Origin: Kiritimatiellia bacterium
Lineage (GTDB): Bacteria > Verrucomicrobiota > Kiritimatiellia > RFP12 > DVOR01
Assembly: GCA_017558005.1 (NCBI GenBank)
Contig: JAFYWN010000012.1
Coordinates: forward strand, 1-64,000
Direction: 5' to 3'
Length of the DNA stretch: 64,000 bases
Part shown: positions 1 to 64,000 of the stretch, one piece after another
Position numbering within the stretch: position 1 is the first letter of the stretch
Layout: the number at the start of each line of letters is the position of its first letter
Made by a program: the position numbers and the translations under genes
The notes under the pieces: model-generated
Told to the model about the DNA's origin: nothing
Databases searched by the model: none
What the model saw: only the letters and a program-made list of their open reading frames with translations

Positions 1-114
1 ACTAACATCAAAAGCAGTCGAAAATCTCCAAGAGAAACTCGTTAACTATCCAAGACCTACACAACTCAAACAGAAGGTGGCAGCATGAAGATTTTTAACC
101 TTTTTCCAATATCC

Positions 115-140
115 CCCCGCGATTTAACTTGCATTCCAGT
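115..140 (+). repeat. 26-bp dispersed repeat, copy 1
   Basis: The block begins CCCCGCGATTTAACTTGCA and matches 43206-43231 at 24 of 26 positions. Both copies lie in AT-rich noncoding DNA next to other repeats. Function unknown. Confidence 0.75.
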
Positions 141-226
141 GATTAAGAAGTGACGAAAATGAATGCAACTCCGCTGATATTGCCCCAAAAAATTCTGCAG
201 GTGCTCCCTCAAAAATAGCTAAATTA

Positions 227-297
227 TTGATAACTCAAAAAGTTTTCAACAGGCGAAAAATCGATGAAAAAAGTGACAAACCTGCGCACAGGATTTT
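227..297 (+). repeat. dispersed AT-rich block, copy 1
   Basis: TTGATAACTCAAAAAGTTTT and the following stretch (sharing TCGAT and AAGTGACAAA) align with 59815-59896 in the same orientation, with a few substitutions and one insertion. It is therefore a repeated noncoding element rather than chance AT-rich sequence. Confidence 0.75.
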
Positions 298-328
298 AAC
301 CCCGAATTTCACGAATTTACACGAATTT

Positions 329-361
329 TAGAAACCACGAAAGACGCGAAATACTCGAAAA
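329..361 (+). repeat. island boundary repeat, left copy
   Basis: TAGAAACCAC followed by AAATACTC within 33 bases. The same 33 bases occur inverted at 5514-5546 with 28 of 33 identities. The two copies are the outermost shared sequences of the repeat-island zone. Confidence 0.7.
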
Positions 362-372
362 AAGCAGCGTAT

Positions 373-407
373 GCAAAGGACTGCATGTATTTTAACGCAA
401 GAACGCT
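373..407 (+). repeat. AAAGGAC linker module A, copy 1
   Basis: GCAAAGGACTGCATGTATTT followed by AACGCAAGAACGCT. A near-identical copy is at 525-560, and an inverted relative lies next to the hairpin at 3126-3191. It separates structured hairpin modules. Confidence 0.8.
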
Positions 408-415
408 ATCTCTTG

Positions 416-484
416 TTCCGTCGCGCAACTCGGCGCTATGAGAAACCTTGCTACGCAAGCTTTCTCCCGAGTATGCCGACGGAA
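416..484 (+). repeat. hairpin module B (type I), copy B1
   Basis: Imperfect palindrome with nested stems TTCCGTCG/CGACGGAA, ACTCGG/CCGAGT, GAGAAA/TTTCTC and CTTGC/GCAAG. Relatives are at 773-871 (inverted) and 3027-3094. Stem differences among copies are largely compensatory, which indicates selection on a folded structure in RNA or single-stranded DNA. Confidence 0.8.
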
Positions 485-524
485 CGCTCACGATTCTTGG
501 CTACCGCAGCGCAGGACGATGTGT

Positions 525-560
525 GCAAAGGACTGCATGTATTTTCAACGCAAGAACGCT
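525..560 (+). repeat. AAAGGAC linker module A, copy 2
   Basis: Same module as at 373-407 with one inserted C. It leads directly into hairpin B2. Confidence 0.8.
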
Positions 561-568
561 AATCTTAC

Positions 569-634
569 AAATCCGCTCAACTCGGCGCGAGGAGTGTTCT
601 GCTACGCATTCCACTCCCCGAGTATGACGGATTT
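569..634 (+). repeat. hairpin module B (type II), copy B2
   Basis: 66-nt palindrome with stems AAATCCG/CGGATTT, ACTCGG/CCGAGT and GGAGTG/CACTCC. The inverted copy at 3126-3191 differs at nine positions. Six of these form three compensatory base-pair changes and the other three are unpaired. Confidence 0.85.
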
Positions 635-688
635 GCGCTACGCGAAGCATGTAAAGGACTGCCAGCGTGCGCTTTGCTCTCCACGGAG

Positions 689-742
689 GATGCGTTGGCT
701 TTTCGTGGGCGAAGCCTAGTGTTACGAAAAGCTCAACTCATC
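689..742 (+). repeat. hairpin module D, copy D1
   Basis: Stem arms GATGCGTTG and CTTTTCGT pair with ACGAAAAG and CAACTCATC, the last imperfectly. Other copies are at 2673-2726 and 2915-2968 (inverted) and 5069-5122. A tail with TAGTGTTAA follows here and at D4. Confidence 0.85.
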
Positions 743-772
743 TCCTCGTGTTTTTAGTGTTAAAAATAAGCG

Positions 773-871
773 TTCCGTCGGCATACTCGGAGGATATGCG
801 CTCGAGCACGAAGTGCTGGGAAAAAAGCTTGCACAGCAAGGTTTTTCATAGCGCCGAGTTGCGCGACGGAA
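773..871 (-). repeat. hairpin module B (type I), inverted copy B3
   Basis: Read on the minus strand it repeats B1 but carries an extra segment of about 30 nt, which itself contains a small hairpin (AGCAC/GTGCT). The inner stem has changed from GAGAAA/TTTCTC to GAAAAA/TTTTTT, so pairing is retained. Confidence 0.8.
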
Positions 872-921
872 AAAGACCTCGCGTAGTTCGCGGAAAATCC
901 ACATGCTGTCCTTAGAGGGCG

Positions 922-971
922 AGCAGTAATCGTGGGGCGCTGAAAGCGCCATCGCGCCGCGATTAGCTGCT
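922..971 (+). repeat. hairpin module F, copy F1
   Basis: Stems AGCAG/CTGCT, AATCG/CGATT and GGCGCT/AGCGCC around a GAA loop. The second copy is at 5406-5455. It is followed by a CGCG-rich second linker ending in AAAACC. Confidence 0.85.
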
Positions 972-1050
972 GTGCGCATCGCGTGGCTCGCGGAAAACCA
1001 ACAGGGCGCATCGCGCCGTTAACCGCACCGTAGGTGCGTAAAAGATATGC

Positions 1051-1056
1051 TATAAT
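1051..1056 (+). promoter_or_regulatory. probable -10 box of the unknown gene pair
   Basis: TATAAT sits at the right edge of the first repeat island, 75 bp before the start of the first unknown gene. No good -35 hexamer is visible 16-18 bp upstream. Confidence 0.5.
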
Positions 1057-1131
1057 GTGTGCGTTACCTTTTCGACCGTGAAGACCTTAAAGACCCGTAA
1101 GCCTACCTATTTGTAGGAGAAAGTGTAAAAA

Positions 1132-1944
1132 ATGTCATCTTTGACAACGCTTGATAACACGCAAGTCCGTGTGTTACGTTTTGCCCGTCGTTTGCTTTGC
1201 TTGCCCCTTCCCGAAGGTTTTGTGCCACCGGTGAAGGCTGATGCGCTCTCCGCATTGTCCACGCGCGTGGGGGATATTTTGGGCATTGAGCAACTCACCC
1301 CCAGGTTGGTCCGCTTGGGCTGTGCGCAGTGGATGATGGTCTTTTTCCATGGGCCAGAACGGTTGCATCGGCTCGCCACTTATGAGGCGGGCCAACCCCG
1401 CACCCTCTCCTACTCTCCTCGCGAGATGGCGATGGTGGTCGTTGATGGCCGACATCGTTTGATGTATGTCTCACTCTCCCACGCTCAAAAGTCTTTACGG
1501 TATCTGCTTTCTGCCTTCAATGGCACGCTCTTTCCAGGGCGTCCACTCGCTACGCCCTTTGAATCTTTATGGTTTGATTTGGGTATCTTACCTGCCTTAC
1601 AATTAGCCGATCGTCATCCTCAGGGGGATGGCTTACCGTGGCAACACCTCTCCTTAAAATCGGTCGCCTCACAGGAACCCGGCAGGGATCTGGCGTGGAT
1701 GACAAAGAAGTGGGGGCGAGATGGCTTTGAGGAGTTGGCCCAACAGGCCTTTTCGTGGCCGCGTCATCTTTGCGAAGTGGGGTTGGCCGTGCAGGCGATA
1801 GGGGCGAAAAAGACCTTTTCGGTGCATCTCTTTCATCGAAAAGGTATGCTCCGTGCGGCGTTGGCAGCGAGCCATCTTGATGCGTTGGCGGGATTGGTCA
1901 AGCTTTGTTCTAACGATGGTGAAAACCGCATGCGGGTGGAGTGA
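1132..1944 (+). CDS. hypothetical protein, first of an island-flanked gene pair
   Basis: 270 residues, not recognised. No signal peptide, membrane segment or catalytic motif stands out. The protein is soluble and rich in Leu, Arg and Pro, with a basic N-terminus and several His-containing stretches such as VVDGRHRLMYVSLSHAQKS. The start is an ATG 75 bp after a TATAAT box, with GGAG in the leader. The next gene begins within a few bases of the stop codon, so the two are probably co-transcribed. Both sit between repeat islands that share the same structured modules. Codon use is GC-rich and looks like real coding sequence. It may belong to a mobile or accessory unit; no function is assigned. 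Confidence 0.65.
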   Translation: MSSLTTLDNTQVRVLRFARRLLCLPLPEGFVPPVKADALSALSTRVGDILGIEQLTPRLVRLGCAQWMMVFFHGPERLHRLATYEAGQPRTLSYSPREMAMVVVDGRHRLMYVSLSHAQKSLRYLLSAFNGTLFPGRPLATPFESLWFDLGILPALQLADRHPQGDGLPWQHLSLKSVASQEPGRDLAWMTKKWGRDGFEELAQQAFSWPRHLCEVGLAVQAIGAKKTFSVHLFHRKGMLRAALAASHLDALAGLVKLCSNDGENRMRVE

Positions 1945-1949
1945 AGGTC

Positions 1950-2624
1950 ATGGAGATGGAGATTTACGAATTGCCGAATGTTGTCGAAGTGGTTGGCCCC
2001 ACCCCTTTGCCCCAGCACCCAAGGCCCTTTGAGTGTTCCCTCACGCCGAATGGCAAGGTCTCGTGGTTCGTCAGACCGCAGGGGCGGTTGGAGGTCTTTC
2101 AGGTGGCGAATCGGGTCCGCACCCAACCGGAAGTGCACTGTGTGTTGTTGGACCTGCCGAAGGTGCCGGGCGCACTCACGCGGGTGGATCTGAGGAGTTG
2201 GGCAGAAGAGGTGGAAGGGCGTGTGGGACGGCCCTTGGTCTTGGCCAACCCCGAGGCGCGCTATCCCTGTGGGGAGGAGGCGTGTTGCCGTTGCCATCAG
2301 GGGACGCAACTCCGTGAGGCGGAGGAGCGCTTTGAGACGTTGGTCCAACGCGTGGAGTCGGCGGATGCACTCATTGACCAGGCCTTTAAACAGCTGAAGC
2401 CCAGGGATCGTAGGATGTTGCGACGGTGGGCGACCCAGGAGGACCCGGTGAAACCGCAGACGCCTATCCGCCATAAGGTGTTGGCCGCCGAGATGAAGAT
2501 TCAGGAACGCCAAGTGCGGCGTATCTTGAGGAAGGCCGAGGCGGAGAACGGGGCGATCTTTGCGCAATTGAAGCAGTTGCGCACCTTCCGTTTCAAGCGT
2601 ACCGGCGCCTATGAGGTGCGGTAG
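1950..2624 (+). CDS. hypothetical protein with C-terminal sigma-region-4-like HTH
   Basis: 224 residues. The first half is not recognised. A Cys cluster (CGEEACCRCH) near residue 105 could bind metal. The last 90 residues look like a helix-turn-helix of the sigma-70 region 4 kind: LKPRDRRMLRRWA, then VLAAEMKIQERQVRRILRKA. This suggests DNA binding or transcription control. The chosen ATG has GGAG eight bases upstream; a GTG at 1941 overlapping the previous stop is an alternative. It forms an apparent two-gene operon with the upstream unknown gene and ends directly against the second repeat island. The regulatory role is inferred from the HTH-like segment only. Confidence 0.6.
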   Translation: MEMEIYELPNVVEVVGPTPLPQHPRPFECSLTPNGKVSWFVRPQGRLEVFQVANRVRTQPEVHCVLLDLPKVPGALTRVDLRSWAEEVEGRVGRPLVLANPEARYPCGEEACCRCHQGTQLREAEERFETLVQRVESADALIDQAFKQLKPRDRRMLRRWATQEDPVKPQTPIRHKVLAAEMKIQERQVRRILRKAEAENGAIFAQLKQLRTFRFKRTGAYEVR

Positions 2625-2672
2625 CGGCAGAGCCGCAGGACTGCATGTGAGTTAACACTACAAACACGAGGG

Positions 2673-2726
2673 GATGCGTTGAGCTTTTCGTAACACTAGG
2701 CTTCGCCCACGAAAAGCCAACGCATC
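2673..2726 (-). repeat. hairpin module D, inverted copy D2
   Basis: Same module as 5069-5122 in opposite orientation, with a perfect outer stem GATGCGTTG/CAACGCATC. It is followed by the linker GAAGCATGTAAAGGAC. Confidence 0.85.
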
Positions 2727-2780
2727 TGCGAAGCATGTAAAGGACAGCCAGGGAGGATTTTTCCGCGAGCTACGCGAGGC

Positions 2781-2834
2781 GCACGACCGCACCACGGCGC
2801 GATGGCCTGCGGCCCCGTGGATGCTGGCTCGTGC
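2781..2834 (-). repeat. hairpin module E, inverted copy E1
   Basis: Nested stems GCACGA/TCGTGC, CCACGG/CCGTGG and a GGCC/GGCC tip. Near-identical copies are at 4865-4918 and 5289-5342 on the other strand. Confidence 0.85.
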
Positions 2835-2914
2835 TTTTGCGAAGCATGTAAAGGACAGCATGTGGGCGCCTGCGGCGCAGGACTGTATGTGAGTTAACAC
2901 TACAAACACAAGGG

Positions 2915-2968
2915 GATGCGTTGAGCTTTTCGTAACACTAGGCTTCGCCCACGAAAAGCCAACGCCTC
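2915..2968 (-). repeat. hairpin module D, inverted copy D3
   Basis: Third copy of module D, one base different from D2 in the outer stem (CAACGCCTC). It has the same linkers on both sides as D2. Confidence 0.85.
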
Positions 2969-3026
2969 TGCGAAGCATGTAAAGGACAGCCAGTGTGGAT
3001 TTTACCGCGAACTACGCGAGGTCTTT

Positions 3027-3094
3027 TTCCGTCGCGCCCCTCGGCGCAAGAACGATTCTGCTTTGCAGTCTCGTTCCCGAGGATGCCGACGGAA
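3027..3094 (+). repeat. hairpin module B (type I), copy B4
   Basis: Keeps the outer stem TTCCGTCG/CGACGGAA, but the second stem is CCTCGG/CCGAGG instead of ACTCGG/CCGAGT. The inner part is GAACGA/TCGTTC plus CTGC/GCAG. Sequence has changed while pairing is kept. Confidence 0.8.
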
Positions 3095-3125
3095 CGCTCA
3101 CGCAAAGCGAGGATAGGCGCAGCGC

Positions 3126-3191
3126 AAATCTGTCATCCTCGGGGAGCGGAATGCGCAGCATAACGCTCCTAGCGCCGAGGTGAGCAGATTT
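3126..3191 (-). repeat. hairpin module B (type II), inverted copy B5
   Basis: Minus-strand partner of 569-634. The homology continues through the flanking linkers to about 3255, including GCAAGAACGC and the AAAGGAC-type linker. Confidence 0.85.
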
Positions 3192-3263
3192 GTAAGATCT
3201 TGCGTTCTTGCGCATCCTCGTAGCACCATCCTGGCAGTTCTTTACGTGCTTCGCACGGGGACG

Positions 3264-3292
3264 CAAAAAAAGGACGGCGGGGCCGTCCTTTT
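3264..3292 (-). terminator. intrinsic terminator of pdxB
   Basis: Perfect 11-bp stem AAAAGGACGGC/GCCGTCCTTTT with a GGG loop. On the minus strand a T-run follows. It begins 7 bp after the pdxB stop codon. Confidence 0.85.
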
Positions 3293-3298
3293 GATTCT

Positions 3299-4447
3299 TT
3301 AAGCAACCTTAAAGCCGAGGGCTTGTATCTTCGCTTTAAGTTCTGGGGTGCCGTGCTTCACCTCAATCTGCGTGGCGCAGTATTGACGGCGGTAGGGATA
3401 GGTGCGACGTTGGGTCGCGAAGCGACGGATACGTTGCTGTTGGGGTAAGTGGAAGACATCCATGAAGTTCAGGTGGTCGGCCACAATCATTGAGAGTTTT
3501 TGGGTGATGTACCACAGCACCTCTTCATCGGTCTTGCCGTGGGCATCAATCTCCATCTTCGGATGGATCGGTGGCGGCAGGATGGGTTCAATCGAGGGCG
3601 ATTTACCGAGGAAGGTGCAGAGGGCATGGTAGACGGCAATCGTACCATTTACCTTGCCTTCATAGGAGTGACCTGCCAAGTGGGGCGTAGCCAAGAAGGC
3701 CAGGTCGGCCAATTCGGGGTTGAAGTCGGGTTCATTTTCCCACACATCGATGAGGACATCGCTGAGGGAACCTTCTCGCAAAGCGGCGATGAGGGCATCG
3801 GTGTCGCAGACTGCACCGCGGGCCATGTTGATGAGCACAGCGCCATACTTGGCCTGTTTCAGCGTTTCGGCATTCAACATGTGCCAGGTGGCGTAGTCGC
3901 CATCGCGTGTCAGGGGAACAAAGGGAATGATGTAGTCGGCTTCAGCCAAGACTTCGCTCAACTTCATGAAGCTCTGCGCTTCTAAGTCGTAGGCATTGCT
4001 TTGGCGAGGCGGGTCGCAACACAACACGCGCATGCCAATGCCTTCGCAACGTGAACGCACCATGGAGCCAATCCAACCCACGCCAATCAGGGCAACCGTT
4101 TCTTCCGCGAGTTTACGGCGACGGGTGTGGGCGTATTCCAATAGCGCAGCAATGCAGTAGTCTGCCACGCTCTCGCCATTCGCACGAGGGGCATTGACCC
4201 AACGAATCCCCTGGCGATCTAACCACGAGACGTCTACGTGGTCCGTGCCCGTAACCGCCGTACCAATGAAGCGCACCGAGGATCCTTCCAATAGTTCGGG
4301 TCCAATGCGGGTATCGCGCACCATTAAGACATCGGCATCTTTGAGTTGCTCAGCTGTTAAACGAGATCCGTCTACCAAGGTTACCTTGCCCAACGTACCA
4401 AAGAGTGTACGTCCGAGCGGCATATTCGTGTCACAAACAATTTTCAT
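3299..4447 (-). CDS. pdxB: erythronate-4-phosphate dehydrogenase
   Basis: 382 residues, the usual PdxB length. The enzyme oxidises 4-phosphoerythronate with NAD in the DXP-dependent route to pyridoxal phosphate. The D-2-hydroxyacid dehydrogenase fold is clear. GVGWIG at 122-127 is the Rossmann glycine motif, MARGAV supplies catalytic Arg210, WENEP contains the catalytic Glu and ATPHLAGHSYEGK contains His256. PdxB-specific features are the VPLTRDGDYATWHM stretch and a C-terminal extension of about 100 residues with the PdxB dimerisation-type region. The gene stands alone on the minus strand between two repeat islands and has its own terminator. No other pdx gene is in the window. Confidence 0.93.
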   Translation of the reverse strand: MKIVCDTNMPLGRTLFGTLGKVTLVDGSRLTAEQLKDADVLMVRDTRIGPELLEGSSVRFIGTAVTGTDHVDVSWLDRQGIRWVNAPRANGESVADYCIAALLEYAHTRRRKLAEETVALIGVGWIGSMVRSRCEGIGMRVLCCDPPRQSNAYDLEAQSFMKLSEVLAEADYIIPFVPLTRDGDYATWHMLNAETLKQAKYGAVLINMARGAVCDTDALIAALREGSLSDVLIDVWENEPDFNPELADLAFLATPHLAGHSYEGKVNGTIAVYHALCTFLGKSPSIEPILPPPIHPKMEIDAHGKTDEEVLWYITQKLSMIVADHLNFMDVFHLPQQQRIRRFATQRRTYPYRRQYCATQIEVKHGTPELKAKIQALGFKVA

Positions 4448-4864
4448 ATTAACCTTTAATCAAAGGAATCAAACGAAACATTCTCCAATTTCAATTACAT
4501 TCTACTCCATCTCTAACACTTCTGCAAGAAAAAAGAGCCGCAGGCGCCGTTAAGGGCGCGATGCGCCCTGGTTGACGAGCTGCGCTCGTGGAGAGCGCTG
4601 GCTAGGGAGCTGGGGTGAGGCGGGTGCTTAAGAGGCTTCGCGGGGTGGCGGTACGTCCTGTGGGAGGGCGGTCAACTCGAGGGCCATGCCTTCGCGGAGC
4701 GAAGGCCGCAGAACCTTTGTGGGTTTAACTGTTCATGACCGTACGGAAGGTAGGCTTGAAAGCCACCTGCGGTCCTCACCAGCCGAGGGGATAACTGTCA
4801 CAAAGGCAGAAATGAAGCCCCGTGGAGAATTAACCACATGCAGTCCTTTACATGCTTCGCAAAA
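4448..4864. other. noncoding DNA between pdxB and the third repeat island
   Basis: No credible gene. Bases 4545-4585 repeat, in inverted order, the GGCGCGATGCGCCCTG stretch seen near 1000-1020. Bases 4688-4806 form a strongly foldable segment listed separately. The island modules start near 4841 with the linker CAGTCCTTTACATGCTTCGC. Confidence 0.6.
4688..4806. ncRNA. candidate structured RNA element
   Basis: A hairpin GCCTTCGC/GCGAAGGC (4688-4706) is followed by a domain closed by CCTTTGTG (4714-4721) and CACAAAGG (4799-4806). Inside are a hairpin with GACCG/CGGTC, AGGT/ACCT and GGCT/AGCC under a TGAA tetraloop, and a second hairpin CCTC/GAGG. The multibranched layout resembles a folded RNA, but it matches no riboswitch or ncRNA class known to me. 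The strand is uncertain and no downstream gene is close enough to be an obvious target. Confidence 0.35.
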
Positions 4865-4918
4865 GCACGAGCCAGCATCCACGGGGCCGCAGGCCATCGC
4901 GCCGTGGTGCGGTCGTGC
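4865..4918 (+). repeat. hairpin module E, copy E2
   Basis: Same nested stems as E1 and E3. Preceded by the CAGTCCTTTACATGCTTCGC linker and followed by a CGCGTAGTTCGCGG linker. Confidence 0.85.
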
Positions 4919-4970
4919 GCCTCGCGTAGTTCGCGGAAAACCTAGTGGCTTCGCCACTGTTTACAGTAGG

Positions 4971-5021
4971 GGCGGCGAATTGGAAGGGACAAAGGGACCT
5001 AAGGGACAAAGGGACGCCGCC
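4971..5021 (+). repeat. hairpin module G, copy G1
   Basis: GGCGGCG/CGCCGCC stem enclosing repeated GGGACAAAGGGAC units. The second copy is at 5188-5238. Confidence 0.75.
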
Positions 5022-5068
5022 TTAGCTCTTACAAAGCGCACGCTAGCAGTCCTTTACGTGCTTCGCAA

Positions 5069-5122
5069 GATGCGTTGGCTTTTCGTGGGCGAAGCCTAGT
5101 GTTACGAAAAGCTCAACGCATC
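5069..5122 (+). repeat. hairpin module D, copy D4
   Basis: Perfect outer stem GATGCGTTG/CAACGCATC and inner stem CTTTTCGT/ACGAAAAG. The tail TAGTGTTAACTCACA is shared with the inverted copies D2 and D3. Confidence 0.85.
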
Positions 5123-5187
5123 TCCTTGTGTTTATAGTGTTAACTCACACGCAGTCCTGAGCGCACGCTGGCGAAGAAATGGTGATA

Positions 5188-5238
5188 GGCGGCGAAGATA
5201 AAGGGACAAAGAGACTTAAGGGACAAAGGGACGCCGCC
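5188..5238 (+). repeat. hairpin module G, copy G2
   Basis: Repeats 4971-5021 with the same GGCGGCG/CGCCGCC stem and internal GGGACAAAG units. It lies about 170 bp downstream of G1. Confidence 0.75.
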
Positions 5239-5288
5239 TTATGCAAGTGAGGAGTGTATGCCGGCAGTCCTTTACATGCTTCGCAAAA

Positions 5289-5342
5289 GCACGAGCCAGC
5301 ATCCACGGGGCCGCAGGCCATCGCGCCGTGGTGCGGTCGTGC
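5289..5342 (+). repeat. hairpin module E, copy E3
   Basis: Essentially identical to 4865-4918, including the linkers on both sides. Confidence 0.85.
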
Positions 5343-5405
5343 GCCTCGCGTAGTTCGCGGTAAAATCCTCCCTGGCAGTCCTTTACATGCTGTCCTTAGA
5401 GGGCG

Positions 5406-5455
5406 AGCAGTAATCGTGGGGCGCTGAAAGCGCCATCGCGCCGCGATTAGCTGCT
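5406..5455 (+). repeat. hairpin module F, copy F2
   Basis: Repeats 922-971 together with the preceding GCTGTCCTTAGAGGGC stretch and the following CGCG-rich linker. Confidence 0.85.
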
Positions 5456-5513
5456 GCCCGCATCGCGTTGCTCGCGTTAAATCCACACTGGCAGTCCTTT
5501 GCACACGTCGTCC

Positions 5514-5546
5514 TTTTTGAGTATTTTGTGTATTTTGTGGTTTCTA
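5514..5546 (-). repeat. island boundary repeat, right inverted copy
   Basis: The reverse complement aligns with 329-361 at 28 of 33 positions. It lies between the last repeat module and recN, which starts 66 bp later. Confidence 0.7.
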
Positions 5547-5612
5547 TGAACAAAAAAGAATACGTGTATACGCGCGCGTTCTTTTGTTAGATTTGTTAGA
5601 ATAGTTGACGAT

Positions 5613-7307
5613 ATGTTGGCAAGACTTAGTGTTCAGAATTTAGCAGTTGTTGAAAATGCGGTGGCGAATTTCGCGGCCGGGTTAAATGTTATCACGGGTG
5701 AGACGGGTGCAGGTAAGTCTGTCCTGATGGGGGCCCTACGCCTCTTAACAGGTGGACGCGCTGATCGCACGGCGATTCGCACGGGGGCGCAGGAGGCAAC
5801 CGTTTCAGCGGTGTATGAATTGGCCCAACCCCAAGCCGTGAATGTTGCGCTGGAGGCTTTAGACCTGCCTTTGTGCGAAGATGGCATTTTACTCTTACGG
5901 CGCAGCGTTAAGGCAGATGGCACCGGCAAGATTCGCATTAATGACTGCCCCGCAACGGCGGCAGCATTGCGCAAATTAGCCCCCTTTTTGACTGATATCC
6001 ATGGGCCAGATGACAATTTGACGTTGCTCGAGCCCGAGTTTCAATTGCGATTGCTCACGGCTTATGCGGGAGCAACCGAAGCGCAAGCGGCCTACGCCGA
6101 AAAGTGGCAAGTCTTGCGTCAACTCCAAGCGGAACTCCTCGAGCTCACGGGAGATCCCGAACGGCGCGAGTATGAATTGACCCGCTTGCGCGAGACTTTG
6201 GCAGACATTGATGCGGTTGACCCCACCGAAGAGGATGGGGATGCGCTGACCGAACGCCATGCCCAGGCAGCGAATGCCGAAGCCATTTTGGCCGATGGCA
6301 ATCTCCTCCTCAACACCCTCTCCGATGGGGATAACGCCGTGGCAGAACAACTCGTTGCCCTCCACCGCCCCCTCCGCGATTTGGCCCGCCTCCTCCCTGA
6401 TGCCGCCGAATGGAGCGAAACCCTCGCCACCCTTCAGGAGCAACTCCACGAGCTCTCGCGCGCTATCTCCGATCGCCTCTCGGCCATTGATGCCGATCCT
6501 GCGGCTTTGGAACACCTCGAGGCGCGCCTCGGCCAAATCCAACGTCTCCGTCGCCGTTATGGTCCCACGTTAGAGGACGTCCTGCTCCATCGCCAAGCGG
6601 CGCGAGCAAAGTTGGAAGCTATGGCAGACTCCGAAACGGCGATTCACGATCTCACGGTGGCCATCGCCCAAGCCGAGGCCGAACTCCGCACTGCGGGCGA
6701 AGCCCTCCGCGCCAAACGTGCGGCGGCCATCCCTGCCCTCTCGGCGGCAATTACGGCCGAACTCCGTGACCTTGGCTTCCTCCAGGCCTCCTTCCCGATT
6801 CTTTTGGAACCCACCCCTGAGCCCACGGCTTCGGGAATGGACCGCGTGACATTCTGCTTTGAACCCAATCCTGGCGAACGGGCACGCCCCTTGGCGGCGA
6901 TTGCCTCATCGGGTGAAATTGCGCGTGTGATGTTGGCCGTTAAGGTCATCTTGGCCCAACACGATGCGATTGCCACGCTTGTCTTTGATGAAATTGATGC
7001 GAATATTGGGGGCGAGACGGGCCGCAAGGTGGGGCTCAAATTACGCCAGTTGGCACGCGAGGTGCAAATCCTCTGCATTACCCACCAACCCCAAGCAGCG
7101 GTCTATGGCCAACACCATCTCCGCGTCAAAAAGGCCGTCACGGACGGTCACACCCAAACTTTTATCGAAACGCTCTCCGAGGCAGACCGCGCCACCGAAA
7201 TTGCGCGTATGCTTGGCGGCGAAGATTTTACCCCGATTACCCGCGACCACGCGGTGGAGATGTTGCACCAAGCCGCCGCTCCCCAAGTGGACATTTTTGG
7301 CAACTGA
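5613..7307 (+). CDS. recN: DNA repair ATPase RecN
   Basis: 564 residues, the normal RecN length. This SMC-like ATPase acts early in double-strand-break repair. Walker A GETGAGKS lies at 29-36 and the Walker B segment FDEIDANIGG near 458, followed by ITHQPQAA. A long Arg/Leu/Glu-rich coiled-coil middle separates the two ATPase halves. The signature loop reads SSGEIARVMLAVK where SGGE is usual, a small deviation. It is the first gene of a compact plus-strand run and ends 3 bp before aroKB. No strong Shine-Dalgarno precedes the ATG. The third repeat island ends less than 100 bp upstream. Confidence 0.95.
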   Translation: MLARLSVQNLAVVENAVANFAAGLNVITGETGAGKSVLMGALRLLTGGRADRTAIRTGAQEATVSAVYELAQPQAVNVALEALDLPLCEDGILLLRRSVKADGTGKIRINDCPATAAALRKLAPFLTDIHGPDDNLTLLEPEFQLRLLTAYAGATEAQAAYAEKWQVLRQLQAELLELTGDPERREYELTRLRETLADIDAVDPTEEDGDALTERHAQAANAEAILADGNLLLNTLSDGDNAVAEQLVALHRPLRDLARLLPDAAEWSETLATLQEQLHELSRAISDRLSAIDADPAALEHLEARLGQIQRLRRRYGPTLEDVLLHRQAARAKLEAMADSETAIHDLTVAIAQAEAELRTAGEALRAKRAAAIPALSAAITAELRDLGFLQASFPILLEPTPEPTASGMDRVTFCFEPNPGERARPLAAIASSGEIARVMLAVKVILAQHDAIATLVFDEIDANIGGETGRKVGLKLRQLAREVQILCITHQPQAAVYGQHHLRVKKAVTDGHTQTFIETLSEADRATEIARMLGGEDFTPITRDHAVEMLHQAAAPQVDIFGN

Positions 7308-7310
7308 GAG

Positions 7311-8903
7311 ATGTACACCATGACTCCCCTCGCCTCTCCCACCCTCTTTCTCTACGGACCGCCCGCCACAGGTAAATCCACCTGCGCACGCAATCTCGCC
7401 GTGGCGCTCTCCAAGACCGCACTCGACTTAGACACCTTGATTGAGCAACGCCTTGGGATGACCATCCCGCAAGCGGTGGAACAGTTTGGCCAACAGCATT
7501 TTCGCGATGCCGAAACCGAGACCCTGCGCGAACTCTGCGCCCGCAAACCCAATGCAGTGGTTGCCCTCGGGGGTGGCGCGCTGCTGCGTGAAGAGAATCG
7601 CGCCTTAGCCGAAGGGTGCGGACCCGTGGTCTGCATCCATACGCCCCCCGCGGAACTCGCCAAGCGCGTGGAGAAGAAGGCGGGGAGTCGTCCCTTCTCC
7701 AAAAATGCCGATGGGCTCCTAAAACTTCTGGAAGAGCGTCGGGCACACTATGACTCCTTCCCGCTCAATCTGCGTCTCTCAGGTAAGCAGATGCCCCAAG
7801 AGGTCTGGCCGAAGGTGATGAGTCTCCTCGGACGTTATTTGGTCTCTGGGATGGGGACGCCCTATCCGGTGTTGATTGCTCCGAATGCGATGGATGAGCT
7901 CCTGCGCGTCTTAGAACGTTTAGAGCCCAAGCCTGCGCATCTCCTCCTCGTGGGCGACTCGAACACCCTGCCGCTTTATGCCGACAAAGTGATGGCGGCA
8001 CTGGGGCAGACCATTCCCCAATTTGAGATTCCGGCGGGTGAGGAACACAAGACCCTCGCCACGGTCAACCGCATTTGGGAGGCGATGGGCGCGGCGAAGT
8101 TGGAACGCAATGACGTGGTCATCGCCCTCGGGGGCGGGGTCACGGGCGACTTGACGGGCTTTGCGGCGTCGGCGTGGTTGCGCGGGATCCGTTGGCTCAA
8201 TCTGCCCACGAGCCTCTTGGCAATGGTTGATGCAGGCATCGGGGGCAAAACAGGGGCCGATTTACCCTCTGGAAAGAACCTCATCGGCGCCTTCCATCCC
8301 CCCTGCGCCGTACTCTCCGACACCACAACCCTGAGCACGTTGCCCGAACGCGAGATTCGCTGCGGGCTCTCCGAGACGCTCAAGCACGCGGTGATTGGGG
8401 ATCCAATTCTCTTAGAAATGCTGACGGAATTTGCCGACAAGCGCACGGACATCGACTGGCTGACACGGTTGGTCATCCGTTCGGCGGGGGTTAAGGTGCG
8501 TACCATCTTGGAAGACCCCTTTGAAACCACGGGCAAACGCGCCGCGCTCAACTTAGGGCACACCATCGGCCATGCCGTGGAAGCGGCGAGCGGTTTTACC
8601 CTCGCCCATGGTGAAGCGGTGGCAATTGGTACCGTGGCGGCGGCACGCCTCGCGGAACGTTTGCAAATCGCCAAGGTCCCCTTAGCCGAACCCCTCAACG
8701 CGGCGCTGCAACAGTTGGGACTCCCCACCGAAATCCCCGAAGGGATGGATGCCGCCACCCTCCGCGACTACCTGCTGCGCGATAAGAAGAAGGCGGCGGG
8801 AAAGGTCCGCTTCGCGCTCCCTGTGGAGATCGGCACCGTCAGAACTGGAATCATTGTGCCAGAGGAACACCTCAATGACATTCTTGAACGCAAAGGGTCT
8901 TAA
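7311..8903 (+). CDS. aroK-aroB: fused shikimate kinase / 3-dehydroquinate synthase
   Basis: 530 residues carrying two enzymes of the shikimate pathway. Residues 1 to about 170 are shikimate kinase, with Walker A GPPATGKST at 16-24, DLDT, and ALGGGALL for shikimate binding. From about 177 on is 3-dehydroquinate synthase, with GGGVTGDLTGFAAS near 275, LPTSLLAMVDAGIGGKTG, KNLIGAFHPP, ETLKHAV, LNLGHTIGHAVE and HGEAVAIG. Both active sites look intact. The two activities are not consecutive steps (AroB is step 2, AroK step 5), but adjacent or fused aroK-aroB arrangements are known. The gene follows recN by 3 bp, and its end overlaps the hexokinase start by 29 bp. A second ATG at 7320 is possible. 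Confidence 0.94.
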   Translation: MYTMTPLASPTLFLYGPPATGKSTCARNLAVALSKTALDLDTLIEQRLGMTIPQAVEQFGQQHFRDAETETLRELCARKPNAVVALGGGALLREENRALAEGCGPVVCIHTPPAELAKRVEKKAGSRPFSKNADGLLKLLEERRAHYDSFPLNLRLSGKQMPQEVWPKVMSLLGRYLVSGMGTPYPVLIAPNAMDELLRVLERLEPKPAHLLLVGDSNTLPLYADKVMAALGQTIPQFEIPAGEEHKTLATVNRIWEAMGAAKLERNDVVIALGGGVTGDLTGFAASAWLRGIRWLNLPTSLLAMVDAGIGGKTGADLPSGKNLIGAFHPPCAVLSDTTTLSTLPEREIRCGLSETLKHAVIGDPILLEMLTEFADKRTDIDWLTRLVIRSAGVKVRTILEDPFETTGKRAALNLGHTIGHAVEAASGFTLAHGEAVAIGTVAAARLAERLQIAKVPLAEPLNAALQQLGLPTEIPEGMDAATLRDYLLRDKKKAAGKVRFALPVEIGTVRTGIIVPEEHLNDILERKGS

Positions 8904-10125
8904 TCCCGACACCCTCGACAACGCTGCGCTCCTGGAGGCCTTTATCCACGAGATGGAAAAGGGGCTGCGGGATGAAGGCGATTTGCCGATGATTCCCTCG
9001 GGGCTCCTCCTCGGACAGGGCCGCCCGACGAATACCACCATCCCCGCCTTTGACGTTGGGGGGACCAATGTACGTGCGGCGCGAGTGACCTTTGATGCCG
9101 AGGGGCGGGCCACCTTTGACAATCTGCGACGCGGGCTCATGCCAGGCGCGCAGGGCGAAGTGGATGCCGCCACCTTCTATGGCCAACTCTGCGATGTGCT
9201 CGCCCCCAATCTGCGGGCTGGCGAACGGCTCGGATTCTGTTTTTCCTATCCCATCTCCGAAAGCGGCGAACTCCTCTTCTGGACGAAGAAGATTCAAGCA
9301 CCCGCCATTGTGGGGCGCAATGTCTCCACCGACCTCGTGGCGGCACTCGGAACGCGTGGGCTGGAGGGGTGCTCGGCACAGATTTTGAATGATACTGTGG
9401 CGGCCCTCCTCGCGGCCTACCTCCATCCGCAAGCCATGACTGCGGCGGGGCACGTGGGCTTTATTCTGGGCACGGGCACCAACACCGCCTATGCCGAAGC
9501 CACCACCGCCATCCCCAAGCGCGCCAACCTCCCCGCAGGGAAATTGATGCCCATCAACTGCGAATCGGGCAACTTTAATCAATTCCCTAAATCCGAATTT
9601 GACCTACGCTACGATGCCGAGAGCGGCACGGGCAAATCCCAGTGGGAGCGTTGCATCTCTGGCGTCCATTTGGGTTCGCTCGGAACCATCCTCCTGCGCA
9701 CTGCGGCCGAAGAAGGGCTTTTGTCAGACACCCTCAAGGACGTGCTCCTCAATCGCGCCTTTAGCCATGTGGAACTCAACGCCTTCTGCACTGGCGAAGC
9801 GCCGGCCCTCCTGCCCTGTTCGGCCACCGAAGCGGAGACCGTAAAAGCCCTCCTCACGCCGCTCTACGAACGCGCCGCGCGCTTTGCGGCGATTAACATC
9901 GCGGCGGCGGGCATTCGTTCGGCGCGCGCCCGTCAGCAGACCTCGGGCACCATTTTGGTTAATGCCGATGGCTCCACCCTCTGGAAGACCTCGGCGATTC
10001 CCTTTGCCGACCGCGTATGCGAAACGGTGGCCGCCCTGTTGCGCCCCTACGGTTATACCTGTGAACTCTTCCGCGTAGACGAAGCGCCCCTCTTAGGCGC
10101 GGCCCTCGCGGCAGCCTGTGAGTAA
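8875..10125 (+). CDS. hexokinase (eukaryotic-type fold)
   Basis: 416 residues. The protein phosphorylates glucose or related hexoses with ATP. Motifs follow the hexokinase family rather than bacterial ROK or Glk kinases: FDVGGTNVRAARV (phosphate 1), FCFSYPISESGELLFWTKK (sugar site), ILNDTVAALLAAY, FILGTGTNTAYAE, and INCESGNFNQFP with FDLRYDAESG. The ATG at 8875 is preceded by AGAGGA at good spacing and lies inside the end of aroKB, so translation is probably coupled. Hexokinases of this kind occur in Bacteroidetes and PVC bacteria. Sugar specificity cannot be read from the sequence. Confidence 0.88.
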   Translation: MTFLNAKGLNPDTLDNAALLEAFIHEMEKGLRDEGDLPMIPSGLLLGQGRPTNTTIPAFDVGGTNVRAARVTFDAEGRATFDNLRRGLMPGAQGEVDAATFYGQLCDVLAPNLRAGERLGFCFSYPISESGELLFWTKKIQAPAIVGRNVSTDLVAALGTRGLEGCSAQILNDTVAALLAAYLHPQAMTAAGHVGFILGTGTNTAYAEATTAIPKRANLPAGKLMPINCESGNFNQFPKSEFDLRYDAESGTGKSQWERCISGVHLGSLGTILLRTAAEEGLLSDTLKDVLLNRAFSHVELNAFCTGEAPALLPCSATEAETVKALLTPLYERAARFAAINIAAAGIRSARARQQTSGTILVNADGSTLWKTSAIPFADRVCETVAALLRPYGYTCELFRVDEAPLLGAALAAACE

Positions 10126-10130
10126 TCCCC

Positions 10131-12875
10131 ATGGCCAAACCCACACTTCATCTGATTGGCAACGACCGCTCCGCCCCAAAGCAAATCGTGCAGTGGTGTC
10201 AGCAACAGTGGCCCAAAACGCTGCCGCCCAATCTCCTCTTCTGCGTGCCCTCGGCACTCGCCATGCGCCGTCTGCGTGACGAACTCGTGCGTGCCTATGG
10301 CGCCTTCCATGGGGTGCGTTTTACCCAACCCGCAGGCTTGATCAAGTATTTTGAGCACACCGATGCCGCGCCGATTGCCACCGAGGCCGAATGCCTCTGC
10401 GTGTGGGATCGCGTCTTTGATTGGCTCACGGAACTCGACACCGAAAATCACATCAGTACCTGCCTCTTCCCAGGGAATGTCTCCTGGTTATCCCGTCCGA
10501 TGGCACGCTACACCGTGGCGCAACGGCTCATGAAGTTGCGCGCGACCTTGGTGGAAGCAGGGCTCAACTTCGGTTTGGTCTCAGAACACCCCGCGACGCT
10601 CGCCTTAGACGAGCACGAACAGAACCGTTGGGCGGCGCTCAGTGCGCTCGAGATGAAGTACGAAGAGCTCATGATGGAGTTTGAGCTGGAAGATCCCACC
10701 AGCATCCAATTTGACGTTTTGCTCGAACCCTTCGCACTCCCGATTGAGTCCGAAGAGAATTGGCGGCTCATCGTGGCCTGCGTGCCAGATATGATGCCCT
10801 CCTTAGGCAATCTCTTTGAGGCGGCACCGCAGTGCGACATCCTCATCCAGACCTCCGACACCGACCTCTCCCACTTCACCGACCGTGGCACCCCTGATCC
10901 ACAGTATTGGGCCACCGCCCCCCTTCATCTGCCCGAAAAGAGTCTACTCCTCGCCGAGATGCCCACCGATGAGGCCCTCTGCGTGGAGGCTTTTTTGGGG
11001 AAGGATGGGAAGATTAACCCGAGCAAGATTTGCTTAGGCGTCCTAAACCATGAGATTATGACGCCCTTTACCGGTCGCTTTGAGACCAATGGCATTGAGG
11101 TCTTTGAACCCGACCCCATCCAACTCTCCAAGCAACCCGCCGCGCGCTTACTCAGCAATCTCTTCCAATTGGCCAAGAACGATCGCATCGAGTTTCTCCT
11201 CCCCATTCTCACGATTCCCGAGACGGCGGAGCTGGTCAAGGCCGACTACACCGAATTGCGCAAAGCCTTCGTAGAGCTCATTGACACCCATCGCCCTGGC
11301 AGCGTGCAAGACCTCGTGCAATTCCTCAAGGAAGGAACGCCCGAACAGTGTTTTATCCAACACTTGCAACAGTGGCTCGCGGCGATTCAGGCCTCCCCCT
11401 GCGAAGGCGCAGTGCGCGCCCTCATCGACCTCTATGGCTCACAGTACTTAGACCCCGTGAAGGATGCGATTCGCTTCTCCACCTTTGAGACGTTGCAACA
11501 ACTCTTCGCAGAGATTCTTAACATTCGCGTGCCGAATGCCAAGAAGAGCGATGCGCTTCTCCTTACGCGCATTCAACAGACCTCCCTGCACCCCATTCGT
11601 GGCACGGCTGAAGCCTCCTACGAAGGACGCTTTGAGATACTCTGGTCCAATGCCGACCAAGTCGCCATCGCGGGGCTCAATGAGGGCGTCTTCCCCGATA
11701 CCAAGTTTGAAGATGCCTTTTTACCCAATACCTTCCGTAAGGCGCTGGGGCTCCGTTCGGATGCGACGCGCATTGCGCGTGATGCCTACATCTTGGACAC
11801 GCTCTGCAAGCGTTATCCCGCAGCGCGCCTGCAACTCTCCTGCAGCCGCACCAACAACCGTGGCGACTGGACCAAACCCTCCCGTCTCTTCTTCCATTGC
11901 GACCTAGAACAGCAAAAAGAACGCGCCGAAAAATTCTTCCTCAAGCCGGCGAAGCAAGTCCTGCCCGAAGGTGACAGTTCGGGGCTCCGCTTTGTGGAAA
12001 CGCCCGCCGCGTGGTTGGCCACGCGGACGCCACCGACGCGTTTTTCCGCCTCGGCGATTCGCACCTTCCTCAAGTCGCCCCTCCTCTACTTTTTACGTTA
12101 TGAAAAACGCCTCAAGGAGACGGCACCCTTAGATGACGGCGTGCAACAAAATGTCTTCGGCACCCTCATCCACGAGACGATGGAGAGCCTGCGCACGGTG
12201 GAGTGTTCGGACGAGACCGTTCTTCGCGACCACTTGATTGCTGCCTTTGATAACCTCTTCACCCTCCGCTATGGGCAGTCGCTCGATGTGGAATTAGAGG
12301 CGTTGCGCCTTGCCGCGCATAAGCGTTTGCAATCGGCGGCCACCTGTGAAGCGACCCTCCGCAAAGAGGGATGGCGGACGATGTACACCGAAGCCGATAC
12401 ACGCAATCAAGCCTGGGAGGTTCCTCTCCGCGTGGGCAACACCGAGGTCACGCTCTACGGACAGATTGACCGCATTGACTACAACCCCACGACGCAAGTG
12501 TGGCGCGTCATCGACTACAAGACCGGCGCCTCCAGTGCCGACCCTGACGGTGAACACTTTAAACACCCCAAAGGGGCGACCCAACTCGAGTGGTACAACT
12601 TCCAATTGCCCATTTACCGTCTGCTCACCCGGCACGCCCTCAATCTCCCCGAAACGGTGAAGATTGAGATGGCCTACTTCTCCCTCCCCGCCAAGAATCG
12701 TGCCTCAATAGCGCTCATGCATGAGCCGATTGGCGAGGAAGAGATGATTGAAGCGCTCAAGGATGTGCTTCAGGAAATCATTGCGCTTTCTGAAGAAACG
12801 TTGCTCAAAAATCCCGAAACTCTGAATGACCCGCTCTTAAAACATTTGTTATTATCGTGTCAACCAACCCCATGA
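10131..12875 (+). CDS. AddB/RecB-like PD-(D/E)XK nuclease-helicase protein
   Basis: 914 residues. The N-terminal two thirds resemble the AddB helicase-like part, probably inactive because no clean Walker A is seen. The C-terminus is a RecB-type nuclease: FSASAIRTFLKSPLLYFLRY, GTLIHETMESL, then WRVIDYKTGA with catalytic Asp and Lys. In AddB the Fe-S cluster begins with a Cys in a CP-x-x-YF motif. Here that position is Ser (SPLLYF) and no trailing Cys trio is visible, so the cluster is probably absent. It starts 5 bp after the hexokinase stop and overlaps the next gene by 4 bp (ATGA). The partner addA is not in the window. Confidence 0.8.
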   Translation: MAKPTLHLIGNDRSAPKQIVQWCQQQWPKTLPPNLLFCVPSALAMRRLRDELVRAYGAFHGVRFTQPAGLIKYFEHTDAAPIATEAECLCVWDRVFDWLTELDTENHISTCLFPGNVSWLSRPMARYTVAQRLMKLRATLVEAGLNFGLVSEHPATLALDEHEQNRWAALSALEMKYEELMMEFELEDPTSIQFDVLLEPFALPIESEENWRLIVACVPDMMPSLGNLFEAAPQCDILIQTSDTDLSHFTDRGTPDPQYWATAPLHLPEKSLLLAEMPTDEALCVEAFLGKDGKINPSKICLGVLNHEIMTPFTGRFETNGIEVFEPDPIQLSKQPAARLLSNLFQLAKNDRIEFLLPILTIPETAELVKADYTELRKAFVELIDTHRPGSVQDLVQFLKEGTPEQCFIQHLQQWLAAIQASPCEGAVRALIDLYGSQYLDPVKDAIRFSTFETLQQLFAEILNIRVPNAKKSDALLLTRIQQTSLHPIRGTAEASYEGRFEILWSNADQVAIAGLNEGVFPDTKFEDAFLPNTFRKALGLRSDATRIARDAYILDTLCKRYPAARLQLSCSRTNNRGDWTKPSRLFFHCDLEQQKERAEKFFLKPAKQVLPEGDSSGLRFVETPAAWLATRTPPTRFSASAIRTFLKSPLLYFLRYEKRLKETAPLDDGVQQNVFGTLIHETMESLRTVECSDETVLRDHLIAAFDNLFTLRYGQSLDVELEALRLAAHKRLQSAATCEATLRKEGWRTMYTEADTRNQAWEVPLRVGNTEVTLYGQIDRIDYNPTTQVWRVIDYKTGASSADPDGEHFKHPKGATQLEWYNFQLPIYRLLTRHALNLPETVKIEMAYFSLPAKNRASIALMHEPIGEEEMIEALKDVLQEIIALSEETLLKNPETLNDPLLKHLLLSCQPTP

Positions 12876-13864
12876 AGCTCACGACAGAACAACAACACTG
12901 GCTCTACGCACTCCAACGCCCCTGGCCGTTGGAGCACAATCCTTTGGCGATCTTAGCGGAACGCTTGGGGACGACAGAGGCGAGTCTGCTCGACTTTATT
13001 ACGGATTTGCGCGCGGCGGGACGCGTGCGGCGCATCGGGGGCGTCTTTGATGCGCGGCGCTTGGGCTATCGCAGTTGCCTCTTCGGGGTGCGCACGGAAT
13101 CGCCTGAAGCGCTCCAAGCTGCTGCGGCGCGCGTGTGTGCCCTGTCTGGGGTGACCCATGCCTACACGCGGGGTTGGCCCGAGGGGGTGGAGATTGAGGG
13201 GGTGACGGCGGCTGATTACGTTGGTTATCCCGATTTATGGTACACCCTCTCTGCGCCTGCCAACAGCTTTGAAGCCTTGGCAGCGAGCTTAGCCGATCTC
13301 AAGCCCCACCCCTTCCCTGCATTGACGCGGTATAAAATTGACGTAGTCTTCGACCTGCGCACCCGCAATCGGGATGAGCGAACCGAGTACCTTTCGCCCG
13401 ACACCACAGCGACCCCTGCGGAGGTGAGCGAGGCACAGGCGGAGATTGTGCGGCGTTATCAAGACGACACCGACACGCTTGCGGCGCCCTTCCGTGCGGA
13501 AGATTTGCCCCAACTCCGCGCTTGGCAGGCCGATGGCACCCTGCGACGCTTTGCGCTCCTGCTCTACCACCGCGCCAATGGGTTTATGGCCAACGGCATG
13601 TGCTGTTGGGCAGTGCCCGCAACAGAGGTGGACACCTACGGGCGGCGGCTCGCGGCAATGCCCGAGGTCACCCACTGCTATGCGCGTCCTACAAGCGAGA
13701 ACTTCCCCTTCACCATTTACGCCATGATCCACAACACCTCGTGGGAAGCGGCGTATGAGGTCTACCAACGCCTCAGCCGTGAAGCGGGGCTCACCACATT
13801 TCCCAGTAAAATTTTCTTTTCCACTCATGAATACAAGAAGAGCAGTTTGCGCTTCTTCCTTTAA
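12872..13864 (+). CDS. siroheme decarboxylase-like protein, two Lrp/AsnC-type halves fused
   Basis: 330 residues. Both halves show the Lrp/AsnC-like fold of the AhbA/AhbB and NirD/G/H/L group: RVRRIGGVFDARRLGY near residue 52 and TLRRFALLLYHRANGF near 223. In that family the proteins decarboxylate siroheme to 12,18-didecarboxysiroheme, a step of the alternative heme and heme d1 routes. AhbA and AhbB are usually separate and form a heterodimer. Here a single chain carries both. The ATG overlaps the preceding stop (ATGA); a GTG 15 bp earlier is less likely. AhbC and AhbD are not in the window, so the pathway assignment is inference. Confidence 0.8.
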   Translation: MKLTTEQQHWLYALQRPWPLEHNPLAILAERLGTTEASLLDFITDLRAAGRVRRIGGVFDARRLGYRSCLFGVRTESPEALQAAAARVCALSGVTHAYTRGWPEGVEIEGVTAADYVGYPDLWYTLSAPANSFEALAASLADLKPHPFPALTRYKIDVVFDLRTRNRDERTEYLSPDTTATPAEVSEAQAEIVRRYQDDTDTLAAPFRAEDLPQLRAWQADGTLRRFALLLYHRANGFMANGMCCWAVPATEVDTYGRRLAAMPEVTHCYARPTSENFPFTIYAMIHNTSWEAAYEVYQRLSREAGLTTFPSKIFFSTHEYKKSSLRFFL

Positions 13865-13877
13865 GGAGTTCATCAAT

Positions 13878-14885
13878 ATGAAAACCTCACTACTTCTCCT
13901 CTGTTGCGGATTGGCCGTTGCGACGGTGCAGGCAGGTTTCCGCAACCTCAATGATGGCGCCCACCTCAGTGGTCCCAAACTCACCGAAAAGGATTTGACG
14001 GGACGCGTCATCGCCGTTGAGGAATGGGGTTATCAGTGCCCGCCCTGTAAGGCAAGCTTGCCGCATATCGCCAAACTCGCGAAGTCCTACGAAAAGGATC
14101 CGCGCGTGGCAATTATTGGTTCGCACGTGCAGAACCGTGATGAGAGTGCGGTGCGTGACCTTTTGAAGAAGAATGGTTGCGAATATCCGGTCTATCAGTG
14201 GTTCGGCGTGGATGGCTCCCCCTCCGCACCAGGCATCCCCTTCGCCTATGTAGTCAACCCCAAGGGCGAGGTCATTTGGCAAGGGAACCCCTACTCGAAG
14301 TTCGCTGAATTTGAAAAGGCTATCGCAGAAGCGGTGAAGACGATGCCGAAGTTGCCACAGGGCTCCCTGCTCGCAGGCGTGGAAATCAACCACTGCAAGG
14401 ACGTGGTGAAGCGTTTGGTCGCGGGGCAAAACATTGAAACGGTGTTGCGCCAACTCGAAGCTCGCGCAAGTCGTGGCGGCGCGGCAGCCGATGAGGCGAA
14501 GGCCATCATTGAACGTTGCGAAGAATGGGCAGAAGAGACCGAAGCGACCATCCGTGACAACATGGAGACCTTCCCCTCTAAGGCCATCGCCTTAGCACAG
14601 ACCTATGCACGCACCTTTCCGAAACGTTCGGCAGAACTGAAGCAGGAACTCGCCACCTTGGCCAAGGATCCGATTGTAACGAAGTTGGCCAATTCGCGCG
14701 CCAACTATGACAAGCTCATCAAGACCAAGGCCGAAACCGCAAATGCTCGCAAGCAACTCCTCTCCAAGGTGAAGATGCAATTGCGCCAACTCGCCACCTT
14801 CGCTGAGACCGCAACCGAAACGGCAAAGGAAGACTTTGAAGAAGTGAAGGCTCTTTGGGAAGATTTCTCCAAGACCTTGGAATAA
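13878..14885 (+). CDS. exported thioredoxin-like protein with helical C-terminus
   Basis: 335 residues. Signal peptide 1-19 ending VQA. A thioredoxin/TlpA-like domain follows, with the redox motif CPPC at 54-57 and a cis-Pro-like GIPFAYVV near 120. From about residue 180 the chain is helical and rich in Glu, Lys and Ala (for example LANSRANYDKLIKTKAETAN), probably a coiled coil. It is expected in the periplasm and is likely involved in thiol exchange. AAGGAG sits 10 bp before the ATG, and the gene follows the siroheme decarboxylase by 13 bp. A role in cytochrome or heme maturation would fit the neighbour but is not shown. Confidence 0.78.
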   Translation: MKTSLLLLCCGLAVATVQAGFRNLNDGAHLSGPKLTEKDLTGRVIAVEEWGYQCPPCKASLPHIAKLAKSYEKDPRVAIIGSHVQNRDESAVRDLLKKNGCEYPVYQWFGVDGSPSAPGIPFAYVVNPKGEVIWQGNPYSKFAEFEKAIAEAVKTMPKLPQGSLLAGVEINHCKDVVKRLVAGQNIETVLRQLEARASRGGAAADEAKAIIERCEEWAEETEATIRDNMETFPSKAIALAQTYARTFPKRSAELKQELATLAKDPIVTKLANSRANYDKLIKTKAETANARKQLLSKVKMQLRQLATFAETATETAKEDFEEVKALWEDFSKTLE

Positions 14886-14943
14886 GACACCAGTTTAAAT
14901 TGTTTCGTTTGAATATCCATCTAATCTATTAAGGAATACGTAC

Positions 14944-15444
14944 ATGACCTCCGTTTTAATGAAGACCAACAAGGGTGACATCACTATCGCACTCGACGAA
15001 ACCGCAGCCCCCATCACGGTGGCAAACTTCTTGCAGTATGTGGATGCAGGCTTCTACAATGGCACCATCTTCCACCGTGTCATCCGTGGTTTTATGATCC
15101 AGGGTGGCGGTTTTACCCCCGACATGAAGCAGAAGCCCACGCAGGCTCCCATTCAGAACGAAGCCTCCAATGGCTTGAAGAACAACAAGTATGCCATCGC
15201 CATGGCACGCACGATGGAGATTCACTCCGCAACGGCACAGTTCTTCATCAACACCGTGGACAATGACTTCCTCAACTTCCGCGCACCCAATCCCTCCGCT
15301 TACGGTTACGCAGTCTTCGGTCATGTCACAGCAGGCTTTGACGTGGTGGATGCGATTGAAGCCGTTTCTACCGGCACGGCGGGCTATCATCAGGATGTGC
15401 CCAATGCGCCCATCATCATCGAATCTGTGACGCGACTCTCATGA
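14944..15444 (+). CDS. ppiB: peptidyl-prolyl cis-trans isomerase, cyclophilin type
   Basis: 166 residues, the size of cytosolic PpiB, and without a signal peptide. Cyclophilin active-site motifs are intact: [14 protein letters not shown] with catalytic Arg, [17 protein letters not shown], and the NDFLNF and [13 protein letters not shown] segments. It catalyses proline isomerisation during protein folding. AAGGAATACGTAC precedes the ATG. Its stop overlaps the next start (ATGA), so the downstream efflux gene is translationally coupled to it. Confidence 0.95.
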
Positions 15445-16841
15445 AAACGCCCGTTCCCGCAATTCTGCTCATGCTCCTGTGCGGTTGTGCAGCGGTAGGA
15501 CCCGATGCGCAGCTTCCCGAAGCACCGACAGCAGAGCAGCTCTTCGCCACTGAAAATGGCCTTGAAGCTGATAATTTGGCGCACTGGTGGCGTCAGTTTA
15601 ATGACCCTGTGCTCGTCGAACTCGTCGAGCAAGGTCTCGCGACGGCACCCTCGATAGATGCCGCACTCGCCCGTCTGCGGGCCGCTCGTGCAGAACGTGA
15701 AAGCGTGGATGCGACCTTCTATCCGCAGTTCTCCGCCGACGGCTCATACCGTTGGAGCAGATCGTGGGGCGCGCATGACTCGGACGGGTGGAATCGCAAC
15801 CTCTCGGCCTCGGTCGGCGCCTCGTGGGAGATTGACATCTTTGGCGGATTGCGTCGCAGTGCCGAACGTGCGGAAGCCCAAGAGGCTAAGCTCGCCTATA
15901 CCTTGCAAGAAGTGCGCGTCTCACTCGCAGCAGAAATTGCGGCGGCCTATGTGGCGGTGCGCCGTTATGAAGGTCAGGTCGCCATTGCAGAGGCCAACCT
16001 CGCGCTGCAAGAGCGCAATGTGGAATTGGTCAAGAAGCGCCATGTGAGCGGCGATGTGATCCGTTATGATGTGGTCTCTGCTGAGGCACAGGCGGCCCGT
16101 ACGCGCGCCTCCCTGCCGCAGCACCGCAAGAACCTGATGGATGCGGCGTTGCGCTTGGACTGGCTCACGGGTAATCCGCCCTACACCTTTAAGGCGCGCT
16201 TGACCGAAACACAGGATGTGATGCATCTGCCCGAGATGCCCCCCAAGACGTTGCCCGCCGAACTCTTACGTCGCCGTGCGGATATCCGCATTGCAGAGTC
16301 CGACATTTTGGCGCAGACAGCGGCCATCGGTGTGGCAGAGGCTGAGCTCTATCCGAAGTTTAGCATCAGCGGTACGATTGGGCTCTCCTCGCCCGATTTG
16401 TCCCCGTGGGACTCCTACACGAGAGAGATTGGCTTCGGGCCGTCATTCCGTTGGAACCTCTTTGGTTTCGGGTATTGGCGTCGTCGCGTGGAGGCGGCAA
16501 AGGCAACATTGGAGGCAACGGTGGCGGATTACCGCGATGCGGTATTAGACGCCTATCGTGAAACCGAGGCAGCCTGGATCGCCTATCACCGCGAACTCGA
16601 ACGCACCCATCCGCTCTTGGATGCCGAACGCTTCTGTCGTGAAGCCCTGCAGATCGCAGAGAAGCGGTATGAGTTCGGTGATATCACCATTGATGATGTC
16701 ATCACGCAACAAGGTCTCCTCCTCTCAGCACAAGAGAACCTGGTGGCCCATCGCGCGCAACTCTTTGACAACGCCATCACGCTCTACCGTACCCTCGGAG
16801 GCGGATGGACCGATGAAACGTCCGAATCACCTTCAAATTAA
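15441..16841 (+). CDS. outer-membrane efflux lipoprotein, NodT/OprM type
   Basis: 466 residues. A lipoprotein signal ends LLCGC, with Cys16 as the lipidated residue. The chain then shows the duplicated TolC-like pattern of the NodT family: [18 protein letters not shown] near 48, [18 protein letters not shown], and in the second half [34 protein letters not shown] and [15 protein letters not shown] at the end. It should form the outer-membrane channel of a tripartite efflux pump. No membrane-fusion protein or RND/MFS pump is adjacent, so its partner is unknown. Confidence 0.9.
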
Positions 16842-16854
16842 CTAAAAAAATAAT

Positions 16855-16883
16855 TTGATTGTGAAAAAGTGACTTGCTAAAAT
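16855..16883 (+). promoter_or_regulatory. promoter of gdhA
   Basis: TTGATT (16855-16860), 17-bp spacer, TAAAAT (16878-16883). The transcript would start about 60 bp before the gdhA ATG. Confidence 0.7.
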
Positions 16884-16948
16884 ACGTGACCGGTTTCTAT
16901 CACATTTTATAGAAGCATTTTAGATTCAAAAAGCGAAAGGCAAACAAC

Positions 16949-18286
16949 ATGAATCCATATGTCGCCCGCGTCCTTGAAGAGACCATCGCAAAGAATGGTC
17001 ATGAGAAGGAATTCATTCAGGCCGTTACCGAAGTGCTTGAATCCCTTGAAGCCGTTATCGAAGCTAATCCTAAGTACGAAAAGAACGCCATTCTCGAACG
17101 TATTGTTGAACCTGAACGCGTGGTGCAGTTCCGTGTGCCGTGGATTGACGATCAGGGCAACTATCGCGTGAACCGCGGTTTCCGTGTGCAGTTCAACTCT
17201 GCCATCGGTCCTTACAAAGGCGGTCTCCGCTTCCACCCGTCCGTGACGATGGGCGGTTTGAAGTTCCTCGGTTTCGAACAGACCTTCAAGAACTCCCTCA
17301 CCACCCTTCCTATGGGCGGCGGTAAGGGCGGCTCTGACTTCAATCCTAAGGGTAAGTCTGACAACGAAGTGATGCGCTTCTGCCAGAGCTTCATGACCGA
17401 ACTCGCCAAGCACATCGGCGCTGACACGGACGTGCCCGCTGGTGACATCGGCGTGGGCGCTCGTGAAGTGGGTTACCTCTTCGGTCAGTACAAGCGCCTC
17501 CGCAATGAATTCGTGGGCGTGCTCACCGGTAAGGGTCGTCCCTTCGGTGGTTCTTTGATCCGCCCTGAAGCAACCGGCTACGGCACGGTCTACTTCGCTC
17601 AGTACATGCTCGAAAAGCTCGGCCAGGACATCAAGGGCAAGACGGTCGCCCTCTCTGGCTTCGGCAACGTGGCATGGGGTGCTGCTGAAAAGCTCGTCCA
17701 GCTCGGCGCTAAGGTCGTGGCCATCTCTGGTCCTGACGGCTACATCTATGATGAAAAGGGCATGACGCAGGAAGGCGTCGATTACATGCTCGAACTCCGC
17801 GCCTCCAACAACGACGTGGTCGAACCCTACGCAGAAAAGTTCGGCGCTAAATTCGTCAAGGGCCGCAAGCCTTGGGAAGTCAAGTGCGACATCGCATTCC
17901 CCTGCGCTATCCAGAACGAACTCAACGAAGAAGACGCAAAGACCCTCGTGGCCAATGGTTGCATCATGGTGGTGGAAACCTCCAACATGGGTTGCACCGC
18001 TGAAGCCGTGAAGTACCTCAATGGTCGCGTGGCATTCGCTCCTGGTAAGGCTGCAAACGCTGGTGGCGTGGCTGTGTCCGGTCTCGAAATGAGCCAGAAC
18101 TCCATGCGCCTCTCTTGGTCTGCCGCTGAAGTGGACGCCAAGCTCAAGGATATCATGAAGGCTATCCATGACAGCGCTTATGACACCGCAGAAAAGTATG
18201 GCCGCAAGGGCGACTACGTCTTCGGTGCAAACGTGGCGGGCTTTGAAAAGGTCGCTGAAGCAATGATCGCTCAGGGTCACTGCTAA
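16949..18286 (+). CDS. gdhA: NADP-type glutamate dehydrogenase
   Basis: 445 residues, typical for the hexameric bacterial enzyme. It interconverts 2-oxoglutarate plus ammonia and glutamate. Visible motifs are GPYKGGLRFHPSVTMGGLKF, LPMGGGKGGSDFNPKGKSD with catalytic Lys, PAGDIGVGAREVGYLFGQYK, and the dinucleotide-binding ALSGFGNVAWGAAEKL. NADP use is inferred from overall similarity to GdhA. Codon use is biased toward GGT/CGT/AAG codons, suggesting high expression. The gene is single, with its own promoter and a strong terminator. Confidence 0.95.
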   Translation: MNPYVARVLEETIAKNGHEKEFIQAVTEVLESLEAVIEANPKYEKNAILERIVEPERVVQFRVPWIDDQGNYRVNRGFRVQFNSAIGPYKGGLRFHPSVTMGGLKFLGFEQTFKNSLTTLPMGGGKGGSDFNPKGKSDNEVMRFCQSFMTELAKHIGADTDVPAGDIGVGAREVGYLFGQYKRLRNEFVGVLTGKGRPFGGSLIRPEATGYGTVYFAQYMLEKLGQDIKGKTVALSGFGNVAWGAAEKLVQLGAKVVAISGPDGYIYDEKGMTQEGVDYMLELRASNNDVVEPYAEKFGAKFVKGRKPWEVKCDIAFPCAIQNELNEEDAKTLVANGCIMVVETSNMGCTAEAVKYLNGRVAFAPGKAANAGGVAVSGLEMSQNSMRLSWSAAEVDAKLKDIMKAIHDSAYDTAEKYGRKGDYVFGANVAGFEKVAEAMIAQGHC

Positions 18287-18310
18287 TCGTTCCTTAACGG
18301 AGCAACAACA

Positions 18311-18344
18311 ACGAGCCACACAAATTTGTGTGGCTCGTTTTTTA
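18311..18344 (+). terminator. terminator of gdhA
   Basis: Perfect palindrome ACGAGCCACACAAA/TTTGTGTGGCTCGT followed by a T-run. Confidence 0.92.
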
Positions 18345-18422
18345 TTGCCAATGCTGCATTCAGACGTACCAAATAAGAATTATTCCAATTTCTTTCTCTG
18401 CGCTTTTAAGCGCGTTCTATGC

Positions 18423-18428
18423 TATAAT
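18423..18428 (+). promoter_or_regulatory. -10 box of epmA with almost no leader
   Basis: TATAAT ends only 8 bp before the ATG at 18437. Transcription would start at or within a couple of bases of the start codon, so the mRNA is likely leaderless or nearly so. No clear -35 hexamer is seen. Confidence 0.55.
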
Positions 18429-18436
18429 TTGAGGGT

Positions 18437-19306
18437 ATGAATGACTCTGGAATCATAGACCTTCACCTCTTGCAACGCCGCGCCGCCATTGTGCGTACGA
18501 TTCGCGCCTTTTTTGATGGGCGTGGCTTCTGTGAGGTAGAGACGCCGGTACGCATTCCTGCGCCGGCAAATGAGGCTTTTTTGGAACCGCCTCCCGCAGG
18601 AAAGGAGCGTTGGCTCCGTACGTCGCCTGAATTGCACATGAAACGTCTCTTGGCTGCGGGCGCAGGGAAGATTTACCAAATGGGGCCGTGTTTTCGTGAA
18701 GCGGAACTCGGACGGCGGCATAATCCCGAATTTACCATGTTGGAATGGTATCGTCCGAATGAGGGAATTGCCACGTTGTATAACGACGTGGCGGCACTAG
18801 TCTCTGAAGTGATGGGTGCCCCCCTCACGCCGCAGGTGATTCCAGTCGCAACGATTTACCGTGAGGTGGCGGGATGGGATCCCTTGGAAGCTTGGGATGA
18901 AGATCGCTTTGACGAGGATATGGCGCTCAAGATTGAGCCCGCCTTACCGCAGACGGGGCTCGTCTATCTGGTGGACTACCCTGCCCCCGCGGCGGCACTC
19001 GCCCGACTGAACCCAAAAGATCCGCGCGTGGCAGAACGGTTTGAAGCCTATCTCAATGGGATTGAAATCGCCAATGGCTACGGAGAATTAACCGATGCCA
19101 CGGAACAACGCCAACGTTTTGAAGCGACCATCGCAATGCGACAGGCACGCGGTTTGCCGACCTATCCATTGGACGAGCCCTTCCTTAAGGCCCTCCCCGC
19201 GATGCCCCCAACGGCGGGAATCGCACTGGGCATTGACCGACTGGTAATGCTCGCCTGCGGCAAATCCAACCTCGCCGAGGTGCGCCCCTTCTGTGAAGTG
19301 CGCTAA
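18437..19306 (+). CDS. epmA: EF-P--(R)-beta-lysine ligase homologue
   Basis: 289 residues with a class II lysyl-tRNA-synthetase catalytic core and no anticodon-binding domain, as in EpmA/PoxA/GenX. Motif 2 region: RWLRTSPELHMKRLL and MGPCFREAELGRRHNPEFTM. Motif 3: GIALGIDRLVML. EpmA attaches beta-lysine to a conserved lysine of elongation factor P, which relieves ribosome stalling at polyproline. EpmB and efp are not in the window. The ATG directly follows a TATAAT box (see promoter entry), with GAGGG just upstream that is too close for a normal Shine-Dalgarno. Confidence 0.9.
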   Translation: MNDSGIIDLHLLQRRAAIVRTIRAFFDGRGFCEVETPVRIPAPANEAFLEPPPAGKERWLRTSPELHMKRLLAAGAGKIYQMGPCFREAELGRRHNPEFTMLEWYRPNEGIATLYNDVAALVSEVMGAPLTPQVIPVATIYREVAGWDPLEAWDEDRFDEDMALKIEPALPQTGLVYLVDYPAPAAALARLNPKDPRVAERFEAYLNGIEIANGYGELTDATEQRQRFEATIAMRQARGLPTYPLDEPFLKALPAMPPTAGIALGIDRLVMLACGKSNLAEVRPFCEVR

Positions 19307-19342
19307 GCACTAAACCCTTTGAATGGAAATAAGGACGCAGTT

Positions 19343-22210
19343 ATGTCCGGAGATATCTTGATTACCGGTGCGCGTCAGCACAATCTCAAAAATATCAATG
19401 TGCGCATTCCGCGCGACTCCCTGACGGTGATTACAGGTCTGTCGGGGTCGGGCAAGAGTTCGCTCGCCTTTGACACGCTCTATGCCGAGGGACAACGTCG
19501 CTACGTGGAGAGCCTCTCTGCCTATGCGCGGCAGTTCCTTGACCAACTCCAAAAGCCGGATGTGGAACACATTGAGGGCCTCTCGCCCGCCATTGCGATT
19601 GAACAACGCGCCAGTGGCAGTAATCCCCGTTCAATTGTGGCGACGGTCACGGAGATTCACGACTATCTGCGTCTTTTGTGGGGTAATATCGCCCACGCTC
19701 ACTGCCCGAAGTGTGGTAAGGCGGTGCATCCGCAAAGTGCCGAACAGATTGTTGACCGCATTGAACGCCTCCCCGAGGGCACCAAGCTCATCCTCTTCGC
19801 GCCCGTGGTGAGAGGACGCAAGGGACGCCATGATGAGGTGCGCACGCAACTCCAACGTCAGGGTTATGTCCGCGCTCGTGTGGATGGTGCAATCATTGAT
19901 ATTGAATCCGAGTGGCCAGAGCTCGACAAGAAGTGTCCGCACCGCATTGATGCAGTGATTGACCGCTTGGTCTTAAAGCCAGGTTTGCGGAGTCGCATTA
20001 CCGATAGCGTGGAACAAGCCCTGCGTGCCGCTGATGGGCTCATTGAGGTCTCGGTGGTAGGCGGTGAATCAACCCTCTACTCTGAAAAGAATGCTTGCGC
20101 AGATTGTGGAATTAGCTTTGAGGCATTGAAGCCACGGAGCTTCTCCTTTAACTCACCCTATGGGGCGTGCGCCAAGTGTTCGGGGCTCGGTGCACTGATG
20201 GTCTTCGATGAAGAGTTGGTCGTGCCAGATAAGACCAAGCCTCTCCGCGAGGCAATTGTCGGGTGGCGACGAGGCGGTCATCATCTTTTGATGTACTACA
20301 ATTGGCTCCTCAATGCCTTTGCAGAGAATCGCGGCATTGATATCGAGACGCCCTTCTGCGATTTGCCCGCAAAGTTTCGTGATGAATTGATGCACGGCAC
20401 TGGGGATGAACCGGTGGAATTGGTCTATTACCTCAAAGGAGTCCGCAATACGACGGATAAACCCTTTGAGGGGGTCTTGCCCAATCTGCAACGTCGTTAT
20501 GCCGAAAGTGATAATGACGACACGCGCGAGACACTCTCGCAATTCCTCGCCCCTGAGACATGCCCTGAGTGCAAGGGAAAACGTCTGCGACCCGAGAGCC
20601 GTGTGGCGACTGTGGGGGGACGCACCTTGCCCGACATTATGGCGCTCCCCGCGCGAGATGCGCTCGCCTTCTTTAATGCCTTAGCCGAGAAGACACCCGC
20701 AGAGGCGGATGAGATTGTTCCCGAACCTTTGGCGGAACACGAACAGACGGTGGCGGCGGATATTTTGAAGGAAATCCGCAGACGTCTGGGCTTTTTGGTG
20801 GATGTGGGATTGGATTATCTCTCGTTGGAACGTGAAAGTTCGACACTCTCGGGCGGCGAGATGCAGCGTATCCGTTTGGCCTCGCAGATTGGCAGTGGCT
20901 TGGTGGGCGTGCTGTATGTCCTGGATGAGCCGACCATTGGGTTGCACCCGCGTGATAATGAGCGCCTGATTAACATGTTGCACCGTTTGCAACAACGTGG
21001 CAACACGGTGGTCGTGGTGGAGCATGACGAGGAGATGATTCGGCGCGCCGATTACATCATTGATATCGGGCCAGGCGCAGGGGTGCACGGCGGGGACGTC
21101 GTCTACCAAGGGCCTGCGCAAGGGTTATTGGACTGTCCGCACTCGCTCACGGCAGATTATCTCACAGGACGCAAGTGCGTGCCGCTCCCTAAGCGCATCA
21201 AGCCGAGCGCAAAGTGGTTGGCCCTCGAGGGATGTTCGCAGAATAATCTCAAGCAACTCTCGGTCAAGATCCCCTTAGGGTGTCTCGTCTGCGTGACGGG
21301 CGTCTCGGGTTCGGGGAAGTCGACCTTAGTAGACAACATCCTCAAGCGCGCCCTCGCCCACCATTTACATGGTTCGCGTGAAAAGCCTGGGGCGTACAAG
21401 AAGATTACGGGGCTGAAGCATTTGGACAAGATGATTGAGATTGATCAATCGCCAATCGGCCGCACGCCGCGTTCAAATCCTGTGACGTACACAGGGTGTT
21501 TTACTGCAATCCGTGAACTCTTTGCCCAAACACCCGCCGCAAAGATGCGCGGCTATAAGCCTGGACGGTTCTCATTCAACGTCAAAGGTGGGCGTTGCGA
21601 GGTTTGCCAGGGCGACGGCATGAAGCGCCTTGAGATGCACTTTTTGCCCGATGTCTACGTTCCCTGCGAACAGTGCAATGGTTCGCGTTATAACCGTGAG
21701 ACCTTAGAGGTGCGCTACAAGGGTAAAAACATCGACGATGTGCTCAATATGACCATCGACGAGGCGCTTGAATTCTTCCACGATATCCCGCCCATCGCCA
21801 ATAAGCTCGCCACCCTCTCCGAGGTGGGGCTGGGTTATATCCGCTTGGGACAGTCGGCCACCACCTTCTCGGGGGGCGAGGCGCAACGTATTAAGTTGGC
21901 CACAGAACTCTCCAAGCGCGCCACCGGCAAGACGCTCTACATCCTGGACGAACCCACCACGGGTCTGCACTTCGCGGACGTGCACAAACTCTTAACCCTG
22001 CTCCAACGGTTGCGCGATCAGGGCAATACAATTGTGGTAATTGAACACAATTTGGACATCATTAAATCTGCGGACTGGATTCTGGATCTTGGCCCAGAGG
22101 GAGGCGACCGTGGGGGCACATTGGTGGCCTCTGGCACACCCGAAGAGGTGGCTCAAGTCGCCCACTCCTTCACTGGACAAGCCCTCAAGCCGCTCTTACG
22201 CGCGCCCTAA
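19343..22210 (+). CDS. uvrA: excinuclease ABC subunit A
   Basis: 955 residues, full length. UvrA is the damage-recognition ATPase of nucleotide excision repair. Two ABC modules are visible: [14 protein letters not shown] near 33 with [15 protein letters not shown], and [14 protein letters not shown] near 655 with [15 protein letters not shown]. Zinc-binding cysteine pairs are present ([41 protein letters not shown]). The ATG at 19343 has AAGGA at good spacing. An in-frame TTG 24 bp upstream is less likely. It starts 36 bp after epmA and may share its transcript. Confidence 0.97.
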
Positions 22211-22266
22211 CCCACGCGCCTTCCGCACTCCACGCTTTTCATTCACCCTTACAGGAGAAGTTTCAA

Positions 22267-23433
22267 ATGAATCCCTTTATTTACGACATCCCCACACGCG
22301 TCTACTTTGGCGAGAACCAACTCCACCACTTGGGCAAAGAAGTGGCGGCTTACGGCAAACGTGTGTTGCTCACCTACGGTGGCGGCTCCATTAAGAAGAT
22401 TGGCCTCTATGATGCCATTCGCGCCGAATTGGATAAGGCGGGCATGGAGGTCTATGAACTCGCGGGCATTGCCCCGAATCCACGCATTGATTCGGTGCGC
22501 GCGGGGGCAAACCTCTGTAAGGAAAAGCAGATTGATGTCATCCTCGCCGTGGGAGGTGGCTCCACCTTGGACGCAGCGAAGTTTATGGCGGCTGGAGCCT
22601 ATGTGGACCACGATCCGTGGGAATTTTTTAGTTCAAATGCGCCGATTGAGAAGGCGCTTCCCTTGATTACAGTGTTGACACTCTCGGCAACGGGTTCGGA
22701 AATGGACTGCGGGGGCGTAATCTCAAATCTTGAAACCCAAGATAAACTCGGGCGACTCGCCCCTCCTTTGTTGCCAAAGGTCTCCTTCTTGGACCCAACG
22801 GTCACCTACTCTGTCAGCCCCTATCAGACGGCGTGTGGCGCGGCAGATATTCTTAGCCACATCTTAGAGGTCTATTTCACCACGGAAAAGGATCTCTACA
22901 TGCTCGACTGCTTCATGGAAGGCATGATGAAGACCGTCATCCGTTATACGCCCATCGCGATGAAGGAGCCTACCAATTACGAGGCGCGTGCGAACTTGAT
23001 GTGGACCTCTTCGTGGGCAATTAATGGATTTGTAAACGGCGGCAAGGAGCACGATTGGAGTTGCCACCCGATGGAGCATGAGCTCTCGGCGATTTATGAC
23101 ATCACCCATGGGCTTGGCTTGGCAATCATTACGCCGCGGTGGTTGGAATATTGCTTGGACGAAACCACGGTGGATAAGTATGTGCAATTTGGCGTCAATG
23201 TCTTTGGCATTGATGCGTCGCTTCCGCCGATGACAATCGCACGCGAGGCGATTCAACGTCTTGCCGACTTCCTCTTCAAGACCTTGCAATTGGATGACAC
23301 CTTTACCAAGGTGGGCATTAAGGCTGAGGATATCCCGCACATGGCACGCAAGGCTTGTGGCGGTGGCACGCTTCAGGGATTGAAGCCGCTCGCGCAAGCG
23401 GATATTGAAGCCATCTTCAAGATGTGCATCTAA
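22267..23433 (+). CDS. iron-containing alcohol dehydrogenase (BDH/YqhD-like)
   Basis: 388 residues of the group III metal-dependent alcohol dehydrogenase family. NAD(P)-binding: GGGSIKKIGLYDAI and AVGGGSTLDAAKF. Metal ligands fit ADILSHILE (Asp, His) and HPMEHELSAIYDITHGLGLA (two His). The closest described types are the NADPH-dependent butanol/aldehyde reductases BdhA and YqhD. It would reduce aldehydes during fermentation or detoxify them. AGGAGAAG precedes the ATG. It ends at a terminator shared with the convergent parE gene. Confidence 0.9.
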   Translation: MNPFIYDIPTRVYFGENQLHHLGKEVAAYGKRVLLTYGGGSIKKIGLYDAIRAELDKAGMEVYELAGIAPNPRIDSVRAGANLCKEKQIDVILAVGGGSTLDAAKFMAAGAYVDHDPWEFFSSNAPIEKALPLITVLTLSATGSEMDCGGVISNLETQDKLGRLAPPLLPKVSFLDPTVTYSVSPYQTACGAADILSHILEVYFTTEKDLYMLDCFMEGMMKTVIRYTPIAMKEPTNYEARANLMWTSSWAINGFVNGGKEHDWSCHPMEHELSAIYDITHGLGLAIITPRWLEYCLDETTVDKYVQFGVNVFGIDASLPPMTIAREAIQRLADFLFKTLQLDDTFTKVGIKAEDIPHMARKACGGGTLQGLKPLAQADIEAIFKMCI

Positions 23434-23461
23434 GCGACTATACGCGCTGGCCTTAACAACG

Positions 23462-23495
23462 AAAACGGGCGAAATCACGTGATTTCGCCCGTTTT
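23462..23495. terminator. bidirectional terminator between the alcohol dehydrogenase and parE
   Basis: Perfect inverted repeat AAAACGGGCGAAATCAC/GTGATTTCGCCCGTTTT. It gives a T-run on both strands and lies between two convergent genes. Confidence 0.9.
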
Positions 23496-23525
23496 ATTGC
23501 GTTGCGGAGAGACCGCAAGGCAGGA

Positions 23526-25349
23526 TTAGACGTCGGTATTATCCACCACCAAATTCGAGAGGATGTACTGGCGACGTTCTTGGGTATTCGTGCCCATGAA
23601 GAAGCGCAAGGTTTCCTGGACGTAGACGTCATTGTGAATATTGACGGGCGTCAGGCGGATATTCTCGCCGATAAAATCCTTAAACTCCTTGGCATTAATC
23701 TCACCGAGACCTTTGAATCGGGTGATTTCTGCCTTTGCTCCGCAGGCCTTAATCGCCTTTTCGCGTTCGTCATCATTGTAGCAGTAAAAACTCTGCTTAG
23801 CATTGCGCACACGGAAAAGGGGCGTTTCTAAGATGAACAAACGACCATCTTTAATGATGTGGTCAAAGAAGCGGAGGAAGAAGGTAATTAAGAGGTTGCG
23901 GATGTGCAGACCGTCCACATCAGCATCGGTGGCGAGGACAATCTTGCTATAGCGCAAGGTGTCGGGGGTCTGTTCGATTCCGAGGGTCTTTACCAGGTCA
24001 TAAAATTCTTTATTCTTGTAGATGGCATCGCGCTTGAGGTCGCAGACATTAAGCGGTTTACCGCGCAGTTTAAAGACGGCCTGGGTCTGCGTATCACGCG
24101 CGGTTGCCACCGTACCACCTGCGGACTTACCTTCTACGAGGAAGAGCATGGTGTCTTCGCCCTTACCCTTCAACTTATCGTAGTGCTGCTTGCAGTCAAC
24201 GAGTTCTTCCACGCGCACGGTGCTCTGCTTGGTGCGTTCGCGGACCAACTTCTGGATGCCCTTCAATTCGGCGCGCACCTTGGCGGTCTCTTCAATCTTA
24301 TTGATGAGGCGCTGGGCATCTTCGGGGTGGCGGTGAAGTTCATCTTCCACAATCTTCTTCACTTCAGCCACCAACTCAGCACGGATTTCCGGATTACCGA
24401 GTTTGTTCTTGGTCTGCGATTCAAAGACGGGCTCTTTCAGGCGAATAGCCACCGCCGCAATGATACCATCACGCGCGACGTCACCTTCATAACGCTTCTT
24501 GGCAAATTCCTGCACGCCCTTTAAGAAGCCTTCCTTAAAGGCGGTCAAGTGGGTGCCACCATCATTGGTGTACTGACCATTCACAAAGCTATAGTAGTCT
24601 TCTCCCATGTGGTTGGAGTGGGTGAAGGCAATTTCAAGCTTCTTGGAGCGGAAGCAAATCGGCTCATAGAGTTGCTCCATCGCAGCTTCGGCATTGATTA
24701 AGTCTACCAAGCCTGCTTCGGAACAGAAACTTTCGCCATTCAAATCAATCGTTAAGCCCGCATTCAGATAGGCATACATCTTCAAACGACGCTGCACATG
24801 TTCTTCACGGAAGTTGAATTTCGGGAAAATTTCAATGTCGGGCAGAAATTCGACATAGGTGCCATTGCGTTCTTTGCTCTCGCCTTCGCGGGTATTCACC
24901 AATTTACCACGTTCAAAGGAGGCTTCCACAAACTTACCATCGCGTTGGGAGCGCACTAAAAAGGTTTCAGAGAGGGCGTTCACCGCCTTCGTACCGACGC
25001 CGTTCATACCCACCGAGAATTGGAAGACGTCGTCATTGTATTTACCGCCAGTATTCATCTGGCTAACGCAGTCTATCACCTTCCCCAAAGGAATCCCGCG
25101 ACCATAGTCACGAATCGCGACCTTACCTGTCTTGTAATTCAACTTGATGACAACGCGCTTGCCAAAGCCCATCACAAATTCGTCAATGGCATTGTCTAGG
25201 ACTTCCTTTAAAAGGATATAGATACCATCTTCATACTGCGCGCCATCCCCCTTGCGGCCAATGTACATACCCGTGCGCTGACGGATATGCTCCAACGGAT
25301 CCAATGTTTGAATATTACTTTCGTCGTAGGTTGCCGGATTCTTCGCCAT
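23526..25349 (-). CDS. parE: DNA topoisomerase IV subunit B (ParE/GyrB family)
   Basis: 607 residues. The ATPase domain has EVLDNAIDEFVMG and DYGRGIP, followed by QMNTGGKYNDDVFQFSVG and NGVGTKAVNALS, a ParE-like pattern. The transducer domain follows, then the Toprim domain with ATDADVDGLHIRNLL and the C-terminal RFKGLGEI. Short length without the GyrB insert also favours ParE. One oddity: the Toprim EGDSA motif reads EGKSAGG, with Lys at about residue 408 in place of Asp, while the metal-binding Glu and the DAD residues remain. parC is not adjacent. A TATACT box lies about 30 bp upstream of the ATG. Confidence 0.88.
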   Translation of the reverse strand: MAKNPATYDESNIQTLDPLEHIRQRTGMYIGRKGDGAQYEDGIYILLKEVLDNAIDEFVMGFGKRVVIKLNYKTGKVAIRDYGRGIPLGKVIDCVSQMNTGGKYNDDVFQFSVGMNGVGTKAVNALSETFLVRSQRDGKFVEASFERGKLVNTREGESKERNGTYVEFLPDIEIFPKFNFREEHVQRRLKMYAYLNAGLTIDLNGESFCSEAGLVDLINAEAAMEQLYEPICFRSKKLEIAFTHSNHMGEDYYSFVNGQYTNDGGTHLTAFKEGFLKGVQEFAKKRYEGDVARDGIIAAVAIRLKEPVFESQTKNKLGNPEIRAELVAEVKKIVEDELHRHPEDAQRLINKIEETAKVRAELKGIQKLVRERTKQSTVRVEELVDCKQHYDKLKGKGEDTMLFLVEGKSAGGTVATARDTQTQAVFKLRGKPLNVCDLKRDAIYKNKEFYDLVKTLGIEQTPDTLRYSKIVLATDADVDGLHIRNLLITFFLRFFDHIIKDGRLFILETPLFRVRNAKQSFYCYNDDEREKAIKACGAKAEITRFKGLGEINAKEFKDFIGENIRLTPVNIHNDVYVQETLRFFMGTNTQERRQYILSNLVVDNTDV

Positions 25350-25698
25350 AAAAGCCCCTCTAAATCAAATCGTCGCCGTAGTATATCAAAAAAGCGCATC
25401 TTTAGAAGCGTTGAAATTGCATTACAGACGAGAAATCACAGGAAGTTTCCCCTTCACTTCACGATTCTCACCCCCTCATGCGTCCGTGCATGAATCAATT
25501 TGCATTTCTTACATGGATACGAGCGCCTCAGGGCTCACGCCCTCACGCGTCCGTTGATGAATCAATTACCCTATTTCCGTGCAAAAGAGGGAGACGATAA
25601 CTCGCCCCTTCACGGAGGCAGACTGCTCCCTAAAACCAAAACGGAGCGGCGATGGCCACTCCGTTTTAGGTTACTGCATTTAAGCGTGCAGGATGAGA
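25350..25698. other. intergenic region between parE and carB with direct repeats
   Basis: No gene. It holds the parE promoter region, two 28-bp direct repeats of the form CCTCAYGCGTCCG plus ATGAATCAATT (about 25473-25500 and 25540-25567), and the carB terminator. Confidence 0.6.
25638..25667 (-). terminator. terminator of carB
   Basis: Stem AAAACGGAG/CTCCGTTTT, with a GCGATGGC loop region. It lies 32 bp beyond the carB stop on the minus strand. Confidence 0.75.
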
Positions 25699-28600
25699 TT
25701 AGTACTGGATCGAGGCGTGGTATTCCTGGATGGATTCCACATCGCCCTTACCAAATTCACGCACGGCCTGGATGCCCTTAACAGCCATCGAAGCGCCTGC
25801 GAGCGTGGTGATGTACGGGATCTGATACTTGAGTGCCGCCTTACGGATGGAGGAACCATCCGCATGGGCATCACGACGCGGGCTGGGCGTATTGATGACC
25901 AACTGCACCTGGTTGTTCAGAATGAGGTCCAGAACGTTGGGGCGGCCCTTACCAATCTTCGCCACGGAGACGCTCGGGATGCCAAACGGATCAAGGAAAC
26001 GCTTGGTGCCGGGCGTTGCGTAAAGCTTGAAGCCGAGGTCAGTGAAGGACTTGAGGACCTGCGCCGCTTCTTCATTCTTCACCGAGAGCGATGCCAAGAC
26101 AGCACCTGCGTGCGGCAAGGAGGCATTTGCGGCTTCCTGGCTCTTACAGAAGGCCACCGCAGAGTCGCGTGCCAAACCGAGCACTTCACCAGTGGAGCGC
26201 ATTTCAGGGCCGAGCACAGGGTCAACTTCCGGGAACTTATCGAAGGGACAAACCGCTTCCTTCGCACCGTAGTACGGAATCTTGCCATGCTTCAAGCCAA
26301 TGGTATCCATCGTTTCGCCCAACATCAAGCGGGTCGCCGCAGAAGCCATCTGGATAGCGCACACCTTCGAAACCAACGGCACCGTACGGGAAGCACGCGG
26401 ATTGGCTTCGAGCACGTAGACCTTGTCATTTTCAATGGCGTACTGCATGTTCATCAAACCGCAGACCTTCAACGCAGTCGCAATCTTCTGCGTGTACTGG
26501 CGGATTGTTTCCAAGCAGGTTTCAGGAATGTTCGCCGAAGGCAGGATGCAAGCAGAGTCACCCGAGTGGACGCCTGCGAGCTCAACGTGTTCCATCACAG
26601 CAGGGATGAAGACTTCGTGGCCATTGCTCACGGCATCAGCTTCGCATTCCAAAGCATTCTGGAGGAAGCGGTCGAGGAGCAAGGGACGATCTTCGGTCAC
26701 GCCCACTGCCTTTGCCACGTATTCGCGCAACATCGCTTCATCGTAAATCACTTCCATGCCGCGACCGCCCAAAACGAAGCTCGGACGAATCATCAACGGA
26801 TAGCCAATCTGATTGGCCACGGTGATGGCTTCTTCAATGTTGATTGCCATGCCGCTTTCAGGCATCGGAATCTCGAGCTGATCCATCATCTGACGGAAGA
26901 GGTCGCGGTCTTCAGCAATGTCAATCGAGTCAATCGAGGTGCCGAGGATGTTGCAGCCCGCATCAGAGAGTTCGCGAGCAATGTTGAGCGGGGTCTGGCC
27001 GCCGAACTGCACGATGATACCGTAAGGCTTTTCCTTGCGATAAATCTGCAAGACGTCTTCCACGGTGACGGGTTCGAAGTAGAGACGATCTGAGGTGTCG
27101 TAGTCCGTCGAGACGGTTTCAGGGTTGCAGTTGACCATCACGGTCTCGTACCCCATCTCGCGCAACGTAAAGGCCGCGTGACAGCAGCAGTAGTCGAATT
27201 CAATACCCTGGCCAATGCGGTTCGGGCCACCACCGAGGATCATCACCTTCTTGGGATTTTCCTTGATGACCAACTGGTCCGGAGCATTGTAAGTGGAGTA
27301 GTAATATTCCTTCCCTTCCACGCCAGAAACGGGGACTGCGTGCCAACCTTCCACCACGCCAATCGCTTCACGGCGTTCGCGGATCAACTTTTCAGGGATA
27401 CCGAGCAACTTCGACAAGTAGCGATCCGAGAAGCCATCCTTCTTCGCCTGCGTCAACAACTCATCAGAAGGCAAGCTACCCTTGCAAGCAAGAATCTGCT
27501 CTTCGAGTTGGACCAATTCGCGCATCTGCTGCACAAACCATGCCTTCACGGCGCAAGCTTCAAAGATTTGCTCATCGGTAGCACCCTTACGGAGGGCTTC
27601 GTACATGATGAAGTGCGTTTCGCTGCTGGGCGTGCGGAGCTTATCAAGCAATTCCTTCAGGGAGAAGTTTTCCCAACCGACCCAGCCCAAGCCATGGCGG
27701 CTCTTTTCGAGACCACGGATGGCCTTCTGCAAGGCTTCCTTATAATTCTTACCAATCGACATCACTTCGCCGACGGCCTTCATCTGCGTGCCGAGCTTAT
27801 CTTCCACTGCACGGAACTTTTCAAAGGCCCAACGTGCAAACTTCAGCACCACGTAATCACCCGAGGGCGTGTACTTTTCGAGCGTCCCGTCGCGCCAGTA
27901 AGGCAGTTCGTCCATCGTCATGCCAGCGGCGAGCTTAGCGGAAACCAATGCGATTGGGAAACCGGTTGCCTTCGAAGCGAGTGCGGAGGAACGCGAGGTG
28001 CGCGGGTTGATTTCAATAATCACCACACGGCCCGTGCGAGGATCGTGTGCGAACTGCACATTCGTGCCACCAATCACGCCGATGGCTTCCACAATCTTAA
28101 AGGCCATCTGCTTCAGGCGTTCCACCGTTTCAGGGGCGATGGTCAACATCGGTGCGGCGCAGAAGGAGTCGCCCGTATGCACACCCACGGGGTCGATGTT
28201 TTCAATCGTGCAGACGCAAATCATCTGATTCTTCGCGTCACGCACCACTTCGATTTCGAGTTCTTCCCAGCCCTTGATGGACTCTTCCACCAAAATCTGG
28301 TGCGTCATCGAAAGGTCCAAGCCCTTACGCGCAATCGTGTGCAATTCTTCAATGTTGTAAACGAAGCCGCCACCAGCGCCACCCATCGTGTAAGCGGGGC
28401 GAATCACCATCGGGAAACCAATCTCTTCGGCAATCTTTTCGGCCTCTTCCATGTTGTTGGCAATGCCCGAACGTGGCGTTTCAATGCCGAGCTGCTGCAT
28501 CGTGTTCTTGAAGATGTCGCGGTCTTCACCACGTTCAATCGCCTCAAGATTCACGCCAATCACCATCACGCCATACTTGTCCAAAATACCCGCCTTCGCC

Positions 28601-28902
28601 AAAGCCGAAGACATATTCAGACCTGTCTGACCACCAAGATTGGGCAAAATCGCGTCAGGACGTTCCTTCGCGATGATCTGTTCCAAACGTTCCAAATTCA
28701 ACGGTTCGATGTACGTCGCGTCTGCCATCGTCGGATCGGTCATAATCGTAGCCGGATTCGAGTTGACAAGCACAATCTGATACCCGAGAGCGCGGAGTGC
28801 CTTACATGCCTGTGTACCAGAATAGTCAAACTCACAAGCCTGGCCAATCACAATAGGACCGGAGCCAATAATCAGCACTTTTTTAATGTCCGAACGCTGC
28901 AT
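25699..28902 (-). CDS. carB: carbamoyl-phosphate synthase large chain
   Basis: 1067 residues, full length, with the duplicated ATP-grasp architecture. Start region LIIGSGPIVIGQACEFDYSG and its repeat ILGGGPNRIGQGIEFDYCC mark the two synthetase halves. MVIRPAYTMGGAGGG and LMIRPSFVLGGRGMEVIYDE are the two ATP-binding loops, and the C-terminal methylglyoxal-synthase-like domain follows. With CarA it makes carbamoyl phosphate for pyrimidines and arginine. carA is not adjacent, which is common outside enterobacteria. The ATG at 28902 has AGGGAAGG upstream. A hairpin GGTGAG/CTCACC occurs in the leader. Confidence 0.97.
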   Translation of the reverse strand: MQRSDIKKVLIIGSGPIVIGQACEFDYSGTQACKALRALGYQIVLVNSNPATIMTDPTMADATYIEPLNLERLEQIIAKERPDAILPNLGGQTGLNMSSALAKAGILDKYGVMVIGVNLEAIERGEDRDIFKNTMQQLGIETPRSGIANNMEEAEKIAEEIGFPMVIRPAYTMGGAGGGFVYNIEELHTIARKGLDLSMTHQILVEESIKGWEELEIEVVRDAKNQMICVCTIENIDPVGVHTGDSFCAAPMLTIAPETVERLKQMAFKIVEAIGVIGGTNVQFAHDPRTGRVVIIEINPRTSRSSALASKATGFPIALVSAKLAAGMTMDELPYWRDGTLEKYTPSGDYVVLKFARWAFEKFRAVEDKLGTQMKAVGEVMSIGKNYKEALQKAIRGLEKSRHGLGWVGWENFSLKELLDKLRTPSSETHFIMYEALRKGATDEQIFEACAVKAWFVQQMRELVQLEEQILACKGSLPSDELLTQAKKDGFSDRYLSKLLGIPEKLIRERREAIGVVEGWHAVPVSGVEGKEYYYSTYNAPDQLVIKENPKKVMILGGGPNRIGQGIEFDYCCCHAAFTLREMGYETVMVNCNPETVSTDYDTSDRLYFEPVTVEDVLQIYRKEKPYGIIVQFGGQTPLNIARELSDAGCNILGTSIDSIDIAEDRDLFRQMMDQLEIPMPESGMAINIEEAITVANQIGYPLMIRPSFVLGGRGMEVIYDEAMLREYVAKAVGVTEDRPLLLDRFLQNALECEADAVSNGHEVFIPAVMEHVELAGVHSGDSACILPSANIPETCLETIRQYTQKIATALKVCGLMNMQYAIENDKVYVLEANPRASRTVPLVSKVCAIQMASAATRLMLGETMDTIGLKHGKIPYYGAKEAVCPFDKFPEVDPVLGPEMRSTGEVLGLARDSAVAFCKSQEAANASLPHAGAVLASLSVKNEEAAQVLKSFTDLGFKLYATPGTKRFLDPFGIPSVSVAKIGKGRPNVLDLILNNQVQLVINTPSPRRDAHADGSSIRKAALKYQIPYITTLAGASMAVKGIQAVREFGKGDVESIQEYHASIQY

Positions 28903-29125
28903 ATTCAAATACCTTCCCTGTTAGAAGTCGAGCGGTGAGAATAACTCACCTAAACCGAGGCGATATGCTACCAAAAAAAAGTCAATTAGTAAAGCGAATA
29001 GACGATATTACTAAAGAAAATAAGCCGAATTTAGGGTTTTCAACAAGTCGCAACGACGCGACACCTTCCGTTCCCAAAAGGATTACCCTCATCCAACCGC
29101 CTAAAATGCAATGCTCACACCGCCC

Positions 29126-29482
29126 TTATTCGCAGAGGAGTGTCTCCCAAAGCTCTGGCTTAAATCCTGGGAAAACGCCTGCGGGTGTAACGAGTAACGG
29201 CCGTTTAACCAACATCCCATCTGTCGCCAAAAGGTCTAACTGTTCATCCTCGCTCATCGTCGCAAGTTTCGTTGAAAGCCCAAGGCTCTTGTAGAGCAAA
29301 CCCGAGGTATTAAAAAATCGCTTTAAGGGCAATTTGGACTGTTGCCACCACATCGCCAATTCTGCACGCGTCGGCGGATTCTCTTTGATATGACGCGCCG
29401 TAAACGAGACACCCTTTGCCTCAAGCCAAGCCTTTGCCTTCTGGCATGTCGTACACTTCGGATATTCCGCAAAAAGAATCAT
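29126..29482 (-). CDS. ArsC/Spx-family thioredoxin-fold protein
   Basis: 118 residues. The N-terminus ILFAEYPKCTTCQKAKAWLE carries the CxxC of the ArsC/Spx family. Downstream come NPPTRAELAMWWQQS, LKRFFNTSG and MLVKRPLL, with the Arg-Pro found in arsenate reductase and Spx-like proteins. It resembles the YffB/Spx-type group of unknown substrate more than true arsenate reductase, which needs an arsenical context not seen here. GGAGGCGAT precedes the ATG. Four phased repeats upstream (29550-29622) may be regulatory sites. Confidence 0.82.
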   Translation of the reverse strand: MILFAEYPKCTTCQKAKAWLEAKGVSFTARHIKENPPTRAELAMWWQQSKLPLKRFFNTSGLLYKSLGLSTKLATMSEDEQLDLLATDGMLVKRPLLVTPAGVFPGFKPELWETLLCE

Positions 29483-29549
29483 ATCGCCTCCATCATAAAA
29501 TGTTCCTTCATAGCATAACACAAACCTCGCCCTTGCGAATAAAAGTGCT

Positions 29550-29622
29550 TTCGCAAAGTGTAAAGGCGCTTCAGCAAAGTGTACAGTTATTTCGCAAAGT
29601 GCAGCGATACTTTCGCAGAGCC
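29550..29622. repeat. four phased short repeats upstream of the ArsC/Spx-like gene
   Basis: TTCGCAAAGTG-like units start at 29550, 29570, 29591 and 29612, a spacing of 20-21 bp (two helical turns). Units two and four are degenerate. The array lies 68-140 bp upstream of the minus-strand ArsC/Spx-like start, where operator sites would be expected. Confidence 0.55.
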
Positions 29623-29829
29623 GCGTGAAAACGGTGAGGGCCCGCAGTGGGACGCAGTCCGTAGCGAGGAGCGCCGAATCCGTCATCCATCTCCGTAAGG
29701 AGTGGCTGAGAGGGTAGCGAACGTCAAGAACCGTGCGACCCCGTGGAGACCATAGAGGCTTCCCCGCACCTTCGGCGAGGGGCGCATTCGGGGGTTCGGG
29801 GCACCCCCGTCGTTTGGTACCATTCTGGA

Positions 29830-29950
29830 TAGCGGCTGGTTAATAGCGGCCGATTAGCAGACGGCATTTATCGTAGCCCTTGCCCACTGCGGCAGGGGTG
29901 AGTCCTGCACGCTACGCATCCTAACGGATGCTTTTACTGGTGCTCACGAG
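29830..29950 (-). repeat. dispersed modular repeat, copy 1
   Basis: The reverse complement shares CTCGTGAGCACCAGTAAAAG, GGATGCGTAGCGTGCAGGAC and TCTAATCGGC-type stretches with 60000-60200. The modules are in a different order in the two places. Confidence 0.75.
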
Positions 29951-30108
29951 GAAGAAAGGGTGAAAGCCTGCACATGATCGTGCGCTAAACGACCCACACA
30001 AAGCCAGAAAAATCATCACACCCGGCATCATCACAGACACTTTTAATCAAACTTCCCTTCTTTTTCATCTTTTTATCCAATTTTTCGCTCATTTTTTACA
30101 TTTTAGGC

Positions 30109-30137
30109 TTGCAAGATTGGCATCTATTTGTTATTTT
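30109..30137 (+). promoter_or_regulatory. promoter of rpsL-rpsG
   Basis: TTGCAA (30109-30114), 17-bp spacer, TATTTT (30132-30137). The leader would be about 140 nt. Confidence 0.65.
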
Positions 30138-30224
30138 ATAGGGACTTTTCAGTGCGGAAACCGGAGTTTGTAGCTAATCTCCGATGCTGTAGAGGACGAG
30201 AGCCCCGTCCCGCCCTTCCGGCTG

Positions 30225-30286
30225 AATGAACCGCGTCCGCAAGTGCGGACATAGAACTTAACGTATCCTTTAAAAGGATTAAGTAC
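30225..30286 (+). promoter_or_regulatory. structured leader and sequestered RBS of rpsL
   Basis: The leader contains a hairpin GTCCGC/GCGGAC and, just before the ATG, ATCCTTTTAAAAGGAT-like self-complementary sequence that overlaps the AAGGA ribosome-binding site. This could hide the RBS and allow control of translation. Inference from sequence only. Confidence 0.35.
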
Positions 30287-30682
30287 ATGCCTACTATCAA
30301 TCAGCTGGTGCGCAAGGGCCGCACCCCGCAGCGCAAGAAGAGCAAGTCTCCCGCACTCGTTGCATGCCCCCAGCGTCGCGGTGTTTGCACCGTGGTTAAG
30401 ACTCAGACCCCTAAGAAGCCTAACTCGGCTTTGCGTAAGGTCGCTCGTGTTCGCCTCACCTCCGGTTACGAAGTGACCGCCTACATCCCTGGCGAAGGTC
30501 ACAACCTCCAGGAACACTCCGTCGTGTTGATCCGCGGCGGTCGTGTGAAGGACTTGCCTGGTGTGCGTTATCACATCATCCGTGGTTGCCTTGACTCCCT
30601 CGGTGTCAATGGCCGTGGCCGTTCCCGCTCCAAGTACGGCGTCAAGAAGGACGCTGCTGCTCAGGGTGGTAAGAAGAAATAA
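30287..30682 (+). CDS. rpsL: ribosomal protein S12
   Basis: 131 residues, slightly longer than usual because of a Lys-rich tail. The conserved decoding-site segments [27 protein letters not shown] and [17 protein letters not shown] are present. Lys43 and the second lysine in GRVKDLPGV are wild type, so no streptomycin-resistance mutation is visible. It is the first gene of an rpsL-rpsG transcript. Highly biased codons fit high expression. Confidence 0.98.
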
Positions 30683-30696
30683 GGAGGGAATAAAAC

Positions 30697-31164
30697 ATGC
30701 GTCGTCGTCAAGCTATTAAGCGCGTGCACATGACCGATCCTCGCTTCAACAGCGAATTGGTCGCTAAGGTTGTTCGCACCCTCATGAAGTCTGGTAAGAA
30801 GACCACCGCAGAACGTATCGTTTACGGTGCAATCGACGAACTCGCTCGCGAAACGGGCAAGGATCCGCTCGAAGTGATGGATGCTGCTATCAACAACATG
30901 AAGCCGAAAGTGGAAGTGAAGTCCCGCCGCGTGGGTGGTGCTACCTACCCTGTGCCGGTGGAAATCCGCCCTGGCCGTCAGCTCGCACTCGCACTCCGTT
31001 GGATGGCTCAGTACGCTTCCGCTCGTCGTGGCGTCCCGATGCCTCGCGCCGTTGCTCTTGAAATTATCGATGCTTACAACAACACCGGTAACGTTCTCAA
31101 GAAGCGCGACGATACCCACAAGATGGCTCAGGCTAACAAGGCTTTCGCGCACTACGCGTTCTAA
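30697..31164 (+). CDS. rpsG: ribosomal protein S7
   Basis: 155 residues, normal length. MRRRQAIKR at the start, PLEVMDAAINNMKPKVEVKSRRVGGATYPVPVE in the middle and the RGVPMPRAVALEIIDA and HKMAQANKAFAHYAF end are typical. S7 nucleates assembly of the 30S head and contacts the E site. The gene follows rpsL by 14 bp with a full AAGGAGG ribosome-binding site. A terminator follows, so fusA and tuf are not part of this transcript. Confidence 0.98.
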   Translation: MRRRQAIKRVHMTDPRFNSELVAKVVRTLMKSGKKTTAERIVYGAIDELARETGKDPLEVMDAAINNMKPKVEVKSRRVGGATYPVPVEIRPGRQLALALRWMAQYASARRGVPMPRAVALEIIDAYNNTGNVLKKRDDTHKMAQANKAFAHYAF

Positions 31165-31187
31165 GTCTTCGCAGCCGAAGCTGCACG

Positions 31188-31214
31188 AAAGACCCGCCCG
31201 ACGGCGGGTCTTTT
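31188..31214 (+). terminator. terminator of rpsL-rpsG
   Basis: Stem AAAGACCCGCC/GGCGGGTCTTT with a 4-nt loop and a T-rich tail. Confidence 0.92.
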
Positions 31215-31821
31215 CTTTTTTATTTTTTTATTTTTTAGTGTGCCCCACCCACATCCATCTGTCAAACCCTTCCTTCGTCACCCTTGTGTTGTTAAACCGT
31301 CTCCCTTTAGCCCATCCCCTTGTAGCAATCCCAACCTATTAAATAATCAAACTGCAACCACCTTCATGATCCGCGCCACCAATAATTCTAAATAGCACAG
31401 CTCCCCAAAAACAGAAGCATGCAATAATCCATCCACGCCAGAGCCGTTAAGAAAGATAACTACTCACTCGCCCAAAAAAATAAAACCTTTCAATAACCTT
31501 TTCCCCTAAACGAAACACGTTCAAACCTTGCGGATAAGTAATGTTCGCACTTACTCACACCATCAATACCCCTAAACGAAACCTTTTCACAACCCTAAAT
31601 AGAGAAGCATCGAGTAGATTTAAAGGGGTAAACTTTGAAGAGTTTAGAAGGTGGACTATTCAAAACACCTTGCAGAATTAAACATTCTCCCACTATTTCT
31701 CATTTTGCACCTTCAAGTGCGCACATATCCTCATCTTGCACCTTCAAGTGCACACGCGTCCCTACGCTTATCAAGCATCATTGAGTCTACAATCAAGCCG
31801 ATTCACCTCTAAATTATTAAG
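31215..31821. other. AT-rich noncoding region between rpsG and the IS30 element
   Basis: No gene seen. Two CCCCTAAACGAAAC stretches (about 31504 and 31571) and two copies of TTGCACCTTCAAGTGC (about 31705 and 31737), each able to form a GCAC/GTGC hairpin, are the only patterns noted. Confidence 0.55.
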
Positions 31822-31887
31822 AATTTACTAAAATTGGTGAAATGCAAGACAAATTGCGCAGGCGGGTGGGGAAAACATTGAAAATTT

Positions 31888-32916
31888 TCATGCGGCTCCT
31901 TCTTGTTTGATTTGTGATGAACGTGGGTAATGAGCAAGTTTATACTGGAGAATCGCGATGTCTTTGGCTATTAGTCGAGAAAAGTCGGTGGTCTTTGGAT
32001 AGAAGCGACGGATAAGACGATTAGAGTTCTCAACATATCCCTTTTCCCAAGCTGCATATGCATGTGTATAAAAGAGCATCGCTCGTGTAATTTTCTCAAC
32101 CTTCTTGGTGTCCGTGAACTCTGTCCCGTTGTCGGTTAAGATATGGGTAATAGTAATACCTTTTTCGGTGGTTTCTTTCACAATTGATCGTAAGGCTCGA
32201 TGCACAGTTTTGCGTCTTAAGTCATTTATTTTTCGTATGAATATGAATTCCTTGTGGCCAGGATTTGCTAATACAAGTAAGCCGCCTTTACCCTTAGTGC
32301 CAGAAACGACCAAATCCATCTGAAAGTAACCGATAGGCTTTCCTTCGCGAACTTCTTTGGGCAGGTGTTCAATTGTACGCTCAGGCTTATGGTTTTTAGC
32401 GACTTCAATATCTTTTTTCTGCTTTCTATGGTGATATTCTCGATAATACTTAGTGAAGGCCTCGCTTGAAGCAAGCGTAGTCGTAGCATGGTAATAGATT
32501 GTTCTAAGAGAAGGAGTTCGGCCTTTCCATTCGGGGTGTTCATTTAACATCATTTGATATGCTGCTGGGATGGAACGCCACTCCTCGAGATACTCTTCGA
32601 ATTGTGTTACGAAATGGTTTATTATCTTCATGCGCGCCCCCTTATTTGAGGCTAGCAACATCGTATTCTGCTCTGCGAGATCTGCGCTATAAGGGAAATA
32701 CTGATAACGATGTTCAAGTGGTAAGTACATGCAGAAAACGCCTTCTGAACATCCATGCTTAAGTTCATAGCGTAAGGTTGACTCTGGAATAGCCAGCTGT
32801 TTTGCGACCTCTCTAACGGAGAGATGTGTTCGACTATCAATCATCTGATTCCATTTTCGTTCAATAATTAAACGACTTGCATACACAGTGTGTTTAGATT
32901 TGGTATTCTTTTGCAC
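31888..32916 (-). CDS. IS30-family transposase
   Basis: 342 residues from a GTG start preceded by AAGGA. The N-terminal HTH region HLSVREVAKQLAIPESTLRYELKHG matches the IS30 pattern. The DDE catalytic residues are visible in GYFQMDLVV, HILTDNGTEF and YAAWEKGYVENSNRLIRRFY, the last being the typical IS30 Glu context followed by FYPKTTDF. The gene is intact. Reading can extend further upstream through an in-frame TTG, but that part spans a palindrome and looks noncoding. Its AT content is higher than that of the flanking genes, consistent with acquisition. Confidence 0.92.
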   Translation of the reverse strand: MQKNTKSKHTVYASRLIIERKWNQMIDSRTHLSVREVAKQLAIPESTLRYELKHGCSEGVFCMYLPLEHRYQYFPYSADLAEQNTMLLASNKGARMKIINHFVTQFEEYLEEWRSIPAAYQMMLNEHPEWKGRTPSLRTIYYHATTTLASSEAFTKYYREYHHRKQKKDIEVAKNHKPERTIEHLPKEVREGKPIGYFQMDLVVSGTKGKGGLLVLANPGHKEFIFIRKINDLRRKTVHRALRSIVKETTEKGITITHILTDNGTEFTDTKKVEKITRAMLFYTHAYAAWEKGYVENSNRLIRRFYPKTTDFSRLIAKDIAILQYKLAHYPRSSQIKQEGAA

Positions 32917-32992
32917 GTCAGTATTCCTTTCTTTGTTATTTTTCGCAACACAAATCATAGCAGGAATACTGACATTTTTCATTTTTCCGCGC

Positions 32993-33008
32993 CGCCCCCC
33001 GGGGGGCG
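32993..33008. repeat. GC palindrome, copy 1
   Basis: CGCCCCCCGGGGGGCG, a perfect 16-bp palindrome that recurs with flanking GCG and TAG at 43089-43104. It is inside the IS30 element. Confidence 0.7.
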
Positions 33009-33124
33009 TAGAGATGTCTCCCTTCATTTTCCTTGACTGTTGAACTATCTTCTTTGACTTCACCTTTTTACCTGCGCAAATACATTGTGCACTTTTCAAA
33101 TTTACTAAAATTTATTTTTGGTGC

Positions 33125-33153
33125 TTGACTATTTTTCCTTTGAGGCGTATCAT
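33125..33153 (+). promoter_or_regulatory. promoter of the atp operon
   Basis: TTGACT (33125-33130), 17-bp spacer, TATCAT (33148-33153). The hexamers are outside the IS30 element by about 12 bp. Confidence 0.75.
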
Positions 33154-33182
33154 ACCCTTATTCATACTTAAGGCAGGAAATC

Positions 33183-33983
33183 ATGCAGGAAAAATTGAAC
33201 GCCTTTTTGGAATACGTAGACCACCATGTGATGCACCACGGCGGCTCGTTAGATGCGTTGACGCATCAGACATGGTTGAAGGACTTAGAGATCCTCGGTC
33301 ACGACATTCTTGCCGTTTTTCACTTTGACGAATTTATGGTCATTCTCGTCGGCGTACTCCTCGGAGCGTTGGCATGGTTTGGTCGTAAATCAATTGGAAG
33401 AATCCCACGCGGCTTTGGAACCATTCTCGAAAAATATGTTCTCTTCATTCGAGATGACATCGTCTACCCCAATTTCGGTGGTGCGAAACATGGGCGCTCC
33501 TTTGTACCCTTCTTTTGTTCAATCTTCCTCTTTATCGCGCTTTCAAACCTTTTGGGCTTGATTCCGCTCTTCACCTGTTCCACAGGCAACGTCAATATTA
33601 CCGCAGCATTGGCCACAATCTTCCTCGGTGTTGCCCTTTGGGGAACGCTTCGCCAAGGTGGTGCCCACGCGCTCGTTCATGCGCTTTTACCTGCAGGTTT
33701 GCCTGGCCCCATGAAGCCAATCATGTTCTTCATGGAAGTGATTTCCCTCTTTTCGCGCACCTTTGCACTGACGATGCGTCTGTTTGCCAATATGCTTGGC
33801 GGACACGTCGTGCTCTACGCAATGGTCTCACTTACGGCAATTTTTGGTGCGCTTGCAGCGCCTTCTTTGGCGGTAGCAATCTGCCTCTACCTTTTTGAAG
33901 TCTTCGTGGCGCTCTTACAAGCGTATGTTTTCACGATGCTTTCTGCAATCTTTATTGGGATGATGGTTCATCCCCAACACTAA
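33183..33983 (+). CDS. atpB: ATP synthase Fo subunit a
   Basis: 266 residues. This integral membrane subunit forms the ion half-channels next to the c-ring. Several hydrophobic helices are visible. The essential arginine is Arg199 in FALTMRLFANMLGGH, and GNVNIT and YVFTMLSAIFIGMMVHP are family features. AGGCAGGAAATC precedes the ATG. It is the first gene of the atp operon, with no atpI upstream; the promoter is directly ahead. Confidence 0.96.
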   Translation: MQEKLNAFLEYVDHHVMHHGGSLDALTHQTWLKDLEILGHDILAVFHFDEFMVILVGVLLGALAWFGRKSIGRIPRGFGTILEKYVLFIRDDIVYPNFGGAKHGRSFVPFFCSIFLFIALSNLLGLIPLFTCSTGNVNITAALATIFLGVALWGTLRQGGAHALVHALLPAGLPGPMKPIMFFMEVISLFSRTFALTMRLFANMLGGHVVLYAMVSLTAIFGALAAPSLAVAICLYLFEVFVALLQAYVFTMLSAIFIGMMVHPQH

Positions 33984-34007
33984 CTCAACAAAACCAAGGA
34001 GTTCATC

Positions 34008-34199
34008 ATGGGTCCTATCGGAGCAGGTATCGCAGTTCTCGGCGCAGCAATTGGCATTGGTCTTGTCGGCTATTCCGCACTTACAGGCATGGCTCGTCAG
34101 CCTGAAGCTGCAGCAAAGTTGCAAACTGCTATGATTATCGCTGGCGCACTCATTGAAGGTGTCGCCCTCTTCGCCGTTGTGGTCTGCCTCCTCAAGTAA
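34008..34199 (+). CDS. atpE: ATP synthase Fo subunit c
   Basis: 63 residues, shorter than the usual 70-90. Two transmembrane helices are joined by the polar loop ARQPEAA. The ion-binding carboxylate is Glu50 in AGALIEGVALFAVV. The Gln and Ser/Thr ligands seen in Na+-coupled rings are not apparent, so proton coupling is more likely. This is a judgement from the motif only. AAGGAG lies 7 bp before the ATG. Ring size cannot be predicted. Confidence 0.94.
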   Translation: MGPIGAGIAVLGAAIGIGLVGYSALTGMARQPEAAAKLQTAMIIAGALIEGVALFAVVVCLLK

Positions 34200-34209
34200 G
34201 AGCTCAACA

Positions 34210-34764
34210 ATGGCAGCTGAAACCCAAACCGTTACCGAACAGCCCGTCTCGGAGCACCATGGCTCCGAGAGTGCGGGGGTTTTGGACTTCAACGGGCAAA
34301 TGGTGCTGCTGACGTGGGTGGCATTCGCAATCGCGGCTGCGCTTTTGACGAAGTTGCTTTGGAAGCCGATTCTGAACTTTGTTGAGGCCCGCGAGGCTGA
34401 AATCAAAGGCGCTCTTGATGATGCGCAGAAGGCTCGCCAAGCAGCAGCCGATGCAGATGCGACTGCGGCAAAGACCATCGACCAGGCAAAGGCCGACGCA
34501 CGGCGTCTTGCAGATGAGCAGACCGCCGCAACACGTCAGCTCATTAATCAGCTCGAAGAGGAAGCTCGCGACGCTATCGCGCGACGCAAGCAAGCCGCCG
34601 AAGAGCAACTTAAAACCGAACGTGAAGATGCACTTCGGAAGTTGCACGAAGGCGCTGGAGCGGAAATCGCGGGCGCGTTAGAGCGCATGCTCCCTGGAAT
34701 GCTGACCGAAGCCCAACGGCAAAGCTATCAAGAAAAGATTGCTGCGGACATCCGTTTCAACTGA
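34210..34764 (+). CDS. atpF: ATP synthase Fo subunit b
   Basis: 184 residues. An N-terminal tail of about 25 residues is followed by one membrane helix (MVLLTWVAFAIAAALLTKLL) and a long Ala/Glu/Lys/Arg-rich helix that forms the peripheral stalk with subunit delta. It lies 10 bp after atpE. Only one b-type gene is present, so a b2 homodimer is expected. Confidence 0.93.
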   Translation: MAAETQTVTEQPVSEHHGSESAGVLDFNGQMVLLTWVAFAIAAALLTKLLWKPILNFVEAREAEIKGALDDAQKARQAAADADATAAKTIDQAKADARRLADEQTAATRQLINQLEEEARDAIARRKQAAEEQLKTEREDALRKLHEGAGAEIAGALERMLPGMLTEAQRQSYQEKIAADIRFN

Positions 34765-34781
34765 TTTAGAAAGTTTGCCGC

Positions 34782-35324
34782 ATGTATCACGACGAAGCAG
34801 TCATCCGTCCCTATGCTCGCGCACTGGTTTTAGCCGCGCAACAGCTCGGCATTCTGGCACGCGTTCGGGGCGATATGGAAGCATTGCAAGCACAGTGGGA
34901 TGGCTCGGAAGAGTTGCGGACGTGGTGTTGCACGGCGCGTAGTCTGCCAAAAGCGGCCCACGCCGAAGCTGTAGATGCGCTTTGGGGCGACACCATGGCA
35001 CACCCAACGCGCGTCTTGCTTGAAGCGCTCTCCACCGCAGGACTTTTGGCCGCGATTCCGCAAGTCATCAAGGTCTTCCGTCGATTTGCCGACCGCGTGG
35101 AAGGACGCATAGACGTCTCGTTCGTCTTCGCTGCCACGCCCTCCGACACATTGCTCGCCACCTTGACGCAACGTGCGAAAGCCGCCTACGGCGAACAGAC
35201 GCAAATCACCGTCTCCACCGATGCGGAATTAGGCGCAGGACTCATCGTTCGCGCTGGCAATACGCAAATCGATGCCTCTTTGAAGGGACGATTAACGCGA
35301 CTGCGTCAAGCATTCGCCCGATAA
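34782..35324 (+). CDS. atpH: ATP synthase F1 subunit delta
   Basis: 180 residues, the normal size. [12 protein letters not shown] is the typical start. The C-terminal segment [25 protein letters not shown] is the family signature. It links the top of alpha3beta3 to the b-stalk. It is between atpF (17 bp) and atpA (58 bp). Confidence 0.94.
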
Positions 35325-35382
35325 ATTTCAACGCATGCGCCCTTGGATCCGGCGCATAACCCTTTATTTAAATGGATTGCAT

Positions 35383-36912
35383 ATGAAGACGCAATTGAAA
35401 CCAGACGAGCTCTCTGCCCTGCTTCGTCAGCGGATGGAACAAGCCGACAAGCCGGTGGACACCACCGAATTCGGCACCGTGCTCAGCGTTGGCGATGGTA
35501 TTGCCCGCGTGGACGGCTTGACCAACGTGATGTACAATGAGCTCGTTGAAACCGAAAATGGTGTGGCGGGTCTCGCACTCAACCTCGAAGAAGATGTAGT
35601 GGGTGTGGCCGTTTTGGATAGCGACGTAAACGTCCGTGAAGGGGATCGTTTCCATCGCACAGGCCGCGTAGTCTCCGTTCCTGCGGGCCCTGCACTTACG
35701 GGCCGTGTGGTTGACGCCTTGGGTCGCCCTCTTGATGGCAAGGGGCCCATCGTTGCCGATGCGGAAATGCCCGTGGAAGCGGCAGCAGCCTCCATCGTGG
35801 AGCGTCGTAATGTTGACACGCCCATGCAGACAGGTCTTCTTGCAATTGACGCCCTTACACCGATTGGTCGTGGTCAGCGCGAACTCATCATCGGCGACCG
35901 TAAGACGGGTAAGACCACCATTGCCGTGGACGCAATCCTCAATCAGAAGGGTGGCGACGTTCACTGTTTCTACGTGGCAATCGGTCAAAAGCTCTCAACC
36001 GTCGCAGCACTCTGCAAGCAACTCGAAGCCGCTGGCGCAATGGCTTACACCACCATCGTCGTGGCAGGAGCCTCGGATCCGGCACCGTTGCAGTATCTCG
36101 CGCCCTACTCTGGGTGCGCCATGGCTGAATATTGGATGAATCGTGGTGGCCATGCCTTAGTAATTTACGATGACTTGACTAAGCACGCACAGGCTTATCG
36201 TCAGATTTCCTTGCTCCTGCGCCGTCCGCCGGGACGTGAAGCCTTCCCTGGCGACGTCTTCTATCTCCACAGCCGTCTCTTGGAACGTGCCGCACAGCTC
36301 TCCAATGAAAAGGGCGGTGGTAGCATGACTGCACTCCCCATTGTGGAAACGCAGGCAAATGACATCTCGGCTTACATCCCGACCAACGTGATTTCGATTA
36401 CCGACGGTCAGATCTTCCTTGAAGCAGGTCTCTTCCACGAAGGTCAGCGCCCTGCTATCAACCCCGGTATCTCCGTCTCCCGTGTAGGTGGTGATGCTCA
36501 GGTGAAAGCAATGAAGAAGGTGGCAGGCCCGCTCCGTGTGTTGCTCGCACAATACCGCGAACTCGAAGCCTTCACCTCCTTCTCCTCTGACCTTGATGCA
36601 GGCACCTTGGAACAACTCGCCACGGGTCGCGCACTGATGCACTCGATTCGTCAGATGCCTGGTAGCCCGAAACCTGTCGCAGAACAAGTGGCGATCCTCT
36701 ACGCTGGCACGAATAAGTGGCTCGCAGATATCCCCACCCCGCGTCTGCCCGAGGCATTAAAGGCGCTCGCAACGGCGCTCGCGACCTCTCAGACGGGTCA
36801 GCAGTACACCACGCGCTTCAACGCAAGCCCCGTGTTAGACGACGAATTAAAGGGTATGCTCGACACCCTCATGCAGGAAGTGCTCGCAGCCTACAACCCT
36901 AAGAGGAAGTAA
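35383..36912 (+). CDS. atpA: ATP synthase F1 subunit alpha
   Basis: 509 residues. Non-catalytic nucleotide-binding subunit with P-loop GDRKTGKTT at 171-179, [13 protein letters not shown], and the C-terminal block [32 protein letters not shown]. The ATG at 35383 is favoured because the protein then begins like known alpha subunits. An in-frame upstream start would add 16 poorly conserved residues. Confidence 0.97.
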
Positions 36913-36915
36913 TCC

Positions 36916-39238
<2,323 letters not shown>

Positions 39239-39253
39239 GAGGAATCCCACACC

Positions 39254-39529
39254 ATGGCATCGGGAACACCCTTTCACTTCGCCATTGAGACCCCATCGGG
39301 CGTCTTCATTGAAGGTGATGACATCACCGCAGTGGAGATTACCACCGATGTGGGCAAGCTCGGCATCATGGCTCGCCACGAACCCATTGTGGCGGCCTGC
39401 CCGCCCGGCTTAATGCGCATTTGCCAAGGTGGCGAATGGATTACCTTCCGCACCAATCGTGCGATTCTCGTCTGCGACGGCGAAACAGTTAAACTGCTCA
39501 CGCCGCTCGCCCGTCTCGCCGTTGGTTAA
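39254..39529 (+). CDS. atpC: ATP synthase F1 subunit epsilon, short form
   Basis: 91 residues. The beta-sandwich domain is complete, from FHFAIETPSGVFIEGDDITAV through GKLGIMARHEPIVAA to the strand ending in VKLLTPLARLAVG. The usual C-terminal pair of helices (about 45 residues) is missing. In other bacteria those helices can insert into F1 and block ATP hydrolysis. The stop is followed shortly by the operon terminator, so the short form is the intact product here rather than a frameshift remnant. The lack of epsilon-mediated inhibition is an inference. Confidence 0.88.
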   Translation: MASGTPFHFAIETPSGVFIEGDDITAVEITTDVGKLGIMARHEPIVAACPPGLMRICQGGEWITFRTNRAILVCDGETVKLLTPLARLAVG

Positions 39530-39605
39530 GCGTCGCGTTGCTCACCGCAGAAGGCACACACACGAAGTTGCCTCTCTGCCGAACAGGTCGCAGAGCCCAA
39601 CAAAC

Positions 39606-39641
39606 AAAAAACAAACCGCCCTTATGGACGGTTTGTTTTTT
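39606..39641 (+). terminator. terminator of the atp operon
   Basis: AACAAACCG/CGGTTTGTT stem with a CCCTTATGGA loop region and a T-rich tail. The A-rich left side may also terminate the convergent glycosyltransferase transcript. Confidence 0.88.
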
Positions 39642-39750
39642 ATTTATAGCTGATGCGCTTACGTGCTCGATTGACATAAACGGAGTCTTCTTCCGATTGA
39701 AGCAATCGCCAAGCAACCCTGTTAGACTCTTCGCTTCGATTACGAACACT

Positions 39751-40842
39751 TTAGGGAAGTAACGCCGTCGCAATTGTCTGCCAGTTATAGTCCATCGCAG
39801 CACGATCAAAGATGGGCTTAAACTGCGCCTCGCGTTCTTCTAGCGTAAGCGCCATTAAGGCTTTTAAAGCCGTAGCGATTCCCTCGGCAGAGATTTCGGT
39901 CCAGTACTCACCCAAAACCTCCCACGGCGCGCCCTTTGTGCAAATCACTGGCGTCCGACACCATAGCGCTTCGGCAACCACGATTCCAAAGTTTTCACTC
40001 CGAGTCGGCAAGATGAAGATGGAGGCAGACTTAAGCAACCGCACCTTATCTGCACCGTAACAAGGCGGCAAGCGACGTACCGTTGCGGAGGGAGGAAGCT
40101 CATAACCATCCGCTGGGCCAGCGATTAAAAGTTGCCAATCCGATGAGGGGGCGATCTTCTCCCATGCTTCTAAGAGCAGATCAAGCCCTTTTAGGGGATG
40201 AAGACGGCCGAGGTAAAGGACGGTTTGCGTGCGGGGTTGCGCAGGAACAGCGTCAAAACATGCCCCATCCACGCCATTGGGAATCACACGTATGGGTGGA
40301 CACGCCGCGCCTAAAGCATCCCGCATCCACCCCGCTTCAGACGTTGCCGTCGCGTGCAACCATGTTGCGCGACGCAGGAGTGCGCGATCAAAGCAATGCC
40401 ATGCGAGCAATTTACGGAACTTTCCATATGCCCTTCGCACAGGATCAAGGCATCCTTGCGGCGCGACGCTATAAGGCACTCCGAGTGCACGTGCTCGATA
40501 AGCCCCCCACCACACAGGAAAAGTCCAACACGAATAGAGGTAAAGGTGGGCCGCTCCACGTAATTCCGCATCTAACCCTACGAGCATCTCCCGCGAGAAG
40601 TAAATCACTCGTGGCCAACTTCTACGAAACACGCGTACGCGTACGCCCGCCTTTCGGCAACTTTCCACAAGAGGGTGTTCCGCTTGACCGCCTAAAAAGA
40701 GCAAGGAGACCTGATGTCCTAGTTGCGCTTGAGCAAGCACCGTGGCAGCAACCAACTCGGACAATCCACCGCCATCTGCCCAGCATCCGGCCACCAAGTG
40801 GACCAAATGCGAACGTGCGTTAGACGTGGGAATTACCGACAT
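39751..40842 (-). CDS. glycosyltransferase, GT4 family
   Basis: 363 residues with the GT-B fold. The N-terminal domain has the glycine-rich GGGLSELVAATV acceptor-side motif. The C-terminal nucleotide-sugar domain has LGRLHPLKGLDLLLEAWE and the EX7E-type PTRSENFGIVVAEAL. It transfers a sugar from an NDP-sugar to a cell-surface glycan, probably exopolysaccharide, O-antigen or another envelope glycan. Donor and acceptor are unknown. The gene follows speA by 19 bp on the same strand and is likely co-transcribed, although the functions are unrelated. Confidence 0.85.
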   Translation of the reverse strand: MSVIPTSNARSHLVHLVAGCWADGGGLSELVAATVLAQAQLGHQVSLLFLGGQAEHPLVESCRKAGVRVRVFRRSWPRVIYFSREMLVGLDAELRGAAHLYLYSCWTFPVWWGAYRARALGVPYSVAPQGCLDPVRRAYGKFRKLLAWHCFDRALLRRATWLHATATSEAGWMRDALGAACPPIRVIPNGVDGACFDAVPAQPRTQTVLYLGRLHPLKGLDLLLEAWEKIAPSSDWQLLIAGPADGYELPPSATVRRLPPCYGADKVRLLKSASIFILPTRSENFGIVVAEALWCRTPVICTKGAPWEVLGEYWTEISAEGIATALKALMALTLEEREAQFKPIFDRAAMDYNWQTIATALLP

Positions 40843-40861
40843 TGTCTACACCTCAATGACT

Positions 40862-42796
40862 TTAGTCTTCAAAGTAAGTGTACCCGCGCAAGCCATTGGC
40901 ATAGGCGGTAAGAATCTGTCGGCGTTCTTCAGCGGTAATCTTACGCTTCTTCAACGCACGATCCGTCAAACGGCGGAAGCGCGCCACAAGATCCCCTGTG
41001 TCATATTCCACATAAGAGAGGACCTCGCCCACCGTGTCACCTTCCACCTCTTCGGTAAATTCCAAATCCCCATCATCGTCCAAGCGAATCGAGAGCACAT
41101 TGGTATCGCCGAAGAGATTGTGCAAGTCACCCAGGGTTTCCTGGTATGCGCCCACCAAAAATGCCCCTAAAATGTAGGGCTCTTCAGGTTTAAATATGTG
41201 CAACGGCAACGCATGCTTCACATCGTGCAAGTCAATAAAGTTATCAATCTGCCCATCACAGTCGCAGGTGATATCCGAAAGATGCGCCGAACGCGTGGGG
41301 CGTTCGCAGAGACGATGAATCGGCATAATGGGGAAGAGTTGGTCAATTGCCCACGCATCTGGAAGCGACTGGAAGACGGAGAAATTGCAATAGTAGATAT
41401 CCGCCATTGCCTCATCCAACCCACGCAAATCCTCAGGCACGTATTTCAACTTCGGCACCTCTGCACGAATCCGCGTCAGGATTGACCAAAATACACGATC
41501 CGCAGCAGCATGTTGACGCAAGGAGATCAAACCATGTTTAAATGCTTTGTGCACTTCTTCACGATAATAGAGCGCATCGTTAAAGTATTCTGGCAGATTC
41601 TTTGTGCGAAGATTCTTTGAAACGTCCAACAAGTTGGCGATACATTCAGGCAGATTCTTATCGTCCAAGACTGCATCAGGGGTGGTCTCTTGCACCTCAA
41701 ACCCTGCGGTCGTTAAGACATCCACGAGCAAAACCGAGTAATAACCAATTAATGCGCGTCCAGATTCACTGATAATCGTTGGGTGCTTCACGCCTGCATG
41801 GTCGCAAGCATTCATAATCCCTTCGACGACGTCTGCGCAATACTCCGAGATATCATAGTTGGCACTGCTTTCGAAATTCGTATGGCTACCATCATAGTCA
41901 ATTGCCAAACCGCCACCGATGTCAAAGATCCCCATCGGCGCACCTTCCTTCACCAGGCCAACGTAGAAGCGAGATGCCTCCTTAATCGTGTCACGAATCT
42001 CTCGAATATTCGGCACCTGCGAACCCAGATGGTAGTGCAACATCTCAAGACAATCCAATGCACCCTCTGCACGCAAGCGATCCACGGCTTGAATTAATTG
42101 GCTTGAAGTCAATCCGAAGACCGAACGGTCCCCGCCGCTTTCACTCCACTTCCCCCCTACCTTACTGCTAAGCTTAACACGCACACCAATGCGCGGCCGC
42201 ACATCGAGTTGGCGTGCCACCTTTAAGACAATCTCCAACTCCTCAAGACTCTCTAAGACCAACATCGTCTGAAGCCCCATCTTCAGCGACGAGAGTGCCA
42301 ACGAGATAAACTCCTCATCCTTATAGCCATTACACACGATATACGCATCTGGATCGTGCATGTACGCCAATGCCGCAATCAATTCCGCCTTCGAACCTGC
42401 CTCCAAACCGTGATGATACGCGCGACCATACGTCACCACATCCTGCACGGCTTGTTGCTGTTGGTTCACCTTAATCGGATAAACACCACGATAGACACCC
42501 TGGTACGAATAATCCTTAATCGCCTTTGCAAACGCCTCATTGATTCGTTGGATACGCGAGGCAAGAATATCACTAAATCGCAATAACACCGGCAAACTCA
42601 TCCCGCGGTCACGCAATTCATTGACAATCTCCTGCAGCTTAACATCTACATTCTTCTCACCATGCTTCAAGCAAACGGTCACAAACCCATCTGAGGAAAC
42701 GCCAAAATAACCACTTCCCCATGCGTCTACACCATACAACTCTGCACTTTTAACAGCATTCCAACCGTCAAACGCGTCAGTCACACCTTTTGCCAT
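40862..42796 (-). CDS. speA: biosynthetic arginine decarboxylase
   Basis: 644 residues, the SpeA size. It is a fold-III PLP enzyme. YPIKVNQQQ holds the PLP lysine, FDIGGGLAIDYDG binds the phosphate, and the C-terminal CDCDGQIDNF and GAYQETLGDLHNLFGDTNV are SpeA signatures. The product agmatine feeds putrescine and spermidine synthesis. The ATG at 42796 is chosen because GGAG lies 7 bp upstream; an ATG two codons earlier is too close to it. A TATACT box lies about 70 bp upstream. speB or agmatine deiminase is not nearby. Confidence 0.95.
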   Translation of the reverse strand: MAKGVTDAFDGWNAVKSAELYGVDAWGSGYFGVSSDGFVTVCLKHGEKNVDVKLQEIVNELRDRGMSLPVLLRFSDILASRIQRINEAFAKAIKDYSYQGVYRGVYPIKVNQQQQAVQDVVTYGRAYHHGLEAGSKAELIAALAYMHDPDAYIVCNGYKDEEFISLALSSLKMGLQTMLVLESLEELEIVLKVARQLDVRPRIGVRVKLSSKVGGKWSESGGDRSVFGLTSSQLIQAVDRLRAEGALDCLEMLHYHLGSQVPNIREIRDTIKEASRFYVGLVKEGAPMGIFDIGGGLAIDYDGSHTNFESSANYDISEYCADVVEGIMNACDHAGVKHPTIISESGRALIGYYSVLLVDVLTTAGFEVQETTPDAVLDDKNLPECIANLLDVSKNLRTKNLPEYFNDALYYREEVHKAFKHGLISLRQHAAADRVFWSILTRIRAEVPKLKYVPEDLRGLDEAMADIYYCNFSVFQSLPDAWAIDQLFPIMPIHRLCERPTRSAHLSDITCDCDGQIDNFIDLHDVKHALPLHIFKPEEPYILGAFLVGAYQETLGDLHNLFGDTNVLSIRLDDDGDLEFTEEVEGDTVGEVLSYVEYDTGDLVARFRRLTDRALKKRKITAEERRQILTAYANGLRGYTYFED

Positions 42797-43088
42797 CTTC
42801 ATACTCCAACTAAGCGATGAATGAAACAAAGAATATGTGCACGAAACATATTCACCCGTCAGTATAACAAATGTACAGAAACTACAAAAATTTTTCTGAA
42901 GAAAAGACATCACTAAACCTACAGTGCTCGCCCCACACGCCCCCACAAAAAAGCCCACTTTTCACAAAAGAATCCATAATCACAATGGTCTCGGCAAATC
43001 TCTTTCCTCCTTGTGTAACATAAGCCTCACACCGGACCTCATCTAACACATTTTAACGGATTTGTATACTTCTTTCATTTTGGCGCGC

Positions 43089-43104
43089 CGCCCCCCGGGG
43101 GGCG
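43089..43104. repeat. GC palindrome, copy 2
   Basis: CGCCCCCCGGGGGGCG in the same flanking context as 32993-33008 (GCGC before, TAG after, and TTCATTTT-like sequence to the left). Weak similarity extends for about 100 bp on one side, including ATTGTGCA. Confidence 0.7.
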
Positions 43105-43205
43105 TAGGGTGATGGGTCTTCTTCTTTCCTTTTCGACACACCTTTCTCTGAACGGGTCTCTTCTTACCCCCGCGGTTATATTGTGCAATATTTATGTAAT
43201 ATTCA

Positions 43206-43231
43206 CCCCGCGATTTAACTTGCAATTCAGT
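43206..43231 (+). repeat. 26-bp dispersed repeat, copy 2
   Basis: Matches 115-140 at 24 of 26 positions, starting CCCCGCGATTTAACTTGCA. Confidence 0.75.
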
Positions 43232-43271
43232 TACTGAACTGTTATAGTTGCTGAACTATTATGCATTTCTA

Positions 43272-43847
43272 ATGGAAAATAATGGTTTGAATTACATGAA
43301 AATCAAACTAACATGCCGAAAGGTTGCCATAAAGTTCATGGTCTTATTTTGCGCCACCTTTCTACCTATGTGGATATGCTGCGCGGTGATGGCTCTTGGT
43401 GGGGATATTCAGGGTAGAAACCTATTCGTTATCGTTTCTGCTTTTTGCATTCTGAGTCTATACCATATTATCAGTTGTTATCATCAAACCTTGACCTTGT
43501 CTGAGTATGAAATTATATTGAAACGAGGCCTTGAAACATGGAGGATCCACTATAAGGAGGTCGGACGTATTATTTTTCATACTCAGGTGTCAATACCTCC
43601 TTTCGATAAGCCGGATATTTTCATTCGCTCGCCCAAAACAACAATCCATTTCCGGGAAAATTGGTTTGATGATAAGGAAATTTTTCAGCGAGCCATGGAC
43701 ACCATATATCAACGAACTCCGCAGGTGCGCGTCATTAAAAATGGTAAAGGAATCAATGTGAATATGTATACATTCGTTTCTGCATTGAAATATATGTTCA
43801 TACCATTCCTAATGCTAGTGTTTCTGTTGAGTCTCTTAGTCTCCTGA
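43272..43847 (+). CDS. small membrane protein with PH-like core, unknown function
   Basis: 191 residues if the first ATG is used (a TTG at 43248 and an ATG at 43296 are alternatives; none has a good ribosome-binding site). Two N-terminal membrane helices (around VLFCATFLPMWICCAVMAL and LFVIVSAFCILSLYHII) are followed by a soluble beta-rich part. That part contains TLSEYEIILKRGLETWRIHYKEVGRIIF, reminiscent of bacterial PH domains, and there is a final C-terminal helix. Strongly AT-rich codon use and the flanking dispersed repeats suggest recent acquisition. The PH-like reading is tentative. Confidence 0.6.
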   Translation: MENNGLNYMKIKLTCRKVAIKFMVLFCATFLPMWICCAVMALGGDIQGRNLFVIVSAFCILSLYHIISCYHQTLTLSEYEIILKRGLETWRIHYKEVGRIIFHTQVSIPPFDKPDIFIRSPKTTIHFRENWFDDKEIFQRAMDTIYQRTPQVRVIKNGKGINVNMYTFVSALKYMFIPFLMLVFLLSLLVS

Positions 43848-43927
43848 TATAAGGCTTTCAGTTCTTCAGAGCTGCGTACTATTTTCTAGACAAGGCTTGA
43901 AATGCGACACAAGTATGGTGGGAATAG

Positions 43928-43989
43928 GACATTAAGTCAAAGTTCATCTGAAATTTGAGACATTGAGTCAACGTTCATCTGAATTTTGA
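43928..43989 (+). repeat. tandem 31-bp repeat
   Basis: Two adjacent copies beginning GACATTAAGTCAAAGTTCAT and GACATTGAGTCAACGTTCAT. They lie between the small membrane protein and tRNA-His. Purpose unknown. Confidence 0.75.
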
Positions 43990-44061
43990 ATGGATAAACG
44001 TTCAAAGATATGCTCTAACGGTCGCCAACCGCATCTTTTTTAGGATTTTTTATTTTTTTGA

Positions 44062-44091
44062 TTGACTTTCCTAAGTGCGCTTTGATACAAT
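44062..44091 (+). promoter_or_regulatory. promoter of tRNA-His
   Basis: TTGACT (44062-44067), 18-bp spacer, TACAAT (44086-44091), ending 14 bp before the mature tRNA. Confidence 0.75.
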
Positions 44092-44105
44092 ACGGCTCGT
44101 TTTCT

Positions 44106-44182
44106 GGCGAAAGTAGCTCAGTTGGTAGAGCCCCAGATTGTGGATCTGGTTGTCGCGGGATCGTGCCCCGTCTTTCGCCCCA
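44106..44182 (+). tRNA. tRNA-His (GTG)
   Basis: The cloverleaf is complete: extra G(-1) opposite C73, acceptor GCGAAAG/CTTTCGC, D arm GCTC/GAGC, anticodon stem CCAGA/TCTGG with loop TTGTGGA (anticodon GTG at 44140-44142), T stem GCGGG/CCCGT and an encoded CCA. The G(-1):C73 pair identifies tRNA-His. The T loop reads ATCGTGC, with A54 and T58 where nearly all tRNAs have T54 and A58. It has its own promoter and terminator. Confidence 0.95.
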
Positions 44183-44186
44183 GCTT

Positions 44187-44216
44187 AACCTCCTTGCTCT
44201 GCAGGGAGGTTTTTTA
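44187..44216 (+). terminator. terminator of tRNA-His
   Basis: AACCTCC/GGAGGTT stem followed by a T-run, 5 bp after the CCA end. Confidence 0.92.
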
Positions 44217-44511
44217 TTTTTCTACACCCTCTGTCGCATGACGATTCCACTGCCACCTCCATACGCCACGCACACCCCAATGCGTTCTCATTAAAACCAT
44301 TTTCATTTCTCGGCCTTAGACATACTCTTTTTAAGGTACGTATGCTACAATGTAATTAAGTAACCAAACACCTCCTCAAAAAAAGTTTTATTTTTCTTGT
44401 GGAATATTGAGTTGCTTTAACGTTCTACTCAATGGACACCCGCTTTGGCGTGTCCCGAAAGTGTGCCGGCGGCAACGCGCTTTTTGTCTTTTAGCCGCGA
44501 AAGGAACTCCT
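44217..44511. other. noncoding leader region upstream of the secreted Cys/Pro-rich protein
   Basis: No gene is visible. A TACAAT box near 44347 could serve the downstream gene, but no matching -35 was found. AAAGGAACTCCT is the ribosome-binding region at the end. Confidence 0.45.
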
Positions 44512-45054
44512 ATGAAGACCTCTGCACTCCTGCTCTGCATGAGCCTGATGCTCCCCCTCGTCGGTTTTGCACAAGAAGCCGCTCCCGCTCCTGAAGCACC
44601 TGTTGCTGAAGCTCCAGCAATGAAGGCCAAGCGTCCCGCCCCCACCCCTGAACAGCGTGAAGCATTCCGCAAGCGCATGGCTGAACGTCGTCAGCGCATG
44701 GCCTGCCAGAATCCTGAATGCCCCTGCGCTAAGGTGATGAATGAACGCCCCAACTTCCCCCGTCCGCAGACCAATCCTGCTGAAATGACGCCCGAACAGC
44801 GTGAAGCATTCCGCACGGAAATGAAGACCCAGATGGAAGCTTTCCGCGCAAAGATGGAAGAAGCACGCAAGGCATGCACTTGCGAAGAGTGCATCTGCAA
44901 GCGTCGCCCCGCAGCGAATGCACGCCGCCCGATGCCCCGTCGCGGCGACCGTCCTGGCAAGCGTCGCCCCATGAAGGGCCCTGAAGCCGCTCCTGCGCCT
45001 GAAGCAACACCCGCACCTCAGGCACCTGCTCCTGAAGCCGCTCCTGCTGCCTAA
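44512..45054 (+). CDS. secreted Pro/Ala/Glu-rich protein with cysteine clusters
   Basis: 180 residues, not recognised. Signal peptide 1-20 (LLLCMSLMLPLVGFA). The mature part is low-complexity, with Pro-Glu-Ala repeats at both ends (EAAPAPEAPVAEAPA and PAPEATPAPQAPAPEAAPAA). The central region has two copies of TPEQREAFR and is Arg- and Met-rich. Two cysteine clusters, CQNPECPCAK and CTCEECICK, could bind a metal. The repeated PEQREAFR helices recall periplasmic CpxP/Spy-like sensors or chaperones, but only loosely. It directly precedes the sigma factor-kinase pair and may be regulated with it. Confidence 0.7.
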   Translation: MKTSALLLCMSLMLPLVGFAQEAAPAPEAPVAEAPAMKAKRPAPTPEQREAFRKRMAERRQRMACQNPECPCAKVMNERPNFPRPQTNPAEMTPEQREAFRTEMKTQMEAFRAKMEEARKACTCEECICKRRPAANARRPMPRRGDRPGKRRPMKGPEAAPAPEATPAPQAPAPEAAPAA

Positions 45055-45068
45055 GTTTATTTCTATTC

Positions 45069-45098
45069 GCGCGATGGGCAACCATCGCGCATTCTTTT
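45069..45098 (+). terminator. terminator between the secreted protein and the sigma factor
   Basis: Perfect 9-bp stem GCGCGATGG/CCATCGCGC with a GCAA loop and ATTCTTTTT tail. It ends about 5 bp before the sigma-factor ATG, so sigma expression depends on read-through or a promoter inside this hairpin. Confidence 0.85.
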
Positions 45099-45102
45099 TG
45101 CC

Positions 45103-45705
45103 ATGTCTTCGACTCCTTCCCCCTCCGCCGCCTTTACAGATGCCGCCCAAACCTTTCGGGCGCGTTTACTCCGTTTAGCGGAACGTCACATGCATCCGAT
45201 GTTGTTGCAACGGATGAGTGCCGAAGATGTGTTACAAGAGACCCTCCAGACGGCGATGCGACACCCCGCATTTCTTGACGCAGCGCCGGAGGTACCCATT
45301 TACTTTAAATTGCGTCGGCTCCTCTTCCAGACCCTTGTTGATGCCGAACGCCGCCACTTAAAGGCGAACAAGCGCGACCTTTACCGCGAGCTTCCGATTG
45401 AAATTGACGACACTTCCGACACGGAGTCTCCCCATCCGCACCTTCCAGAAGCCGCCCTCGCCGCCGACATTTCCTCCCCCTTTACCAAAACGGCCCGTCA
45501 CGACCGCTACGCATTACTCAAACGCGTCCTCGCCACCCTCCCCACGACCGACCGTCAAATCCTTGCCCTCCGCCACTTCGACAACTGTACCAATGCCGAA
45601 TGTGCCGCCGCCCTCGCCATTAGCGAAAAGGCAGCGAGTCTCCGTTATGTCCGCGCCTTAGCGAAATTACAAGAACGCTTAGAGCAATTTACTGAGTTTC
45701 ACTGA
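45103..45705 (+). CDS. RNA polymerase sigma factor, ECF-like
   Basis: 200 residues. Region 2-like MSAEDVLQETLQTAMRHP (compare the ECF AEDLVQETFL pattern) and region 4-like LATLPTTDRQILALRHFDN followed by TNAECAAALAISEKAASLRYVRALAKL, a helix-turn-helix. It would direct RNA polymerase to an unknown regulon. It is followed after 2 bp by a Ser/Thr kinase gene. This pairing is known in Planctomycetes and Verrucomicrobia, where the kinase may control the sigma factor. No Shine-Dalgarno is visible, because a terminator hairpin occupies the space before the ATG. Confidence 0.85.
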   Translation: MSSTPSPSAAFTDAAQTFRARLLRLAERHMHPMLLQRMSAEDVLQETLQTAMRHPAFLDAAPEVPIYFKLRRLLFQTLVDAERRHLKANKRDLYRELPIEIDDTSDTESPHPHLPEAALAADISSPFTKTARHDRYALLKRVLATLPTTDRQILALRHFDNCTNAECAAALAISEKAASLRYVRALAKLQERLEQFTEFH

Positions 45706-45707
45706 TT

Positions 45708-47852
45708 ATGCCCTCCTTAGAAGACCTCATTGAAACCTTCTGCGCAGAACTTCGTCGTGGCGTCACCCCATCGATTGAAGCCTATGCCAAAGCCCATCCA
45801 GAATACGCAGACGACCTCCGTCGCCTCCTCCCTGCGCTCCTCACTATGGAGGATTTTGCGCAGGCAGAGACAGGCTTACCCCAAGCGATGGAGCTCCCCT
45901 TGCCCATGATGCTTGGCTCAGAATTTCGATTAGAATGCGAAATTGGCCGAGGTGGGATGGGCACCGTCTTTGAGGCAGTACAAGTTCCATTGGATCGCCG
46001 TTGTGCCGTCAAGGTTTTGGCGCGGAATCTTGCAGCCGATCCCCAACACCGTGCAGCCTTTATTCGTGAAGCGCGCGTCATTGGTCACCTCCACCATCCG
46101 CACATCGTCAAAGTCTTTAGCGCGGGTGAGACCCCTGACTATGCCTACTATGCGATGGAATTAGTCGGCACCTCCAGCTTAGACCGCAAAGCTCCCACTG
46201 GAGCCAAGCAACTTGCCTCATGGGCACTTCAAGCGGCCGTTGCCCTCGCCTACGCACACCGTTGTGGCGTGACCCACTGCGACATCAAACCCTCCAATCT
46301 CCTTTTAGATGCCGAAGGCCACCTTCTTATCAGCGACTTTGGGCTTGCCCGATTGGGAAGCGCATCCTCCACAACAGAAGCCCCCTCTTGCACGGGTGGC
46401 ACAAAGGCCTATTTGGCGCCAGAATGTCGTGAACACAACACCTTTACGCCCCGCTCCGACCAATATGCCTTTGGCATTACCTTCCTGGAATTAGCCGAAC
46501 ACCTCGACACACTTCCACCCGACCTCAAGGCGATTTTCACCGTCTGTACCACCCCTAATGCCGAAGGCCGTTATGCAGACATGGATGACGTGGCAAGCGA
46601 CCTTCGCCACTTCCTCGCAGACGAACCCGTCTCCGTGCGCCCCGCCCGCCTCCGTCGAAAGGTAGCACTCTGGGCACATCGTCACCCCTTGGCGGCCGCC
46701 TCTGCACTCATTCTCACGATTGGTCTGCCCGTTTTCACCACGTTACTTGCCTTAAGCCATCAAAAGACCTTGCAGGCCTTAGCCGCAGCGGAGCATAATC
46801 TTGCCGTAGCAGACAATGCCCTCGCTTGCACCTTTGAGCACATTGGGAAATACGAATCCTCCCGTCGGGCCGCCATGCTCTTAGATGTCCTCATGCCCTA
46901 CTATCGAGACATCCTTATTCGCAGCGACGCACCACTCACCCGTTTAGCAGAAGCTGAGGCAGTCATCGCAGCAATTGCCTACCGAACCGGTGACTACGCA
47001 ACAGCGGTTGCCGCCTATCAACGTCGCTACGAGGCAACCCCCACCCCTACAGCGGCCAACCAGTTAGCCGACGCCTTACGATTGGCTGGCGACACCGAGG
47101 CCGCACGCGCCCTCTATCGTCAAACGGCGACGACCACACCTACCGCCACTTCGCAACAGGAGATTGAAAGCCTCCGAGCACGTTGCGCCCTCAGCGAACT
47201 TGAACAAACACCTCCCGATGAGGCGCTTCTTTCGGCATTACAAGCGGCGTGCGCTGCCGACCCTGAGAATCCCACCCTCAAACACCTCTCCCTCTCTGCG
47301 GCGGCACGCACCCCCAGCACCAACAATCAAACAGACCTTGACGCCCAACGACTCGCCCTTGCGGCCGCCTTCCCGACCGAACCGACCTACGGCATTGCCG
47401 CCCTGACGCGCATTACCGCGCGATTGGATGACCCCACGCCGCTTACAGAACAAGAAGAGGCTCTGCTTGAATCGGCACGTAAAACGACCCAACAACTCCT
47501 CGGTCTTTGGCCAGACGACCCGCAAATTCTCCTCTCCGCCGTCCGTTTTTCTGCGGCAGATAGTCGCCGTCTGCGCACAAATCCTCGCTTGAAACAACAA
47601 GCCCGTCGCGCCGCCGAACGCCTCTCTGGCGCACTTGAAGTCCTCTTCTGCGGTTCCTCCCTCCCAGAAGATACGCGCGATCCCCTCTTTAACACCCTCT
47701 TTTCTAGCCTCATGGAGAGTCGTCGCGAGGCAGAACGTAAGCAAGCGGCACGTTTTCGTCGCATGATGAACGAGCAAGTGCCACGCAGACCGCGGCCCGA
47801 TCCATGGTACACTCGCGGCAGAAATCGCCCCAATCCCACCCAAAAGGACTAA
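45708..47852 (+). CDS. membrane Ser/Thr protein kinase with C-terminal repeat region
   Basis: 714 residues. The first 50 residues (PSIEAYAKAHPEYADDLRRLLPAL) match the N-terminal module common to planctomycete-type kinases. The kinase domain follows: glycine loop IGRGGMGTVFEA, Lys102 in VKVL, catalytic loop HCDIKPSNLLL at 190-200, SDFGLA at 209-214 and YLAPEC. The catalytic loop has Cys where most kinases have Arg (HRD), so it is a non-RD kinase. A single membrane helix lies at about 328-350. The rest is extracytoplasmic and Ala-rich, with TPR-like helical pairs (YRTGDYATAVAAYQRRY, ADALRLAGDTEAARALYRQ). It probably senses an envelope or external signal and acts with the upstream sigma factor. 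Confidence 0.9.
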   Translation: MPSLEDLIETFCAELRRGVTPSIEAYAKAHPEYADDLRRLLPALLTMEDFAQAETGLPQAMELPLPMMLGSEFRLECEIGRGGMGTVFEAVQVPLDRRCAVKVLARNLAADPQHRAAFIREARVIGHLHHPHIVKVFSAGETPDYAYYAMELVGTSSLDRKAPTGAKQLASWALQAAVALAYAHRCGVTHCDIKPSNLLLDAEGHLLISDFGLARLGSASSTTEAPSCTGGTKAYLAPECREHNTFTPRSDQYAFGITFLELAEHLDTLPPDLKAIFTVCTTPNAEGRYADMDDVASDLRHFLADEPVSVRPARLRRKVALWAHRHPLAAASALILTIGLPVFTTLLALSHQKTLQALAAAEHNLAVADNALACTFEHIGKYESSRRAAMLLDVLMPYYRDILIRSDAPLTRLAEAEAVIAAIAYRTGDYATAVAAYQRRYEATPTPTAANQLADALRLAGDTEAARALYRQTATTTPTATSQQEIESLRARCALSELEQTPPDEALLSALQAACAADPENPTLKHLSLSAAARTPSTNNQTDLDAQRLALAAAFPTEPTYGIAALTRITARLDDPTPLTEQEEALLESARKTTQQLLGLWPDDPQILLSAVRFSAADSRRLRTNPRLKQQARRAAERLSGALEVLFCGSSLPEDTRDPLFNTLFSSLMESRREAERKQAARFRRMMNEQVPRRPRPDPWYTRGRNRPNPTQKD

Positions 47853-47886
47853 AAAAACTCCCGGTGCCAACCAGGAGTTCTTCTTT
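47851..47886. terminator. bidirectional terminator between the kinase and the metalloprotease
   Basis: AACTCC/GGAGTT with inner GGT/ACC, A-run to the left and T-rich sequence to the right, between convergent genes. Confidence 0.82.
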
Positions 47887-47897
47887 TGCCACCTCAC

Positions 47898-48590
47898 TTA
47901 AGAGAGATAATGCGCCAATGTACGCGGCAACCAATCTGGCAATAATTCGCTCAACCTACGCCAAAAGGCGGACGAATGATTAAAGTGTTCCAAATGTACC
48001 AACTCATGGGCGAGTGTCTCCTCCATCACGGACGTGGGCAACGTCGCAAGTGATTCATTGAGGCGAATTACCCCCTCTCGCGTACATTGGCCCAAAATGC
48101 GCGGCCGAAGCGGACAAATCTCAATCCGTTTTGGCAATCGCACCAGGCGAGGTCTAAATGCCTCAAGCGCCTGCTCGGCGGCGCTTTGCAATGCCTTACG
48201 CGAAAAGGTCGCAACCTTCGCTTGTAGCGTCTCCGCCGCCTCTCGGCGCTTAAAGGCCACCGTTAAAACGCCCTCTTGAAACCACACATCCTCATACCCT
48301 GCGAAAGGGACCACCGAGAGAGGCACAACCTTTCCGAAGAGTACCATCTGATGGGCGTCAGGTCGTATAACTTCGGGGCACCCCTGTGCGTGCCATGCGG
48401 CGGCAAGGAGTTCCTCCTCCACGACGCTCTGCGCAGTATGCAGAAAGATCCCCACCACGCCACGCGGCGGCATAAAGAGCACATACGTGCGCGTCAGGCG
48501 ACGTTCCGCCAAGTTGGTGCGTCCTTGACGGAAGCACCGAACGGTAAATTCCTTAAAGGAAGCAATTGGAGAAGGTTCTAAAGAAAACAT
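47898..48590 (-). CDS. YgjP-like zinc metalloprotease (DUF45)
   Basis: 230 residues. The C-terminal half has the family pattern: GQCTREGVIRLNESLATLP, then ETLAHELVHLEHFNHSSAFW with the HExxH zinc motif and third ligand His in FNHS, and a final PDW. The usual WGSCS motif is changed to LGQCT. Substrates in this family are poorly known. The gene is last in the minus-strand run that starts with icd and lies 69 bp after prlC. Confidence 0.85.
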   Translation of the reverse strand: MFSLEPSPIASFKEFTVRCFRQGRTNLAERRLTRTYVLFMPPRGVVGIFLHTAQSVVEEELLAAAWHAQGCPEVIRPDAHQMVLFGKVVPLSVVPFAGYEDVWFQEGVLTVAFKRREAAETLQAKVATFSRKALQSAAEQALEAFRPRLVRLPKRIEICPLRPRILGQCTREGVIRLNESLATLPTSVMEETLAHELVHLEHFNHSSAFWRRLSELLPDWLPRTLAHYLS

Positions 48591-48659
48591 CGTAAGCCCG
48601 AAATCAAAGCCGCCTCTTGACGTTGAAGCGCCAAGAAGCGGCCACAGAACTGCAGACGA

Positions 48660-50663
48660 TTAGTCCTGCTTCAGACCCGTCAGACGCAGGATTGCGTCCG
48701 CATCGGGGTCGCGCCCCATCAACTGACGGAAGACCTCAGCCGCAGGCTTCGATCCGCCCAAGGCGAGAATCGTGTCGCGATACTTCTTACCCATGCGGCG
48801 ACGCGTTGCAGCCTTCTCACCCGCAAAGGCACCATAGATATCGGCAGAGAGCGTTTCACTCCACTTATACGAATAGTAACCTGCCGCGTAACCGCCGGCG
48901 AAGATGTGCGTAAAGGCATTCAGGAAGCGATCCTCTGCGTGGAACGGCGTCGGCAATAGCTTCTTACCATAAGCTTCCTTACAGGCATTGGCATTCTTAA
49001 ACTTCTTCGGATAAGCCTTCGAGTGAATCGTCAAGTCCGTCAAAGCGAAGAGCAACTGACGCACCAAAGCATTACCCGAACGGAAGGTGCGCTTCTGAAC
49101 AATTGCATTTGCCAACTCATCCGACAGCGCTTCACCCGTCTTGATGTGGCAAGAGAGCGACTTCAAGATCGCGGGTTCATAGGGGAACTGTTCCAAGAAC
49201 TGCGATGCGATTTCCACTGCATCCCATTCAACGTTTTGGATACCTGCGCAAGTGGGCGAATCAACCGTCGTGAGGATTTCCTGCAGGGCGTGACCCGCTT
49301 CATGGAAGAGCGTAACCACTTCGTAGAAGCTCATGGTGGCGGGTTGCTTCCCATGCGGCGGCTTCTGATTGCAAACAATCACTGCGATGGGGAGCTGTTG
49401 GCGCGTTTCAAAGTCGCGGCCGCGGATTTCATTCATCCACGCACCACCACGCTTCGTGCCAGGACGTGCATAGGGGTCAAAGTAAAACCCTGCAATCACC
49501 TCATCCTTAGCATTCTTCACGCGATAGAAACGCACATCCTTGTGCCATGCCTTGATATTGCCCTTTGCACGTTCAAAGGTCACGTCAAAGAGTTGCTTGC
49601 AGAGGGTGAATAGCCCCTCAAGGACGCGTTCCATCGGGAAGTAATCGCGCAGAGCTTCTTCATCAAAGCCGAAACGATCCTGAGAAAGCTTCTCCACCCA
49701 GTAGGACTTATCCCACGGTTGGAGCTTACCCTTAAACCCATTTGCCTTAGCAAAGTTAGCCAATTCACGATCTTCCGCCTTCGCTGCGGGCTTACCCACG
49801 GCCAACATCGGATTGAGCAAGTTCAACACATTGGCAGGCGTGCCCGCCATCTTGGAGGCGGTCGAGAGATGAGCGTAGTCAGGAAGGTCAAGCATCTCTG
49901 CGAGCTGTTGGCGCAAACGAAGAATCTTTTCAATCAACGGCGCATTATTGGTCTTGCCCGAAGAGGCGCGCGTAGAGCGCATGCGCCAGAAACGTTCACG
50001 CACCTCAGAAGATTCTGCGTAACGCATCACAGGATCAAAGGTGGCGAAATCAATGCCGAGCGTCCACGGGCCCTTACCCTGCAAGAGGTCAGCGGGAATG
50101 CCCTCTGCCTCATCTTCCGCAACGGTCACCTTCGATTCGCGTTCAGAGTCCAACACATTGTTGGAGAACTTCATGGAGAGCTTGCCGAGTTCTGCCTCAA
50201 TCTTATTGAAGCGACGACGATCTGCCCCCGTCAGCCCCACGCCGGAGAACTTCATCGAACGGATGTTGGATTCCAAGATATGACGTTGCCACGGCTTCAA
50301 CTTCTTGTCCTGCTCCAAGAGCGAAAGCATACCTTCGTAAAGCGCCTTGCTCTGCGAAACCGTCTGGCTCAATGCGATAATCGCAGGCTGGAAGCGTTCT
50401 TCCACCGCACGCCAAGCATCATTGCTAATCACCGAAGTGAGGTGACAGAGGATACCCCACGTTTCAAATGGCACACGCACCGCTTCACTCGGCGCCAACA
50501 CTAAGCCGCGCCAGGAGATATCCAGCTGCTTTTCCACCACTTTGAATGCGCGCTCTGCAGCGGGGATAGACTCCTCAAGGACGGCCGCGCACTGCTCAGG
50601 TGTCATGGCAGCGTAATTCGGCATCCAATCTGTTGCGAGGAAGGGATTCTTTGCAGTCTTCAT
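48660..50663 (-). CDS. prlC: M3-family oligopeptidase (oligopeptidase A-like)
   Basis: 667 residues. Zinc metallopeptidase with FHEAGHALQEIL around residue 454 (HExxH) and the downstream Glu region VEWDAVEIASQFLEQF. Overall length and the C-terminal FAGGYAAGYYSYKWSETLSADIYGAF match M3A oligopeptidase A/Dcp-type enzymes. It degrades short peptides in the cytoplasm; no signal peptide is present. It is in the minus-strand run between the WecA-like fusion (35 bp) and the YgjP-like gene. Confidence 0.92.
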   Translation of the reverse strand: MKTAKNPFLATDWMPNYAAMTPEQCAAVLEESIPAAERAFKVVEKQLDISWRGLVLAPSEAVRVPFETWGILCHLTSVISNDAWRAVEERFQPAIIALSQTVSQSKALYEGMLSLLEQDKKLKPWQRHILESNIRSMKFSGVGLTGADRRRFNKIEAELGKLSMKFSNNVLDSERESKVTVAEDEAEGIPADLLQGKGPWTLGIDFATFDPVMRYAESSEVRERFWRMRSTRASSGKTNNAPLIEKILRLRQQLAEMLDLPDYAHLSTASKMAGTPANVLNLLNPMLAVGKPAAKAEDRELANFAKANGFKGKLQPWDKSYWVEKLSQDRFGFDEEALRDYFPMERVLEGLFTLCKQLFDVTFERAKGNIKAWHKDVRFYRVKNAKDEVIAGFYFDPYARPGTKRGGAWMNEIRGRDFETRQQLPIAVIVCNQKPPHGKQPATMSFYEVVTLFHEAGHALQEILTTVDSPTCAGIQNVEWDAVEIASQFLEQFPYEPAILKSLSCHIKTGEALSDELANAIVQKRTFRSGNALVRQLLFALTDLTIHSKAYPKKFKNANACKEAYGKKLLPTPFHAEDRFLNAFTHIFAGGYAAGYYSYKWSETLSADIYGAFAGEKAATRRRMGKKYRDTILALGGSKPAAEVFRQLMGRDPDADAILRLTGLKQD

Positions 50664-50698
50664 CTATGGACTCCTGTTTTCGTACATTACAATTAACG

Positions 50699-52600
50699 TT
50701 AAAGGGCGAGCGTCTCTTCAGTGATGGCGCAGCGGGACAAGGTTAAACCATGTTCGCGACAAAAGGCACGAATATCTGCCAACCGCGCTTCACCGATAGT
50801 GGGTGTGGTCACAATGATTTGCGTGGGGCGAAGTTGGCTAAACACCGCCTCATCATTGAGCACTTCAAGCGGACCTAAGATGGGTAAATCGCGGAAGATA
50901 CGGCCGCGCAGACCTGGATTATCATCCAAAACACCCAATAACGCCACATTATTACGCGTCACATTGGCTTCACAAAGGGTGATATACGCACGGAGATTCA
51001 TCCCCGCACCATAGAACAAAACGCGTGCAATTGAGGTATCTTCCAGAGACTGCTTGCAGAGACGGCGATTCTCACTGGCCGTCAACCACTGCACAAAAAT
51101 CGTCTTAATCAAACGAACCATAATCAGTGGCAATGGCAAAATCAGCGCCCACACCAAATGGAAGAGCACCGCTCGTGGCGCAACCCCTGGCAAAATGTAG
51201 ACGACCAAGAGATGGGAGACCAAAGACCCTCCACCAATCGCAAGGACAATTAAGAACTCATCCCTACGCGTGCTACGTCCCCAAATGCGCGTATACGCCT
51301 TCACCAAAACCAAGGCCACCATCACTGGCACAGCATACCAGAGGAACAAATTAATCCATTCCGCTCTGGAGAGCACCGGCATCCACCGTTGACCCAATAC
51401 CGCCAATAAGGCAAACGAACCTGCCATTAAGAGGCTATCCGCGAGCACATAACACGGCACCGTAATCAAACGAGAACCATTCCGCGCGCCAGGACGGGTA
51501 ATCAAACGTCCCGCGTCCCATAATTCCACATCGGTCATCGCACGGAAAATCACCGCCGCAAAGGCAAAAAATCCAATCAAAAAGACCGTAGCCTGACTCA
51601 TGCGAAGGCAGAGAGAGAGGAAACCCAGCGCCACCAAAGCCATAGCAAGCCCATAGAGCCCCCACACGGCGAGGCGTTGATTACCACGACTCCAGGTCAA
51701 CAAACGATGGTGCACATGCGAGCGGTCGGCGACCATTATGCCGCCCTTCCCCGCATCCCCCTCCAAACGACGTAAGATGTAACGCAAGGTACGACGTAAA
51801 ATTGCCAACGTCGTATCAATCAAGGGTATCCCAATGCACAACAAGGCAAAGCCCATCGTCAAAACAAAGGCATCCTCACGACGCGTGGCAAGCGCAATCG
51901 TAGCCAAAAGCAAGCCGAGGAAGAGACTGCCTGTGTCGCCCATAAAGACCGTGGCAGGATGGTAGTTGTAACGTAAAAAGCCCAACAACGCACCAATCAC
52001 AATAAAACAAACCACGGGCATTGACCCAAGGCTCACCACAAAGAGCACCCCAGCCAAACCCGCCGTGGCGATAATCGCCAAACCCGAGGAGAGCCCATCA
52101 AGCCCATCAATTAGATTAAAGGCATTGATGACGCCAATGTACCACACTAAGGTCAAGGGGACGTAGACCCATGGAGAGAGCACCCAAGCGCCCCAAGCGG
52201 TTGGCAAAAGAAACCGTGCGCCACCGTAACAGAGCAACAAAGCCGCCGCAATCTGCGCCACCAACTTCACAAGCGCTGGCAACCCGCGTAAATCGTCCGC
52301 AAGTCCTGTGGCTAATAAAATCAGCGCCGCCCCAGAGAACCAGGGGAGTAAAGGATAGAACGGCGAGGCGGCAAGTTCGGCCGGCCACACAAAATAGGCC
52401 ACCCCTAAGGTCAAGAAAAAGGAAACAATCACCGCCAAACCGCCACCTCGCGGAATCGGCACTCGGTTCACACGGCGTTCATCGGGTTGGTCCACCGCAC
52501 CCAAGCGCGTCATCAAGGTGCGCGCGAGCGGCGTTAATACCAGCGAACAAATGCCAGCGATGAGGAGTAATGTGACCGGAATAATGAGCTGCTCAATCAT
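50699..52600 (-). CDS. WecA/MraY-type phosphosugar transferase fused to a CapD-like nucleotide-binding region
   Basis: 633 residues. Residues 1 to about 330 form a polyprenyl-phosphate sugar-1-phosphate transferase: PRGGGLAVI, ATGLADDLRG (Asp-Asp), NAFNLIDGLDGLSSGLA, TVFMGDTGSLFLG and the HVHHRLL loop, within about 10 membrane helices. After it come more membrane helices and a cytosolic Rossmann-like part with VLFYGAGMNLRAYI and LLGVLDDNPGLRGR, similar to the N-terminal part of CapD/FlaA1-type polysaccharide proteins. It likely starts an envelope glycan by loading a phosphosugar onto undecaprenyl phosphate. The fused part may sense or modify nucleotide sugars, but it lacks the dehydratase half. 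Confidence 0.85.
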   Translation of the reverse strand: MIEQLIIPVTLLLIAGICSLVLTPLARTLMTRLGAVDQPDERRVNRVPIPRGGGLAVIVSFFLTLGVAYFVWPAELAASPFYPLLPWFSGAALILLATGLADDLRGLPALVKLVAQIAAALLLCYGGARFLLPTAWGAWVLSPWVYVPLTLVWYIGVINAFNLIDGLDGLSSGLAIIATAGLAGVLFVVSLGSMPVVCFIVIGALLGFLRYNYHPATVFMGDTGSLFLGLLLATIALATRREDAFVLTMGFALLCIGIPLIDTTLAILRRTLRYILRRLEGDAGKGGIMVADRSHVHHRLLTWSRGNQRLAVWGLYGLAMALVALGFLSLCLRMSQATVFLIGFFAFAAVIFRAMTDVELWDAGRLITRPGARNGSRLITVPCYVLADSLLMAGSFALLAVLGQRWMPVLSRAEWINLFLWYAVPVMVALVLVKAYTRIWGRSTRRDEFLIVLAIGGGSLVSHLLVVYILPGVAPRAVLFHLVWALILPLPLIMVRLIKTIFVQWLTASENRRLCKQSLEDTSIARVLFYGAGMNLRAYITLCEANVTRNNVALLGVLDDNPGLRGRIFRDLPILGPLEVLNDEAVFSQLRPTQIIVTTPTIGEARLADIRAFCREHGLTLSRCAITEETLAL

Positions 52601-52630
52601 TTTACATCCGTTTTTTATACTGCATTACTT

Positions 52631-53734
52631 TTATTGACAAGCGATGGAATCCAACAACTGCACAATTTCATCCATCGTTTCTGGCGCAAGATTACGTCCA
52701 GACGGCAAACAGAGTCCGCTTTGGAAGAGGGCTTCATCCACGCCAGAACACACGGCGTCACAGGCGCGAAAGACGGGTTGCAACCGCATCGGTTTCCACA
52801 GCGGACGCGCCTCAATCCCCTTCGCCACCAAAGCCTCAACCACCTTAAACGGGTCTACGCCCTCAAGGGTAACGGTGGTCAGCCACCGATTCGGCACACC
52901 ATAGTCTGCCGTTGGCATCGGGTGAATCCATGGGCGCGAAGCAAAGCGTGTTTGCCATGCGTCCCATACTGCGGCTTTATCGCGCAATGCATCCTCCAAG
53001 TGACGCAATTGCCCCACGCCGATTGCCGCAGGAATATTGCCCAAGCGACCATACGTGCCCACCCGTTCGTGTTCATACCACGGGAAGGGCTCCCTCGCTT
53101 GAGAAGCTAATTTTCGGCAGAGCGCCATCATTGCCTCATCATCAGAGAGCAACATCCCGCCGCCCCCCGTGGTAATGATTTTGTTGCCATTAAAAGAGTA
53201 AATCGCGGCCCACGCACCTCGTCCAGAGGGGCGCCCGCGATAGGTCGCCCCAACGCTCTCTGCGGCATCCACAATCAACTTCGTGCCATACGCATCGCAG
53301 CACGCCGCCAACGCATCAATGTCACAGCTCTGCCCATAGAGGTCCGTCGCGATCACCGCCTTTGCCTGCGGATAACGCTTTAAGGCTTCAGCTAAAAGGT
53401 TGGGATCCATGCACCACGTTGCGGGGTCAGAATCCACAAAGACTGGCTCTGCACCCAAAGAGACAAAGGCTGCCACCGAACCAATAAAGGTCAAGTCGCT
53501 GACAATAATCTTATCTCCTGGGCGAATCTCAAGTGCGCGCGCCAAGAGTTCTAATGCGGTCGTGCCAGAGACGGTGGCAAGTGTCTGCCGAAATCCGAAG
53601 CGTTCCGCGGCTTCCCGTTCAAACAAATCAACCATCGGCCCGCACGGCGCGATGTAATTTGAGTCAAAAGCCTCCCCAACGAGCCGCCGCTCGTCATCAC
53701 CATTCATCATCGGAGGAGAGAGAAAGACGCGCAT
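52631..53734 (-). CDS. DegT/DnrJ/EryC1-type sugar aminotransferase
   Basis: 367 residues. PLP-dependent aminotransferase of nucleotide-sugar keto groups. SGTTALELLARAL (phosphate site), DLYGQSCDIDAL, LIVDAAESVGATYRGRPSG and the PLP lysine in SFNGNKIITTGGGGML are clear. The pattern is closest to the UDP-4-amino-sugar branch (PglE/EpsN-like). With the adjacent WecA-like transferase it probably supplies an amino sugar for a surface glycan. The exact sugar cannot be told. Confidence 0.88.
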   Translation of the reverse strand: MRVFLSPPMMNGDDERRLVGEAFDSNYIAPCGPMVDLFEREAAERFGFRQTLATVSGTTALELLARALEIRPGDKIIVSDLTFIGSVAAFVSLGAEPVFVDSDPATWCMDPNLLAEALKRYPQAKAVIATDLYGQSCDIDALAACCDAYGTKLIVDAAESVGATYRGRPSGRGAWAAIYSFNGNKIITTGGGGMLLSDDEAMMALCRKLASQAREPFPWYEHERVGTYGRLGNIPAAIGVGQLRHLEDALRDKAAVWDAWQTRFASRPWIHPMPTADYGVPNRWLTTVTLEGVDPFKVVEALVAKGIEARPLWKPMRLQPVFRACDAVCSGVDEALFQSGLCLPSGRNLAPETMDEIVQLLDSIACQ

Positions 53735-53789
53735 TGTGGTTCACTCTTTGGGTTGAGAATCTTCAGCGAAAGGACGAATCAAACGAAAC

Positions 53790-54587
53790 TTACTGAGCCT
53801 TTGGGGTGGCGGTCGGCTCCGTCATCGCTAACGAGGGACGACGAAGAGAATAAAAGAGCACCCCGAGCCACTCCTTTGCGTAAGTCATCGTCAAGGCACC
53901 CGCCTGGAAGGTGGGCAACTTCTGCCACAGCGGCATCACCGACCACTGGGCGAGCGTCAACGAAGCTTCCGTATCGCAGCTCACGGGAATAAACTCCATC
54001 TGCGGCGCATTAAACAACATCATTGTGCGCTTCAAATGCCAAGAAGAGGTCACGACAAAGACGAGCTTGCACTTACGGTTCGCTAAAAGTTTAAAGGTGT
54101 AGTCCGCATTTTCTGCGGTGTCACGCGCTTGGTCTTCAGTGAGGATTGCCGAGCTCGGCACACCCATCATCTCTAAGATTGGCTTTTCCGAGAGAGCCGC
54201 CAATTCACCTGTGGGGATAATCACTGGCGCCTTGCCCGCCTTCCAAAGGCGAAATGCCATCAACACGCGATCCGATGCGGCGTAACATTCCGTGTGCGGG
54301 AATCCCGAGCGCACGGGTCCTAAACCGCCACCCAATAAGACAATCGCATCGGCCGAAGGATACTCGGTCACCGACTTCGGCGGATACTTGCTCTCTAAAG
54401 CGTAGCCCACCTTCGCAGCCGTCCATGGCAGCATCACCATGACCAACATCGCCTCCAAGAGGATTAAGCAAATCGCAGGGCGGTATTGCTTACGGCGAAG
54501 GAGCCAAAAGGTCGTGAGGGCAATCCCCACCAAGACCAAGGTCGAGGGCAAGCAGAGCCACAGCAACCACTTAAACAGGGCAAACAT
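53790..54587 (-). CDS. YdcF/ElyC-like envelope protein (DUF218)
   Basis: 265 residues. Two N-terminal membrane helices are followed by the DUF218 domain: DAIVLLGGGLGPVR, then ILTEDQARDTAENADYTF and VFVVTSSWHLKRTMMLF. SanA/ElyC homologues act in envelope or peptidoglycan-precursor maintenance at low temperature or under stress. Position next to glycan genes fits. It abuts rex with no gap (TAA then ATG), suggesting translational coupling. Confidence 0.85.
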   Translation of the reverse strand: MFALFKWLLWLCLPSTLVLVGIALTTFWLLRRKQYRPAICLILLEAMLVMVMLPWTAAKVGYALESKYPPKSVTEYPSADAIVLLGGGLGPVRSGFPHTECYAASDRVLMAFRLWKAGKAPVIIPTGELAALSEKPILEMMGVPSSAILTEDQARDTAENADYTFKLLANRKCKLVFVVTSSWHLKRTMMLFNAPQMEFIPVSCDTEASLTLAQWSVMPLWQKLPTFQAGALTMTYAKEWLGVLFYSLRRPSLAMTEPTATPKAQ

Positions 54588-55214
54588 TTACGCATTCCTT
54601 TCTTTAATGCGATGCAGCAAAACGGCCAAACTCACCGCCAAGTCTTCACGTTGCACCAAAATCTCTTCGGGCAGGTCAAGTTGTGCAGGAGTAAAGTTCC
54701 AAATCGCGCGGATACCACCTGCGACCATTTGCTCGGCCACGCGTTGGGCCTGGTCTGCGGGCACGGTCAGGATTCCGAGCTTTGCGTTTAATCGCGAGAC
54801 GGTTTCCGTCAACGTATGCACGGGAAAGATGGGCGTCCCCGAGAGAATCAGATTGCATCGTTCTGGCGCCGCATCAAAGCCCGCGGCAATCAAAATACCC
54901 TGTTTGCGAAAACCAGGATAAGACAAGAGCGCCGAGCCAAGTTTACCCACGCCCCCCAAGACAGCCACCGTCTCATCATCTGCACCGATGAGACGCTCAA
55001 TCGCGGGAATCAGGCGGTCAATCGGAAACCCTAAACGCGGCGTACCGCGCACCCCTGTTCGCGCCAAGTCTTTACGCACCACGATGGATTCAAATCCAAG
55101 CGTGGCAGCAAGTTGCGCACCTGAGGCATAGGCTTTACCTTCGCTTTGCAATTGTTGCAACGTGCGAAGGTAGAGCGGTAAACGTTGAAGAATATTCGTG
55201 CCGAATTTCGTCAT
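54588..55214 (-). CDS. rex: redox-sensing transcriptional repressor Rex
   Basis: 208 residues. N-terminal winged helix (LPLYLRTLQQLQ, then SGAQLAATLGFESIVVRKDLAR) and C-terminal NADH-binding Rossmann domain (LGGVGKLGSALLSYPGF, GIRAIWNFTPAQL). Rex senses the NADH/NAD ratio and represses fermentation and respiration genes when NAD is high. The alcohol dehydrogenase elsewhere in the window is a plausible target, but no Rex box was searched for. An in-frame TTG two codons upstream is a weaker start. Confidence 0.94.
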   Translation of the reverse strand: MTKFGTNILQRLPLYLRTLQQLQSEGKAYASGAQLAATLGFESIVVRKDLARTGVRGTPRLGFPIDRLIPAIERLIGADDETVAVLGGVGKLGSALLSYPGFRKQGILIAAGFDAAPERCNLILSGTPIFPVHTLTETVSRLNAKLGILTVPADQAQRVAEQMVAGGIRAIWNFTPAQLDLPEEILVQREDLAVSLAVLLHRIKERNA

Positions 55215-55226
55215 AAACAAAAGGGA

Positions 55227-56789
55227 TTACTGAGCCGGTTCTGCCTCAACGGGTGCCTCGCCTTCAGCGTCATCCGTTTCAACCACGGGTTCCACTGCAG
55301 GGAGTGGCTTGCCGATGTCATACCCGAGCAGACGGCAGTCCAGTGCGCCATTCTTGAATTCCAAGATTTCCTTGGTCTGCAACCGCACACGCAGCGACAA
55401 CGGCTTCGAAGAGGTTATCATCCATGCCTCCCAACCTGCCGGCACCGTATTCATCAACCACTCACTCACGCCATCATAGAGCGGTTCGAGTGCGGTTTCA
55501 TCTTCAATACGTTCACCATAAGGCGGGTTCATGAAGATCACGCCCTTCTGTGCGGGCAGCTGAGTATCCGAGAAGTCATCCACGAAGAATTTTACGTTAT
55601 GCCCCACCCCTGCGGCATTGGCATTACGTTCAGCGATATCCACCGCTTCTTCTTCCCAGTCCACGCCGATAATCAGCGGCAATTCACTGTCATCATGCGC
55701 CACTTCATCGCGCTTTGCCTGGGCGGTCATTTCACGCCAAATATCCAAGGGCGACGCACCAATACGACGACGTGCGCTCACGCCTGCCTTCTCACCCGGA
55801 ATGACCGAGGTCCAACCCTTCAAGTGCATGAAGGCGTAATCATTGCGGAACATGCCCGGCAGAATATTGCGCGCCATCAAGGCCGCTTCAATCGCAGGCG
55901 TACCCGAACCGCTAAACGGCACCACGAAGGGGCTCTTTTTATCCCAACTAGTAGCCATCACGCACGCAGCGGCGAGGGCTTCTTGCATCGGCGCAATCCA
56001 GCCCTCCTTACGATAACCGCGACGGGAGAGCGAGTTGCCCGAGGTATCAATGTAAATCTTGGCATGCGTATCTTCCCACCACAGGTAAATCGCTGCGCTG
56101 GGGGTGCCCTCTGCCATGCGCGAGGCGAAGGTGCGCTCAAAGCGTTTCTTCAAGACCATCAGGTCCAACTTCGGCAGATAGAAAGAGCCCGACATCAAGT
56201 CATACCCATCCACTTCGATGAGCAATTCTGCGCGCTCTTCCATTTCGGGCAAGGTATTCAACCAGTCTTCCAACACCGCACGAATCACGCGCAGGGCAGA
56301 ACGCAAGGGGGTCGGCTTGCTATAAAGAATCGTACCACCTGCTTCCACACGCACCGGCACTGCGCCACTCACATTCGGACGACGCCCGCACTTCGAACGC
56401 ATACGGTCAACAATTGCGTCCTTCAAGCGCAGCGTCGGCATGCGGGTATCCTGAATCGTGTCATTCTTCGTGACGTTGGTCACAAAGAAGGGCTCTTCCA
56501 CATTCAGTATTTGTTCCCAAGGTGCATAGTAGGCCAAATCGTAAAGGTCGTCCAAATTACGGCAACGCGTATCCTGAACGAAGGGCCACAACACGCGCTG
56601 TGCCGTGCGCAACGAAAGATTGAGGCGCAGAATATCACGGCACGCATGCTTTGCGCGAATGCCGACCATCGTGTCATTTGACCCGAGAATTTCGTATCCC
56701 AGTTCGGTGAGTTCCTGCTTCAAGAAGGGCTCAATGCCCTTACCGCAGGTAATTGCGAGCGTGGTAGGATCAGTCCAGAGATTACGCAT
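55227..56789 (-). CDS. THUMP-domain RNA methyltransferase (RlmL-like)
   Basis: 520 residues. N-terminal ferredoxin-like/THUMP region (ITCGKGIEPFLKQELTELGYE, RTAQRVLW), then a class I SAM methyltransferase with VPFSGSGTPAIEAAL and catalytic MNPPYGERIED. This architecture is that of the 23S rRNA guanine-N2 methyltransferase group (RlmL N-terminal half, YpsC). The target base is not certain. The acidic Glu/Ala tail VETDDAEGEAPVEAEPAQ is unusual. GAGGAG precedes the ATG, which overlaps the rmuC stop by 8 bp. Confidence 0.88.
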   Translation of the reverse strand: MRNLWTDPTTLAITCGKGIEPFLKQELTELGYEILGSNDTMVGIRAKHACRDILRLNLSLRTAQRVLWPFVQDTRCRNLDDLYDLAYYAPWEQILNVEEPFFVTNVTKNDTIQDTRMPTLRLKDAIVDRMRSKCGRRPNVSGAVPVRVEAGGTILYSKPTPLRSALRVIRAVLEDWLNTLPEMEERAELLIEVDGYDLMSGSFYLPKLDLMVLKKRFERTFASRMAEGTPSAAIYLWWEDTHAKIYIDTSGNSLSRRGYRKEGWIAPMQEALAAACVMATSWDKKSPFVVPFSGSGTPAIEAALMARNILPGMFRNDYAFMHLKGWTSVIPGEKAGVSARRRIGASPLDIWREMTAQAKRDEVAHDDSELPLIIGVDWEEEAVDIAERNANAAGVGHNVKFFVDDFSDTQLPAQKGVIFMNPPYGERIEDETALEPLYDGVSEWLMNTVPAGWEAWMITSSKPLSLRVRLQTKEILEFKNGALDCRLLGYDIGKPLPAVEPVVETDDAEGEAPVEAEPAQ

Positions 56790-57864
56790 GAGGTGACTCC
56801 TCTTCAGGAACGGTGACGTTCCGCAGTTCTCGGGCGAGGGTGTTGATGCGATCACGTGCCGCATTCACCTTCGACCCAGCTTCATCTAATTTCTTCATAG
56901 CCGCTTCATACTCCGAAAGGCAGGAATCCAATCGTGTCTTGACCTTCGCCAAAAGGTCCCATGCCTTTGCGGATTGTTTTTGAACGGCGAGTGTTTTAAA
57001 GCCCATTTGCAACGCGTTAAAGAGTGCCGCGAGGGTTTGAGGTCCCGCGAGCAACACGTGACGACGTTGCAATTCCATCTGTAGTGCGCTATCTGATGCC
57101 GCCTCTAAGAAGAGTCCTTCGGTCGGCAAAAAGAGAATCGCAAAATCTGTTGTGTAAGGTGGCAGAATGTATTCCGACACTTGCGCGGCAAAGACCTTCA
57201 AGCTCGTCATCAAAGCCTTTCGGGAGACCGTCGCACTTTCTGCATCGGGTGCCGCAAGTAAGCGTTCGTAATCCTCCACGGGGAACTTGGAGTCCACGGG
57301 CAACCAGACCGTCTTCCCCTCCTCTGCCCCAGGCAGTGCCAATGCAAATTCCACAATCTTATTTGACCGCGGATTCGGCTTCACATTCTTTTCGTACTGC
57401 CCCGACACAAACATGTCCGTCAGCAGGCGTTCCAACTGCACTTCGCCCCAAGTGCCACGCGCCTTGACATTGCCAAGCAAACGATTAAAGCGCATCACGC
57501 TCTCGCTGAGGCGCTGCACGCCTTCCGTGACATGCCCCATCGCCAACAAGCGATCGCGCACCTCCTTCAAGTGCGTTTCCAACAAGCGCGAACTCTCTTC
57601 AAAGCGCGACTTCAACGCACCATTCAACTCTTCACGTTGGGCGCGCGCAATCGCATCTTCCTTCAGTTCAAGCGTTGCAATGCGTTGGGCTAATTGTTCT
57701 GCCAAACGGCGCTCTGCGTGATCAAGCGACTCTGGCGAGAGCATCGGCGGCAATTCTTCGCGCGCCAAAGGCGTTGGGCGGCGTAACAGTGTCAATAGCA
57801 GGGCAATGACGGCAATTAACAGTGCCGTCATCACCAGCGTTAAGATGAGAATTAAAATGCTCAT
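56782..57864 (-). CDS. rmuC: DNA recombination protein RmuC
   Basis: 360 residues. N-terminal membrane helix (LILTLVMTALLIAVIALLLTLL), long coiled coil, then the RmuC core: KARGTWGEVQLERLL, VWLPVDSKFPVEDYERLL and DFAILFLPTEGLFLEA. The core belongs to the PD-(D/E)XK-like fold. RmuC limits inversion at short inverted repeats in E. coli. That is of interest in a genome with many inverted repeats, but the link is speculative. It follows icd by 15 bp. Confidence 0.92.
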   Translation of the reverse strand: MSILILILTLVMTALLIAVIALLLTLLRRPTPLAREELPPMLSPESLDHAERRLAEQLAQRIATLELKEDAIARAQREELNGALKSRFEESSRLLETHLKEVRDRLLAMGHVTEGVQRLSESVMRFNRLLGNVKARGTWGEVQLERLLTDMFVSGQYEKNVKPNPRSNKIVEFALALPGAEEGKTVWLPVDSKFPVEDYERLLAAPDAESATVSRKALMTSLKVFAAQVSEYILPPYTTDFAILFLPTEGLFLEAASDSALQMELQRRHVLLAGPQTLAALFNALQMGFKTLAVQKQSAKAWDLLAKVKTRLDSCLSEYEAAMKKLDEAGSKVNAARDRINTLARELRNVTVPEEESPHA

Positions 57865-57879
57865 TGACGTTGGAACACG

Positions 57880-59145
57880 TTAAGCCATTGCCGCCACAAG
57901 TGCCTTCGCAAAGCCAGAGCAGGAAACTTCCGTAGCGTCATCCATCAGACGTGCGAAGTCATAGGTCACGGTCTTCGCCGCGATAACCTTATCCATCGCT
58001 TCGATGATCTTGTCTGCCGCTTCTGTCCAGCCCATGTAACGGAGCATCATTTCACCCGAAAGAATGAGCGAGCCAGGGTTCACCTTGTCCAAACCAGCAT
58101 ACTTCGGCGCCGTACCATGGGTAGCTTCAAAGACCGCCACGCCCGTGGTGTTGTTGATATTCGCGCCAGGTGCAATGCCGATACCACCCACGCAAGCAGC
58201 GAGTGCGTCAGAGACATAGTCACCATTGAGGTTGAGCGTTGCGATCACATCATACTCTGCCGGACGCGTCAAAATCTGCTGCAAGAAGGCATCGCAGATG
58301 CAGTCCTTCACCACGATGTCACGACCCGTCTTCGGATTCTTCAACGTGCACCACGGACCACCATCAATCGGTTGTGCACCGTAGTCACGCTTCGCCAAGG
58401 CATAACCCCAGTCACGGAAAGCGCCTTCCGTAAACTTCTGGATGTTACCCTTGTGAACGAAGGTCACCGACTTGCGATCATTGTCAATCGCATACTCAAT
58501 CGCCGCCTTGATCAAACGTTCGCTACCTTCCAAGGAGACCGGCTTAATGCCAATTGAAGAGCTTTCCGGGAAACGAATCTTCTTCACGCCCATTTCCTGC
58601 GTGAGGAACTCAATGACCTTCTTCGCTTCAGGCGTGCCATTCATCCATTCGATGCCAGCGTAGATATCCTCCGTGTTCTCACGGAAAATGACCATATCCG
58701 TCAATTCAGGATGCAACACTGGAGAAGGCACACCCTTGAACCAACGCACTGGACGCAAGCAGACATAGAGATCGAGCAACTGACGCATCGCCACGTTAAT
58801 CGAGCGGATACCACCGCCCACCGGCGTCGTCAACGGCCCCTTAATCGAGACCAAATACTCACGGCAGAGTTCCACCGTTTCATCAGGAAGCCACGTATTC
58901 GGACCATACACTTCATTCGCCTTTTCGCCAGCGAAAACTTCCATCCATGCGATTTTGCGCTCATCCCCATAAGCCGCCTTCACTGCAGCATTCCACACCA
59001 TCATCGCCGCAGACGTAATATCCGGACCCGTGCCATCACCCTCCACATAGGGAATCACAGGGAAATTCGGCACATTGAGCTTACCATCAGCGCCCATCGT
59101 AATCTTTTCACCGAATGTGGGCATCGTCACTTTAGAAGTTTGCAT
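57880..59145 (-). CDS. icd: NADP-dependent isocitrate dehydrogenase
   Basis: 421 residues, E. coli-type. [31 protein letters not shown] carries the substrate-binding Ser and Arg residues, and [11 protein letters not shown] is conserved. [21 protein letters not shown] has the Lys-Tyr pair that favours NADP over NAD. It makes 2-oxoglutarate, the substrate of gdhA in this window. It is the first gene of the minus-strand run, with a TATAAT box about 60 bp upstream. Confidence 0.97.
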
Positions 59146-59207
59146 ACGTATCCTTGCCTTGTTTTAATTAAGGGCTTCCAAACAAAAAATAAAGAACAAA
59201 CGCACAC

Positions 59208-59213
59208 ATTATA
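59208..59213 (-). promoter_or_regulatory. -10 box of icd
   Basis: TATAAT on the minus strand followed by GTGTGCGTT, the same nine bases that follow the -10 of the gene at 1132. The -35 is weak (GATACA at 17 bp). Confidence 0.55.
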
Positions 59214-59247
59214 TCACCTTTCCTCACCGTTGTATCATAGATACAAT

Positions 59248-59278
59248 AAAAAAGGAGCCGTTCTCCGACTCCTTTTTT
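59248..59278. terminator. symmetric terminator-like hairpin upstream of icd
   Basis: AAAAAAGGAG/CTCCTTTTTT with an 11-nt loop. It can act in both directions. No gene is known to end here, so it either insulates icd from transcription out of the repeat region or ends an unrecognised RNA. Confidence 0.65.
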
Positions 59279-59482
59279 CACCAAAACGGTTGCAAGTAGT
59301 TTTATTTCACAAGCCCCTTCCCCCAAAAAACAAAAAACTTTTTATGATGAAGAGTAAACAATGATGAAAAGCGAATCTAAACTCTACTCACACTTACAGT
59401 GTAGCAAAAGTTCTTAACCTTGTCAAATCGTCATTTTAGAAAAGGATGAAATGAGTCTAAAAAAGCTCGAAAAATGCACCCA

Positions 59483-59519
59483 AATACTAGCGAAACTGCG
59501 ACTCAATTTCGCTAGTATT
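59483..59519. repeat. perfect 13-bp inverted repeat
   Basis: AATACTAGCGAAA and TTTCGCTAGTATT are separated by 11 bp. The right arm is part of the first iteron-like unit. Confidence 0.85.
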
Positions 59520-59565
59520 GACACCCCAATTTCGCTGATATTGGGATCCAATTTCGCTAGTATTG
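59505..59565 (+). repeat. three iteron-like 16-bp repeats
   Basis: AATTTCGCTRRTATTG at 59505-59520, 59528-59543 and 59550-59565, with 22-23 bp spacing. An inverted copy overlaps 59481-59495, and a degenerate copy is near 171 at the left edge. Confidence 0.75.
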
Positions 59566-59605
59566 AACCAAAATTATTGAAGACCACCCCCAAAAATGGG
59601 AAAAT

Positions 59606-59821
59606 TGTTGATAACTTTTCCTCCCCCAGACGACCATTTTTTCGCAAGGAAGCGACTGTAGCGGAGTTAATTTCATCACATTTTCGCATTATCTCTTTAC
59701 TTATCAATAAGTTATGCAGTTTTAATAAGGTTGAGCAAAAGTGCCGAAAAACCGCCGATCGGCTGAAAAATTTTCAAAAACCTGCGTCGAAAAAGGTGCA
59801 TTGTTGATAACTTGTTGATAA
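59606..59821 (-). promoter_or_regulatory. three TTATCAACA sites (DnaA-box-like)
   Basis: TTATCAACA on the minus strand at 59606-59614, 59802-59810 and 59813-59821. It differs from the DnaA-box consensus TTATCCACA at one position. The last two are 11 bp apart. Whether DnaA binds is unknown. Confidence 0.35.
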
Positions 59822-59896
59822 CTCAAAAAAGTTTTCAATAGGCAAAAAATCGATAATTTTTTCAAAAAAGTGACAAATCTGCGTATGGGAATTTTG
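59815..59896 (+). repeat. dispersed AT-rich block, copy 2
   Basis: Same orientation match to 227-297, from TTGATAACTCAAAAA through AAGTGACAAA to a GGATTTT-like end. Confidence 0.75.
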
Positions 59897-59944
59897 AAGG
59901 GATAAAAGGAGAAAAAGATAGAAGGGATCGACGGCGATGGTGAG

Positions 59945-59985
59945 ATGATATGGGGGCGACGCCGCCCCCACATCATCTCCTCCCA
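59945..59985. repeat. strong GC hairpin, left copy
   Basis: GATGATATGGGGGCG pairs with CGCCCCCACATCATC around an ACGC loop, with a single mismatch. The TGGGGGCG/CGCCCCCA core recurs at 60213-60240. Confidence 0.85.
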
Positions 59986-59999
59986 GTCTTCTAAGCAGC

Positions 60000-60200
60000 C
60001 GTTATCCAGAGTACTCCACGGCCGCAGTGGGCAGTGGCCACGACAAATACCGTCTTCTAATCGGCTACAGTCCTGCCTCACGCGTCTTCTAATCAGCCGC
60101 TGTTCTGCTCACCATTTCAGCCACCCGCTGTCCTGAGTGCCCATACTCTCGTGAGCACCAGTAAAAGCATTCGCAGGATGCGTAGCGTGCAGGACTCAGT
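60000..60200 (+). repeat. dispersed modular repeat, copy 2
   Basis: Contains CTCGTGAGCACCAGTAAAAG, GGATGCGTAGCGTGCAGGAC and repeated CTTCTAATCRGC stretches, also found inverted at 29830-29950 in a different module order. Confidence 0.75.
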
Positions 60201-60212
60201 CCTGCCGCAGGG

Positions 60213-60240
60213 GTGTGGGGGCGGCGTCGCCCCCACATCT
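60213..60240. repeat. strong GC hairpin, right copy
   Basis: TGTGGGGGCG/CGCCCCCACA with a GCGT loop. Together with 59945-59985 it brackets the modular repeat. Confidence 0.8.
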
Positions 60241-60342
60241 TCACTTCATCGCTTCATCGCTTATCCTCTCTCCCTCCCCGTGAGCTCCACTTATCGTAAC
60301 CTTTGGGAGTGCGGGCTTACGCGCGTAACGTGCATAATAATG

Positions 60343-60371
60343 TATACAGTCGAAAATAAATTTGCTATACT
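60343..60371 (+). promoter_or_regulatory. promoter of the debranching enzyme
   Basis: TATACA (60343-60348), 17-bp spacer, TATACT (60366-60371). AAGGA follows 9 bp before the ATG at 60413. Confidence 0.65.
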
Positions 60372-60412
60372 GCGGGCGAATTAATTATTATCCGAAAGAA
60401 GGATTTTAACGT

Positions 60413-63400
60413 ATGAAACAAGAGCCCGCCGCTGGCGAAAAGTTATTGAGATGGGTCGGCGACACCCTTGAAGTGAAAGTTTTTTGCGCAGGCAATGAGG
60501 TTGGACGCGGTACGATGGTCTTCCGCACAAATATTGGTGCGGCCGCAATCCACCAGGCAGAAGTGCTTGCCCATGTAGATGAAAACCGCTTGATTAGCGG
60601 AGACGATTGGCATGACATCCCGATGACGCCAGTAGGCAAAGGCGTTTGGACCGTAAAGGTGCCCCTTTTGGAAGTTGGCATCTTTGAAGGCAAGGCCTGC
60701 TTTATCCGTGAAGGCAATCCTGAACCCCTCTGGACCGAAGGCCTTGGCAACACGATTATCAAGGTCGCCCCCGCTCACACTGCGGCAGGTAATATGATTT
60801 ATGCCGCCTTTGTGCGTCAATTCTCCCCTGCCACCTTGTCTGCACCGATTGCCTCCACGGCCCATGCCAAGGAAGAGACAGCTTTGGACAATGCGGGCTA
60901 CACGGTGATCCCGCCGAGCGGCACCTTCCGTGCGTTGATTCGCCATTTGGACCACATCTGCGTGGACCTTGGTTTCCGCGGCTTACTCCTCCTGCCCATT
61001 CACCCGACCCCAACGACCTTCGCGCGTATGGGACGCTTCGGCTCCCCCTTCGCAGGGCGTGACTTCCTTGACATTGACCCCGCGCTGGCAGAATTTGACA
61101 CCTCGGCAACCCCGCTTGATCAATTCCACGAACTCGTTGGGGCCGTGCATGCCCGCGGTGCCTCGCTCTTCATGGACCTGCCCGCCAACCACACGGGTTG
61201 GGCAGCGACCTTCCAGATTCACCATCCCGAATGGTACCGCCGCAACGTGGACGGTTCCTTCCACTCACCGGGCGCGTGGGGCGTCACGTGGGAAGACTTG
61301 GTGGAATTGGACTACTCGAAGCCCGAACTCCGCCGTGCAATTGCGGACGTCTTCCTCTACTGGTGCCGTCAAGGCGTGGATGGATTCCGTTGCGATGCGG
61401 GTTACATGATCCCAAAATCGGCATGGGATGTGATTGTGGCCTTAGTTCGCCGCGAATATCCCGACACCGTCTTCCTTTTGGAAGGTTTGGGTGGTCCGAT
61501 GGACGTCACCGAATCCCTCATCGGCACCTCGGGCTTAGACTGGGCCTACTCTGAAATGTTCCAGACCTACGACCGCTCGGCATTTGAAGCGATGTTGCCT
61601 GAAATGCTCCGTCTTTCGGAACAGCGCGGTCCCTTGGTCCACTTTGCAGAAACGCACGATAACAACCGTTTGGCAGCGACCTCCCCTGCGTGGTCCCGCC
61701 TGCGCCTCTCCCTCTCGGCACTCCTCTCCCAGCAAGGCTCCTTTGGCATCACCGCGGGCGTTGAATGGTATGCCCGTGAAAAGATTGACGTGCACGGTTG
61801 CGGTGGTCTCAACTGGGGTGCAGAGGACAATGCTTGCGGGCTGATTCGTCGCTTGAATGCGATTTTGCGCACGCATCCGCTCTTCGGTTCAGCGACCTCC
61901 CTCCTCCAACTCCAACATGGCGGTGGCAACGTCTTAGCCGTCCTGCGCCGTCGTGCGGGGCATGCACCCTTGCTCATCCTCGCCAACCTCGATTGGCAAC
62001 AGTGCCAGACCGTCTCCTACTGCGGCACCCACTTCCCCGAACGCGTCGCCTACGACCTCCTTAGCGGTCACTCAATGGTCTTGAATCCCGAAGGCATCCA
62101 ACTCGCCCCTGGTCAGGTGTGCTGCCTCTCGGCCAACCCCTCCGACCTCACCGCCATTGATGCAGCCACCCGCCAACGCGGCTCCTCGCCCGTGCACGGT
62201 ATGCTTCAGCGTCTGCGCCGCGTGATGGCCATGCGCACCCTGCAGTGGTTGGGCGAACCCATTCCGGAAACTGAAGACGGCGAAGCCCTTGCGACGCGCT
62301 TCATCCAGGATCCTGTCGCCTTCACCCAGACTGCCTCTGGGCTCCCGCGCGCCATCACGATGCAGCTCCCCTCCGACCACCATCGCGATGTGATGGTGCC
62401 ACCGGGCAAACTGCTTTACATCTCCTCCCCGGTGCCCTTCCGTGCGCAACTGCGTAATACGGCAGGCGACGTTGTGAGCGAAGGACGTGCGATTGCAATG
62501 GCAGACGGCGGCTATGGCGTCATGTTGCCGGTGTATCGTTGTTACTCGCCAATTGCCCACCAACCGCGTCGCACCGAACGCCTCACCCTTTCGACTGAAA
62601 TCTACACCCCCAATGCAGTTGAAAACCACACCTCCTCGGTCTTTGCCTTGGCCGAAGGCGTCCACTCTGGCCTCCTGCGTCGTCGCTTCTCTGGCCTTGA
62701 CGTGAAGGCACTCGGAGATGCACGTTTGCTCTTGACCAATGGCACTGGCGCGATGGGGCAGATTCGCTTGAAGTGGGGCGACATCCGCTCGCAATACGAC
62801 TGCTTACTCGCCCTCAACCGCCATGCCACGGTGCCAGATGACCGACAAGTCTTCTTTACCCGTTGCCGTGCGTGGATTGTCTGCAATGGTTACAGCACCC
62901 CGCTTGCGGGTCCCTGCTTGGAACACGTCACCGTCGCACCCGATGGCTCTGCAGCAGAGTGGAAATTTGCAGCTCCCTGCGGCATGGGCCGCCGTGTCCC
63001 CATCGCCCTGCGCGTGGCACTTGAACCTGGCAACAATCGCGTCGTTCTGCGCTTCCGTCGTGACAAGGCCTCCAAGCCGTGGCGTGACCCCGACGTTTCG
63101 GTCGGCTTGATTCTCCGCCCTGACATTGAATGGCGTAACTTCCATTGCAAGACCAAGGCCTACACAGGCCCTGAAACGGAATGGCCCAAGGCTTTGACCA
63201 ACCTCCCGAATGGGTTTGGCTTCCGCCCTGAACCCAAGATGGAACTCTCCATGGTCATGCCCAAGGCAGACTGGAATCCAGAACCCGAATGGACCTATAG
63301 CGTCGGCCATCCAGAAGAAGCGGCACGTGGCCAGGACGCAGCAAGCGACCTTTGGAGTCCGGGTTGGTTCCACATTGAATTGAATCGTGGCGACGAAGCC

Positions 63401-64000
63401 GTGCTCACGGCAGGCATTCCCTCCACCCGTGCACCGCGCATTCCCGCGCTCACCCGTCCACTCCCCTCCTCGCCAATTTCCCTCCGCGAAGGCATGGCGC
63501 AAGCCTTGCGCAACTACATCGTTCGTCGTGATGCACACAAGACGGTGATTGCGGGCTATCCGTGGTTCTTGGACTGGGGTCGTGACACCCTCATCTTCCT
63601 GCGTGGCGTCGTTGCTGCAGAGGATTGGGACACGGTCTTCGACACCTTGACGGAATTTGGCCGTTTTGAAAAGGGTGGCACCATCCCGAATATGATTCGT
63701 GGCGAAGACGACGCCAACCGTGAAACGGTGGATGCACCGCTCTGGTTTGCCGTGATTGTTGACGATGTAATCGCCGCCCAAGGCGCCGAAAAGGTGCTCT
63801 CTCACCCGTGTGGCAAGGGCAGAACCCTGCGCGACATTCTCGTGAACATTGCCGAAAACTACGTGAAGGGCACGGCCAACGGCATTAAGGCTGACCCCGA
63901 GACAGGTCTCGTGTGGGCACCGCACCACTACACTTGGATGGATACCAACTATCCTGCGGGCACGCCACGCAACGGTTATTCGGTGGAAATCCAAGCCCTC
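60413..64000 (+). CDS. bifunctional glycogen-debranching enzyme, GH13 + GH133 (3' end outside window)
   Basis: 1196 residues are visible and the frame is open at the window end. Residues 150-480 form a GH13 barrel: MDLPANHTG, nucleophile Asp328 in GFRCDAGYM, acid Glu357 in LLEGLGG, and Asp416 in ETHDNNR. A beta-rich linker follows. From about residue 1020 there is an amylo-alpha-1,6-glucosidase (GH133) domain with GYPWFLDWGRDTLIFLRG, GTIPNMIRG, TVDAPLWF and WMDTNYPAGTPRNGYSVE. The combination matches the eukaryotic-like debranching architecture, in which GH13 moves short glucan branches and GH133 cuts the alpha-1,6 stub. It would act on stored glycogen in the cytoplasm; no signal peptide is seen. 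Confidence 0.9.
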   Translation, partial: MKQEPAAGEKLLRWVGDTLEVKVFCAGNEVGRGTMVFRTNIGAAAIHQAEVLAHVDENRLISGDDWHDIPMTPVGKGVWTVKVPLLEVGIFEGKACFIREGNPEPLWTEGLGNTIIKVAPAHTAAGNMIYAAFVRQFSPATLSAPIASTAHAKEETALDNAGYTVIPPSGTFRALIRHLDHICVDLGFRGLLLLPIHPTPTTFARMGRFGSPFAGRDFLDIDPALAEFDTSATPLDQFHELVGAVHARGASLFMDLPANHTGWAATFQIHHPEWYRRNVDGSFHSPGAWGVTWEDLVELDYSKPELRRAIADVFLYWCRQGVDGFRCDAGYMIPKSAWDVIVALVRREYPDTVFLLEGLGGPMDVTESLIGTSGLDWAYSEMFQTYDRSAFEAMLPEMLRLSEQRGPLVHFAETHDNNRLAATSPAWSRLRLSLSALLSQQGSFGITAGVEWYAREKIDVHGCGGLNWGAEDNACGLIRRLNAILRTHPLFGSATSLLQLQHGGGNVLAVLRRRAGHAPLLILANLDWQQCQTVSYCGTHFPERVAYDLLSGHSMVLNPEGIQLAPGQVCCLSANPSDLTAIDAATRQRGSSPVHGMLQRLRRVMAMRTLQWLGEPIPETEDGEALATRFIQDPVAFTQTASGLPRAITMQLPSDHHRDVMVPPGKLLYISSPVPFRAQLRNTAGDVVSEGRAIAMADGGYGVMLPVYRCYSPIAHQPRRTERLTLSTEIYTPNAVENHTSSVFALAEGVHSGLLRRRFSGLDVKALGDARLLLTNGTGAMGQIRLKWGDIRSQYDCLLALNRHATVPDDRQVFFTRCRAWIVCNGYSTPLAGPCLEHVTVAPDGSAAEWKFAAPCGMGRRVPIALRVALEPGNNRVVLRFRRDKASKPWRDPDVSVGLILRPDIEWRNFHCKTKAYTGPETEWPKALTNLPNGFGFRPEPKMELSMVMPKADWNPEPEWTYSVGHPEEAARGQDAASDLWSPGWFHIELNRGDEAVLTAGIPSTRAPRIPALTRPLPSSPISLREGMAQALRNYIVRRDAHKTVIAGYPWFLDWGRDTLIFLRGVVAAEDWDTVFDTLTEFGRFEKGGTIPNMIRGEDDANRETVDAPLWFAVIVDDVIAAQGAEKVLSHPCGKGRTLRDILVNIAENYVKGTANGIKADPETGLVWAPHHYTWMDTNYPAGTPRNGYSVEIQAL

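Follow-up and report, generated by a model that had tools for sequence, protein, structure and literature searches.

The window, by which we mean the whole 64,000-nucleotide stretch of DNA that was analyzed, is the start of a contig (C12) in the 2.05-Mb, 37-contig genome of a gut bacterium; this genome is about 90% complete, and its relatives belong, like the bacterium itself, to the class Kiritimatiellae. Near its beginning lie five copies of a palindromic module, B1 to B5. Their positions in the original prediction proved correct, both on reading the sequence and in a covariance model that matches all five. B1 (414 to 487, + strand; 88.4 bits) carries outer-stem type B (TTCCGTCG/CGACGGAA) and the inner stem GAGAAA/TTTCTC, while B2 (566 to 638, + strand; 92 bits) has outer-stem type A (AAATCCG/CGGATTT). 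B3 (770 to 873, − strand; 48.6 bits) is of type B and contains an insert of ~30 nt on the 3′ side of the inner hairpin, which had been missed in the earlier description. B4 (3025 to 3097, + strand; 85.5 bits) is of type B with the CCTCGG/CCGAGG variant, and B5 (3122 to 3194, − strand; 93.9 bits) is of type A with the compensated pairs CTG/CAG, CCTCGG/CCGAGG, and GCG/CGC. As single-stranded DNA, each of the five modules folds better than 200 of 200 sequences shuffled by dinucleotide, with z scores between −4.9 and −6.9.

The modules, referred to below as A/B units after their outer stems, sit in arrays together with other palindromes. A conserved 5′ leader (TTTAACGCNAGNACGCTA...) precedes the hairpins, as at B1 (TTTAACGCAAGAACGCTATCTC, 391 to 413, + strand) and B2 (TTCAACGCAAGAACGCTAATCTT, 544 to 565, + strand). 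Units are separated by a spacer of about 15 nt, AAAGGACTGCATGTG, represented by GTATGCAAAGGACTGCATGT (369 to 389, + strand) and by a tail plus spacer, GCGAAGCATGTAAAGGACTGC (642 to 662, + strand). Palindromes of types C, D, and E fill equivalent positions in the same arrays. Type C (2778 to 2838, + strand; 4861 to 4921 and 5285 to 5345 in a second array, both − strand) reads CCACGG CGCGAT GGCC...CCGTGG A TGC and clearly has the same architecture as A/B, with the same one-sided loop and bulged A. Type D is found at 2672 to 2729 and 2914 to 2971 (+ strand), inverted at 685 to 742 (− strand), and at 5065 to 5122 (− strand) in the second array; it is a sequence-conserved family that serves below as a negative control. 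Type E (TAATCGCGG CGCGAT ... CCACGATTA) occurs at 915 to 972 and, in the second array, at 5402 to 5459, both on the − strand.

The A/B units lie between genes, in both orientations, as tandem mosaics with shared spacers. Both orientations are seen inside one array and in convergent gaps, and most units have no gene between them. The arrays flank accessory genes, such as those for Fic proteins, and the window's pdxB has arrays on both sides. A gene pair inside the first array (1132 to 2624) was a candidate for the element's own transposase, but we rejected it, as it is single copy and has relatives in congeners that lack the modules; its first gene is an ordinary one, with relatives in 10 of the 16 other congeners.

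A conserved fold with changing stems

The covariance model was built from thirteen copies and describes a single nested hairpin of about 73 nt. From the base upward, it consists of an 8 to 9 bp outer stem, a bulged C on the 5′ side, a 3-bp helix (KCA/TGM), a bulged A on the 3′ side, the stem [AC]CTCGG/CCGAG[TG], a loop, CGCNA(T), confined to the 5′ arm, a 6-bp inner stem, a 2×2 mismatch, 4 bp, and a triloop. Conservation is strongest at, among others, unpaired positions: column 61 is A, column 24 is C, and column 26 is A in 27 of 27 copies each, and the C of column 11 is kept in 24 of 27. In almost every A/B copy, the bulges, the one-sided loop, and the 2×2 mismatch are found at identical positions. 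A strict descriptor of this fold retrieved A/B copies only, with zero matches in shuffled sequence; a looser descriptor gave chance matches at the shuffled rate and was dropped.

Two types of outer stem exist, A and B, and each combines with all three inner types, whose stems GAGAAA/TTTCTC, GAAAAA/TTTTTT, and GAACGA/TCGTTC are as first described. It follows from these combinations that outer and inner parts have been exchanged between copies. The count of nine differences between B2 and B5 is exact, and the three pairs said to have changed on both sides have indeed done so. The three remaining differences had all been called unpaired, but one of them (C in B2, A in B5; alignment column 36) is, in most copies, paired with column 46, and B2 has a mismatch there.

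Across 29 distinct copies, 96.4% of stem cells are paired, and two-sided changes occur at 17 of the 28 stem pairs. The covariation score is 0.534, compared with 0.184 in shuffles and at most 0.172 with slid partners, and there are 183 two-sided cells against about 21 that are broken or wobble (frayed end pair excluded). An earlier test with 40 replicates had given E < 0.05 for four stem pairs plus five linked non-stem pairs. Under a tree-aware null, in which substitutions were simulated along the tree without structure (400 replicates, random ancestral choice), only 3 of 2,628 column pairs reached E < 0.05, and all three are stem pairs: 32–50 and 36–46 in the inner stem and 15–60 in the middle. 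Pair 32–50 alone shows all four Watson-Crick pairs. No outer-stem pair is significant under this null; the A/B outer-stem switch is one linked block, and therefore the most impressive-looking compensation weighs least.

The timing of these changes is informative. Within an outer-stem type, the two-sided share of stem differences climbs with divergence (0.19, 0.33, 0.67, 0.78), and near-identical copies differ mostly by uncompensated changes, so that mutations first appear on one side of a stem and pairing prevails with age. The original prediction, that pairing is maintained beyond simple drift, is thus supported by the cell counts, the top covarying pairs, and the divergence trend. Two points need correcting: the outer stems of the two subtypes differ by a single linked block and not by many events, and most of the recent changes are uncompensated. 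The inference was largely right, with its statistics corrected here.

The D hairpins provide an internal control from the same arrays. Among 27 distinct copies there is one two-sided cell and there are 28 unpaired cells, the covariation score is 0.013 (0.011 in shuffles), and the two-sided share at equal divergence is 0.03 to 0.08. D hairpins have long unbroken stems, and in the middle stem the sequence hardly varies.

Distribution and RAYT background

The covariance model found 26 matches in the window's own genome, a count that is approximate because several copies are at contig ends and two contigs (C2 and C33) overlap. It found 8 in a second genome of the genus (G010, the yak-rectum MAG RGIG9925, to whose contigs the locus L057 is identical) and 6 in a third (G015), and zero in the 14 other congeners. 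A/B carriers are thus 3 of 17 genomes of the genus, a patchy distribution, and 42 other genomes of the order gave one weak match at chance level only. The D family is distributed likewise over these three genomes, and several of its matches are partial. Outside this set of genomes, the exact spacer pattern was found in one record only, again G010; the phages and plasmids searched yielded nothing, and the 16-base spacer had six isolated matches in viral contigs.

Unit positions are not fixed; they turn over. The G010 pdxB, 79% identical to that of the window, has no unit within 1.5 kb on either side, and the partial pdxB loci of G015 have none. At two other orthologous gaps, both species carry units, of different types, and for this reason arrays may keep their sites over long times.

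The genome encodes six RAYT-like proteins. Their N-terminal part matches the NCBIfam model REP_Tyr_transpos in 9 of 9 aligned members (the first below the curated cut-off) and also the TnpA-REP structure 4er8. Five of the six genes have members of their own repeat family on either side (BLAST), and inverted copies of GCTTTAGCCTTTGCCTATCTC were seen by eye to flank the sixth, on another contig (C15). As RAYTs flanked by their own repeats are present, a RAYT-repeat economy exists in this cell. Units of types A to E flank none of the six RAYTs in this incomplete genome, and the scanned RAYT loci of other genomes, also incomplete, have no flanking A/B module. Neither a RAYT nor a pseudogene or other transposase was seen next to A to E units, no RAYT was found in G015 (75% complete), and the 73 proteins that neighbor units include no transposase among the Pfam matches listed (the first 25 of 114 families). 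Since no RAYT was found flanked by A/B modules, a RAYT link to A/B is something that we infer.

A separate observation concerns the C-terminal 150 residues of these RAYTs, which resemble DprA (profile against chains 5mll, 4ljr, and 4ljk, E about 6e-5; 3uqz, E 0.0067; PF02481, E 0.005 in one member). Members of the DprA family load RecA onto single-stranded DNA. Of 240 genomes in the class, 86 encode proteins that match the RAYT profile, with as many as 12 in one genome; some of these matches cover the C-terminal domain only. We found no description of a RAYT-DprA fusion in the literature searched.

Interpretation and rival explanations

We hold, with moderate confidence, that the B modules are genus-restricted, REPIN-like, nonautonomous extragenic hairpins that spread via folding of single-stranded DNA, with the mobilizer itself being inferred. 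The folded strand would be recognized by an enzyme acting on single-stranded DNA, for which a RAYT-type Y1 (HUH) transposase is the most plausible candidate. A copy with a broken stem could persist without being propagated, and only lineages able to fold would found new copies. Under such a propagation filter, old lineages would come to differ by compensated changes and recent copies by uncompensated ones. Outer and inner stem modules are swapped between copies by recombination. Selection that acts as units propagate is a better fit to these data than a function for the host. We saw no target-site duplication or precise excision for A/B units.

Pairing could in principle be restored mechanically, without selection, if intrastrand template switching at replication copied one arm onto the other. 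Near-perfect palindromes are known substrates of template switching, and the process would likewise raise the two-sided share with age. However, general arm copying would have hit the D hairpins too, with their unbroken stems and low two-sided share at equal divergence, and it should have erased the bulges, the one-sided loop, and the 2×2 mismatch; the D family and the fixed bulges together argue against a purely mechanical correction, which we consider unlikely. The perfect linkage of the A/B outer-stem switch, without significance under the tree-aware null, is what would be seen if two divergent subfamilies were palindromic by descent and the compensations reflected inheritance of a block. 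That the two inner pairs and the middle pair stay significant under the same null, that 32–50 runs through every Watson-Crick combination, and that the three inner types are shared by both outer stems make such a phylogenetic artifact highly improbable.

The original prediction had left the folded form as RNA or extruded DNA. The stable fold and real covariation would also suit a structured RNA kept for its fold, whether a regulatory RNA or a 3′-end or processing element. RNA from a fixed strand should favor G-U among stem mismatches, but G-T/T-G mismatches number 7 and A-C/C-A mismatches 9, so that the RNA side lacks its wobble excess and DNA is favored over RNA as the folded form, on small numbers. 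An Rfam search returned no family match, only a chance microRNA match of 23 bits (gathering score, 200); no T-run follows the hairpin on either strand; and the occurrence of both orientations, in a single array as well as in convergent gaps, and the lack of copies in most congeners also speak against an RNA, which we regard as quite improbable. Integron attC sites are recognized by their fold, as A/B would be, and resemble A/B in extrahelical bases and a variable terminal hairpin, and the Fic and other accessory genes flanked by arrays could be taken for cassettes moved by a tyrosine recombinase at folded recombination sites. Yet the attC core motifs RYYYAAC (5′ end) and GTTRRRY (3′ end) are absent from A/B ends, most neighboring units are not separated by a gene, and the first gene within the window's array is the ordinary, widely shared one described above; we give this reading hardly any credence.

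A bolder version of the transposase-driven spread that we prefer is possible, if rather doubtful. Kiritimatiellae may hold a large RAYT-DprA radiation in which each enzyme has its own hairpin family, and A/B may be the fold-recognized substrate of one enzyme that is unassembled or lost. Recognition via the bulges and the one-sided loop would free the stems for compensated drift, and D would instead be recognized by its stem sequence. If confirmed, this radiation would tie hairpin-processing transposases to a RecA-loading protein family.

Relation to REPINs and other repeat systems

The closest known relatives in kind are REPINs, in which compensatory changes are common (Bertels and Rainey 2011, PMC3116915). 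Like A/B units, they are extragenic multicopy hairpins of similar size (the GI doublet measures 71 bp between its ends, A/B ~73 nt), with conserved ends and a more variable middle, and they occur in clusters. They are thought to move as single-stranded DNA with a RAYT, and by analogy the same may hold for A/B. In contrast to REPINs, A/B units form nested bulged stems with a one-sided 5′ loop, and fewer copies were seen. No separate hairpin is predicted to form within either arm, so that the two inverted REP units are not present. The flanks that we read carry no GTAG- or GTGG-type tetranucleotide foot at the 5′ stem base (TCTTAC before AAATCCG and TCTCTTG before TTCCG; on the opposite strand, GCGC before AAATCCG and GAGC before GTTCCG). 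Because foot motif, REP doublet, and cognate RAYT were all looked for and not found, we do not file A/B units as REPINs.

The group 2 REPs of E. coli and their TnpA-REP (PMC8266576) share with A/B an imperfect palindrome with an unpaired bulge, which TnpA-REP action needs there, and mosaic arrays with linkers (BIMEs); those REPs are about 35 to 40 nt long with a GTAG foot, whereas A/B units are ~73 nt and footless. REPtrons of the TnpA-Y1 superfamily (Quentin et al. 2018, PMC6006769) resemble the present genome in having several RAYT genes flanked by their own repeats. The RAYTs here differ in carrying a DprA-like C-terminal domain; DprA is unmentioned in that paper.

The coexistence of a shape-keeping family (A/B) and a sequence-keeping family (D) in the same arrays makes selection on a DNA fold visible within one genome. 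This contrast permits a direct test of what a single-strand-DNA enzyme reads, and also of the idea that REPIN-like repeats undergo selection as they are copied. In kind, A/B units sit close to REPINs, for which compensatory change had been described before; the new details are the nested asymmetric hairpin, its contrast with D as a family that conserves sequence, and the background of RAYT-DprA proteins.

RAYT-type transposases and their C-terminal domain

Profile comparison points to six RAYT-type Y1 transposases in this genome, all apparently carrying a DprA-like C-terminal domain. They are encoded at C14:84142, C15:56635, C14:54771, C14:28220, C32:2187-3113, and C27:9580-10494 (loci L112, L015, L164, L165, L110, and L163, respectively), and a separate palindromic repeat family flanks each of the six genes. 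Across the class, the RAYT/DprA-like profile matched 86 of 240 genomes, with some matches covering the C-terminal domain only. Several congeners also have the DprA-like domain in proteins that lack the HUH transposase portion (L180-L184 and L188-L190).

Variant modules and array surroundings

In chimeric modules at L035, L038, and L040, an insert on the 3' side of the inner hairpin adds a second hairpin, AGCACTTYGTGCT + CTCGRGCGCATAT. Three loci of the congener G015 (L050, L052, and L054) present an additional subtype with the middle stem TCGCGGACGC...CCGCGA and a short inner hairpin, GGCACTTCGTGCC; it shares its leader and architecture with the other modules. In the congener G010, approximately 95 nt of unrelated sequence splits a hairpin of the palindrome family D after its inner hairpin (L055:1121-1300). 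Many arrays are preceded by degenerate repeats of types CACGAATTTACACGAATTT and CACGAAATACTC (window 300-360, L012, and L035).

Genes within and between arrays

Two Fic-domain proteins are encoded between hairpin arrays (L102:2761-3774 and L099:1905-2789). The array in the window contains two overlapping genes of 270 and 227 aa (1132-2624), neither of which had a Pfam match. Relatives of the first gene occur in 10 of the 16 other congeners, and the C-terminus encoded by the second shows a weak sigma-factor-like match (E 0.0016, under the cut-off).
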